NCBI RefSeq assembly: GCF_019649055.1
Contig: NW_026570224.1
Span: forward strand, 1,116,001 to 1,180,000
Source: Paramacrobiotus metropolitanus
Lineage: Eukaryota; Tardigrada; Eutardigrada; Parachela; Macrobiotidae
DNA length: 64,000 bases
Reading direction: 5' to 3'
Shown here: piece by piece, positions 1 through 64,000 of the stretch
How the letters are laid out: each line of letters begins with the position of its first letter
Numbering within the stretch: the stretch's first letter is position 1
Notes under the pieces: generated by a model
Database searches by the model: none
The model's input: only the letters and a program-made list of their open reading frames with translations
Told to the model about the DNA's origin: nothing
Made by a program: the position numbers and the translations under genes

Positions 1-58
1 TTCCCCTTTTTCATCTTCTTCAAAGGGTTGCGGGAATAATATGATATTATTCTTGCAG

Positions 59-286
59 CAGCATAAGCAGATCATCAAAACGAAAAAGAACAGACCTAGT
101 TCCCCTAATAAAGCTGTGGTGCGATGTGTGGCATTCTCGAAAGACGGCCTGTTTCTGGCGGCGGGCACTGACGAGGGAATGATACACATGTTCGGTCTCA
201 ACGGCATCCCTGCAAGTAAATCCAACAACAGTGCACGGCACGGCGTTACTGAATCGGGATCCGAGGACGATATGGAAGACTACTAA
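59..286 (+). CDS. WD40-repeat protein, last exon (partial)
   Basis: This is the 3' end of a gene that starts before the window. A pyrimidine-rich acceptor ends at base 58 and the frame is open to the TAA at 284-286. The peptide contains one WD40 blade strand set (VRCVAFSKDGLFLAAGTDEG then MIHMFGL) and ends in an acidic tail (ESGSEDDMEDY). WD40 proteins are beta-propeller scaffolds. One repeat is too little to say which family this is, so no specific role is proposed. The ATG at 41 lies inside the upstream intron and is not taken as a start. Confidence 0.6.
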   Translation, partial: QHKQIIKTKKNRPSSPNKAVVRCVAFSKDGLFLAAGTDEGMIHMFGLNGIPASKSNNSARHGVTESGSEDDMEDY

Positions 287-692
287 ATGGAATGGTGTAA
301 AGTCTGATTTGATTTCTACTTTCATGCATTTACTGCTCAACGTTGCCGTTATACCTTGGTTCGGTATGTATTGTATTTATTTGTAATCCGTGCCCGGATT
401 TATTAGTTTTTCGTCTGTTACTCTGTTATACAAGCGTTGTATAGATACGGTGTGTTATTCTTCATTGTACAAATGCGATAGTTTAGCTACTTAATTTAAG
501 AACTCAATGCCTTGTCTTATTAAGACTTACAAAATTGACACCCTTCTTGGTTTATTCAAGCTACTGTTCTAGCAACCAAGCGCATCCCAGAAACGCAAAA
601 CTTTTGTGTAGTTTTTAGACCTTAATACCCATCCTTCAGGACCTTCTAGTGACAGGTACGTGCCTGTGTCGGGGGAATAGGAATACGATGGG
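287..692. other. Convergent intergenic stretch
   Basis: This is the roughly 400-base gap between the stop of the WD40 exon (+) and the stop of the carboxylesterase-like gene (-). It is AT-rich and presumably holds both 3' UTRs. I see no further gene or repeat in it. Confidence 0.5.
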
Positions 693-3600
693 TTAGCAGA
701 ATATCTGGAATGAAATACCGGTTGTGTTAATTATAACCCTATTGTCATTGCAAACGAGTTTTGAAAATTGGCAGAGCAGTTTTGGCAAAGCCTCAGGATT
801 GCAGTACCCGAACTGTATGGCGTTGCGAACCAAGTTGCGCATTTGAAGCGATATTTCCGAATACGACTGCGACGAAGTGGCGATTAAGTCTGTGGCCAGT
901 GCTTGACCAAATAGGAAGACTAAGTCCAGCGTATGGAACGCTCCTGTTAGAAAACAAAATATTAACACTTAGCGGATGCCTGATGGTAATGCTGCTAATT
1001 GCAGAATGAAGAGGCAATTTTTGCTAGATGTGTATAGGTATACCGAGTGCTCTCTCAGGAGCAGTTGGTAATGTTTTGCTTCCAAACTTGCTGTATGAAA
1101 TGTTGTACAGGATGCTTCCGTTTGATGCCAGGTTGTATTTGGAATATAAGGTCACCTCCCTAACGGCTGGTATAGCGAAGAATAGATCCGTAGCTATCTG
1201 CATGATAGCGCTCATGAGTACGGAAAACGAATAAAACGAAACACTAGGTTCCTTATGACGATATGTTTTTGTTACAAAGAATCGTATAACGTTAATAATA
1301 TGTGTATTATGTCACGATCCGTACTTCTCTCTGTTGATAAATAGTTGTTAGTCTCTCAAAATTTAATTGTTCTGCTGGATGAAGCGAAACCCAAACCTCG
1401 ATAAGTTTTCTTCGAGTTTCTCCCGACGACTGGCTTTCTCCCAATCCATAAAAGTTGTAAATCGACTTCACAATTTCAGTTGGAGGAGATTTGCAGCGTA
1501 AGAGAGAATGAATGGAATCCGGATATCTGTGGAAAAAAATTACATTTTTTAAATAATGATTACTTAATATGCAAAACTACCGTTTCCTAAATGACGTAAG
1601 TTGCAAGTAATAATTCATCATTAGGATAGCTAATTCATGCATTTAATCATTATTCAGAAAATACGATTTGATTGTGTCTCTGCACAGTTGGACTGATACA
1701 GTGATACACCATGCATCACCTTAAGCTTTTGTCGACATACCTGACCTTTGGGAACCAATCGACCACGTTCAAAGCATTAGCGCTCTGCTGATTCCAAAAC
1801 ACTAAGGATTTGAAGACAGTTAAATGTTTCAAAACTAATCTGAAAAAACTTTGATGAAATGCTCGATTTTTCCAAAAAAGAATCCCGTACATTCAATGAC
1901 AAAGCTCGATATACCTGTGCGTGGTGATGATTTTGAAAGCGCACACACCGCACAATCAGCACTTACGTTCGGGTTGAAGTAAGATACCGGCATCTCTAGC
2001 CAGGAATCCATTGGTGTAACCTCCAGGTAGCTGCCATGTCCTAGTGCTTAACACTTTAGCCGGTTCGTCTTTTATCAAAATCCCGTCAACAGCAGGAAGA
2101 AAGGGTATGAAATACTGCAAAGAAAATTATTTTTATTATTTGCCGAGAAATTATAAACATTTATGTACTCCGATGAAATTTTGTGAAAGAGTTCACATAT
2201 ATATCCTTTCCTAAAGTTAATTAGCAGCAGTAACTGCTGTTTAGATTATCACCTTTCCTAAACTGGTGAGGTTTGACGCGGCTTGCATTACGGTATTGGC
2301 ATCAAACTGTAGCATGCACTGCAGGATCGCATCCGTTGAATCCACTGGACATGCCAAAATTTTCGCTAAATCAATGGCCGAGTTTAACGGAGTTTTCGCA
2401 AACGCCCAAGGCGCCAGCGCTGAGCCGCTCATTTGAAGAACTCCGTGGACCAAACTGGCTGTAAAATATTGTTTTAGGTAGTCATAATAAAGAAATAAAT
2501 TGCACCTTTTTTGCTAGTCAATTAGGGCAACCCACCGCCATTATCCGGATCCAGCATCAGATAAGAAGCCAACGCAGCACCGCTGTTATGGCCTATAAGT
2601 GTGATAGAATTTGGATCACCTCCAAAATTGCTAATTTGCCCGGCCGTCCACGCCAGTGCCAGCTTGGCGTCATAAAGGCCCCAGTTGCCGGAAATGGCGT
2701 CATCGCCAGTGCTGAAGAAACCTGTTAGCTTAAAAATTATTTTTACATAAATTGCATATGTATTTATAAGCAGCATGAGAATTCATAATCACAAATACAG
2801 TGTGCAAAAATTGGGTAACTTCGTAAACACTTTGCAGTTGCACTACCAAAAAGACTTGAATTATCCATACGAGTTACTGTATTAATTTTCAGACTGACTG
2901 CTGGTAATACCAAGCCACCTGGTAAGCAGTCATAAATTACTGGCATAGCTGTGCCGCTTGTGCGAAAACTGCACCGTTCAAACGAACTTAATTTACCGAA
3001 TGGTCCCAATCTGTAATTCGGAATGACGATCACAGACTGCAGGATGTTGGACAAATTTGCGCTGGGATACATATCTTTGCTACCACCTAAAAACAGTTTC
3101 GAGAGTCAGTTTTATCCACTCAGATTTAACTAGCGGTGGTTGTTAACCACATTATTTCACGAGCGCGAGCGCCAATACCACTGAGTAGTGGTACTGGGTT
3201 TGTGAAATTGGAAAGTGAGCCATGACGCTCTTCGTGGTGTCAGACAAATTTATGCTCTTGACGATCAGTTAATTGCAGCACATCGCGCTTCGCGCTCGGT
3301 GCAAGTAAAAACGTGTTTACAACAACCACGTCTGCATATTGCATAACATGGTTTAAGCACGAGCTAACTAAAGTAATCACAACGGTGCACCTACTAGGGC
3401 TGCTTACCGATTACCGTTAGCCGTGTCTAATGTCTACGAAGGTTCTGAGGTTCACAACAAATGAATGCGTGGGAAAGAAAACGACAATGATTTGGCACAT
3501 TAAGTTCTAAGTAAATTCTTACTGGCTTTTCCCGGTATCCTTACTTTTGAATGCCCCTCCATGAAGGAAAACCATAACCGGAAATTTCTGGCATGCCCCT

Positions 3601-5229
3601 TTTTCGTCCGTCAAGGGACCGGGTGGAATGTAGACATCCAGGTATAAACAATCCTCGGATATTAGATTTGGTTTCACGCCCGGCTGAATGCACTGAAATC
3701 CGGTCAGCGGCACATCCGGTTGGCCATAGTAGGAAAAATTATAATTCGGGAGAGGCGCCTGATGACCGAATGCAGTTACAATTTTCGTCGTAAGTTTTCT
3801 CTCGAAAGGAAACTTTCGTACTTTAAATCTACTGGCTGTTCCATATTTCAGACCATAATAGGCGAACGACTTCAGATCGCCCTTCCAGATCCACGTTGTT
3901 GTTGCTGCTATGGTGGTGCCGGCAATTTCGACCGCACCGCTTTGTCCCGGGCAGAGATTTGGCGTGCGTGGTGTAACGGGTGCCTCGGTAGAGCTTTCAG
4001 TTGTGGTGGTGGTAGTGGTGGTGGTAGTAGTAGCCTCCGTGGTTGTTGTGGGAGTTGTGATAGGGATAGTGGTTGTTGTTGTGGTGGGAGTGGTGGTGCT
4101 GTTACGAAGAGCCGAGGATTTAATAATTTAAATGTAATATTTACATATTACACAGTATAGTTACACAGTACAACGAAAACCTGCCCATTTTATTTTAGAG
4201 CGCGTGCTGAATCAGCTGATCCCATTAATGTATGTAGAAGCCATCATGTACACTGTACAGTTTGCCAGCTTCTTCGAGATCGACGTTTTAGTTTTTCTCT
4301 ATTCTAAACAAACGATTTCAGACGAAATAAAAATTTTTCGTTTTGTACTGTATTCGTTTTTACAAGTTATACAGTACTGATATAACTGTGTCACTGTGTG
4401 CACCGCAAATGTATGGGTTTTGGCGACGGGTATTAAAACGCGCGAAACTTATATTATGAGAAAAAGGGCCCGCTGCAACAAAATGTTTATAAAAGTGACA
4501 CAAACCGCGTTTAATGTTCATTCTCGAAGCTGATTAACAATCCGTTTTAACAATACTAATATAAAAGTTGACCGCGCGGTTTATATACGTATGTTCTTAG
4601 GTATAACTATTTATACGAATAACCAAGAAGCTGATCATGAGCAATTTATTATAGAAGTAGGGCTACCAATTAATTAAAACTACCCGTGATTACGTATTAA
4701 ATACCTTACAGCTTGCTCATCAGTAAAATAACTACAAATAGAGCTCTAGAAGGTATTAGGAAACTGACCAGCCTACCGTTAGACTTTTCACATCGAAAGT
4801 AAACAAATAATAATTATTTAAATACGTAATATAAGCATAGCTATCTAGCATAGAAAATGCAACACCATACGACCGCGACACCGCCATGATACGTATAAGT
4901 AGTTTAGTTCACCTTTCAGTTGTCGTAGTCGTTGTGGTCGTGGTAGTTGTTGTCGTGGTGGTCGCTTCCGTTGTAGTGGTGGTTGTCGGTGTGGTCGTCG
5001 GCTCTGGTGTTGTTGTTGGTGTTGTTGTGGCTGCCGTGGTTGTAATGCCGAATAGCCAGCCCAAATTGGAAACGATCTGCCCAATGCCTTCCACGTTGGC
5101 GGTTAGGTTAACGCGGGGAGAAGTAGAGGCGATATCAGAACTTTCAGTAGTCGTATCGCATTTTGCAAGTTCTGTACATGAATGCGATATCCACAACACT
5201 GTCAACAAACATTTATACATTCGCGGCAT
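693..5229 (-). CDS. Secreted carboxylesterase-like pseudoenzyme with Thr-rich stalk
   Basis: Ten exons join in phase: 5229-4913, 4098-3545, 3086-2997, 2721-2536, 2458-2253, 2114-1967, 1801-1741, 1526-1397, 1251-1044 and 943-693, giving about 716 aa. The acceptor at 1252 is the weakest junction. Order: signal peptide (about 1-24), threonine-rich mucin-like stretch (about 62-150), then a full type-B carboxylesterase fold with SEDCLYLDVY, HGGAFKSGSKDMY, NYRLGPFG, GNWGLYD and FGGDPNSITLIGHNSGAA. The usual GESAG nucleophile elbow reads GHNSG, so Asn366 replaces the catalytic Ser. The acidic triad residue (normally in a DEG motif) is not seen in GGYTNGFLARDAG. The His is kept (GAFHTLDLVFLFG, His637). 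Inactive members of this fold (neuroligins, gliotactin, glutactin) act in adhesion. I infer a secreted or matrix binding protein. No C-terminal membrane helix is seen. Confidence 0.85.
3990..5045 (-). repeat. Two GT/GTG-rich tracts coding poly-threonine
   Basis: Two degenerate tracts (about 3990-4098 and 4918-5045 on the plus strand, rich in gtg/gtt) encode Thr runs broken by Pro, Ala and Glu in the minus-strand carboxylesterase-like gene. An 814-base intron (4912-4099) separates them, and the exons join in phase within the Thr region (AG plus C). They look like mucin-type O-glycosylation stretches and are likely length-variable. Confidence 0.8.
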
Positions 5230-5819
5230 GGTTGGTTATTCGATAAATCGCAACGGAACCCGATTTTGTACACAAATTAGAATGAAACTGTTTCGTTTTC
5301 CCAAATTTAAAAATCAGGATAGGGTGCAGGGTTTGGTTACTGACTATACAATTTTACGGGAAGGGATTTGCCGATGGCGGCTCAATGCGTTTAAACTAGG
5401 TACGTGCTACCTGATCGAACCGCAACGAGAAAAAAACGCGAATTACTACTTTGTTTGCCCACGTGCTAATGAGATATTTTCCATAACGCTGCAATTATTG
5501 CGATGGCCGTGAATGACACACCGGTTTGAGGTACTAGTATCGTGACGATTATCGTGTGAGAAAAGTATTACGGCATTGTTCTTAATTGAATAATTGACAG
5601 TGCATTAGGAAACACGGTAAACATCTAACAATAAGCAAATAACCGAAACGTGCAACACAGACCGGTCATGGGTAAAAACCGGAATGCATTCGTGCTCGAC
5701 ACATTCTTACAATAGATTTCTATCGTTAGAAAAGTACTGCGTATAATTAAAGCAACAAAGCCAACTTCGAAGAATTTTATTAACTTATACAACGGCATTT
5801 TTTACGATTGACTGTGCAG
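5230..5819. other. Upstream region of the esterase-like gene
   Basis: This is about 590 bases between the ATG of the esterase-like gene and the stop of the next minus-strand gene. A plus-strand open frame crosses it but only continues the antisense of the Thr tract. It would hold the promoter and 5' UTR. No further element was recognised. Confidence 0.4.
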
Positions 5820-6515
5820 TTATGGACTTCTGGTCTCTGACTGCAAATGCAGTAAAATGATTTTGGCGCCACATCCGAAGTGTGAGTCGTACGGTAACAG
5901 CGCGTACCAAACAACTTTCTTGCCTTGAGTACAGCACAACAAACAACAGCCACGCAAAAGCTTTAAATTCTTAATGAATGGCCACCGTGTAGAAATAGTT
6001 TGCCATGCCTGTTTGAAATAGTTTTTGTCGTTATATTCTGTAGCGTAGTTCAATACGTTATGTACACGTGCACTGCATTTTGCCTGAGGTTTAACAACTG
6101 ATGCGTAAATGTCTGCACTCTGCAGTCTAACAGCAAGCACTGTGTTTTTGTGATGGTCAATCAAAAGTTGTAACGGCAGCGTACAAATATAAATTGCATA
6201 TTGTGTAAAACGAAATTGTAATCGTCTTGGCAGTTGTAATCCGCAGTTTCGCTGCCAGTATGTGATAAATGAAGGGATAATTGCATTTGGAGAGGATATC
6301 ATTTGCGACAGCAGGACCAAATCAACATCAGGATCATTTCTCAGCACTATTGGTTTGCATTTCGTGATCAGTTTAGGATGCAGCTGGACTGTGGCGGCCA
6401 CTCCGTTCTCATTTCTGACCCACACTTCATAAATGGTGATAAGGTCACGACCGCTAACGTCTCCAGCTAGCATTATCAAAAGCACCAATACTGGAGCTTT
6501 CAGTGTGAAAAACAT
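5820..6515 (-). CDS. Orphan secreted protein, single coding exon
   Basis: A 231-aa open frame runs from the ATG at 6515 to the TAA at 5820-5822. The N-terminus (MFFTLKAPVLVLLIMLAGDV) is a clear signal peptide. An acceptor-like ttttgcag lies about 22 bases upstream of the ATG, which suggests an intron in the 5' UTR and supports this start over the in-frame upstream non-ATG extension. The mature part is basic and aromatic, with about nine scattered cysteines including a GCCLLCC cluster near the C-terminus. I recognise no domain. Function unknown: a lineage-specific secreted protein is the simplest reading. Confidence 0.5.
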   Translation of the reverse strand: MFFTLKAPVLVLLIMLAGDVSGRDLITIYEVWVRNENGVAATVQLHPKLITKCKPIVLRNDPDVDLVLLSQMISSPNAIIPSFITYWQRNCGLQLPRRLQFRFTQYAIYICTLPLQLLIDHHKNTVLAVRLQSADIYASVVKPQAKCSARVHNVLNYATEYNDKNYFKQAWQTISTRWPFIKNLKLLRGCCLLCCTQGKKVVWYALLPYDSHFGCGAKIILLHLQSETRSP

Positions 6516-7865
6516 TAAGCATCCTGTTTGATATAACTGCAAAATTTTAAATTTTAGAAGCTAACCGAAAACTAATCGAAGTAATGTCTTGTAACATTTC
6601 TGTGTAAAACATGTATGGGAACATTCTAGCGTATTCTTGAAGGGGATGAGTCACTACTGCCGCCATTGACTAATGCACTGAATGAATAAATTCATAATTG
6701 TTAAGAGAAAGCATATCCATAACAGATGAGGCGGATGTTTTATGAACACTGCAAGCAAATACACCGACCGGCAATGGCCGATCTCATATTATGGTGCAAA
6801 TGTACAAATAGTACCGCACACAGTAGCGCCGACACTCCGCTGTCGGGTTAGATAGGAAGGGGGTGGTTTCCTCGACCTTATGTTAGCCAGTTACAAACGA
6901 TGAGCTATCCCTTTATCTGTTTTATTATAAAATTCGTCATATAGTCCAAGCGGTGCCATTAGAGCAGATGTGAAATCGTGACTAATAAATACGAAGTACA
7001 CTACGTATGTATGCATGGGGATGGCCGTAGCATACCATCAATTTTGTAAAGCTGACTTGCACACAGACTTGCATGCGCTAGGGTAGGATATGTGAGACGA
7101 TAAAATAGCCATTTATCGTCCAGCGCGTTCACAAGCCCATTTTCGCCGAGCGACCTACATAGTGCAAATATTAATACTACTCTTTCACCGACCGGAGCTT
7201 GTGCATAAGTGGGAATTTGAGATAGGATTTTCTCTCTATGTATAAACGCGTTTATCCTTCGTGAAACTGCATCCAAGTGTTACCGCAAATTGTTAGCTTT
7301 TGTTCAAAATTTGCCGGATGCGAAGGAAGCGAACGATACTTATTACATTATTAATTAGTAATGCCGTGCGAGTTAGTGTGGCGATTTCGGCTGCATTTCC
7401 TTACTGACGGCGAGCAAAGCTGATATTCGTCTACTTTTCTACTAAATTTATCTATCATTGTGGGTATACAGTGAGAGTTCTTCTATCCCAGTCTGTGTGA
7501 AATGCCCTGAACTTGCAATTAGATAAGCAACCAGCACAAATCCTTGTGCAATATAAATATACCGTTGACCCAAATAGTAATAGTTCTGCTGCTTGCGTAA
7601 ATCAAGGTTCGACCGGAAACGAGCTCGATTATTTTGCCTCTGCCAGCACCGCGCCGTTTATTAATCGCACAGATTTTACACTGGAATGACTGGATCACTT
7701 GCTGCGCCGGCATACTCGATGAATGAACAATCAGTGGATAAGAAGCGATTTTCAGGTAAACACCCACTTGAAAACTTTTAGCTGCATATCTATACTTTCA
7801 GTACCTTGCACTGCACTCAGTTATGCATAATGAGGACTTTACTAGTGTTTTGCATCGTTTAAATT

Positions 7866-8222
7866 TCACGATTTATTATACAAATTGAATATGGACCATT
7901 TCATCGGCATCTTGTTGGTGCATTGGGTGCGTATATACCGGTATGCTGCTTCATCGATGACGCAGCGATAGAGTTTTAAAAGTTTATGCAAGCGATTATA
8001 CCCAACAAAATTTTTATTGAGCGTTATGTAGAGACCCATAGTAGATTCACTGAAGTTGGTTTGCGAGTAGGGTAACTTTTGATTGGACACCTTTGTGTAC
8101 TTTGTGTAGATTTTAACAGCTTTATAAGTAGACACAATTCCCGCTTTTAATCTTTCGTGGCGCTGTCCGCCATATTTTGTGTCGCATAAGCCTAGCCACA
8201 ATATGCAGAATACCACTTGCAT
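7866..8222 (-). CDS. Possible small secreted protein (weak)
   Basis: A 118-aa open frame runs from the ATG at 8222. The first residues (MQVVFCILWLGLC) could be a short signal peptide. The rest is basic and tyrosine-rich (Lys/Tyr/Asn) with few cysteines. Composition follows the local AT-richness, so chance cannot be excluded. No family recognised. Confidence 0.25.
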   Translation of the reverse strand: MQVVFCILWLGLCDTKYGGQRHERLKAGIVSTYKAVKIYTKYTKVSNQKLPYSQTNFSESTMGLYITLNKNFVGYNRLHKLLKLYRCVIDEAAYRYIRTQCTNKMPMKWSIFNLYNKS

Positions 8223-8795
8223 TTGACTTTTGGGGCATAATACATATTCATTTAATTTAATATACACATTGATACTCGTATAGACTGATGTCTGCGCATG
8301 CGCCACTTTTGCAATTATGCGGCGTTAACCTGAATCCCGATTTTAAAATTCTGTACTCGTAGGGTTTCTTGTCAACATATCTTCCCAAGTTTTGCCCCAA
8401 CACTCCTGCGGTTGTTAAGAAATTGTAAGACAATTTTAACTGAGTTCACGTACGTAAGTTCACAAGTACAGTAAACATTTACTATTTTCCAAGGTCTCAC
8501 TGCACGTTTGATATGAGCATGCCAAAGCTTTTTATGCAATAATTGACAGTGAGGTTGACTGATACCGGCATCTAGAGTTGTTAAACGCTATTTTAAACAT
8601 ATAAAATTCATTTTGTAAATAATTACGTAATTGTAGTGGAAACTTGACTTACTTAAAGTAATTGCAAAGAATGAAAAGAATAAAAATCTAAATTACTTTG
8701 CATATGTAATTAGTAGTATCAGACAGCAGAAGGCCAAATGTACCGTGGAAATTACTCGTTGTTAACAACAACAGCTGCATTAGACTTACAGTGCA

Positions 8796-8880
8796 TTAGA
8801 ATTGTTGGTAGTACTGGAAGTAGTAGTAGGAGAATTGTTGGTAGTAGCAGAATTGTTGGTAGTTGGTAGTAGTAACTCCA
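8796..8880. repeat. GTA/GTT-rich trinucleotide tract
   Basis: The segment is built of short units such as gttggtagtag and gaattgttggtag repeated imperfectly. It is a low-complexity microsatellite-like tract. The antisense Tyr/Gln-rich frame it creates is not a gene. Confidence 0.6.
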
Positions 8881-9095
8881 CTAAATTTTAATAGCAAGTA
8901 TCCAGAGAAATCAAATTGCGTGAGAGATGAGATATTATTTTTCATCCTGTCACGAAGCGGTATTATTGTATGGCTTTTTTTGTGAGTGTGCAGGAAGGAT
9001 AAATGCGTAAATGTGGAAGATTCATCTTTTGGCATGTTGATTTTGTCGTATGATCCCACAATCTGATTTTTCCTTCCTTTTCCTTACAGACAAAT

Positions 9096-9134
9096 ATGCC
9101 GCTGATCCAGCCACAGACTACAAAGCCATCGTGA
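9096..9134 (+). promoter_or_regulatory. Short upstream ORF before the seven-helix gene
   Basis: A strong acceptor (pyrimidine run ending ttacag at 9089) begins a likely 5' UTR exon. Its first ATG (9096) opens a 12-codon frame that ends at the TGA at 9132-9134, about 95 bases before the main ATG at 9230. If transcribed this way it could damp translation of the main frame. Confidence 0.35.
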
Positions 9135-9229
9135 CTGTGATTTGTCAATCCCCTTGCTAAAAGACCCATCGTTTTTCCGCGTATTTGCACACCGCGTCCG
9201 TTGTCCAATAAAAGAGCAAAAAACAGAAC

Positions 9230-10255
9230 ATGGATAACAGCAGCACAATGGGCCCAGCGCCATTCACGCCGCCCACTGAAGCATCCCCGGCTGTAACGGC
9301 CGTTAGCACTTACCATCCCTACGTGGTCGGCGGTGTATTTGGGCTAAATGCTCTGCTTTCCCTGGGCTATTTGATTTATTTACTTCACTATCGAGCCCAC
9401 AATCATATGGGTGGTTTGATATCCGGTCTACTGCTCCTCACATTCTTCTTCTCCGCCATCCGTGCTCTGCTCATCGGGCAAGCGTTTGCAACTGAAATCC
9501 GTCAGATCCTGGCGTGGACCGACAGTATCCGGACGGTATCGATTTGCTCCATATTCGGGTTGGCCTTTATTGCCGTGGTACGCAGTGCCGAATCGGAGCT
9601 GGTCAAAGCCAATATCGCCAGCAAGTTGGCGTGCATAGCGTGCATTCTGGTTAACTACGCGATTGCCGCGGTTCCCACTATTTTATGGCACGTTAACGTG
9701 GACCAATTGGTCGGGAAAGCCTTACAAGTGGCCTGCGACATGTACTTTATGACATTGCTCTGCATCATGGGATTTGCCTACATTTTTATGCTACCGAAAA
9801 CTTTATCGATGGGGCGTAATGCCAAGGCAACTGCCATCGCGCCGCGGCGTATCCTAACCGCGGCACTGGTGGGATTATTAGCGGCCGTTGTCGCGCTGGT
9901 GTATGTGATGTTCCTGTCGATGGGATTTCTAACCGAGCGGTTAGGGATTGACTGGAGTAAGAGTGTGATGAGCGATCAGTCAGTGTGGTCTGATGTGCTG
10001 CGACATCTGTGCGCGCTGGGCACCAGCGCAACGGAAGCGATTCTCACTGGGCTGTTGGTTATCTGCGCTGTCCTGCTAATCAAAACACCGCACTCTTCGA
10101 CGCCGGAATTATCACCGGCTACAGCGCCGGAAATGCAGGGCTTGCTGTATCCGGGACGCAATACAATTAATAATCCGACGGCAGCTTATCGCCCTGCCCA
10201 TGCTGTCCACAGTAACGGCTACCATCAAATTGATTTATATAAGAACGGCAAATAA
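9230..10255 (+). CDS. Seven-transmembrane protein, single coding exon
   Basis: A 341-aa open frame without introns. Seven hydrophobic helices are visible at about 31-53, 61-83, 98-116, 129-150, 163-187, 205-230 and 256-283. The N-terminus is Pro/Thr-rich and outside-like (NSS glycosylation site near residue 3), and the polar C-terminal tail of about 55 residues ends in DLYKNGK. The layout resembles a receptor or PRRT/GPR137-like integral membrane protein, but I see no DRY, NPxxY or other class motif, so the family is open. Codon third positions are GC-richer than the flanks, which supports real coding. An AATAAA hexamer overlaps the stop codon (10251-10256), so a very short 3' UTR is possible. 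Confidence 0.75.
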   Translation: MDNSSTMGPAPFTPPTEASPAVTAVSTYHPYVVGGVFGLNALLSLGYLIYLLHYRAHNHMGGLISGLLLLTFFFSAIRALLIGQAFATEIRQILAWTDSIRTVSICSIFGLAFIAVVRSAESELVKANIASKLACIACILVNYAIAAVPTILWHVNVDQLVGKALQVACDMYFMTLLCIMGFAYIFMLPKTLSMGRNAKATAIAPRRILTAALVGLLAAVVALVYVMFLSMGFLTERLGIDWSKSVMSDQSVWSDVLRHLCALGTSATEAILTGLLVICAVLLIKTPHSSTPELSPATAPEMQGLLYPGRNTINNPTAAYRPAHAVHSNGYHQIDLYKNGK

Positions 10256-12352
10256 AATTAGCTGGTGTGGGAGATACACGTGCTGCGTATAGACTATGAA
10301 GAGAAAATCGGATCGGATCTGGCATTCCATGGCTGCACCTCGTTAATCGTTTACTCTTTGGCTGAACTGTGTAAATCTGTGCTTACATCTTTTTGAAAAA
10401 CATTAACAGATTGACGAAGTATGTGGGCAAAGCTATAAATGGAATTAGACTATAGAAGGAAGTAGTGAAAAGGCTGTTTTGGTTTATTAATGTGATATCT
10501 TTTATCTCCGTGTGTACCGTCGATATCTTATTAAATTGCGAGGTTTGCAATTTTCCATGTGCATGAAAATCAAATGGGCGAATAACAAACTGCAAAGCAT
10601 GCTACGGCTCGCGATTAGCAGAAATGTCGCCAGCGGAAACATTTCAAAAAATCTTTCCTGAACGCTGTGGTGCTCTGTTTGTAGAAAAGCAAAAAACCTT
10701 GAATGAACAAAGACAAAACATGATATAAATCTAAGAATGCAAATTAATCATGGGAATAAAGTTGATTTAATTATGAGTTGACATGTTACAGTAGAAGCTA
10801 CGGGCTACCGTAGATTAATTATTACGCATTACTTCGGACAAGACTTGCGTTATGATTGTCTTCGTCTTTAAAATGACAGCCTATTGAACATCCAATCCAA
10901 AGTCTGAGTAACAGTACGGTATATGGTACAATGCTGAAATTAAAACATATAATTATAATATACGTACAACGTACTGTACCTACGTAGATTATTGTACAGT
11001 CATAACAAAATATAAAATTATACAGTAAGTACCTATGTACAACTGCACCGGCATCGATGGTAGGGAGCACAGCTTTATGCAAGATGTCCACATATGTGAA
11101 TTAGGTGAATTAGCCTGGGCCCTATACGACTATACGTGCTTACGAGAGCCGTAATTTTTGTATAAGTAAAATAATTTTATTTATAAGAGTAATCTGATTT
11201 GAATGAGTTAAGTACTTGTATTCAAGGCGGAAAGGCGGGGAAGCATATATATGTGACTCTCCCAGACTAACAAAATCGTGGTACAGTTACTACAGTATGT
11301 ACTACGTACCGTAATAAAGTAACGAGAAAACGATAAGAAGGCAACGAAAGTTATTCATGCAAAGAACAAACGTCTACTTAAGGTTAGGAGATGGGAAATG
11401 GGTTCTGGTCACTTCAGGCTTTTTTTGGAAATAAGTCTGTGGCAGATGAATCGAATCCAGAATTTTAGTGGATCGCGACTCTGACCTTTTGAAATCTTGT
11501 CCTCCAGACTCCAGAGAGCCGAATACCGACTCCAGATGCACCGGAAACTCACGATCAGAAGACACAAAAGGCTGTGTTACTTATTGTTAATTAATTTCGA
11601 ATTCAGGTATTGTATAACTATTCTAGTGCTGCAGTTTTTTTGTGTACAGGGTCTTAACATTTGAAATGCAAAAGTTAATCAGAGATCCTTAGTCAATAAA
11701 ACCGAAATACTGCTTTGTCTAACTGCAGTACAAAATGTTATTATTGTACAGTTTGCACTCGTACAACTGTACAAGTGCAGACTGTACAGTATACCACCTA
11801 CACCTGTGAAAGATAATCTGAATCCAACCGCACAGAGTATTAATTATTATACAAAATTTTTAATTTATTCAAATAAGTACATAAATAACATAAAACGAAA
11901 GAGTACGAGTGCAGTACATTGCACTATACTATATTTCCCAATACGGTAGGTGTGACTTGTGACGTTGTGAGTGCACAGCTGATCCAGCCGCAGACTGATC
12001 GATCCAGGCACGAGATGGTAGATCAGTACAGACTTCAGTACAGACTGTACTTGCTCGTATGATCGTAGCTATGTTCATAACAACTGTGGAACCGGTTTTA
12101 GCCAGAAAAGAAAATTTCTTGAATTGTTGCGGCCTAGCGTAGTCGTCGAGAACGATTCCACGGGCGTGGTGGTACTTCGCTGTCCTACTTGTTTTAGCTA
12201 CGAATTCTACAGGAAAAAAGGTACGCTTGAAGAAACGGGCCAAACGGCTGTCAGTTGGGAAGCAACTCCGGTATGGTTCTTCTCCTCACGTTCAAGCACA
12301 TTAAGAATCGCACTTTGTAGTTAAATCACTGCAAGCAGCAAGCCCACTCAAC
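10256..12352. other. Intergenic stretch, no gene seen
   Basis: About 2.1 kb between the seven-helix gene and NAGK. It is AT-rich and dense in GTAC/TACG words (notably 10900-11050 and 11270-11310). The open frames present lack splice support or recognisable motifs. The NAGK promoter should lie in the last few hundred bases. Confidence 0.4.
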
Positions 12353-14294
12353 ATGCCACCGACGGAAGGATCTGAGAAGTACTTTGTCGGCGTGGAAGGC
12401 GGCGGTACCTCCTCGAACGCCGTCCTGCTGAGCAGCAAGGCTGAAGTGCTGGCCACCAGCAAGGGCGACACCACCAACATGTGGAACATCGGCATTCCAG
12501 CCACTTGTGCAAATATCTGGGCCATGGTTGTCGATCTGCGCAAGCAGGCAGGCCTGCCGGACGGAGAGAAGATCGCGGGAATTGATTGTGCCTGTCGGGT
12601 GCGGACGATGACACGGAGAACAAGAAACTCGTGGATGCCCTGGACAAGGAATATCATCTGGCAGAGCAATATGTCATTGAGGCGGACACCATTGGGTCGC
12701 TGGCCACGGCTCTTCCTGATCTGTCCGGGATCGTTTTAATTTCAGGTAATTAATGAATTGCAGTTTGAAGTTTTGGTTTTGCTGTCGTAATTTTTGTCAC
12801 TGCTTTGCGTTTTCCTTTGAGTTTTTCGGTTTATTATGCTTATTTGTCATTTGCTCCAGTGCGCTTTAACTAATTGAGTGAATTTTCAATTTTTGGTGGC
12901 GCAAACGCGCCTTCTAGACAAACTCGTATGCGCTGTATGAATCAGCAGTTTTTGCCTTGAAGTCATTTCTAGAACATTTTTGTGCAAATAATTGCTCACG
13001 TTATCTGCGTGCTGCATAAGCATAGATAGCGTAAAGTAAACCGCATATACCGCTTGTCAAATTATCAATCAAAGATGGAAGTGGAACTCATTTGTTTGAT
13101 AATGACTTCCTTATATAATATTTTAATTCTTATTATTGCCTTATTCATTAATATTAATCAGCAATGAATTATTGCACTACAGCTAACTTAAGAGTTTTCG
13201 TTCTGTTAGAAATGTTTTGTTTCCGATGCGGCAAACCGTTGTTTCAGCATATTATTTCACATCCAAAGTATGGATTTCAAAGATGTAGCTTATGAACAGG
13301 CACCGGCTCGAATTGCGTTTTGCGCAATCCGGATGGAAGCACTGTCAAATGTGGTGGATGGGGTCATTTACTGGGCGACGAAGGCTCGGCGTACTGGATA
13401 GCCTTGCGCGCCGTGAAGATTCTCTTTGACCATGACGATAATTACCGTTTAAGTGATTTCAACGCGGATAAACTGCGAAAGCATGTTTTCAAATTTTTCA
13501 ACGTGAAGCAGCGCTCCGAAATTCTGCCGTATTTCTACGCACCTTTCCAGAAGTCTGCTATTGCCAATATGGCAGCGGCCATTGCCGACGGAGCAACCGA
13601 GAACGACCCCCTGTGTAAATTTTTGTATCAGGATGCCGGAAAACGTCTGGCACAACACATTAAAGCTATTACGCCGCACATTTCCCATGAGTTGCTGCAG
13701 AAAAACGGCGGAGTCCCGGTGGTTTGTGTGGGATCTGTCTGGAAAAGCTGGCAACATCTGCATGATGGTAAATAAATCGCATGACAATAATATTATTAGT
13801 AATGCTAGTTTGAAGCACGACTGCTGTGGAACTTTGTCACTGCATATTATTGACTATGATAATTTTAGTGTGTGCTTTTAAGCAATAATACCAGAAAGTT
13901 TTTACGACAATCTTGCAAACCAGTTCGATGAAGAGGTACCCAGAAGTGGTTGTAATTTTTTGTGGCGTTAGTAGTTTTTGGATAATTACAAAACGATTTT
14001 GAAATGAAAACAAAAAAAGCTACTAAAAATAATGATGTTGTTTGAAAGGTGATTGGGTTGTTTCTTTTAGGCTTTTTGGAAGGGCTCGATCACTGTATTC
14101 CGGCTCTTCGTCTAATGCGCCTCAGTGGCTCATCAGCATATGGCGCGGCTTACTTAGCTGGTTTGAAGTACGGGGTGCGATTGCCCATCGATCATCTTCG
14201 CCCCACTGAATTGTTTTACGAGTTCGATGGCGCTACTTGCTCCTTGGAGGAGAGCAAAAAAGATGCGCTGGATCCGCGAACGCAAGCACACTGA
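12353..14294 (+). CDS. NAGK: N-acetyl-D-glucosamine kinase, with one apparent frameshift
   Basis: NAGK phosphorylates GlcNAc with ATP to GlcNAc-6-phosphate in the cytosol, salvaging amino sugar. Three exons join in phase: 12353-12745, 13300-13767 and 14071-14294, about 361 aa once one base is allowed for (family about 344). Visible family blocks: the N-terminal phosphate loop GVEGGGTSSNAVLL, then LSGADDD, VLISGTGSNC (spanning intron 1), CGGWGHLLGDEGSAYWIALR, VCVGSVWKSW and SGSSAYGAAYLAG. In exon 1 the frame switches near 12584-12590: the first frame reads KIAGI, and the next family block (LCLSGADDD) is in another frame. One missing base near the switch would restore the match. It is an assembly error, a polymorphism or a real lesion. 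The rest of the gene is intact. Confidence 0.9.
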
Positions 14295-17200
14295 GGAATC
14301 TGTGTTGGACGATACTTAGTACGGTGTCCTTCCTGCCCGGCTTCGATTTTCGTGTTTACTGAGAAATCTATGTTTTTCCTTTACTGCTAGAAATAAGCGC
14401 TTTTAGTATACTGCTAGTGCTCGGAGCAGCTTTAGCCTGAATTTTGTGTTACTTTGTTCTAAGCATGCAACAGCTGCAATTTCAACGCATGCACGTTGTA
14501 ATAATTTTGTGTTTTTATTCTTTTATCCTAACCGGTCGCTTGTTAGGTTAGGCACGTTCGTTCTAATGGAGGGATAATTGTGGCTAATCATGGTAAAGTG
14601 TTCATGATACCGGTATTGCCAAGCGTAACAAATTTTACAGAGCTTAACAAAATTTACAGAGCTGTAAATTTATTCTTCCATTTTGCTATCTCCTCGACTC
14701 TTGAACAAAATACTTCTGGACAAAGGTAACATCTAAAAAGGACATCTGACAACTTCCTCACAGAAAGAGTTTCAAATGCGCATCGAATACAAAAATTCAG
14801 CTCCAGGCAGAGTTAGCCAAAAACTATAGCGGCAAGCAGTCCACTGCAGCAGCGCAACCTATAAAAAACAAACATGTAGCGGGAATTTTTCGGCACAGAA
14901 CTAAACCATAAGGTCTAAACTGCTTCCTAACACGCTCTCGTTCGCTCTTGCCTTTCAACTGGCCTCGTCCTATTCAATACATTATGAATAGACAGGTGGC
15001 GAAAGGCGAAAAAACTTACAAAAACAGAAACATATCACATTCATTAAACACTTACTATTCGCGAATCCTGTGTGAGATGTAAAAGAACCTTCTGGCTAGA
15101 AACTGCAAAATGAAAGTCAACAGTTAACTTCGCAGCGCAACAGTTTTCGAAATGCACAATCATAGTGCGCGAGATAATTATCAGATCTGAATAACAAAAA
15201 TCAGCATTGTTCTCTAAGTTGACGCGCATGAGTTGTATCATCACTAAAGAAGCACACATAATTCCACATTAAAAGAAGCGAAAAATTAAGTATTCACCTT
15301 ATCTAATCCTTCCACGTTAGCGATCTGCAACACAGAACACGTTATGTCCTGCACCTATGTAGGGTGTCGTCTGTTGCGCTTTTTTCGATTTCTTCAAGTT
15401 TTACACATTACGGATTAACAAAACTGGTTGTTAATTAGTGCCTCATAGAGTGTGGGTAGCAGTGCTCAATTCAAGTCATCACACCAGCGTTATCGCCGAT
15501 ATGCTCCTGAACTGCTAATCACAGGCTTTTAATGGTACGAGTAACCATCACATCCCAGAGCAATCACTTTAAGTCAGCATGCATATAATATAACTGCCTA
15601 CCTTTTTGACGACCAATACAATAAACTGAATCTGGTACGGCAGCCCACAGAAGTTCCTAAAAAGAAGCGACATCAACACGACCGTTTATTCTATGCCACA
15701 TAGGAGATTCAAAAACAGTTTTCAGGTAAAAATAGTACTGTAATCAATGCGATTCATGCAAGAGGTGTCAACTCATATTGCTTCATCATATTAGAATCGA
15801 AGAAATTATTTCAGGAAGTGTGGCTCTCAAGTCTCACCTGTATATGAATAGTCGGCCAAGCACCATGATGATTCAAACAACAGCAAGTACCATTCATCAG
15901 GTCTGCACAACAAGAGAATTTTCAATAATGTAGAGTCTACCAAGTGATAAATGCCCACTAATATAACATTATAACGGACAATCAGGGTTAAAAAGCTCGA
16001 TTTCAATGCGTTTAACATCAAAAGGCTCAGAAGTTATCTGTCATCATGGATAAAAGTTGGCATGATGTGGCGAAGCCAGAAGCCTACCTAATGCATCCGT
16101 TGTGAGACTTGTGACAAACCAGTACTCCGGCAAACCTGCAATAATCAATACAGCATTCATTAATCCCAGCACACCAAATCCGAAGAGAGAATCAATGCGT
16201 CAAGTCATTGTACCAATATCAGAAGAACGAAAGTGAAATTTCCATGACACCCGAAAGTGTGTCAAATTTGCAGGATACTCATCCCAGACACGAATGTCAA
16301 AATATCTAGAGAAAATTTGATGAATTCTTACTTTCCAGTTTTAATCTTCACTTAATTGGTTTCCGATCCGGCCGAGACGCCTGTCATGCTTGTATCGACA
16401 CCTGAAAAAAACAACGAAAAATCTAATTACCCATCAATGAAAGTCGAAAATATTTCGCAAACTTCGTTGAGAATATCAGACGTGCGCTTCTACACAGCAT
16501 TTCAGGTCAACGAGACTAAGAATTCATCCAAGCAACACGGCAATGACCACCCAAAAAGATGTTAGACCAACCTACTATCAAACGCGGCTTCCTTGACAAA
16601 GTACACAAGGGCAATATCCTCCATTACCAGTTTCTATAAAACAACGGTTACTAAAAAATTGTGCGATTTCTAGAGGATGGGACTGGTAACAATGACAAGG
16701 GTCGGTTCCAGCACCGAAGGCATGAAATCACCCGCCAACAATCTTCCTCCATAATTAGCATATATGGTATCTCCAAAAAGGAAAACCATACCAAGAAAAG
16801 AGGGCATTTTCTCTGTTTGTCTATTCCGAAATTCTTACCTTATCCTTTCATCACGCAAACCAACAAGAGGGATTCTATGAGGATGCTAAAAAATCGCAAG
16901 GTCAGAACGCTTTAAGAGCTAACACAACGCTTTTAGCGCCATACTCGATCTCAGACATGTTACCAAATTCAAATAATCACAGCGACTCATAAGAGGTGTC
17001 AGAAAGATTTCATCCTTAACGCTAAACGGCGAATGGATTACTACGGTAAAAGTGTGACTCACCTGTTCTCAAACAGCCATCACTCGTGCTCCTAATTTTG
17101 TAACCTAAAAACAGGCATAACATCACCACCGGAATAACGCATCCACATCCCTATTCCCTACGTATGTTGTGCTCAGAGACAATACGAAAAATGAACAAAA

Positions 17201-18394
17201 CAGAACTGGCGAATTCCAAAAATATATAAAAATTCCCGGCGCTCAGTATGTATTTTGTACTTCAGAATTCTGTCAGCGACTCTAGTTTGAGTCATCAATT
17301 GCGCCTTATGCAGAGACAATTTTCATTAAACGCTCAAGGAAGTTCCATTAAAATAAATAACAGCCCATTAAAGCACTGAGTTGCCGCAGGTTGCGCAATC
17401 AGTTGGACCATAGTCAAACAACACCGGTATCGAAGAACCAGACCGTGGGTCTCTAAACACAGTGAAGAGCTACTTACTGAAATCTCTTGAATTTGTCCAC
17501 GGCTAATCACGATTAACAAACCGCAGAAACATTAACGATAAAAAATCTGGCGTAACATTGCGAACAAAAATTACACACCTGTCACAAGTAAGTTCAACTC
17601 AACAGTTCCAATTAGCAAATTACAAATAACACCATACGGTCCATACCGTTTATGGAGACCTGCTACACTGCTGCCGACGCCGCGGGTTGCCGGTTGCTGA
17701 TTTCGTTCAGGTTCCCCATTAGCGCTAATGGAACAAAATTAAATCACAAAGAGATCGAAGCTAACTGGAAACAAATCTAATTAAATTGATTCCGTAACCG
17801 CTTCAGACTTAATATTATGGTCACAACCCTTGAAGGATTCACAAACTCTAGCCTAAGTTCATCATATTAGCGGCCCAAACGTGTTATTAGGAACTGTGTT
17901 CTTCTCGTAGACGATTCAACTTCCGTACTCCAACACTTACCGGCACCGAATATGAAATTCATGGTTTCCTATTTCACACAGGGACCGGTTCTCCGAGACG
18001 TTCAAACAGCAAATTTTCCCGGCTGTGTAAGCAGAAATTCTCGCTTTAAAAAAAGTCTCAAAACCATAATCGCGATTGAACTTTGTAAGAAATTCGTGTG
18101 ATGATCAATACTACTTCAAAAAATCAGAACCAACAGAAACGAATGAAAATGGCTAATTACTCATAAAGTGATGATAAACAGAAATTTTGGTTCTCGAAGA
18201 AAAAATGTGCGGTCGCGATTTGGAAGGCTACGGTATGGCCCAGTTGGGCCGTACGACTGCCTGAAACCAGATACCGTACTGTGCTGTAGCATGATATCCA
18301 GCTACCGAAACACTTGATTGGATCTGCTCCACGAGAGGCGGCGCTACACGTACGCTACACCATATGTTCACAGTCACACCCTATTATGTACCTA
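14295..18394. other. Gene-poor stretch
   Basis: About 4.1 kb downstream of NAGK. Base use on the plus strand is A-rich and T-poor between about 15.0 and 18.2 kb, and several sequences resemble minus-strand splice donors (for example at 15830 and 17057). I could not assemble any reading frame with motifs. A minus-strand ATG frame at about 17.7 kb is only 18 codons. It could be a non-coding transcript or decayed gene. Confidence 0.35.
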
Positions 18395-19369
18395 TTAAGG
18401 CCATGGCTAGTTTGGCTTTATTCAAGAGTCAGATGAAGAAGGTCGGTTTTTTAAGTTTCTTGAAATCGTATTTTCTTTTTTGATACTTTGTTATATCCAG
18501 TTTAAATTGAGAAAAATTCACAACTTAAAACCGGAAAGATTGGCTTTAAACACACAGTTTAAAATGTGAACTGAATAAATCACGCTAAAAAATTAACTAG
18601 TCTTCAGGCAACCATACAGAATTTTAGATAGACCACCCAGAAAATCGTAAACGTAGTCCTCCTGCACCTTGCGAGGGCTTTTTTTGAAAAAAATTTTGTA
18701 AACTTCACAAACTTAAAAAAACACATTTAGGGTTTCGATTTTCGTAAATAACTTGAGTTAAAACATTTTTTTTCAAAATCGCTCTCGCAATTATACTTCT
18801 AAGGCATTTCCACACCCAATGCATCAAGTTTAAAAATTATGTTAGATCGCCTGAATTAGGAGTTAGTTTTCAAACTTTATCTGGTGCAATTTGAACGGTA
18901 GCCTTCGAAAGTTCATGCAAGTTTATATCACTCATGGGCATGTTGACTGTTTCAGCCCACCACACATATCAAACCATAGTGACTATCCAGACAGCCATTG
19001 CCCGCTTCTTACCACACTTGAGTGTGATCAAAATCTATTGTCTTTCGGTGTTTGCTTTGATTCCGCTGACCAGTGCTGTTTTATGGCTAGCAGTAGAACA
19101 AAAGATGCGTAGCCCGATTCTGTGCTCTCCATTGATTTCATCGCAGGTGCGCTAACTTGCATATGCGTTCGTAATGGTGAGCCGGGCCAGTCACTGCTAG
19201 CATCGTTACTCAGTTTAGGCAGCTAACTTAAAAAATTTATATTTCATAACCCTGGAATTTTATCACTTCAATGTTTTTACCATCGGATAGAGCAGTCTTC
19301 AATCTGTAAAGCGCCTTACTTCTGCAAAATGGCCTGTTATGAATAAAGCCGAACTAGCCATGGCCTTAA
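18395..19369. mobile_element. TTAA-flanked non-autonomous DNA transposon
   Basis: Terminal inverted repeats of 26 bases begin GGCCATGGCTAGTT at 18399 and end at 19365, with one mismatch. They are bounded on both sides by TTAA (18395-18398 and 19366-19369). TTAA target duplication is the signature of piggyBac-type elements. The 967-base interior has no transposase-length frame, so this is a MITE-like derivative. Two overlapping plus-strand frames of about 73 codons near 18.9-19.15 kb show no recognisable domain. Confidence 0.75.
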
Positions 19370-19509
19370 GTACTAGTACTTTTTTCCATACTCATATCAA
19401 TTTTATTAACTTGTAATTCACTTAAATATTTTACTTGTAAAATAAAATAACTTTTTTCTGGGTATAAATACGCCGGGAAGCGTCAGAACTTGAGGGATGC
19501 ATTTCAGTG

Positions 19510-19534
19510 CCGGCAAACACTTAGTGTTTGCCGG
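19510..19534. repeat. Perfect 11-bp inverted repeat
   Basis: CCGGCAAACAC and its exact complement are separated by TTA. It forms a GC-rich hairpin in an AT-rich setting, 140 bases beyond the transposon remnant. Confidence 0.7.
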
Positions 19535-19825
19535 TGTACGAGTATAGCAACTACTGTTGTCTTCGTTTTATAAGAGTACTTACGTTAAAACTTTTTTTTA
19601 CAGTATGCTGTGTAGTTTTTCAATTATCAAACAACTGTTCACAGAAAAATTTCACAACAACTTCAGAAACGATCACATTAAGCATCAATCGACAGAGGCG
19701 GCCTAATCACAGAGAAAATTTGGTCTAAAACTTCATCGTTTCCGCTGTTCGGTTAAACGAGCAGCGGAAAATACAAAGAACGGGTTTTAAGGACCAGAAA
19801 TCGTTTTGTGTAATACGAGTACTTC

Positions 19826-20402
19826 TATATATGATACAAGCCCAGCACGGATGAATATTGGCCGATGACTATTAAAAACTAAGTAATTCCAAGGATGTGT
19901 TGCTTTGCGATCGCTTACAGACTGTCATAATAATTATTAATAAACCCGTACGTATGTTTAGTAATATTATGATACACTTTACATAAGTTAATCGAAACAC
20001 GGACTGTCCACTTGTACATACAGTACATAACTTGCAATGATCACTAGCGTGATGATGACTAACGTGTTAAGTTAAGTACGTACATAAATTTTTACTTTGT
20101 ATTGTACTCGTACTTATTGTTAAGTAGCAGCTCAAAATATAGATATTTCTTGTGTTTTCGGTCAAGTTGTGTTAGAACAGTGTGCATTTCTTATCGCGTC
20201 AAGGGTAACAAGCTTATGATTGACCACTGGACCTAGACAAATGATTTTGGCAAAAATTCAACAATCTTGGATCCACCGCTACACCTAGAAAATTTTGATG
20301 TACGTACTTTAAAGCAACAAAATTGGTGAAGTAGAAGCCGAGATCCTTTGCCTCAAAGGACAGAGGCCGAAGTCCTGGCACAGATAATCAGTATTCATAT
20401 AA
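19826..20402 (+). repeat. Dispersed repeat, copy A
   Basis: This ~575-base segment matches, in reverse orientation, the copies at 52277-53432. Shared blocks include the ends (gcccagcacggatgaatatt near 19840, and the tail near 20380-20400 ending in tattcatata) and the interior aagtccgaggcctttgag-like segment near 20350. No coding capacity is seen. It is a medium-copy interspersed repeat of unknown class. Confidence 0.75.
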
Positions 20403-20944
20403 CCAGTTACCATTCATAACGATTCATGAAATAATTATTTATCTGAAGAATGTTCACAGAGGAAAGCAGCAGGAAAGCGCCCTTGAAATGCTATAACAAA
20501 CGAAGTTCCGAAAAGCACTTACATAGATACAAAGCGATGAAGCAACAGGAATGACCTCAACAGTCTACATCGTTTTGGAAAAACATGGATCCAAACAATC
20601 ACATTCATGATTTATAGAGTTATTCTGAGAGGCTAAACCAGAAACAGCAGGTCTCCCATGTCAAAAACAAACAACACAACAGCAAACACAAGTAGTTACA
20701 ACTTTATAATACAGAGCATAAACGAGGTAAACGAATTTGACAGCTGACACAAACTACCAAAAATATTAAAATATGCACCTATCTTCCAGTTAATGCGGGC
20801 CCAAAACATCGCAGAAATTATGCGCGAAAATCTTCAGAACTGAAGAACCACAGCGAACCAGATAAACATGCTGAATGCAGCACACAGAAGACGGAATAAT
20901 ACGGATCATTAAAAAGCTAAGACGTTAAGAGCGATGGTTACTTT
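20403..20944. other. 3' flank of CAD
   Basis: About 540 AT-rich bases between the dispersed repeat and the CAD stop codon. It presumably contains the CAD 3' UTR. Nothing else was seen. Confidence 0.4.
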
Positions 20945-23900
20945 TCAAAACGTAACGCCGCTTGCCGCCAGGCCCTCCCGGCCTTTCAGTAACGCAACCA
21001 AGAGTGCCATCCGCACATAAAGCCCATTCTCAGCCTGCCGGAAATAAGCCGCGCGCGGATCGCTATCCACTTCTGTGGCGATTTCCTCCAACCGTGGCAG
21101 GGGATGCATCACCCGCATCTTCGGTCCATCTCGTCCTTCCTCCAGCGCCTGCGTCATCATCGCTGGTGTAAGGATGAATTTCCCACAGGCCGCTCGGTAC
21201 TCCGCCTCGGACGCAAAGCGCTCCTGTTGAATTCGCGTCATGTAGAGAATATTCGTATCAGGCAGGGCCTCTTCCAGATTCTCAAATGTTTTCTGAGTCA
21301 CACCACGGGCGGTAAGGAAATCTCTGATCTCTTCCGGCATCTCCAGACCCGGGGGGCAGAGGTAGCGCACCTCCTGAACGCGGTAGAGTGTCAACAGCTT
21401 AGCCAATGAGTGCACGGTGCGGCCGTGCTTCAAGTCGCCCACCATCGTGATAATCAGTTTGTTCACCGTGCCGATCTCGTCCCAGATGGTAAACACGTCC
21501 AGCAACGCTTGTGACGGATGCTCGCCGACCTTAACCAAACACCAAAATTAATCAGACAAATTTTCGGTATTTAAAGAACTGAATAATAACAACTGGCTAA
21601 CGGAGTTCAAGAAGATTAATGACAATTACCCCGTCCCCAGCGTTTATAAACGCTTTGGATCCACAGCGTTCCGCCGCTTTCTTTGCCGCACCCGGCAAGT
21701 AATGTCGCTGCACAACAACGTCACAGTAACTGGCCATCATACTGGCAGTGTCCTCGAGGGATTCGCCTTTTTTCACTGACGAGGTATCCGGATTGACATA
21801 CAATACATTTCCGCCCAGGCTATAGAAAAAGGAGCTATTAACCACAATACGAGACATGATCATACAAAATAGCTCTACCGCATCATAGCCGCAGCGAAGC
21901 TGTTCATGGTTCTGGTGCTAGCTTCATAAAATATGCACGCCATGATTTTTCCAACCAGCAACGGTTCCACGTTAATATTCTTCCGCAAGGTATCTTTGAA
22001 CTTTTTTGCCAAACGAAATAAAGCTGCCAGCTGCTGTTTTTGGAACATGCTGACAGAAACGACATGGTGGCTAGATAGAACAGGTTGCAAGGCGTTGATT
22101 GAGGGTGTAACACTTAACGCCGGATGCAGCGGCACGAGGGGCGATGCGGAACGCGAACCACCCACTCCATCCATGGCAGCCAGCTGATGATTCACATCCG
22201 GCATGGATTCACTCAACATTCGCGATCGCTCTCGGCCAAAGCGCGCTGCTTTCTGTGGAGACTCGCCGGGTGCTGAGCCGGGAGTAGCTTCAGGTGGAAA
22301 CCCATTCGGCAAATGGAAGTCCTGTGCAAAACATCGTCAGACAAATATTTAGTGGTAAAAAATATCAGATTGTTAGTAATACAGCACCCTCTTGAACAAG
22401 CCGGTTTACATCAATGCAAACCTAGTGGTACTATTAAAACGCTTTTGCTTCAGCTGTCAAGTACACTTTCTGGGATTGCGGCTACCTGGTTACCGCAGAT
22501 GTCATATTAGATTTACATCCAAAACGTCTGTTACGGTATCAGTACTCACCTGCGGAGTAGCTACGCGTTCCAAGCGTGGGCGGTGCGTGACTTCAAAGTC
22601 ATAACGATCGCTACGCACATCTCGTCCATACCCCGGCTGACCCACCAACTGCCCATCCACAAAAACATCCTCTCCGCGCAAATGAACACGTCTGACTTTG
22701 CCCCGAACAGACCAGCCCTCGAACGGCGTCCACTGGCATTTGGTGAACAACGGTGCACCCTGTCCTCCAATCACCCACTCCGCATCCAAGTCCACTTCTA
22801 CGTACGTGTCCGGTTGTTCCGGAAGGCCGAAGATCCGGCGCGGATTGTCATACAGCTTTGTAATAATGTCTTGCAATGTGAGACGTTCCTCGTGAACGGC
22901 GGTCAGCAGGAGAGGAAGCATGGTTTCCAAACCGGGAAAACCTTTCGTAAAGCATTCCGATAAACAAATCTGGTTTGTCAGAAACAGATCTTTCTGGCAC
23001 CAACCTGGTGGAGATTTGTTGCTCTCTTTTTCACTAACTGTATGGGGGGCGTGGTCGGTAGCGAAACAATCAATAACATCTAAATTTGTCCACAGTGCCT
23101 CCTGATCCTCTCTCGTAGCCAACGGCGGCTTCACTGCACCACGACATTTCATCGGCTCGGTTTGCAAATCTTCTTGCGTCAAAAACAAATGGTGTGGTGC
23201 CACTTCACAAGTAACTTTCGTTCCCTGCGCTTTTGCTTTTTTGATCAACAGGATTTCATCGCGTCTAGAAATCATGCAAGCGGTCAACAATTATGCGCAA
23301 CCCATACTGAACCTTACGTACTAACCTGCTCACATGGCAGCAATGTACTGGCCGGTCGTACAAATGCGCATACAACAAAACTGCTGCCAGAGTGGGGCCT
23401 TCCGCATGGACGCAAATCAGCCGGTCCTTGGGGAACTTTTGAAAATGAGCCATCCACGAGGTCATATCCGGCAGGAGAAGTGTTGAATTTGTTTCGTTCA
23501 AGTACATCTTCAGTGCTACTGCCTAATGACGCAAAAACAAAAAATACTAAAGCAACAACAGTCACACGGATCACGATAAGTTGTACTTAGTTTGTACCTC
23601 ACGAGCCAGATCTCGCAAAACCGGCGCGTTGTCTTCATTGGCACCCAAAAACAGTCCGTAATCACATCGTGCCTTTTCTGCGGCCAACTTCTGCACCATC
23701 GTCAGACTCTTTCTGTCCGTAATGGAGGGGTTGGTATTGGGCATGCACAGCACCATTGTCACACCACCAGCCAAGGCGGCTGCTGTGCCACTTTCGAAAT
23801 CTTCCTTGTGTGTCGCTCCCGGTTCCCTAGGGTACCATAACTCTGGGTAATATCGTTGGCTAACTCCCCAGCATAAACGCTTACCTCAAATGAACATGGA

Positions 23901-26900
23901 CATCAATTAATCCCGGCAATCGCATCACATTTCGACTGGTGATACAATCCGTCCGACGTCGCAACTCGGGTGGCCGGCGAAACTTTTCCATGGCTTCAAC
24001 CATCAGTTTGGCTACTTTCACATCGGTAATCAGGGGTGTGGAAAAATCCACCGCAGTCCGACGAGTCCGGTAGCCTCGCGTGGGTTGTTGTGACGGTATT
24101 AGCGTGGACACGCGCGGTGATCCGCCTTTCCGATCTGGCAAGTTAATCACTAAGTCGAATTCTTTGGATGGTAGGTAGCTGGCGATGCCCTGCAGCTGTT
24201 GCGACTGCTGGACAGAACCGGAAGATGCATCGAAAGGCCAGTCCACAAGAGTGACAGGAACATTGCGATTCGTATAGTATTCTGCGGTGCCTTGACTCCC
24301 GAACAAACTACAATCAATTCAGCAGACTGAACAAATGAGTGAACAGTTAGGCATCCAAGAGCAGTATCGTTGATGGCCGCTGAACAGTATATATAACAAA
24401 TCTGTTGACCAACAACCAGATGTGTTTTACGCGACAATAATTTCAAAATATTGCAGTCGTCACTGGCACCGCCGCATGCACTCGATTAACGCGACGAAAA
24501 CATGTCAACCAACCTTCGTCAGTGACAGTTGTACAACTAGCAAAAATGTTACGATTTTGACACTTCACCATTCCTCGTTCGAGAAACTGCCAATGTAAAG
24601 AAACTACATTCGGTGCTTTCAACAGCGAAAGAAACTACCGCAAGCCGCATATAAAAGTAAGTACAATACTCATCGTTACACACAGGATGGTAGGTTGGTA
24701 GCAACCCTAACTAAACAAATTATATCAGCGATCAGAGCTATATAACCTTGAAAGCAATGAAATGCTCCACTATTAAAATTGTAGGAAAACCAAAACACAA
24801 AATAGTACTAAACTCATTCAACAGAATCCAGAAAGTAAAATAATACACTTAACTAGAATCCAGAATCACTTAACGCTGACAATCATAACCTTACCGGTAT
24901 CCCATGCCTTTCAGTTTTTGAACACTATTCAGCATTTCCTCTTTGAGTTTCGTGCTCCCAAAGCTGAGAAAGATTTTTCCGTTGGCCGGCGGATATCTGA
25001 ACCCGCTGCTAATCATGGCCTTCATAAAAGCTTCGTGCCGATCGATCCCGTAGCAGGCAACCTCACCCGTACTACACATCTCCACCCCCAATGTCACGTC
25101 GCAGTCCGTCAGACGGGAGAAGGAAAACATCGGCACTTTCACACCAACCCGTTTATCTTTCCCGAAAATCACATCCTGTGCTTCCACGGGCTCACCCAGT
25201 GCCACACGGGTCGCCACTGACACGAAATCGTGATCTAAAGTTTTCGAAACGAAGGGAAAGGACCGAGAAACACGCAGATTACACTCGATGACCTTCAACT
25301 GATTGTCCTGAAACGCAACGATCACTGAAGTAGGTAATTCCTATTTAGTATTACTGAAGTCTTGACATTCGACATACCAGAAAACGAGAAAAAGGGTTTT
25401 TCAACATTTACACTATTTACGAATGGTCATGCGACGATAACTAATCGCCAGTAACTGGAAAAAGAGACTAATGCAGTTAAATGGCCTGCCGCACTGACAT
25501 AACAGTACTAAATACCGAAATTCAATTAAATTTTCTGTCAGCAGAACGCTTTAGGAGTCAATCAAATAGATTAAGTTGTCAATATCGCATCAAATCAATA
25601 CTGTAGAGGAATCACATAATACGGTGCTCACAAAATTCTTGATCATTCAACAGTAATTCGAAAACAATACGAAAACATCTGGGTAATAGGTACAGTAAGA
25701 CTGTAAGTGTAACGTCTCAAGGACATCATCTGCCTGAAAAATCAAAGCGGACTACTTCGCCTTTTACCTAAACTTTTGAAACAGAAACCTCAAAAATATA
25801 TTTAAAAGATTTACTCATAACCATAAGAAAGCTTATTTGCCAATTAGCGCGACAATAAAGAAGAAAATCACCTAAGGCAGACGGCTCAGCGAAATAGATG
25901 CAATTTGACAACTGAATCAATCGTTATTTGAAAAGGTGGATCAAGCACTTGACACCTGAATAACCCCTCTGGCACATCTAATAAACATTCGTTTTTTCCC
26001 ACATTTCATTTTATCTAACTTACCTTCGCGATCAACTGCAAATTAAATGGCCCATTAACTTCCAGTTCCCGTCCAATATCGCGCACGATTCCTTTGATAC
26101 GATCCAGTGTTTCCTTATTCAGATCATACGGTGGTGTTACCAGTGTGGCATCCCCACTATGAACACCGGCATTCTCCACGTGCTCGGATACCGCCATGCA
26201 TACCACCTGGCCATTGGCCGCCACGGCATCCACATCGATTTCTTTGGCTTCTTCAATAAACTTGGAGATTACAACTGGATGATCCTTGCTCACAGCAGCG
26301 GCTTGTTGCAGAAACAACTATAACGAAATTATTATGCATATGTACGTCGTGTTTTGTGTATACTATGTTTAACTGTTTACCTCCAGATTCGAGGCAGACG
26401 TGGCAACATTCATCGCCGCTCCACTAAGTACGTAAGACGGTCGCACCAGACACGGATATCCTGCTTCTTCGCAGAACTCCTTAGCTTCCTCCATACTGCT
26501 TAATGTGCGCCATTTGGGCTGTTCGATTTTAATTCTATCCAACATACGCGAAAATTTGAAGCGATTTTCCGCATTGTCGATTGATTCGGCACTCGTACCT
26601 GCAATAATAGCAGTTATAAAAACTTTGTCATTTTCTTTGACTTGCTTGCGTTTACCAAGAATTCTGACACCATTCCGATTCAGATCCGTCGCAATATTAT
26701 TCGGCAGCTGTCCGCCCATGCTAAGAATGATCCCATCGGGATTTTCCAGGCTATATATTTCCATCACAACTTCAGTACTGATTTCTTCGAAATACAGTCG
26801 ATCACATTCGTCATAATCCGTGGAAACTGTTTCCGGATTGCAGTTGACCATTATGGTGCTGCGGCCCATTTCTCGCAGATTCCTAAGACAGCCCACCGCG

Positions 26901-29900
26901 CAGCAGTCAAACTCGACACTGGATCCGATGCGGTACACTCCGGAACCTAATACCATGACCATGGGATTCTTCCGGTTGGGTATGAAATCGACATCATGCT
27001 GCTCCGCATGGTAAGTCAAATACAAATAGTTGGTGTGCGCCGGCCACTCTCCGGCTACTGTATCAATCTGTCGGACGAAGGGATGAATGTTCAGACCCAG
27101 ACGCCTTGTTCGCACCACGGATTCAGTACTATGTGCAAGCCTAACAAAAGAAAGTTCAAAACCTTGTTTAAAAAGTTTTTTAATGGCTTTTCATCGATTT
27201 GTTTGAATGACTACATAAAACAATTCACTGTCACCTTATATTTTTACCGTTATTGAAGTTAAAAATCATACTTAGCAATCTGCTTATCCGAAAAACCTAA
27301 ACGTTTGGCTTCCAGCATTATATCCCGCGTGAAACGATCAGTTGATAATTTTTTCAGTTTATCTCCAAAATTAATGATTCCTTCCATACGGTACAAAAAC
27401 CACCGATCAATTTTCGTGAGGTCATGCAGTTTGTCAACAGAATAGCCTTTGGCCAATGCTGTGGCGATGGTGAAAATGCGCTTATCGGTTGGATTCTCCA
27501 ATTCCTAAAATATCAACGATATATAAACCTCTAAAAGATAGAAATAGTAAGAAACGCACATCGTCAGATAACTTGTGCACGTCAGGGTCGAAACCCATGA
27601 AATGGTCGTCCACCATTCGTAAAGCTTTCTGCAAGGCTTCTTCAAAGTTACGTCCTATCGCCATTACTTCTCCGATGCTTTTCATAGAGCTCCCGATCTG
27701 CGTAGATAAAAAATTATAAGCATAATAAAAAACAGCGCATGGTAGATGGTAGTGCGATTTTACCTTTGTAGAAACGCGGCGAAATTTGTTCAAATCCCAT
27801 CGAGGCACTTTGACAACACAGTAATCCAGACTTGGCTCGAAGCAGGCTGTGGTCTTCCCACCAGTCACCTTGTTCATCAGTGCCGGCAAACTATGGCCCA
27901 TGGACACTTTGGCAGCAATGTAGGCCAAAGGATAACCTGTTGCTTTGCTAGCCAGTGCCGAACTTCGCGATAAACGAGCGTTGACTTCCACAACGTAAAA
28001 CTATTACGAATAACAGCAAAGATGGAAACCGATAAAGCAGTGCACCCACTAAATACTATACCTTTTCTGATAACGGATCCAGTGCATACTGTATATTGCA
28101 CTCGCCGACGATACCCAAGTGTCGGATAATTTCAATACCAGCACGGCGTAGCAGATGGTACTCAGAATTGGACAAAGTCTGACTGGGTGCAACGACGATA
28201 GACTCGCCGGTGTGAATCCCTAATGGGTCGACGTTCTCCATATTACACACCTATATTATAGCATAACCAATTAATTTTAAACTGTTACCAGAAGCGGCAA
28301 GTCATAGGTAAGTTGCACTCACAGTAATACAGTTGTCGAACTTGTCTCGAACGATCTCATACTCCACTTCCTTCCATCCCTTCAAACTTTTATCCACGAT
28401 GATCTGCGAACTTTGTGCCAAAGCCTTCGTGGCTAACGCTTCAAATTCCTCTCGGTTATTCGCGAATCCAGATCCTTGTCCGCCCAAAGCGTAAGCCGAC
28501 CGCACCAATACTGGGTAGGTTAATTCTTCCGCCGCTTGTACTCCTTCTGCCACACTCGTGGCAGTTTTCGAAGGTGCTACACTGTATCCAATTTCCTTCA
28601 GCTTCAAAGCGAACAGTTCCCGATCTTCCGTATCTTTGATTACTTCGACGGGAGTGCCCAGAACTTTGACATTGTATCTCTCCAGAACGCTTTTCTTTTC
28701 TGGGTGGTTCGGATCCGGATCATGCAGTTTAACCCCACAGTTCAGAGCCGTTTGTCCACCAAAGTTGAGCATGATGGCATCCGGCCATTCAGCCTTGATT
28801 ACCTGCTCCACGTAATCGGGTGTGATTGGTAGAAAATAAACATCTGTGGCCAGACCTTTAGAAGTCTGAACCGTAGCGATATTGGGATTAATCAGAACTG
28901 TGGATACACCATCTTCTTTCAGCGCTTTAATGGCCTGTGACCCAGAATAATCAAATTCACCGGCCTGTCCAATGCTTAAACCGCCGGAGCCCAAGATTAA
29001 AACCTTCTTCGGTTTTTGTGCAAAAACAGGATAGGGTGGAGGAGGAGCCTTTAGAGCTGAATCTATCGCTTGTGGTAAACTGAGATCGCTATAGGCCGCA
29101 CCACTTTTGGACTTATGGACGGTATTAAGAAAGACATCAAAGAGACACTCCAAATCACTTGGTCCAGCCATATGCTCAGGGTGGAATTGTACACTGAAAA
29201 AAAGCACACTCGTGTAACAAACATATCACTGAACAATCACGAAAAGAGCGAACAGGAAATGCGAAAATGAATTACGCAAAACCAATGCAAAACCATCATC
29301 ACAATAATAAAGCTATTTGGGTGAGGAGAACGCCTATATATATTAGACGATAAATCTTTCACCCTCAAGATCAATTTAATTTAATTAATCAATTTTTAAC
29401 GATGTCGATTCACGCTGACTAGCTCTTGAAACTAAATATTGCCAAATATGAGAAACATTCATTCAAGATAAGCAATGAATAACTTTAAGATACTTATGGA
29501 AACGAATACGAAACATTTCTGGGTTTACAGGAAATATTGCACCAATCGTAACAGAAGATATAATCAGCAAAAACGTACGAGAACACGGGCTTCTTGGTGT
29601 TGATTAAGCCCTCATTGCTCTTATCATTTGCATTGACAAAGAGCGTTTTCCATTCGCTTCCACTCTTCAATTTTTCTACATCCACTTCGTAGCCATGATT
29701 CTGGCTAGTGATGTAGCATCTGGTCGTACCGGAAAGTGTGCAAGGTTGGTTATGCCCCCGATTTCCGTAAAGCATCTTTCTGGTTTCCGCTCCAGCCGCC
29801 CACGCCAGCATCTGGTGCCCCATGCAAATACCGAACACCGGCTTAATCTGTGGCTGTTCCAGATACGCCCGCAGATTGCTGATAAGTGGAGTACACAACT

Positions 29901-32397
29901 GCGGATCGCCCGGGCCATTACTAATGAACAGACCATCGAACGAATTCTGCAGAGGAAGAATGGGTTGGTCCCAAGGAAAGATCTGAACGGATGCGCCGCG
30001 TCGAAGAAAACACCGCAGCTGGTTGTATTTCAAACCACAGTCCAGAATGGCAATATGTGGAGATCCGGTGGGATTCAGTTTAGCTGATGGTTTCTGCAAG
30101 TACCAAAAGCCATTTGTAATGTATGTTACAATTGTGCTATTTTTGTCTAATCAATACAGACAACTTCCAGCGACTTACAGAATAATAACACTATGAATAA
30201 ACCTATTTCATAACTACTATGGCAATTTTTGTGCCAGGTAATAAATGGTGCAGTGGTGATTTACAAATCTCAGTACAATATGATGATTTTGACTACTCCA
30301 GTACAGATTATTACTCGTCCTTAGCCTTCGCCGTTTTTCTTGTTTAATGAAAATCTGAGATTGAGATTATTTTAAAATTCTAATTGTAGTACAAAGTACA
30401 ATGATTATATTGTGTACTAGCGAATTATTGAAAGTTGTTAATTAGTGTTGCATTATAGATATACTGCTGCACTGCACTGCCATCTTATAGATATGTACAA
30501 TACAATGTTTCGAACTTATAGATATGTTTCGAAACAACTAGCCGCATAAAGCAATCGCAAAGTACCGGCTGTGTTTTTTTTTACCTTAATGGAGACCTCG
30601 GCAACTAAATTCCGCATTCTTTGATCTTCGAACACCATTTTTGGTATGCGATCTCCCAGCACGATCTGAAACAAAATAAATTATACTGAATATCATTATT
30701 TTAAAATTTTCACGATTCCTAAAATGAGAAGTAAAGCTTTTAAATGATAAATAAATGATAAATAAAGCGAGAAATAAAGCTTTTCTGTTCCTATAATTGG
30801 TGAGCTCAAGTTAACATAAATTTACAACAGTGCCGGCGGGAACCAGAGTTGTTTATATAATTACGTTACTGCCTAGAACGCTTTTCCGGGCATTCAAAAA
30901 CCTTAAACTAAACGGACGTCCTAAGCTAAACATTTCGACTTTCAACAACAAACCAGCATAAACAGCAAGATTAATCGTAATGGTTAAGACTATGGCCATG
31001 CAGGCAGTAAATAACGACACGGAATGAATTTACTGGCACAAAATGTTGCCAGAATGAATCTTACCGCCACTGCTACTGTCGGCCAGGAAATCAGAGCAGA
31101 ACGATGCCTCCGACAGATAGCACATGGACACAGTATAAAAGCTCCCCCAGGATAACTACTGTACAATAACTCATTACGCACAACTGGACTCTTACCTTGC
31201 CCATAGTCGTTCCGTGTTCACGCAGGCACATTGTCAAAGATCGCGTATCAACGCCTGAAAGCAAACAGGAAGCGCATCACAACATGATTGAAATTGTGAT
31301 AAGTGAAGCAGCTCCAAATTAAGCACGTTTTATGCGACAATACTGGCTGGCAACTGCAAAACTTATTGCGAAACACCAGATCTAAAACGCGAAGCTGAAA
31401 AATCACGCGAAAGTTAAAATCCTTCAAAAAATCCGGAAATGACAATCGAAAATATTTCAGAAATTCGGGAAAAAGAATTAAAATAATTCAATACGAAAAT
31501 TCATGTAAAAAAAGTTATTTGCAATTACAGAATCAACGACTGTCCGTGCAAAACTTGCCTTCGATTCCGACAACTTTATGTTCTTTCAGCCATTGATCAA
31601 GCGATTTGCGGGCATTCCAGTGGCTGAAATGCTGGCTGAGCTCTCCGATAATCAATCCAATGGGCCAGATTTTATTGGATTCATACCATCGCGATAATCC
31701 GAATTCATCACAGCTGTCATCCGGCACTCCATAATTGCCGATCATTGGATACGTCAACACCAGAATCTGTTGGTGGTACGATGGATCGGTCAGGGATTCC
31801 GGATAGCCGACCATTCCGGTTTGGAAAACTGTACGAAATCATTACAATCGACATCAGTTCATATATCATCAACATATTAATAGATGACAGCACTGTATGA
31901 GTAACTGCTTTTCGAATAAATAATTATTACAGATTGTCAATTTTATGGAAAAATTACTACGTATTAATACAGCAAAATTTTAAGCATTTTTATTTAAGCC
32001 ATTGTGAATGTGAATAGGGAAAAGCTGCTGGAATAGCTATACAGGGAAGAGCTGCTGGAATTTCGGCGCAATCCAAAGCCTTGGACCAAAAGAAGCGAGC
32101 AACTCAAACAGGCACACGAACTTTGATAACATTAAAATGAAGTTCAGAATTGCTCTTTCTGAATCGCTCCGCAACCTCAACAAGTTGCAGGATATATTCA
32201 TCGTTTTTAGACACAATCCACAATTCGCAGCTGTTTATTCGTCAACAGGTTTTCCTAAATACGAGCCGCAGACCAATTTCCAAAACAGTTGTAAAACGTT
32301 ACTTGCCAATTTCGCCTTCAGTATCGTGCGGTTCGCCGAAAACTTTCCCGCGAAATACGCTTCCATCCTTTAGGTACAAGGTGGCGGTAGACGCCAT
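20945..32397 (-). CDS. CAD: CAD: GATase-CPSase-dihydroorotase-ATCase fusion
   Basis: CAD makes carbamoyl phosphate, carbamoyl aspartate and dihydroorotate, the first three steps of cytosolic pyrimidine synthesis. Exons: 32397-32307, 31828-31559, 31254-31196, 30665-30585, 30093-29579, 29193-28323, 28250-28062, 28000-27764, 27697-27560, 27504-27272, 27140-26381, 26317-26024, 25307-24895, 24307-23885, 23826-23598, 23522-23326, 23264-23005, 22941-22550, 22321-21879, 21819-21630 and 21529-20945; about 2289 aa (vertebrate about 2225). GATase (about 1-365) keeps the nucleophile Cys257 in FGICMGHQ. The CPSase halves show [18 protein letters not shown] and [15 protein letters not shown]. Dihydroorotase has DVHVHLREPG, the Lys in LKMYLNET, and TDHAPHT. 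ATCase has [13 protein letters not shown] and HPSQALLD. A Ser/Arg-rich linker (about 1885-1965) precedes ATCase. All key residues seen are intact. Introns 1 and 2 use GC donors. Confidence 0.97.
22942..23004 (-). other. CAD: 63-base in-frame intron inside CAD dihydroorotase
   Basis: The reading frame runs through this 63-base stretch without a stop, adding 21 residues between SPPG and [12 protein letters not shown]. Family members have PPG directly followed by FPGLETM. The stretch starts with gttggt and ends with gaaag, so splicing restores the family sequence in phase. I treat it as a tiny intron whose retention would keep the frame. Confidence 0.7.
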
Positions 32398-33575
32398 AAT
32401 AACCCACCACGCGATACCCACAGAGATGCGCAATCACTCCACAGGCACTCTTCAGAACGACGAGGATACCCGCAAAAGGTTCCTCGAGTTCGCCGGTGCG
32501 TTCACCGCACGGATACTCCTGACTCGCCCCTACTGCTCGGAGACAACGCAGATTTTCGTAGAACGCACCAGCAACCCGATTACTGCGTCGACTTTAAGCA
32601 AGACGTACTGCCAGATAAACAAATGTTCTGAGGAATCAGGTAATACAAGAAGGGTATCCAAAGCAAACAATATTTCACGTACTCCACAGCCTCCAAGTGG
32701 CAAGTGAATTCACGCTATGAGCCAATCTAGATGACAGAATGACAACTGCCAATGGCTTCATAAATGTGCCCAAAAAGAACTAAATAAAGACTTTCGGTCT
32801 ACTCCAAAATGTTTTAAGATTGACTATCAAGTTTAGGACTGATCTTATCGACGAAAACTATTCAACAGGCAGTGAACACTTTTCTGACTTTCACGAACGA
32901 AGTCACAAAGCACAGCTTCTGCTTCGAGTGGAAAGCCTGCCCTCCTAGGATGGCAGTTGCCCGCCTTACGGTCAAAGTGTACTTAATCAGCTCCAGCCGC
33001 CTCCACGGTAACTCGCCGACACTCGGTTTCGTCACTTCAATTTCGCCCATAGTTTCACACTGGAGTCATGCAGAATGATATCCCGCTCTACTGCCCCAGT
33101 TTATGTTCTAGTTTTACACTTTTACCTAGTTACTCCTTAAGATAAGAGATTTCGGATTTCTACGGTACGTGTACACATGACCTACTGAAGTTAGCTTAAA
33201 GACTTAAAAAAGGGGGTTTGATTTTAGCGTATACGTAATTTCAAAGAGGTCCACTACCGGCACCACGATCTCACTGCAGCAGTGCAACGCTGCTGTTTTT
33301 ATAGTGCAATCCTGCAAGGGATTAACGAATAAACCTCAAAACTTGCGCAAACGCTTTCGGACTTGCCGCATAATGCATCCCACGAGAACCACCTCATGCG
33401 AGTAAAGAAGATATGAAAACTGTAGTCCAACATGCGGTAACAATATAGTGCAAAAAAAAGAATAAAGGTGTATCTTGCGTATCTTGACGAGAAAAAGTTT
33501 TCAGTGTGCAACTGTAAAATTAGCAACCTATTGATTAACTTTGGCTTTATCGATAACAGCACAAGAAATGCATTG
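32398..33575. other. Gap between CAD start and receptor-kinase stop
   Basis: About 1.2 kb with a relatively GC-rich block (32400-32620) just upstream of the CAD ATG, a plausible promoter and 5' UTR. A small minus-strand ORF lies at 32862-33050. The remainder is the probable 3' UTR of the receptor gene. Confidence 0.4.
32862..33050 (-). CDS. Small ORF or first exon, unassigned
   Basis: An ATG at 33050 opens 62 codons beginning MGEIEVTKPSVGELPWRR. A donor-like gtaagg occurs after about 27 codons, so it could be a first coding exon. I found no partner exon before CAD exon 1. No family recognised. Confidence 0.25.
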   Translation of the reverse strand: MGEIEVTKPSVGELPWRRLELIKYTLTVRRATAILGGQAFHSKQKLCFVTSFVKVRKVFTAC

Positions 33576-36500
33576 CTAAAGGGCAGTCTGGTGACTATGC
33601 CCTGCTTCCGGTGCGACTTGGCTTATAACATTCAGCTGTTCCCGATGCTGATCATTGAATTGACTGTAGCATATATCCAAACATAAATATGCTGAAAGCA
33701 GATCCCTCCCAATTACGGTTCGTAATCTCTGTGTCAAATGTGTGAAATCCGGGCGTAGTCTCGGATCAAAATTCCAGCACTGAACCATCAACTCGTAGCT
33801 GCAAAAACAATACGAACAAGAGTAAAACTTTTAGCGTATTTATTTGGAATCCGAACTCAGATGAGCGATCACGTACATGGCCGTTGGACACGATGTCGGT
33901 CGTTCCATACGGTAACCGTCTCGCAGTGACTTCACAAGTTCCACAACGTCCCCAACGTCCGTTCTCATGTTGGCATAAGGATGCTCCCCAAAACTAAATA
34001 TCTCCCACACTGCAATGCCAAACGACCAGACATCGGATTGAACAGAGAATCTCCGCTCTGTTATCGCTTCCGGGGACATCCATCGGACCGGAAGAAATGC
34101 CTACGGACGGTTGAGTATACAAACAGACTAATACAGTATATATAGTACAATACAATCATTCTGCTCTGCTTTGACAACTGCGCATTTCTCGTATGAACAA
34201 TTATGCAAAATTTCTTAGACAACTGCATGGATAAAACGTGATTCGTACGTCACCTGTTGATCCATAAGAACGTATTCGAGCGTTTGCTTAGCCATTCCGA
34301 AATCGGCAATTTTCACCACGCGTCCGTCACAGACAAGGACATTGCGCGCTGCCAAATCTCTGTGGATTATGGAGCGACTGCCTAAGTATTCCATTCCACG
34401 GCTGATTTGAAAAGCGAAGCTCATAAGATCATTGGTCGACAGAATTTTTCCATCGAATTTATTGTTATTATCACTGTTTTTTAGCTGAAGATCCAGAATG
34501 CACTGCAATCGGTCGGCTTCGTCGTCGTCGAACGGCAAAAGGTCACCGGTAGCACTTGTGTGGCTGTAGAACCAAGCATCGCGATGGCATTTTAGAAACT
34601 TGGCTAGGCAATCGTATCTTGAAAATTCCAATAACAACAAAGTTTCCCCTGGAATTTAACAAGAACAGCCATTCAATATAATATGGTGAACGATTGTACC
34701 CGCAGGGATACATATTATGTTGAGTTTTCAGTCGAAACGTTTTATTGTTGTATACCCTTAAGAACCACCCCTATAAGATTGCAGATATTTAGATGACGAC
34801 CGGCTTTTGACATGATTGCCATTTCTTCCATCAGCTGGCGAACATGTCGTGGGTTCTTTTTGTCGCGCGCCGTCTTAATGGCAACTTCTGCCGGACACGC
34901 AACGTTGATTAATCCGTTTGCAATGCCTTTCCAAACAACTCCAAATTCTCCTCTTCCGAGAACGAGATTACCTGCAATAAAAGGCAACTTTCAAACTGTA
35001 CACTGATCATAGCTATTCTACAGACCGTCAGCATGACTACGTTAACGTCCATGTTAATAACTGATGGCTTTTTAAACGAACAACGTAAGTAAAATTTTTA
35101 TAACACACGTGACATATTTAATATACTGTATTCCAGCCAATACAATATCGAACAGAGTACGTGTTAATTATTAGGAAATAGCTATAGGCACCCCCTTTCG
35201 CACCCACTTAGACTATAGGCACCCCTTTTCGATTAATTAATTCCTGGCACCCGGTCGCGTGCGAAAACTATAGGCAAACCCAATTGTCCGTTGCTGTGTT
35301 TTTTTTCTTAACCTTAGAAAATTTCCCCTGCTCATGTAGTTTAACTTGCCGCCACATTACGCTCAGCAGAGATGGGACGAAGCCAGAAAGGTGTGCAAGC
35401 CGGTCATGTCAAGATTGCGGAACTTCCGCCTAAACGATTCGTAAAGGCGGCATGCGTCCAGGTGCTGCATGGCGCAGATCAGTTTATTTTGTCTCATAAG
35501 CGATAAGATTATGAGACAAAACTTCTTTGTGACCCAAAAAAACCTGTCAAAGAATTTTTATTATACTGTACCTCTGGGAAAAAAATAAAAACGGGTGCCT
35601 TTAGTTCGCTGAAAAAACGGGGTTCAAGATTTATCTAACAGAAAAGGGGTGCCTGTAGTAAAAAAGGGTGCAAAAGGGGGTGCCTATAGCAAACGGGGGT
35701 GAAAGGGGTGCCTATAGTCTCACCCTAACTATTAAGTACCACTCAAAACGATTCAAGATTTAAACATAAAAAACAGCCAAAACCGTTACCCTAGGGTAGT
35801 TTACTGCAATTGATAGTAGTGACCTTACTCATCTCTATGTTTGCTAGCGGAACTTCCAGCAGACGGACATAATTCATCACTGCCGGGTTCATTTCTGATT
35901 TTTCTACGCTTGAGTATGCTAGATTATCCATCGAGTCCTTCCGCATTCCCCCTGCTAATATCTCCATTGTTTTCAGTTTTTTGATAACATGCCTGCGGCG
36001 CCATACAATGGCACCCAGAGCGCCTCCGGAGAATAACAACACCACAAACGTGATAACGCAGCCGAGGACTGGAGCCAGATACGGTGATCCGTCAGCGTCA
36101 GCGTCGTTCAGCGCCAGAAAAAAAGATCCATTGGAATACATGCGCACAACCACGTAGTCTATCATATAATGCACTGGAAAAATGGAATTGTCCGGATGGC
36201 GATTGACCGCGAACGCGCCTCCAACCTTTTTTAGTTAAAAATACGTTACTGCGTAAGTTTTTATACATTTTTATAGCTGTAATTGAAATTTTCTCACACC
36301 CAACTTCATAACCAGCCCCAAAACAACTGACGGGATTTGTTTCACTTCCGCAATGCTGTACACTTCGTGCCCATCGATGTACCATCCCAAATAGGTTTCT
36401 GTCCAGATTAGTTTGTAAGTGTGATAGTCCAACGAGAAATCTTCAGTGCTGATTAAACCAACAAGCGATAAGATCAAGCAAGCTGCTAATTATAATCATA

Positions 36501-37399
36501 ATTCGATAGTATTGATTTCGGTAGCAAAAGTAGGTATACTTCTACATATGCAGCTGTGCCAGAATTACAATCTACCTGGTGTAATTGCTTTTGATTAAAC
36601 TTGGCTTTTGACCATCCATGTAATACGATTTCATTTCAATCATTCGGGGATGCTCCCCTAAAGCGCCGACTACGGTAACGGACGGTGGCCAGTAACCTTT
36701 GCACGACTTGGAAACGGGAGTGCACATCGGACTGAAGAGGAAGATCACCGATAGAATGGATTTCCCTTTGGCTACTTTAGCACGCCATTCTACTTCGCCA
36801 TATTTGAAATAGAATTTGTTCATGGTGTAAATCATTCCCGATGTGTAATTTCGATTTGCAAAGAATGCATCCACCTACAACTTGCTCTTATGTACAGGCA
36901 TCGATCATACCCAGCCTAATTTAACGTTAACCTACCGTAGGTGCTGTGTATTGTACATGTTATGCATGTTGCTGGTATTTATAAAATATTACGAAATTAA
37001 TAGTTTATGTCAAAAGTACCTGACATAGCGCACAATAAATAACTATTTTTTGTTCATCGGACCCTTAAATGACATTGTACACAACAGAATTCTAAAGATC
37101 AATGCGTGACTTTATGTGCAGTGCATACTCACTGGGGTACTGTTGCGGTCTTGACCAATGTATTTGGCCGTAATCGTCATAGTCCCATTGGAAACCATTA
37201 CATTGTTAGGCAGAAAATACTGGAGCTCGCCGTCGACATTGGACGGTGTATCAGAAACATACCATTTTCTTAAATCTACTGTGTCACCATCGAAATCATC
37301 ACGAAACACCTCTTTAAGACTTTCTTCACCCATAATTTCCCGTATGAACAGAAGAAGCAGTGCAACACAAAACAGTAGTCGAAAAGATCCGAGTGCCAT
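33576..37399 (-). CDS. Receptor tyrosine kinase with GH16 glucan-recognition-like ectodomain
   Basis: Eight exons join in phase: 37399-37133, 36874-36576, 36448-36298, 36225-35829, 34971-34756, 34648-34254, 34100-33877 and 33798-33576; about 723 aa. Order: signal peptide (1-24); GH16 laminarinase-like domain (about 30-275) with [64 protein letters not shown] and [10 protein letters not shown]; transmembrane helix about 289-314 followed by RRRHVIKK; juxtamembrane with DNLAYSS and NYVRLL; kinase from about 366 to 700 with [21 protein letters not shown] (Asp541), DFG (559-561), activation-loop Tyr569, WMSPEA and [17 protein letters not shown], plus a kinase insert (about 467-512) as in PDGFR/FGFR classes. 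The GH16 catalytic EIDxxE is absent ([13 protein letters not shown] at 151-163), as in insect beta-glucan-recognition proteins. Inferred: glucan-sensing membrane kinase. The kinase looks active. Confidence 0.9.
35182..35716. mobile_element. MITE-like element in the receptor-kinase intron
   Basis: It lies in the 857-base intron between the juxtamembrane and kinase exons. Its ends are inverted repeats CTATAGGCACCCC(C)TTTC at 35182 and the complement ending at 35716. Further copies of the same motif repeat inside both ends (at about 35212 and 35269 on the left; 35585, 35643 and 35678 on the right, inverted). The interior has a 44-codon frame beginning [14 protein letters not shown] at about 35372. 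The target duplication is unclear. Confidence 0.65.
35487..35521. repeat. Perfect 13-bp hairpin inside the intronic element
   Basis: TTTTGTCTCATAA and its exact complement are separated by nine bases. It sits near the centre of the MITE-like element. Confidence 0.7.
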
Positions 37400-38434
37400 G
37401 ACGTTATATGCCGTAATTTGCAGAGCACGGATTCTATAATGCGCATCGAAACTTGTGAAGAATGTATTTCCAGAATATCTGAATGTCGTAAAAAATCAAA
37501 GCGGGTGTGCTATTTTTCCATTGCAGAGTCGATTTATCAAGATAGACTTGACTTCAAACTCTTCAGGAGTTTAGTCGAATGTCTTGAGTACTAGTCGGGC
37601 AACGGAACCGGGAAACAACGTTAAGTTAGTATAGATTATAAAGTGTGCTAATTTTGTAAAGTAAGGAGGTTTCCATTTACTCCTGCCAGTTCACATCCAA
37701 GCACGCCACTGTGACATATCCGGTCCAGAGGCTACAAGAATGTACCTGTACAACACTATTGTCGCTAAGTACAAAAGAATGTTCTCGCCTACGTATAATA
37801 ATCCTGAAGCAGCGACATGCCGTGGTAATTCAGAACGTTTCTTGTCGCCGGCATTGGCTAAAAACATTATTATGTTTTGTAGTAAAGTACCACGAAAGTT
37901 GAAACTGCGCATTATGTATCAGACGACTGAGACGAGTATTACTAGTACACGTTTTAAACTGATTTATTAATGGCATGCATTGCTGGAATGGGCTGCCATA
38001 AATGGCTGCTGGCTATCGGTAAGTGTAGAAAATCACACAAAAACTTCTGAGTGGATCTGTATGCGCTACGAGACAGTAGTACACTAGTAACGATGTTTAT
38101 CATTCATAGTTTCATACATGGTATTCGCTAGTTTTTCCCCAACTTCTTCGCAACTGAAGACCTGTGCGCTGAAACATACCGCACAGGTCATTCCGACGCA
38201 CAGTTTATCTATGAAAAAAGGCAAACACCCAAACCGCCCTTCAGCAGCTATTAATCACTTATGACATAAAATATTTAGTTCTAAACAAAAACAAAACAAC
38301 GATCTGAATATTCAACAGCAAACGTACAAAACAGCATACTGTAGAAAACAATCAATCATTTGTGACAGGAATGAAAACAATGAAAACTACCACTTATTAT
38401 GCAACTCTGGAATTACCACCATTACAACCACCGT
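37400..38434. other. Gap between receptor start and GMDS stop
   Basis: About 1 kb that should hold the receptor promoter and the GMDS 3' UTR. Overlapping open frames at 37691-37970 on both strands have no motif or splice support. Nothing else was recognised. Confidence 0.4.
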
Positions 38435-40171
<1,737 letters not shown>

Positions 40172-41223
40172 GCTGGCGAGTTTGGCAACAACTAAATTTC
40201 AACGGCAACCAGAGTCTGGAAACCGAAAATATTATTTAAACGTAAGAGTTATTGCCATGCTAATCTCCATAAAGATTAGCGGTAGCTACTGCCTACTGGG
40301 ATATTGCGCAAGCTACTCGTTAAGTAAGTAAATAAGAAGTCGTAAATCAATGCTCAGACTCACAGATAACGTTAAAAGCGTTTATGTACGGTCTTACCTT
40401 GGTATGAGTGTTTAAGCAACAACCGAAAAGATCCGGCCAAACAACACACAACAAAATCTTTCCAGCTGCACAGGAAGTAAAGAGGACTTTCTGCGTGCGT
40501 GCGACGTTTTCCACTTCGGCTGCAGAAACCTGTACGAGTTTCAGCGGACGACTCGACGTCAACAGTGGCACAGTAGATTTTGTTGAAGAAAACTTCTCAA
40601 AAGATAAGCAAAAAAGCGATAACGGATCCACTCCGTTTCAACCTTTACGTTACAAAAATAAGCCATTTACCTGTAAGAAGCCTTCGCTAACGTGGCAGTC
40701 ACTCTAAATAGACAAATGCACGGTATTCGCCGCTTTGTTTTGAAGGTGAGAGAAATACAAATGCTTCGTGAATGCAACTCAAAAGAAATTTTGACATTTC
40801 GAGCCTCTAACAGAGAATTTACTGGATGCCACCAAGAAATAACCAATCAGAAGCGTTACTGGGTGTGTCTGTTATGAATGAGTCATGCTAGTATACGCGC
40901 CACTGTTCTGTGAACACAGAATCAACGGTCTTTTCTCTTTGGAGACCAGAGAACCTCAACAATTTAAGTAATTTCAGGACTTGTTTTCACCTAATTTCAT
41001 TTTAACTATACATAATCGCATAGTTATGCGATCTATGCATGTCATGCAATTTCTCGAATTCGATTCCGGTTATGGTATTCTTAAGTCCGTGAAGGCGTGG
41101 ATATTGTGGAATTACGTTTGTGTGGAGAAATACTGGACTGGGATATATCAAGGATTCAGCAGCATCTGATGTGCTCTTTCGGATTTGGGCCATCTGTCAC
41201 CTGTGATTTGTTTTTATCTCTGA
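40172..41223. promoter_or_regulatory. Divergent promoter region between GMDS and the BUB1-like gene
   Basis: The two genes are transcribed away from each other from this roughly 1-kb gap. On the GMDS side it includes a likely 5' UTR exon (upstream of 40398) and intron. Several open frames exist on both strands but none carry motifs. No core promoter element could be assigned with confidence. Confidence 0.45.
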
Positions 41224-44200
41224 ATGGCTGGTTTCAACGCACCATTAGGAGACAATCTGGTCAAAAAAGACGTACCACGTTTAACGCAGCATTTTGCTGA
41301 CGCCCAGAGGACCTGTGTCCAAATAAGACTGTCATCTGAACAGCGGCAGCAATTAGCAAACTTAGAGCAACGGGTACGAAGCTACCAGGGAAGTGATCCG
41401 CTGAGCGTTTGGTTGAATTATATCGAGTGGATTGATAAGAATTGTCCGGATCGGGATGACGCGAACGGAGCACTGTATAACAATCTGAAAAATGTGTGCC
41501 GTAAATTTTATAGTGAAGGCAGAGAGACAAAGAAATACTTCGATGATCCTCGTTATGTTGGATTGTGGATGAAATTTATCAGTTTCACAAACGCCACTTC
41601 CACTCTGCAGTTCATGTATGAGCATGGGGTAAGATCTAAGAAAAGTGCTTGATAGCAACTATGTAAATTGAAGACATTAATAAATTCGACATGGGGAATT
41701 GTTTAAATCGCTGCTTTTTTTGTTGATAATGTTGTGTTTTGCAGATTGGTACCACATTTCCCGAATTATATACAAAATGGGCCGAAGAATTAGAACTGAC
41801 GAACGATCTTCAAGAAGCCAGAAAAGTGTTGGAACGTGGCATTGAAGCCTGCAGCATCCATCCGGCTAAAGCTTCGGTAGTTCAAGCTTGGTACAAGGAA
41901 TTCTTATCTAGGCATACAGCTGCATTTCCTGATTTATCCGGAGAGAGAATACTTAAAATTAGCCGTGACATTCAGTCCGATACTTCACCGTGCTACAGTT
42001 TGGGAAGTCAGGGCAGTGACCATGCGCGTTGTGAATCCAACGAGCGAAAAGGTACTATATTTTTATAAAAAAAACTCGTATGTATGCAATTTTACACTGT
42101 ATCTTCAGTGCTTGTACTCTGTACAAACTACGGTAATTTGGAAAGGAGCATTGGAATTACTATGGTAATGTTAAAAATGTTGAAGCGAAGCGGGAAACAA
42201 AATTAAATAAAAACTTTATGACTTTAGGAGGTTTACCTTTTTTTAAATTTTTCATGTTCATTTATTATTTTTTGTGTTCATTAAATATAGTTTTCAACAT
42301 TATTTCCCTCTTATGAATTTTATTTAAAATGTGAAGGCGTGACCGATGTTACCGACAAAAGTTCCGTATTCTTGAACATGGAGGACCTTCGGTTCGGTTG
42401 GTGATAAGGCTAAAAAATTCGGAAACGTTTTCATTCATGGAATTTTGTAGAGCTTGAGGACGTTTGGGGACTGTATGCAATTGCAAACAAAAACAAAAGT
42501 GACAGTCTGGCAGCCGCAATATGTTTATTGTCCGTTCACGGCGGTGCGCGTATACGGTGTTACCGTTGATACTGGGTGTTCGTTCTTGAGCCTTTAGTCG
42601 TATTCTGTAATCTACAGTAATACTGTTCATTCTTTCAGTGGAAGGTATTCTGGATAATACAAGAGCGTCCAGAACAACATTCGGCAGTGATGCATTGGAA
42701 TACCAACCATCTGGCCGTTCGCTGGCTGATTCGGCTTACGGAGCGTCGATTTCCGATAGATTTACCGGTGACTCCCATGTCACCAGTTCAAAGCCAAAAA
42801 AACCTCGGGATTCTTTGTGCATAAAGCGATATGAAGGGCTTCATGTCGCACGCCTTTCTGCATTAGGAGCATCAGTCCCCATGGAAGAGTCCACTGAAGA
42901 AGAAGAATCGGTTTCTGAAGCCACTCCTGGTTCGGAAAAAGCACATGTTGTCGATACTACTGATTCTGAGTGGTCGAATCTCCTTTATGCCGATCCAAGC
43001 CGGAATAAGGGCCCCACCGCAGCAACGGTCAAAGAAATCTGCCCTGGTCCTCCCGATGGAAGTGCTTTTATGTGGAATCATTGCATTTTCTCTTCCGGAA
43101 ACGACGATGAGCGGTCATTTGAAGAAAATCTGGCTGATATATACAGGAAGAGCGCCGAATCAAGAAAAAAAACATTGTTGGAAGAACTGAATGATTTACG
43201 GAAGAAAGCGTCAGAAGCGGGGATATTTGAACGTTCGTTTCGAGAAATGACCGACAAGTGTGAGAAGGCTGAAGTCAGACTGCGAGCAGCTGAAAATCAA
43301 AGACGGTACAAGTGTATTCAGAAAGTTAATATGAAGTTAATATGTGTATCTGTCATGAAAAAATTTTTTCAGGCTATTGGAAGATCACTGTCGTAAAACG
43401 GAAAGTCAGCTTCATACCACGGAATATCAACTGAAATTAGCCACTGAAAGAAAGCGCTCTTTGGAGGACATGTTGTATCGCTCGGAACAGATAATCGTTT
43501 ATTTGGAGAAGCTCTTGCACAACCTTCACGGATGTTTAGCACAAATGCGTAAAGATATCAACAATGACGACATCAATGTTAACGATGTCATTTTAAACCT
43601 GTGCAAAAATCTTCAGCATAAACTTGATACCGTTTCCACAGACCAGACTACCGGGGAACTCATTGTTCTCGAAATCATTCGTTCGGTAGTTTCGGATTTG
43701 TCCCATGCGTCGGAAGATCGTAAATTACGCCATTCTGTCGCTGTCATCCCACAGCCTAATCGTTTGCAGACAGTGACGGAAAAAAACGAAGTGGGTTGGG
43801 AGAGCGAGCTCACTGAAAGCGAACTTGCATCCAAAGAAAATATCGTTCGTAGCAGTATTTCGTCCTCTTCATCCGTCAACCATCAGCGGAATTCCGCTGA
43901 GCAAAGTAATCCCTACATCCGAGCGATGTGGAATCAAACCCTGAACACTACATCGGCTCGCGATGCCTTTCCAAGGCTCTCCGATACTCAGCCGGACGTT
44001 ATTGTGCATCAGGAGACTGTTAGCAGTGTCACTGTCATGGCTCGGAGTGTTTCCGAGGTGGATGGAATGGTGACTGCTTTACCGATTCGCCAGTCCTTAG
44101 CGCCAAGAAAATCAGCAAAGGTTATGCACACTAGCGCTTTTCAAGACCCAGAAAATGTCCCGGTTGTGCGCAGCGAAGTGCTGCCCAAAGCGGATTTTTC

Positions 44201-44862
44201 CATCTTCCGGGATTCCTCCAGTGACCCACCGATGATTCCCCGGGTAGAAGGGAAGAGTAGCGAGAATGCCGACCAGCCGGCTGATGATGATCGTGAAAAC
44301 ACGCCGCCAATTGAGTCGGTATGGTAGGCATGATTTAGGTTCAGGCCCTTATTTAATTTTGGAAAATAAAGCAGCAGGGCTGTCATTGTGTTATTTTTTT
44401 CAGGGTCCGCTTGTTGCTTCACCTCGCCATGTGGCTGGTGTTTTAAATGATTCGCTGGAACATCCAGGCATTCCACCAGACAGACTCGCTGACAAGGATT
44501 TCATTGAGGTCATCGATTCCGATTCAGAGAAAGAAGCTGAGATCGTTCCGGAGAAACCAGTTGGCATTTCTCCGGAACCGCAGACCCTTACGGTTGGCAA
44601 AACCGGCCCGAGAAAAAGTATCATTACGGGATTTATAGCGGATGCCAGCACAGAGTTCGATTCAACTTTCAGTGGGAGAAAAAGCATTGGATTTACCGAT
44701 CAGACTTTACCTTATATCCCGCAAAGCGAAGCGGAGTTCTTCCGCAATATTGACCACCAGAAACGAATGGCTTCCACACCACTCGTTACCACAATAACGG
44801 AAGAGGGTCAAAAGCACCGCCTTCAGCCACGGCTGTCGTATCTACCACCGAAAAAGCCGTGA
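41224..44862 (+). CDS. BUB1/BUBR1 (Mad3)-like spindle checkpoint protein, no kinase domain
   Basis: BUB1/Mad3 proteins act at kinetochores and inhibit APC/C-Cdc20 until chromosomes attach. Five exons join in phase: 41224-41628, 41745-42051, 42639-43305, 43373-44318 and 44404-44862; about 927 aa. The N-terminal Mad3/BUB1 TPR domain (about 35-190) is clear: DPLSVWLNYIEWI, KYFDDPRYVGLWMKFI, IGTTFPELYTKWAEELE and ARKVLERGIEACSIHP. An acidic Ser-rich region follows, then a predicted coiled coil (about 395-510), then a disordered Ser/Pro tail. A KEN box is present at 614-616 (LASKENIV), but not at the very N-terminus as in most Mad3 proteins. I see no GLEBS motif and no kinase domain before the stop. 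It could be the BUBR1/Mad3 branch or a divergent paralogue. TPR assignment is firm; the branch is inferred. Confidence 0.85.
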
Positions 44863-46457
44863 AATTTTGTTATGTTATTGTTGCTGGCGTCTTCAAGTAT
44901 TTTCTGCTGATCAGCATATCTGAACGGTTTTCGAAGTTTTATGGTGACGTTCTGAAATTTCTCATCTTTTCTCTCGAGTTTCGGTTACGTTTTAATAGTG
45001 TCTATATTTAAATTTACATACTGTAATGTGTTGAATATTTTAATTGCTCGGTTGCGTGCTGGTTACGTTGGCTTTTCTTTATCATACCGAGCAATTGAAT
45101 TTTACCAATTAAACGCATGAATTGACACTAATAGTAAGTTCCCGTGCTGCAGTTTTGTCAGGCGTTTGGTTCAATATTTGACGACGTACGGTATTTAGCT
45201 GAGTATTTACTAAAACCTGCATAATTTATTACGTAATTTACGTGATATTCCAAAAATCGCTTTTCAATACTGACTGCAAACATTTAATTTTGTAAGGACT
45301 ACTAAAGACTACCAAGATTTGACCATAAACATCATGGCAAACTACCCTATAGTGCTATCGGTAACTTTGGCTTATGAAAGGCACAATCGATTCTTTTATT
45401 TACAAAAACTCAAAAAATGGAAAACGTCCAAAAGGAACTTGATAAGCTGAATAAAATACCACACAGTGAAAATACAGAGGTCACGCGAACCTTATTCCAC
45501 AGCATGTCGATATAACAACGCGAAACAAAACTGACGAAGCATGCACCGAAGCATAGCTATTCTAAGCAGAAGCATGACGTACAAAATAAACGTTGGAAAA
45601 GGTAAGGGCGTTTTCTGCTGGTTATTTGAGCCTAATTCGGACGAGACAAATAATAATTTTTAGTTCGAAAGGAAACCACCCAATATTAAAGCCAAACTTT
45701 CCACTGTCATCTGCGGAACAAAGATGAGAGCACACAGCCGCTCAGCCCATTTCAATAATCGCCGCAAAAAACCACCCAGAACTCCGCCATAGAAAGGAAT
45801 GCGCCAAACCCAATTGATTAGCTTCCGGTTAACGCTTTCTTCTTTCCCAATCAGTATTGACTTTTCTTGTCAATCGAGGCGCGTCGCTCATTGACAGCTG
45901 TAAATGGATAATGACACTACATCAACCACATCTCAATCAAGCGTTTTTTGCCCAGCTGGTTGGGTATGCTGATCTTTCAATGTGAATCAATTAAATGTAA
46001 ATCACATAAAGAAGCAAACGCTGACATGTAAGCCCAAAACTACTGTTCGCCATGACTAGTTTAAAATCGTACGTAGTTATACGAATCAACCATCCATAAA
46101 TAATAACCGGGAATGTTACATTTAAAAATATCGCATTTTTTTACTACAGAAACATATGATAATTACATTTCATGCAAAAAATACAACTCTTAAGTTTTCA
46201 AAATGTTAACAACAAAAACTGAAATAATTTCTGTACAAAATAAAACATTCGTTGACTGAACATTTCTAATAGCCAAGAACACAACAAAACTGGCCTTGCA
46301 GGATTCAAGCAACATTCTGGGATAACATTTTTATCTAAAGCCATGTGCTTTCTAGTATAGAACTACACTACATTAAGTAATGACTTAATTAATTATTAAT
46401 CGAAAGCCCTATTTAAGCCAATCTGACATACTGCTGCATTAAGCAAGTGCTACCAGA
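44863..46457. other. Convergent intergenic stretch
   Basis: About 1.6 kb between the stops of the BUB1-like gene (+) and NDRG (-). It is AT-rich. No reading frame of interest, RNA gene or clear repeat was seen. It should hold both 3' UTRs. Confidence 0.45.
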
Positions 46458-49400
46458 TCACCCACCATATCCAATGCCCTGAAGTTGCAGTAGAATGGCT
46501 TCAGCCACCTTGCCCGGTTCCTCATCCAAAACAAACCCATCCGTATCTTGGATCTAAGGAGAAACATAAATTGACTTTCACATCCTCCCAGATTGGCCTT
46601 GACATTTTAATGGAATGCCCGGTTCCGTTACATTCATTATCGCACCTTAAGCCACTCTGAGGTCTCAGGATAGAGGCGAGAATTCAGCTGGATCGTCTCC
46701 TCATAGTATGGGCTCTCACTGGAGGCGATTAACAGGACACGACAACTGAAACAGAATAAAGTCAAGGAACGGCTCATTATTAACCAAAAAGATGTCCAAG
46801 TTGTCTAAGGACAGTTTCATTTCTCATTTGATCGCCTATCACCAGAATATTTATTGACACCTCAATGAATAGCTTTATCTTTCGTAAAGATATGGTGTTT
46901 CCGTTCGGCAAAAAAACCGACTTTAATTAAACAGTTATCTCACGTTGCCCAATAAAATCGATAGAAGTACGGAAAGACATTTACGGCCTTCTATGGCAAT
47001 CGATCAGCAAAACAATTTCATAATAAAATCACAAATTTATACTAGGCAGGCAAAACAATTTTGCGACTGACACTGAAAAACTGGTTAACGACAGCGCAAA
47101 AAAAACGAAAATCTACACACTTCACGAAGCACTTATTTTTGGGTCCTTTCGGAGGTAAGTAACAAAATCAATAATGAATTCCATAATCTCGTATGCGAAG
47201 TTTGCCGCATTCTCATCAATACATGAAAGAACAGCTTCAACGGAAATGTATCCGCTTGAGATAGCCATTACTTACGTGATGCGCGGAACTGACTGGCGCC
47301 GCGCGGGATCTCCTTCCCGATAAATATTGAAATCTGTGCGGCTGCAAACGCACAAAACAACCAAATGGAATTTAATTTGTGGAACGACAACCTAACGCTG
47401 AACAAATGCTACCAGCATTATTATCAGGCAAACAGCAGCTGCTGCCAGCTAAACTAACGCACTGTTCTGTGTTAATGGCCACTAACGAAATGGTTAGAAT
47501 CTATTGTACATCTTCCAAGTTGAGAATATGGAAGATCCTGTGGTTAGCCACTTAGTACGTACTTGATAAAAGAATCAATAAAGAGAGCCAAATTGGTGGG
47601 ATTGACGTTCTTCGCAAAGTGCTGGCGATAAAAGCTGACGAGATCGGGACGATTCTCCTGATACTGTAAAGCAAAACTTCACATTAAACACCGTAGTTTT
47701 TTATTATCTGCAAAATATAAAGATGCCTACCTCTTTTCGGTCCTATGTAAATCTGATAGCTAGAATGGCCACTACTTTTACAGGTCGGCCAGCCTTAAGT
47801 TCAATTTTAAAGCTTATTTATTCCTCTCCTTATCATTTTAAGAAGTGAAGGCAATATAAGAATAGCCACAACCGCACAGGAACCAAAATTCTGGAACCCA
47901 CGGATTCGTGCAATCCATTTTCTATACTTTATTTATGCCTTTGCGCAAAACCAAAGTACAAGAGATGCACATCTCGCAGTTACATCAAGTACCTTATTGA
48001 AATAATTCCACATCAAATAATCCAGAGACGCATTGGTCATTCCACGCCAGCGCAGTTGCACATTGTTCCATTTCTGCGATGTCCATTCTCCCCATCCAGC
48101 CACGCGTGAGGTACAATTGACGAGAGTTAGTGCATCCACTTGACTGGGATACTTGATCTACCGAAAAAAAACTGCTTTGTTGATTATAGTTAATCATGAG
48201 AATTCACCAGCCAGAATCAAATGCCCTGCGGCAAAGAATAAATTGCTACATATAACAACTGTGTTTTCATGCAGAACATAACAATCATTAACATTTCCTC
48301 ATCGTACCGCGTATCGAGCCAAAATGTTTGCTCCAGCGCCAACGCCAATTCCAATAAAATGTTGGATACTGCAATAAAATACGTCAACTTCTATAACTCA
48401 CAAAAATTGTATCGCAAAACTGAAGTGGGTCTGCTTGAAACCAAAATTAAGTTTTTGTAAATTAATACTTTAACAGGGGGGTCGGAGGCGAATTACCAGA
48501 TAACGAATACAAATGAAAGATTGATTAACGGTTACGACAACAATTAGACGTTTTGTCATGTTATTTTATAATTTCAAGACGATGTCAATCACCTCTGGCT
48601 CTGTATAATAATATGCCTCATGAATTTTACATCAGTAAAATTGTTTGTATCGGCTATAGTTATTTGGCATTTACGATCCATAAAGGCAAGCACATGATGC
48701 CAGATCAACAAACAGTGCCCACTTTACCGACTGCAGCCAGCATCTTCCGACTCACCCGTTGGCCGTCCGGAAGCTCTCGATCATATCTGCCATATCATCC
48801 ATGGTGGGGTAGGGTATGCTGCAGAAAGGCCTTAGTCACACGACATGCATTTAACCAGGTTGAACAGTACAGTGACAACTGACACGCAGTGCCATTAAAA
48901 CATTTCCCATTAAACCTATCTCCTTCGCACAGACAGAGAAGACTTAAAATTAAAGACTAACCCCTCACGCCAATTCGGAGCGCTTTCTTCTTGTCCGGGA
49001 GCAGTCAGATGATAAATACTAAAATGTTTTGTCACTGCCTGCATGTCAGGATGGTTGAAGAAGGTCCGGAAGCAAGTAAAACCTGGTCGAAGGAAAAGAA
49101 TAGAGTGAAACTTATACATACTGCAGTAATCATCCATCAACCGCGTACCGTTCAAGCCCAGATCGTGGAACGTAATGATGGGAACTTTTTTCGGGTCACC
49201 TTGCTTCCAGACAGTAAAGTACCAATTTTTTGTCTCGTCCGCGACGAACTTATCCTCCTGTGTAAGATTTTAAGTAACATTTTGCGACAATATTTCAACA
49301 CTAATTAATAAATATTGCCCAGAAATAAATTAGTCAACCGACTGAAACGATTTCATGATGAAAATCGAAAATGATTTATGATACAACTGCTTCTGCTCCT

Positions 49401-50324
49401 CTTCTAGTGTACGGAATTTAGCATATTTAAATGAGAAATCAAACATAATAAAAACAAAACCATAATGGTGCCGTTAGTAATAAATTAACTATGACTGAAA
49501 ACCTTGAAGGTAAGAATTAACAACAATAGTGAAACCAATCTGACTACTAAAATACCACAAAATTCTAGACCGATGACCATTACCTTCAGATGTTTTCAAT
49601 TAAATTCGAGCGGCCAAAAATAACTAATTATACGTTAAGGGCAAAAAGTGCAAACTCTTTAGTCTTAACTAGTAAAAAAATTACTAAGAACTCGTCACGA
49701 CCCACGATTCACCACTCTACCAGCACCGAACCTTTATTGCTTCGCTTATTTACAATTTCCATTTATCATCAGCAAGCTGCAAGCAGCGTAACTGCAGCGT
49801 ATACATAGACCATGCTGCAAGTATCTTATCGAATAAACCATTTTTTTCGAAACCCTACCGATCGATACCTACATAGTAGGTAAGTACATTTCCTAAATAT
49901 CCTCGGCGACTATTTTCTTTAAAAATGCCAGCAACGATGTCAAGAGCCTGACACAGATATTCTAATTATAGCACACACACAGAGTAAAGTGTTACTACAT
50001 GAAACGTATTACCAACAGCGTTAATACTGTAATAATATGCGTAGCAAAAAGCGTGCTGCATTTTTCAAGAACTCAATTGAAACAATCCAGGCTTATCCAC
50101 TCTAGACAGCCTGACATTGCAAGATTGCTTCCATCCGCACAGATAGCACCAGGGTCGACATTACTGTACTGCACAGGACAAACCTGAAGGTCCTCGTGAT
50201 ATTGTGGAGGATTCATTCCATCTGGCCCACCGACAACAACGTGCACATCCCGCATTTCCATTATATCAGGGAAAGCTTCTGCACCTCGAACGAATTCTGC
50301 ATTGCGGCTAGCAGTATCAGCCAT
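46458..50324 (-). CDS. NDRG family alpha/beta-hydrolase-fold protein
   Basis: NDRG proteins are non-enzymatic alpha/beta-hydrolase-fold proteins linked to stress response, trafficking and differentiation. Ten exons join in phase: 50324-50184, 49257-49149, 49082-48962, 48818-48756, 48368-48308, 48157-47993, 47663-47563, 47341-47276, 46745-46646 and 46553-46458; about 340 aa (family about 340-395). Family blocks in order: IITFHDLGLNG, FFNHPDMQAVTKHF, HLTAPGQEE, YPTMDDMADMI, FIGIGVGAGANILARYA, DALTLVNC, GWGEWTSQKW, NIYREGDP, CRVLLIASSESPYYEET and GKVAEAILLQLQGIGY. The position of a hydrolase nucleophile reads GVGAG, without Ser, as in known NDRGs. The start (MADTASRNAEF) was chosen because its exon ends in a phase-0 donor matching exon 2. 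The family's phosphorylated C-terminal tail is missing: the protein ends just after the hydrolase fold. Confidence 0.93.
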
Positions 50325-51015
50325 TATCAATCTCTTTCGCAAAAACTCATCAACATAAGCTAGAGGGCTAACTGTAAATTACAGCTGCAGCACAATATCG
50401 AACCCCGACAGCGCTAGGCAGCAGAAAAGATAAAACTGCTGAGCGAGCTTATCCACGATCAACCGAATGAAGATCTGAAACCTGTAAAGCGCAACTACTA
50501 GAATCCAGCCAGGGGAAATGAAAGAAATACGCACCAAACATCGATTAATTAGCACGCAACTCTGCCAGATCAGATAAAGATGCGCACATAAGTACAAAGC
50601 TGACCGTGAAGTGCAAAACTACGGACTGTCTTTTCGGAAAAAAACGAGCTGTCTTGCAATAGTGCTACGCTTTAGATGTAAGTACTGTACTTCTTTAACA
50701 CAGCTACAACACCCAATACTGTACAAGTACGAGTATTTTCTGCGTATGCTATTCGCTATTGCGTTAAAACTTAAACGTGACCGTGAGTCACGCATCCATT
50801 CACATCCAAAGGGCACGCGGAAGCCTTCCGCGTTCCACAGGCTCCATTCAAAGTACTTACGGTGCGATGCGAGAGTGCTATCCAGTTTTTTATCCATCCC
50901 ATGAGTTAGGAGCGTAAGACTAATTAGTACCGTGCTCTGTGCTCATGATCAGTGCTCACGATATTCATATAAGTAAGTAGTTATCCCATATCCAACCAAT
51001 CATGGCGGCCAAGCA
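50325..51015. promoter_or_regulatory. Divergent promoter region, NDRG and RPA1-like gene
   Basis: About 690 bases separate the two outward-facing start codons. Overlapping open frames at 50611-50904 on both strands lack motifs. A very short uORF ends exactly at the RPA1-like start (listed separately). Confidence 0.4.
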
Positions 51016-51019
51016 ATGA
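51002..51019 (+). promoter_or_regulatory. Five-codon uORF overlapping the RPA1-like start
   Basis: ATGGCGGCCAAGCAATGA reads Met-Ala-Ala-Lys-Gln-stop. Its TGA (51017-51019) overlaps the next ATG (51016-51018) in an ATGA. The first ATG has a good context (G at +4). This layout is typical of stop-start reinitiation, or the main protein starts at the second in-frame ATG at 51025. Confidence 0.4.
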
Positions 51020-52093
51020 ACATCATGATCGCTGACCACACCGGAAGCGCTATTCTTTCGGCTTTGAACAGCGATACAGAAAGAGGACAGCAGCTTCTTC
51101 CCGGCAAAGTAAACAACATAATATTAACCATGAAGTATTATATTAACAGTAATTAATTCGCCTCATGTGAATGAATATCGTATTTCATTCAGACGTACCG
51201 CATGAAAATGTACGATATCAGCGAGCTCAAGTCAGCGTTCCGCAAGGAAGCCAGCGTTTCGGTGCAATTTTACATCAAACCAAAAACAACTATCGAAGCA
51301 GCCACGCAGAATGACATCGACAACGAAACAATTACGCCGCTTTCCCAGGCTCACGAGCATTCGGATGCCAAATGTAAGGCTCTATCTGGACTTATAAAAT
51401 AAACACAAAGACAAACATACTGGTGGTGGCTTATTTACTTATTCCATTGCTCAGATAAAAAAGCCCAGCAGACATGAACAAGTATCAGCCTATACGACTA
51501 TTAATTACCAACTATAAATTACTATACGACTGTTAGTCACATATCTACAGTTTCTGCATTTTTTTTATGTGCTGCTAGCTTATATGGTTTTCGTGGAAAC
51601 TGTCGGACACCTGGAGGAAAAAAAGAAAACACGAAACGGAGAACGATCGTTCCGTAGCCTCAAAGTCTGGGACTGTTCCCAAACCGCATCATACAGAATC
51701 GACTTATGGGGCCACATCGTAAGTTATAATATTACGGCCTACATTTGCAAACATAAATTATTATAAATCTGTTTAAAGGCCACCATCTTCCTTCCTACGA
51801 TTTATGAAAAAAAAGTTGTTTACTTCAACAACTTACTCTACACTCAATACAACAACGGCGGCTTGCAGTCAAGTTATAATAAGACCTATTATTATATTTC
51901 GGAAAGTACACCAGCAACAACAATCACAAACTGGGCCTTGGACATCGGCTTGCTCGAGGAACAGCTTCAACAAGAAAGATCGCAGCTTGCGCAATCCAGC
52001 ACGAAGCGCACGGAACGCGATGATTCAACACCAGAAAAAGCTAAACGGTCAAAACCAACTACCAACCAACCATCAAACCCATCAAATCCATGA
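51016..52093 (+). CDS. Short RPA1-like OB-fold protein
   Basis: RPA1 binds single-stranded DNA in replication and repair through tandem OB folds. Four exons join in phase: 51016-51108, 51193-51373, 51579-51718 and 51779-52093; about 242 aa against about 610 for RPA1. The start resembles the second half of DNA-binding domain A (MIADHTGSAILSALNSD, LLPGKTYRMKMYDISELKSA, VQFYIKPKTTIE). A whole domain B follows (VETVGHLEEKKKTRNGERSF, KVWDCSQTASYRIDLWGHI, YYYISESTPATTITNWA). The C-terminus is a Lys/Ser/Pro/Asn-rich tail. The N-terminal protein-interaction OB, the first half of domain A and the zinc-ribbon domain C are absent. An upstream exon could exist, but none with matching phase was found: the frame is closed at 50974. 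It may be a truncated paralogue or a specialised ssDNA-binding protein. Confidence 0.65.
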
Positions 52094-52168
52094 TACCGTT
52101 TTCGTAATCCCTATTTTTCCTTATCCCTATCTTTCGTATTCCTGTCATGCCGACGCACTGTGAAATAC

Positions 52169-52174
52169 AATAAA
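52169..52174 (+). terminator. Polyadenylation signal AATAAA
   Basis: A canonical hexamer lies 76 bases after the stop of the RPA1-like gene, in an AT-rich 3' flank. Confidence 0.5.
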
Positions 52175-52276
52175 CTTGATTTAAGTTCATTCATCCTGCA
52201 TCTTATACAGACTACACAAGTTATTCCTGCAGTTTATTACAGTACTAAATGCAATAAAATTGCAAAATTTTTGTCG

Positions 52277-53432
52277 TAAGCCTATATTCATCCGCGTTGG
52301 GCTTGTTATATGAATACTAATTATCTGTGCCAGACCTTCAGCCCCTCTCTTTTGAGGCAAAGGATCTCGGCTTCTACTTTACCAATTTTGCCACTTTAAA
52401 GTGCATAAGAATGCTCTCTGCGCAGCGGTGGATCTAAGATGGTCAATCTTTTGCCAAAATCATTTGGCTGGGTCCAATGGTCAGCCATAAGCTTGTTACC
52501 ATGGACGCGATAAGAAATGCATACTGTTCTAACACAATTTGGCCCAGAACAGTAGAAATACGTATCTGACCAGTGAGCTGCTACTTAACAATAAGTACGA
52601 GTACGAGTACAATACCGTACAAAGTAAAAAATTCATATCTATATACTGTAACTTAACACGTTAGACGTCATTGCAAGTTATGTACAGTACTGGATGTTCA
52701 AGTAGACAGTCCGTGTTTCGATTAACATGCAAAATGTATCATATATATATAATTATATGAATACTGATTATCTGTGCCAGGACTTCGGCCTCTCTCCTTT
52801 GAGGCAAAGGATCCCGGCTTCTGCTTTACCAATTTTGCTACTTTAAAGTGCATAAGAATGCTCTCAGCGCAGCGGTGGATCTAAGATGGTCAACCTTTTG
52901 CCAAAATCATTTGGCTGGGTCCAGTGGTCAGCCATAAGCTTGTTACCATGGACGCGATGAGAAATGCACACTGTTATAACACAACTTGACCCAGAACTGT
53001 AGAAATACTTACCCTGTGCTCCTACAGTCCTACTCAACAATGAACACAATGCAAAGTAAAATTTCATGTTAAAATGGCAGTCATCACCCCAAAATGCAAC
53101 TTACGTACAGTATGTAGACAGTCCTGTTAACTTATATACAATCACTACAGCGTGTCAAAATAATTATTGCTAAATGCACGTCCGGGTTTCGCAGTATCAT
53201 AACAGTTTGTAAGCAACCAAATTCATCACATCCTTGGAATTATACTCTAATTCTTATAGTCATCAGCCAATATTCATCCGTGCTCGGCTTGTATAGATAT
53301 TATACTAAACATACGTACGGGTTCATTAATATTATGACAGTTTGTAAGCGACCGCAAAGCAACACATCCTTGGAATTACTTATTTTTAGTAGTCATCGGC
53401 CAATATTCACCCGTGCTGGGCTTGTTATACTA
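52277..53432 (-). repeat. Cluster of dispersed repeat copies (head-to-tail)
   Basis: These are reverse-orientation relatives of copy A at 19826-20402. A copy tail (52277-52304) joins directly to a copy lacking its tail (about 52305-52745). A nearly whole copy follows (about 52752-53296), then a tail-only copy (about 53297-53432). Junctions fall at the same element ends (gcttgttata then tatgaatact). Two heads in tandem share long blocks such as gcagcggtggatctaagatg. No coding capacity is seen. Confidence 0.75.
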
Positions 53433-54798
53433 GTAACCATAACATGCATAGCTTTCTTCTCTTCGTAAGAAGGTGTTAATTGTTGAGTTTGGATGAAGTA
53501 GGGTTAATCCACCGAGATCGTGCAACATTATCAAACCTGACCTGACGTTGAATATACCTACCTTCAATACCTTGTCAGCATTGCATTAACCATAAGTCTT
53601 CATTATTTAGGTCTGCAAACAGTTACATAGGGTAATATTTATGTTAAAGTTTTAATTATATCGTAGTGCCCTATATCTATTACATACTCTATGCAATAGT
53701 ACAGTCAGCAGCGGCGTGACCTTTTCCAAGAGGGGTCAGTGGAGAAGCAGAAACATCTCTCTCCCGTTTCCTTCGAAACGGCTTGTTTCCCGGGAACGGA
53801 ATTTCTTCCCAAAAAAAAACAGACGTCTCCATTCCTGCCCAAGCTACTCAGATAGGTTCCCTTGAAGTTCACGAAGCCCCCTCGTCGACGAAGACAATGT
53901 ACACCATTTAAAATCATTATATATTTTTAACCAAGTATATTTTCGATATTGGCCCATAATACATATTGGTTTGGCACTCTGATTGCAATACATTATACAG
54001 TGCCCAGATTGCGCACGCAATACGAAAGATAAAAGCACACTGCATTAAAAGTAGCAAATTTTTAATAGGTCAGGTTTCGCTCTCGAAGACACATACATAA
54101 GGAAGAAGGAATTATATTTGCAAAGTATTGCATAAAGGACCAAAGTAATAACGTAAAATTATTTATATAATATTATAACGCGTACATGACACATACCAAA
54201 TGTCACGACACCATAATATTTTATGGCAGGGAATCCTGGAACTAGACCGGAAGTACAGAGCTTGGATTTCTGCTTTGTACATCTTAAACGCTCATTTGAG
54301 TTCTGTAATTCTGAATGCTCATTTTATTGTCGGTAATGAAGGGCATACTGTACACGGAGTGTACAGAACTGTATCTGTATAAGTAAGTTACTGTTAAGAT
54401 ACCATATGTAGTGCCAAAGTCGTAATTTTCTGCAGGCTTTATGTGTACTACTTCTACTCTTTTCAACATATCGTAATCCATTTAACACTCTTTATAGTTG
54501 CTTATATTTAATTTTATAATATATCACTGTCTTCCATTACTTTTGTTTGTTCCTTTGAGTCCTGTCGCTTTAACATGATTCAAACGCAGTCTCAAAGTCG
54601 TTCGCTCTGTCATGATCAGTTAAAAAATTTGTTGAAACAGTAACATAAAATATTTATATGGGTAATTTACAACTAGAATGAGCAAAAGAAGTTGATGCAT
54701 TAAAATATAATGAAAAGCCTTGCAGCTTCGACCTGTAGGACAGTCTTCGTACGACATAGGCGTATCATTTACGAACACGGTTCTTGAAATACATCAGC
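53433..54798. other. Intergenic stretch
   Basis: About 1.4 kb between the repeat cluster and the stop of the chitin-binding gene. A GC-richer patch at 53700-53900 gives a 70-codon minus-strand frame without motifs. Nothing else was recognised. Confidence 0.4.
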
Positions 54799-55691
54799 CT
54801 AAGCGGTTGGAGGTGATTTTTTTCTGGGCACCAAATTGCCGGAAGATTTAGGTGTGATGGAAAGAGCTGCAGAGCCTCTTAAATTCGACGGAATCCAGTC
54901 ATTTGGAGGTGTATCAAAAAGCGGTTGATCCGTATACAAACGCGAATTGGCAAAGTCGACATAACTAGAGAATCTGAAACCACACGTACAGCCTTATTGA
55001 TAAGTTTTCAAAATACTGTAATAAAATATACAACTTGTGAAAAGTCAAACACTGCTGTGGGTTGAATTAGGAACACAGTGCTGTCCTAGTGTTAACTGCT
55101 CAATTAAGTTATGGTTATGGCCAAAGCAGAACAATTACGAACATCTAATTCTTACCGTTCACAATCCACATTGAAAAAATAGTCGCACACTAAGGTAATC
55201 TGGTTGAAGAGAGTTGGAGGAATACATAAATAGCTTGTCATATTTCCGTTTACATCGCACCTAAAGATGTTCAACATGACTTTTTCGATGCGTAAACTAC
55301 TCAAAGCATATTTTAACAATTCATATTTTCTTTATACGGGCAACATGATATCAAATATATCACAGAACATCAGGAATCTTTACATCTCATTTTTAAAGAG
55401 TAATAGCACACCACTTTACCGGTGAAAAATTTGGCATCTGGAGGCTGGGGAAGTGTCTGCATAGAAGCCCGGATTTTTTTTAGCGCTACAATCGAAGGTT
55501 ATGTCTTTGGGAATTTCTTTACGGATCGGAAATGATTCGCCCGGCTTCGCATTGTACAATATATCCATGACCTGATCCACGTCCAGGGCGGGTTTTAACA
55601 AATCAAAAACATACTGTTTATCCCCGACGACAAATAAAGCAAGATGGCCGACAAAGAATGCAAAAGCTAAAAACAATTTAATGGCATTCAT
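54799..55691 (-). CDS. Secreted single-domain chitin-binding (CBM14) protein, CPAP1-like
   Basis: Three exons join in phase: 55691-55420, 55260-55156 and 54973-54799; about 183 aa. The signal peptide (about 1-24, NAIKLFLAFAFFVGHLALF) is followed by one type-2 chitin-binding domain with six cysteines in family spacing: TFDC, then the aromatic GFYADTSPASRC, QIFHRC, YLC, LFNQITLVC and YFFNVDC. The C-terminus is a Ser/Pro/Arg-rich tail. The GFYAD...C.IFHRC pattern with a single domain is that of arthropod cuticular proteins analogous to peritrophins (CPAP1), which bind cuticle chitin outside epidermal cells. The start chosen is the second in-frame codon of the open frame; the first is not ATG. 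It indicates a moulting host. It is not near other cuticle genes here. Confidence 0.9.
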
Positions 55692-55891
55692 GGTTTGCAC
55701 CAACGGTTTACTTAGGTTTAGAACTCAAAAATTAGAAGTAGTAAAAGTACTGCTAGAAGCTTTTTTGTACTGAAAGAAGTCCGTACCGCAAAAAAAAACA
55801 GTTAACCAAGTAGTGAGGATAGCCTAAACCCTGAGAATCAAATAGTATTTATACCATATCCGACAGATGGTTCTGATTTATTCTAGTTTGC

Positions 55892-56098
55892 TTATGTTCG
55901 TGAATTATGAATCATAATTATTATTTCGATGAGTTTTTGATTTCTTTCAGTAAACTTCCGCATGCTTAGGACTTGGAGTACTGGCTGTTTCAAGTTGGGT
56001 AGCATTGTGAGAAGTAAGAATGCGTAAAAAAGTTCACTCGCTTCTGACCACACCGTAACAATTAATAATAAACTCAGACAATGCAGCTGTTTATACAT
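55892..56098 (-). CDS. Small ORF with signal-peptide-like start (weak)
   Basis: An ATG at 56098 opens 68 codons. The first residues (MYKQLHCLSLLLIVTVWSEA) look like a secretion signal. The rest is Leu/Ile-rich without motif. It lies in the same orientation just upstream of the chitin-binding gene. It may be chance. Confidence 0.25.
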   Translation of the reverse strand: MYKQLHCLSLLLIVTVWSEASELFYAFLLLTMLPNLKQPVLQVLSMRKFTERNQKLIEIIIMIHNSRT

Positions 56099-57329
56099 TT
56101 GTGTTGCGTATTGCAGAAGACACCTACCTAGTACCTACTGGCATACCTGCTGTGCGTACTAAACTGCCTTACCTCATTTCATCGCAAACTAGTTTTCATC
56201 GAGCGGAAGTTTTGTGGATCATTTGCTTTTGGTAATGTGGTGTGTGTGGTATTGTAATATATTATACGGATGAATAACTAAGTGTGAAAACTAAGAGTAA
56301 GGGTTTTAGCATAATTTTTGTACCTCTATTTGATAGTTGAGATATTGGCAAAGTTTGTTTCACGTTTCATGATCAAAGAACAATCATAAGAAAAATGTAG
56401 GATGTTGCCCCAAACTTCTTACCTCAAAAATGTTGCTGTATAAAATTTTAATCGAGCGTTTTCTTGCCATGCTTTTATCGTTTGTATTAGATAATTTTAG
56501 AGCTGTATGTACTTATAGCGGACACATAATATCTGTAATAAATTTTATCGTCTGTAATTGATCTTTTTGATAATGATGATATAAGAATATGATTCACTTT
56601 ATTGTACTCTGTATTACTTGAACATCAGTCTGATCAAGGTGATACTTTGTTATGAACTGAATGGTAGCAAAACTGGATGGGAGCATACCTACCGTACATA
56701 CTAATGTGACCTGCAACGGTTTATTTTAATTTTCATGTACTCTACTGTACAGTGTATGGCAAAATTAATGACAATGCGTTTGAAGTTTGAGTGGCAAGCT
56801 ACACCGATGGCGAGAGGCAACCGCGCGCTAATGCAAACTCAACTCCAGGCTCTATGTAGACGAGAGCGGGCATTCGTAATCATATGAAAGAATTATTAGT
56901 TATTTTGAATAAAATCTAAAATTGTAAACTACCTACCGGCAACTGTGAAATGCAAACGCTTAGACAAAAAAATTCTAGCGTACATTCATTTACGATGCAT
57001 GTGCGCCTAACTTTGCTAAGAAGAACTTACTAGTATTATTAATCATTACCCTGGCCGTTTTTTGACGGGCCGGAAACATTGGCCTTAGAGTTAAAATATG
57101 TCATAACGGTGATTGACATTCTCCAGAATACTTTACGTAGAAGTACAATAAAACTGTTTGAAAATTGCCTGCTGTCGATTATCGACCGCACCACTACTTT
57201 GGACTCGCGCGGCACAAAATGGGTAATATTATTGCACACTGCATATACGGTTGCGTAACTGTAAATATATACCGTGTTGTGCAAAGGCACGCGCACATGG
57301 CCGATCAACGTCGATATATACTGTACATA

Positions 57330-57489
57330 CAGAGATTTCGACCTGTGGGATGACGTGTATCGAAGTTTCATTAGGACTGTGTGGTTGTTTGACCCTACTT
57401 CCAGTAAGCCAGGGAAGAGTCTTTGTGATGCGCTCATAAAATGGGATTGGCCGGCAGTTCAAGCTGCTGAATCGTTGTCATGTATTTGA
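57330..57489 (+). other. Coding-like segment, possible lone exon
   Basis: After an acceptor-like acatacag (ending 57329), one frame stays open to the TGA at 57487-57489 and reads FDLWDDVYRSFIRTVWLFDP, then a Lys/Gly turn and a short helix-like end. Amino-acid composition is more protein-like than the flanks. I recognise no family and found no partner exon. Confidence 0.25.
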
Positions 57490-57949
57490 TGTAAAACCAC
57501 GCTTCTATATAACGCATGTTCAAGCACTGCGAATCTGCGGTCATACTCACACTTTCGGTCTAATTTTTCAAATATCATGTATATTCATATCATATAGGAA
57601 AGCATCAGAATTTACAATAATACATAAGAAACATTTTTATCAATCCTCAAAATTTAGGTGGAATTTGTTTAATAATATTCTGTAGTATGTGCTTATGTGT
57701 CGTATGTGTTGCGTAATACTTTTTGGTTAAATAGCAAACAGACTTATAATTCATGATACGCAAAGTACAGGTCATCTTATACAAGTAAAGTGAAATCTTC
57801 CAGATAGCAATTTGCTGTCTGTGAGATTTTACTACTACAAGATTTGTAGTTTTGGTGGCTCCACATAAGCAAATAATGTTAGTTTGCTTATTATTGCATG
57901 CGAATTTATTTAGTTCTGGTCAGCAGATCATTGCAAATGTAAGCCTGCA

Positions 57950-58003
57950 AGCCTAAATTATCAGGCTGTACAGCCTGATAATTTAGGCTAACACATGTGT
58001 TAG
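57950..58003. repeat. 40-bp perfect palindrome followed by a 16-bp palindrome
   Basis: Bases 57950-57989 are a perfect palindrome: AGCCTAAATTATCAGGCT, a central GTAC, then the exact complement. It overlaps by two bases CTAACACATGTGTTAG (57988-58003), also perfect. There is no coding frame. It could extrude as a cruciform or be a relic of a mobile element. Confidence 0.85.
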
Positions 58004-58982
58004 CACTTATATCATACAAAATCTATACTTTAGTATCCCGTGCAATATATATCAAAGTCATATTTTTGCATTTGCCAAATCTGCAATGAATATGCATACG
58101 ATGCTGTTGTTGGTGCTGCCGGCACAGTATACAACAAACGTTTGTGATGCGTGCATTGCGAGTACTGCACTCTGCCCGTGCCTGACAGTGGGATAAGAAG
58201 GCGGGAATAAGAAAAAGGTTCATGACACATGGGAGTGTTACACTGGCAAATACAAACACTGCTCCAGCGCCAGGCCCAGGGATGATTCCCCTCTCTATAT
58301 AGCCGTCAATATCAAGTCAGTATTGCGCAAGCTTGTATTGCATGCTGTAGCATTGCTATTTGCATGTGACTTACTTTCCCATGACTACTTGAGAGATTCA
58401 TCTTTTTTACGCTTGAAGATGACGGATACCATGTTCTTTGTTAAGCATAAGAAATATCCGTTGTTATACGATCTTTTACCACACAACGCCGGAGAAGTGT
58501 GTCGTCCGGTGTGTTAGCGAAAAATTTCTCTTGAGTGCCCACCAAGTGAGATACATGAATGTCCAGTTTCAATTATTTTTTCTGCGGTTTACTAAAGCAT
58601 ACAGTACTGTGGTTGCTGTTATAAGCGTTTTCACGCTCTAATGTTTATACACCCTTGCATGACGGAGGCATTTATCTGTTTGCCAATCCTTTCGGTAAAG
58701 ACTATTAAGTGTGCAGATTAACACAGTTATATTTCCACAATTTTCCTTTGAGGCTTCTGCGTCAGGGCTGATTCATTTTCAAAGCGAAAAACACCCTTTC
58801 TTTCATGACATATACCGGCTCGTACTTGTGGAATACGCATGTGTGGCACGGCTGCGGATGATGCTTATATTGCGTAATCACCAATACGTTGCAAAATTGT
58901 CGTCTTTCGTGCTGTTTTCTTACTGATGATACTCGCCACAGTTAACTGCATTCGGATGTAAATATTCCCCTAATCCACAGGA

Positions 58983-59031
58983 ATGATTCGTATCAAGGAT
59001 TTTGGCGTATTGATCTTTACGCTAATAGCAG
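58983..59031 (+). CDS. Candidate signal-peptide first exon of the CUB gene
   Basis: ATG at 58983 encodes MIRIKDFGVLIFTLIA and stops at a good donor (G|gtgagc), phase 1. It reads as a classic signal-peptide exon in the same orientation as the CUB gene 2 kb downstream. The first CUB exon needs phase 2, so an unseen small exon would be required between them, or this exon belongs elsewhere. Confidence 0.35.
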
Positions 59032-61118
59032 GTGAGCCAATTGTGTACCAAATCTTATGCGTACGTTTTGACGCTTGTTTTTGCCGGGTGTGATCGTTGC
59101 ACCGTTATGCCTCAATTCGATCGGAAGTTATCCTCACTTAAAATCATCTAAAAAAGTTCATTCGAAACCGTCAGCTGTGTGCTGATGTAACTTAAATAAT
59201 TAACAATTCCTGTGTACCACAATGACTGGAATAAGCAACGTCTGCAGTAAGTAGGTAATCTAGTGCGGCAATCAAATTCCCGAACGCATAACGTTAACGT
59301 TCATGCAACCAGCCACATGTTTATGGATATTATTTTTTGTCTTCATCACCACATAAAAAAAGAAAGCACAAATGTTGAGTACGTGGATTATTTATTGTTA
59401 CTTAAACTTTCAATTAATCAGTTCCGCTCTCTAATAGTGCAGACTTCGTCAGTAGGCTGCACTACTGTAGAGCGGCACTTTATTAAGATTATTATATCGA
59501 CCAGTTTACCTGGTAAGTACATCGCTGGCACATCGCTCACTTTTTTCGCGATTATTAGAAATTAATTTGCTTTGTGATAACTGTGGTCATCCAACATATG
59601 TATTATACAGCAAATAAAAATTTTTAAATCTGCAGTTATCGTATTTGCATCGCATTGTGTACTAGTTGTGCTTGAAAACGTGGAACTAACCATAAGAATA
59701 TACGCACAGATGGGCAGGGTTAATATTCGCTTTAGAAGAACATTTCCCACGACTCCCACCTCAAAGGTGATTTGTTGATCGTCTCTATCAACTTTTGCAA
59801 AAAACAGTCAGGCTGTTTTTAATTATGTGCAGTGGACAGTAAATAATAAATTTTTGGCTCGTACTTGCTTCTATACATATATGGCATTTTCCTGTTATAA
59901 TTATTATCAACTATCGGGATATCATGAGGTTAATCCATACGAGTATGATACTTAACTGTACCAGACGTATGCTTGGGTTATTTAGAAAACCGCTCGGCAT
60001 AATCTGTAAAAAAAATTGTCACGCTGATGAGTGATTTGCGTCGGCAACGTTTAACTATGGGCTTTCTTTGTGGATTTATGCGGTTAGCAGCATTGAATTA
60101 CAGTCAGTTTTCGTCCTTGAGAAACACAGCATTCATCTATACGTGATGTTGTAGTAGAAACACAAAACCAGCTGCTGCAGCATGCGGTTGTAGTACGCAA
60201 GATTCCAAGAAAAGCACAAGAAAAAGCTTTCTCTGTGCGTTGTGTCCTATGGATCCAGAAAGGAAGTGCAGCAGCTCGGTAATTGCGTAACATTGGGCGT
60301 TTGTTGCGAAATTGCTCTTTCCGGGCATGAAAACTCACTGGAGAATAATCAGAGATTACGTAAGCGAGTGGTTCGGGAAAGACATACGTCACGCATACAG
60401 CATATATCGCTGGTGTTATCCCGTATCCATTGCACAAGCACGGGCCTAATGTGATTTGGCCTGGGCTCGTTCCATGTGATATTGTGATAGATGGGAAGGA
60501 AAGGGAATAAATTAATCTAAACTTATGAGCTGGAAACGCAGATAAGAACGCATAGGGATAAATATAAAACGTCACATGATACCCATAACCATGTCTAATC
60601 AAAGTGCGTTATGTGTCTACTTACCACACCGCATGCTGAGTGATACGTCACTGCATTGTAAATTGTTAAAAATTGCCAGAAATATAACATGCTTGAAGTT
60701 TCTGACTATGTGACAGTAAGTGCAACTCCAAAAACGGTGGTGCAATTATATCGTGGTGTTGAACGTCTCTAACGCTGTGAAGGTAGAATACGGGTTAGGA
60801 CAAAAATTAATTATTGGTTTCGTATGCGTATAATCATTAAATTTGTGTTCTCGATGCATTGATCATTGCTTATCGGTAGATCTACCGACAAGCAATGAAG
60901 CAAGTGTAAACAGACCGCTGTAGATTAATCTTAAATTTTTATTTTCACTAAGAGCGTTTATAACTAAAGAAAAAAGGAGTTATAAAATCTGGCTTAAGGG
61001 CAGCATTAAAATCGTAAGTTGTACGTATTCGCACTGAAGATTGACCTTAAAGCGCAATAATAAATTGCCGATTAACGCAAAGAACATTGATATAACCAGC
61101 AAGTTCTTAAATTTCAGT
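59032..61118. other. Stretch before the CUB exons
   Basis: About 2.1 kb, possibly one long intron of the CUB gene. It contains a near-perfect 34-bp palindrome at 60864-60897. Open frames at 59263-59565 (+) and 60084-60602 (-) lack motifs, and the latter has no ATG at its start. Confidence 0.35.
60864..60897. repeat. 34-bp palindrome with one mismatched pair
   Basis: CATTGCTT, one mismatched base, TCGGTAGA, then TCTACCGA, the mismatched partner, and AAGCAATG. The centre AGATCT is itself palindromic. No gene overlaps it. Confidence 0.8.
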
Positions 61119-63901
61119 TTCAGTAACCGATGCCAGCGGGGAAGCCTTACTATGTGCTGGATCACCGCGGATTATTGAAAGTTCTCCCAGAAGCCACTGG
61201 GGATACATTGCATCACCTAATCATGCCAAATCATATCCAGCTGAGCATATGCAATGCACGTTTAAATTTTTACCGAAGGCAGATGAACAAATTCAGCTAA
61301 CGTTTACTTACTTTAATCTTCGGGAATCCGACAAATTCCCAGCGTGAGTATAACATTGTCATCTAGTTGCTAACACTGTATGCATGCAGAATATAGACTA
61401 TAATCTATGTACCTCTTAAGATGCGTACATTGACATAAAGACATACTTTTTCACAAGGTCATACTTTACGTTTTCCATTGAACGATGCTTACGTAATTGT
61501 CGCGCACTTGCATATTACAAAGGTTGCAGACTGGTGTTTGAACTGCTTTGAAATTGTGAATGAGCGTAGTATCGATCCAAAAGGTTGAGATCTGCAACAC
61601 AAAAGAGCAGGTGTTATAATATTATGACCTTACCGCATGTACCCAATGTGCAGTACCACACTTTTGTATTGATCATAATCGGTACACTATAAAATTAAAA
61701 AGAATAAAACGTTGTTTTGTGTTGCGAGGCTAATCGTGTTGATAATATATAGTAGAAGTACAAAATTTTAAGTGTTTTACTTTGTCGCGACAAAAGACCC
61801 CGTATTTCCTCATTTTTTTGGTCTGTGACGTTTCTAGTTCTACCCAGCTGTAGTTCGTCGCTCTAGCCTTACGTTTATTCATATTAACTGCCTCAAATGG
61901 AATCTCCAAAAATGTTTGTTATAACATTTAATGCCGGAGATGCCTCATAAAGCATCCATAATTGATCGAGAGAGTACAGTTTTGTAATCAGGAAATTAGC
62001 AACAAATTTCCACTTAGTGAAATACCAAAGCTGAATAGCCAAAGCCCGCAAATGTTGTAATTGCCATAATAGAAATAACGTAAGATGCACACAGATACGA
62101 ATAAAAATGATGTACTGTATTCTTACAGATCGCTAAACTGCGACTTGTCGGACTCTGTCAAGATTTTCGTGGGCACCAACAGTCGGCCCACTTCCGATCC
62201 CGGAAATCAGATCGGGGAATACTGTGGTCGCAAGCAACCTGAGGTAGTTATGGCCGTTGGACCAAGACCTTTGACCGTCTTGTTTACCGTACGGGCAAAG
62301 GAAAATCCTAATATAAGCTCGGTGTACATGTTTAAAGCCAAGTACACATTCCTTAAGGATTATGGATTAAGCAAAACGATTGCACAACAAAACCGCACAG
62401 CAGGTACGGACGTACTGGCGCTGATATTACAAAGCAGATGTTCTACAAAAGCGTTTGTTAGTAACTCGTGGTCAGTGTTGTGAGCATATATCACAATAAT
62501 TTTAACGTTTTTGCGTACTTTATTCGCAGTGTTGCTGTCATCAGTAATCCATATTATACTACTTTGGATAATAACATTAAATTGCTTAGGATGTCATTTC
62601 ATATATGATGGAAGGAGAGTGCCGGCCACTGGAACCTTTGAAAGGTAACTGATAATTTGATTTCGGCTTTTGACTAATTCGGATTCAAATTTCCCACGAT
62701 TATATCACGTCCTTCTTTGTTGTATATTTCATTTGTTATTTATTGTTTGTGCTGCTTGCAGCCCAAATTTTGGAGGATATTATCCGTTTTCCACCAACTG
62801 TATTTACACATTTAGATCATTTAACAATCAAAGCCTTCGACTGCGATTTAACACATTTGAAGTGGAAGGACAACAAGAGTAAGTCAGTTAAATGCGACTA
62901 CATCAAATAGTAAAAATCCAAAAAAGTACATAAATGACGCAAGAAGCCAGAATACGTGGTTGGATATACTGTATTCTTTGCGCAACACGGAAACTCTCGT
63001 ATTCTGACTTATGTTTTTGCAATACTGTTGCGCAGTGGAATAAACTTGTGATTTATTTCCTATCGATTCACGACTGTATCAGCTGGCAATGTTCAAGCTT
63101 CCGTTTTATATTTGCAGTTGTCGACGATCGGATGACGATATATTGCAGATTAAAGAGGGCGAATATGACTGGAAAGAGTTTGCTGCTCCGGCCGAAGAGG
63201 ATCCGGCAAAACGGCAGTCCAACAGCCAGCTATATTGTGGCTACAAATCCCCACCGGAGCTCAATTCTAAGAGCAATGTTGTTAATGTAATTTTTAAATC
63301 CGGACAATGGCGGACGAAGCTTGGTTTCCAAGGGACTTACACCTTCTTCGGGCATCCAGGAATTTATCTCCCGGCTAGCTGTAAGAACTGTTTAACTTCC
63401 GAATTTCAGCAGAAATTTCACACCGGTACCGCATCTTACTCGATTGACAGTTCGCCATTTGCATAAGAAATTACTAACTTCACAAATGAATAAAACTCTA
63501 TGGAAGTATCTATTCAGTATCCATGTGCATCTTTTAGAAACCTTTGTTACACAAGGTACCGCAGTAGAACCCACCTAAACAATATCAACAATTGTTTGGG
63601 CGGGTTCTACAACAAGGAAGAAATCGCAATTGTTTCTTTTATTTAGGAAGAAACAATTGCGATTTCTTCCTAAACAATTTCTTTGTGTAGCATCAAATCA
63701 TAATATTGATGCTCATCCGTTAGAAAACTATTGACAAGTAAGTAATTTAATTCGAAAGCGAGGTTTTGGTGGCATTCGGTAAAGCTTGTACCGCTACCTA
63801 GGTTTAAAATTGTTATTTCAGCCTCTCGAAATGGATACGACATGGTTCTATTAACATCCTTCCTAATTGTTGTGCTGGTTCTGTGGAACGCGAACAAGTA
63901 A
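61119..63901 (+). CDS. Two-CUB-domain surface protein with C-terminal membrane/GPI segment (5' end unresolved)
   Basis: Exons in phase: 61119-61343, 62129-62403, 62590-62644, 62762-62878, 63118-63380 and 63822-63901. The alternative first acceptor is 61124 or 61190. CUB 1: LLCAGSPRI, SHWGYIASPNHAKSYPAEHM, CTFKFLPKADEQIQL, FVGTNSRPTSDPGNQIGEYCG and VYMFKAKYTF. CUB 2: GCHFIYDGRRVPATGTFESP, NFGGYYPFSTNCIYTF, CRRSDDDILQI, QLYCGYKSPPE and GFQGTYTF. CUB domains bind proteins or sugars outside cells. The last exon adds SSSRNGYDMVLLTSFLIVVL and ends WNANK-stop, so the protein is either a type I membrane protein with a four-residue tail or GPI-anchored. If the last intron is retained, a soluble form ends at 63466. 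The start Met is not located (see the candidate exon at 58983). A NETO-like or insect CUB family is possible; orthology is not claimed. Confidence 0.75.
63564..63610. repeat. 20-bp inverted repeat (hairpin 1)
   Basis: The left arm 63564-63583 begins GTAGAACCC and pairs with 63591-63610 with two mismatches around a seven-base loop. It lies in the last intron of the CUB gene. Confidence 0.8.
63616..63670. repeat. Perfect 23-bp inverted repeat (hairpin 2)
   Basis: The arms 63616-63638 and 63648-63670 are exact complements (the left begins GGAAGAAATCGC) around a nine-base loop. It starts five bases after hairpin 1, in the same intron. Both contain an AATTGTTT/AAACAATT core. Confidence 0.85.
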
Positions 63902-64000
63902 CATGCTATCAAGAGTCAATTGCAAGATGACCATTCCACTCCGATGTCTGCACAATCCAATTTGCTGCGCTGAGCCGGCGTTGTGAAAAATTGATATCTG

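Follow-up and report, generated by a model that had tools for sequence, protein, structure and literature searches.

A tardigrade family of predicted receptor tyrosine kinases with PVR-like kinases and degenerate GH16 ectodomains

What kind of receptor joins a glycoside hydrolase fold to a tyrosine kinase, and what might it bind? The question is raised by a locus of the tardigrade Paramacrobiotus metropolitanus (RefSeq assembly GCF_019649055.1) in a stretch of 64,000 nucleotides (NW_026570224.1, positions 1,116,001 to 1,180,000), which is called the window here. A preliminary description of this DNA had proposed that eight exons form one frame for a signal peptide, a GH16 domain, a transmembrane (TM) helix followed by RRRH and a complete tyrosine kinase. 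We consider it likely that the gene encodes a type I receptor tyrosine kinase (RTK) with a PVR-derived kinase and an inactivated laminarinase fold of the GH16 type, and that it belongs to a family whose ectodomains bind diverse ligands.

The proposed layout agrees with the rebuilt splicing and with Pfam. On the minus strand, from position 37399 to 33576, eight exons give a single frame with a coding sequence of 2172 nt including the terminal stop codon, which corresponds to 723 amino acids (Table 1), and the seven introns are all bounded by GT-AG. The predicted protein consists, in one frame and in this order, of signal peptide, GH16 domain, TM helix, juxtamembrane segment and a complete split tyrosine kinase, and thus has the layout of an RTK with one TM helix between ectodomain and kinase. 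Both domain assignments are recovered by profile searches, with Glyco_hydro_16 (PF00722) at residues 65-224 (E 8.4e-12; 45.3 bits, above the cut-off of 22) and PK_Tyr_Ser-Thr at residues 375-675 (E 4.8e-80). Moreover, a search of PDB sequences matched the laminarinase 3azx to residues 47-267 (E 2.5e-16). Signal peptide and TM helix were called solely from hydropathy; the top 19-residue peaks begin at residues 1-8 and, before RRRH, at residues 285-297, and lesser peaks begin at 227-229 and 432. Five N-glycosylation sequons are present, all of them N-terminal to the TM helix. The junction of exons 7 and 8 was modelled by hand, the aligner version being five residues shorter there, and the hand-built junction was preferred because the paralogues contain those five residues.

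Table 1. Positions in the window of the parts of the GH16 receptor gene
Feature	Position	Strand	Content	Basis
Exon 1	37133..37399	-	Start codon, signal peptide (about residues 1-24, 37399-37328), start of GH16	Splicing, hydropathy
Exon 2	36576..36874	-	Central strands of GH16, among them the degenerate one of the active site	Splicing, Pfam, 3azx alignment
SVTVVG, residues 154-159	36665..36682	-	Located at the GH16 catalytic E-x-D-x-x-E	3azx alignment, column counts
Exon 3	36298..36448	-	GH16 strands	Splicing, Pfam
Exon 4	35829..36225	-	End of GH16, TM helix (about residues 291-314, 36072-36001), RRRH, juxtamembrane segment to VPLANIEM	
Intron 4	34972..35828	-	Phase 1, juxtamembrane/kinase junction	
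MITE-like element in intron 4	35164..35735	.	TTAA-ended inverted-repeat repetitive element	Repeat search
Exon 5	34756..34971	-	Kinase N-lobe including the aC Glu	Splicing, Pfam, column counts
Exon 6	34254..34648	-	Hinge, kinase insert, catalytic loop, KIADFG	
Exon 7	33877..34100	-	End of the activation segment (VRWMSPE), C-lobe	Splicing, Pfam
Exon 8	33576..33798	-	End of the kinase, C-tail with the conserved tyrosine motif (Y687 at 33689-33687)	

The window gene has many relatives in the same genome. Exon 4 gave 8 matches in searches of the genome, the GH16 part 72 and the kinase part at least 160; the matches are often grouped on one strand. From this one genome, 58 stretches comprising 279,788 bases were analysed. 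Forty-nine of them (L001-L040 and L043-L051) were selected by their matches to GH16 or the kinase, the Abl-like kinase L042 together with L052-L058 served as comparison or flank, and L041 belongs to neither group. The 49 stretches and the window were modelled with a splice-aware, homology-guided protein-to-DNA aligner. A model was counted as a family kinase (n=47) if it covered 230 or more of the 300 kinase columns, and a GH16 ectodomain was called if at least 60 of 242 columns were covered in the same model. By these thresholds, 38 of the 47 kinase models, that of the window included, have GH16 upstream, in frame and in the same order as the window gene; five belong to an astacin clade, and for four no ectodomain was identified in the piece. 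The size of the family is a lower bound because 121 of 630 candidates were scored and the count refers to the matches listed. A few models in crowded stretches, such as L031-0 and L021-0, are implausibly long.

A GH16-only profile trained on 16 models (the window gene and 15 of the loci L001-L020) scored 1089 on the window gene, a member of its training set, and at most 93 on 114 controls, which were reversed loci and other slices of the window. With the better strand of each stretch scored, 21 of the 30 stretches outside the training set (L021-L040 and L042-L051) lay above 93; the others were L022, L029, L030, L035, L036, L037, L042, L046 and L047. Twelve weak or two-gene models were scored again, each on its own strand, and exceeded 93 without exception (range 100 to 259), L045 (100) and L028-0 (107) being marginal against the control maximum and uncorrected for multiple testing. 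Pfam found GH16 in the diverged members L017 (3.7e-10) and L016 (5.5e-13), and the matches of L025 (1.3e-4, at the cut-off) and L021 (0.0019, below the cut-off) were borderline. Chance similarity to GH16 is ruled out by the control scores and by the paralogues that repeat the architecture. Judged by its dN/dS values, the family is under purifying selection: with frameshifted models excluded, and with synonymous sites near saturation in most pairs, the ratio is 0.10-0.37 for the kinase (13 pairs) and 0.16-0.49 for the ectodomain (nine of the 13 pairs gave a finite value). In the median over 205 pairs, the ectodomain exceeds the kinase in dN by a factor of 1.5.

The ectodomains can be compared with L014, a GH16 gene without kinase (Pfam 7.4e-28), which on C25 is separated from a GH16-receptor gene by about 26 kb. 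L014 has an intact EIDVME and is predicted to be catalytic; its identity to receptor ectodomains reaches 51%, that to the window ectodomain being 39%, and it has both the GxWPALW strand and the E-x-D-x-x-E motif in common with laminarinases. The GxWPALW strand lines the sugar cleft of GH16. In the window copy, SVTVVG stands in the place of EIDVME, so that the catalytic E, D and E are all replaced and the enzyme motif is not matched, and the two Trp of GMWPALWL are Leu and Phe. The first Glu, the nucleophile, is found in none of the 32 ectodomains that have a residue there (one more is gapped and five are uncovered), and the third catalytic position is a Glu in two of 31 (L004 and L027-0). The preliminary description of the ectodomain as GH16-like and devoid of the catalytic Glu thus applies to the window copy, and the loss of the nucleophile extends to the family. 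Residues of the fold core are invariant where covered (F36 and W46 in 30/30 each, H198 and W204 in 37/37 each), whereas other residues are mostly lost, with the cleft residues W130 and W134 kept in 8 of 33 and 13 of 32 ectodomains, F160 in none of 32 and W243 in none of 36. The fold is thus constrained, and the enzymatic cleft is not.

The kinase of the window gene has VAIK, the aC Glu, HRDLAARN and DFG, and therefore all five catalytic residues (K, E, D, N and D). The same holds for 36 of the 47 family kinases; in the remaining 11 the DFG Asp is missing, and they are, as predicted from this residue, pseudokinase-like, which means that the family members cannot all signal by catalysis. In a sequence search, the window kinase was nearest to PDGFRA, FLT3, VEGFR1 and KIT, followed by FGFR, and it contains a kinase insert. 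EGFR as best match (7.3e-88) was set aside, as that chain contains two kinase copies. The C-tail motif YLxLD contains Tyr687, which is found in 43 of the 44 models with a residue at this position. Tails of the FGFR type contain a tyrosine site that recruits an SH2 protein, and by analogy Tyr687 may do the same.

The kinship of the kinase is also apparent from a tree of 52 rows, all from this one genome, from which L012, a model with stops and frameshifts, was excluded. L055 (C15:798k), an RTK with an Ig domain (I-set 2.4e-13 in Pfam), adjoins the family with a support of 100/98, and an FGFR-like and an Abl-like kinase lie outside. Of the canonical RTKs found in the genome, L055 is the closest, and it has the phase-1 junction of the family. 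Like the RTKs of the PVR and PDGFR/VEGFR class, to which its kinase is judged to be related, the window protein has a kinase insert; unlike them, it has a GH16 ectodomain (astacin in one clade of the family), and Pfam did not find an Ig domain in it. The base of the family is poorly resolved in the tree and takes in a clade of three rows with other ectodomains (L052, L053 and L056). A single clade of the GH16 rows, the astacin rows and the rows without assigned ectodomain gave a p-AU of 0.23, with which one origin of the GH16 fusion may be compatible. A clade of GH16 rows that excludes the astacin rows was rejected (p-AU 5e-7; unassigned rows not counted).

The five rows of the astacin clade group together (81/89) within a node of 24 rows (100/99), the rest of which are 16 GH16 rows and three without assigned ectodomain. 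Inspection of seven kinase stretches without GH16 uncovered astacin exons in L030, L035, L036 and L037, and in the models of all four the astacin part is spliced to the same TM exon. Of six pieces of L036 and L030 that were submitted to Pfam, four were recognised as astacin (E 2.4e-21 to 1.6e-12). The models have defects, namely frameshift marks in L035 and L037, a missing 5' end in L030 and another splice at the TM junction in L037. For L029, whose kinase falls inside the clade, no astacin was detected in the analysed piece (score 75 vs a null maximum of 100 on 14 controls), but further upstream, at C139:299219, there is a match to astacin. The zinc-binding and catalytic motif of astacins, HExxHxxGxxH, reads RELMHVLGFYNE in L035 and HALMHTLGFYHE in L037, and both members are thus predicted to have lost zinc or catalytic residues; L036 and L030 retain HELMH. 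The astacin family is large in this genome, with at least 165 matches (150 of 445 candidates scored), so donors for a swap were at hand. Taken together with the nested position of the clade, the models indicate that it exchanged GH16 for an astacin peptidase domain. The dozens of paralogues, the PVR-like kinase and this nested clade go beyond the preliminary description, which was limited to the window.

We propose that the kinase and its junction to the membrane part derived from a PVR (PDGFR/VEGFR-like) receptor. The pseudo-enzyme ectodomain would bind an extracellular ligand through its diverged cleft or its surface, dimerisation or clustering of the receptors would lead to trans-phosphorylation, and phosphotyrosines such as that of the conserved YLxLD site would recruit SH2 effectors. 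Diversification of the ectodomains among the paralogues may have provided the members with different ligands, some members may have turned into pseudokinases, and one clade replaced GH16 by the astacin peptidase fold. The receptors of the family are presumably expressed, bind ligands and signal. As each member has one expressible ectodomain of about 250 amino acids, ligand screens would be direct.

The ligands could be sought among proteins or the polysaccharides of the animal's own cuticle or egg coat, the family members then being gamete, self/non-self or developmental receptors, and this tentative possibility deserves mention. It would fit the fast divergence of the ectodomains between near paralogues, as in L023 and L025, with a dN of 0.54 for the ectodomains vs 0.10 for the kinases. 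The loss of the sugar cleft and the grouping of several family genes close together on each of C25, C98 and C7 also point in this direction. However, the word "kinase" is absent from the main text of the paper on the sex-biased transcriptome of P. metropolitanus (PMC11191345).

The direct sensing of beta-glucan, which the preliminary description had put forward, is weakened by the degenerate cleft, and we regard it as doubtful that GH16 binds microbial or algal beta-1,3-glucan while the kinase signals. In its favour, the ectodomain belongs to the laminarinase type, and some paralogues retain Trp residues of the GxWPALWL strand, L003 having both of them in GIWPALWM. The window copy, however, has replaced the three catalytic positions and both of these Trp, which are also gone from most paralogues with a residue there, and the uneven loss among the members is expected if their ligands differ. 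The ectodomain of EphA2, a vertebrate RTK, is unrelated to GH16. It offers a vertebrate parallel all the same, as EphA2 is reported to detect beta-glucan (PMC7850503). The idea also gains from another study, in which homologues of GNBP1/3 and PGRP-SA/SD were undetected in the sampled tardigrades and other Ecdysozoa (PMC7056985). The receptors are candidates for microbe sensing in a group of animals in which recognition by GNBP or PGRP went undetected. A still broader scenario, which we think rather unlikely, is that tardigrades, in which GNBP and PGRP recognition as known from the insect Toll type went undetected, built their own repertoire for innate recognition by fusing inactivated secreted hydrolases (GH16 and then, by replacement, astacin) to a PVR-type kinase, giving rise to dozens of fast-diverging receptors with pseudokinases as possible decoys or co-receptors.

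Among the known systems, the GNBP/beta-GRP proteins resemble the window protein in having a GH16 fold without the catalytic Glu, as GNBP have lost the catalytic residues of GH16. Their N-terminal hallmark is CBM39, they bind beta-1,3-glucan, and they have neither a kinase nor a spanning helix. In contrast, the window protein is a predicted membrane receptor with its own kinase and at most putative glucan binding, and Pfam did not find CBM39 in it. Membership in this group was rejected on account of the missing CBM39 and the presence of TM helix and kinase. Of the kinship with GNBP/beta-GRP that had been suggested for the locus, the GH16 fold devoid of the catalytic Glu remains; the missing CBM39 and the laminarinases as nearest solved sequences speak against it. 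The laminarinase 3azx shares the fold family and the sequence along the aligned residues with the window receptor, which differs by the replacement of the catalytic E, D and E.

Lineage-restricted families of tyrosine kinases have been described, for instance KIN16 in nematodes and RTKC in choanoflagellates, and FPVR receptors diversified by incorporating various extracellular domains (PMC8662651). The terms tardigrad, glyco and astacin are absent from the main text of that paper, and neither tyrosine kinase nor astacin occurs in the main text of the tardigrade genome paper from 2017 (PMC5531438). The claim that no RTK with a GH16 ectodomain had been described is in keeping with the literature: among the matches listed, which covered titles and abstract openings and few subscription journals or preprints, there was no RTK with a GH16 or astacin ectodomain. 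The family would add a class of ectodomains to the RTKs, and it would illustrate how a PVR-type kinase is re-used with dead-enzyme modules, with an ectodomain swap caught in the phylogeny.

Two further readings concern the integrity of the window gene itself. As judged from the 17 of the 47 family models that carry a frameshift or a stop, some paralogue models are pseudogenes or mis-modelled, and the window locus might likewise be a decaying copy; this is very improbable, however, given its intact frame, canonical splice sites and five kinase catalytic residues. It is hardly credible that two neighbouring genes, one for the GH16-TM part and one for the kinase, mimic a single gene. The two halves are parted by intron 4, which is long (857 bp), and the frame of exon 4 runs for 12 codons beyond the donor to a stop. 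However, the intron contains the MITE-like element, which has 134 matches in a genome search, and as this repeat accounts for the length of the intron, a gene boundary is not needed. Moreover, the kinase exon lacks an in-frame ATG in the stretch from the preceding stop to its splice site, and the phase-1 junction of juxtamembrane segment and kinase occupies the same position in 45 of the 47 family kinase models, the exceptions being L020 and L040. In 13 of the 38 GH16 models, one of them frameshifted, a single exon codes for GH16, membrane and juxtamembrane parts. Finally, distances between the GH16 domains correlate with those between the kinases (Mantel r 0.78, reached in none of 2000 permutations) in the 31 genes whose models cover 150 or more GH16 columns and 230 or more kinase columns, L012 being excluded. 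Distance covariation, junction phase and one-exon paralogues rule out the two-gene artefact, and the junction of VPLANIEM with the kinase exon stands as it was first read. Within the same set, the nearest neighbour by GH16 is also the nearest by kinase in just 17 of the 31 genes.

Besides members with GH16, the receptor kinase family to which the window gene belongs comprises receptors whose ectodomain is an astacin peptidase (stretches L036, L030, L035 and L037 of the same genome), and in two of these four the HExxH part of the astacin motif is degenerate. The catalytic DFG Asp is absent from eleven kinase models, which were located in stretches L021, L022, L024, L027, L028, L031, L034 and L038 on contigs C98, C7, C9, C516, C347 and C6. 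These eleven receptors are pseudokinase-like. In the kinase tree, the split-kinase receptors of L052, L053 and L056 form their own clade with ectodomains of other kinds, and Pfam gave a weak MAM match, below the cut-off (E 0.022), in one of them.

The GH16 gene L014 retains an intact catalytic EIDVME motif; a gene for a GH16 receptor on C25 is about 26 kb away from it. No kinase was found beside GH16 in the examined pieces of L003 (second model), L039, L043, L044, L048 and L050; truncation of the genes, or pieces that were cut, may account for these copies.

Coordinates of the features
Feature	Position	Strand	Remark
GH16, model without kinase or TM (L014)	C25:1200500-1206000		
GH16 copy without kinase in piece examined (L003, second model)	C154:35000-43800		
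Receptor kinase, astacin peptidase ectodomain	L036 298-2223	+	same family as window gene
Inverted-repeat element, TTAA ends, 572 bases	window 35164-35735		within intron 4; repeat detection
GDP-mannose 4,6-dehydratase, flanking gene	window 38720-38998	-	Pfam
Carbamoyl-phosphate synthase, flanking gene	window 28302-29225	-	Pfam

A genome search with the intron 4 element, which is MITE-like, returned 134 matches. Both neighbours of the window gene are ordinary genes.
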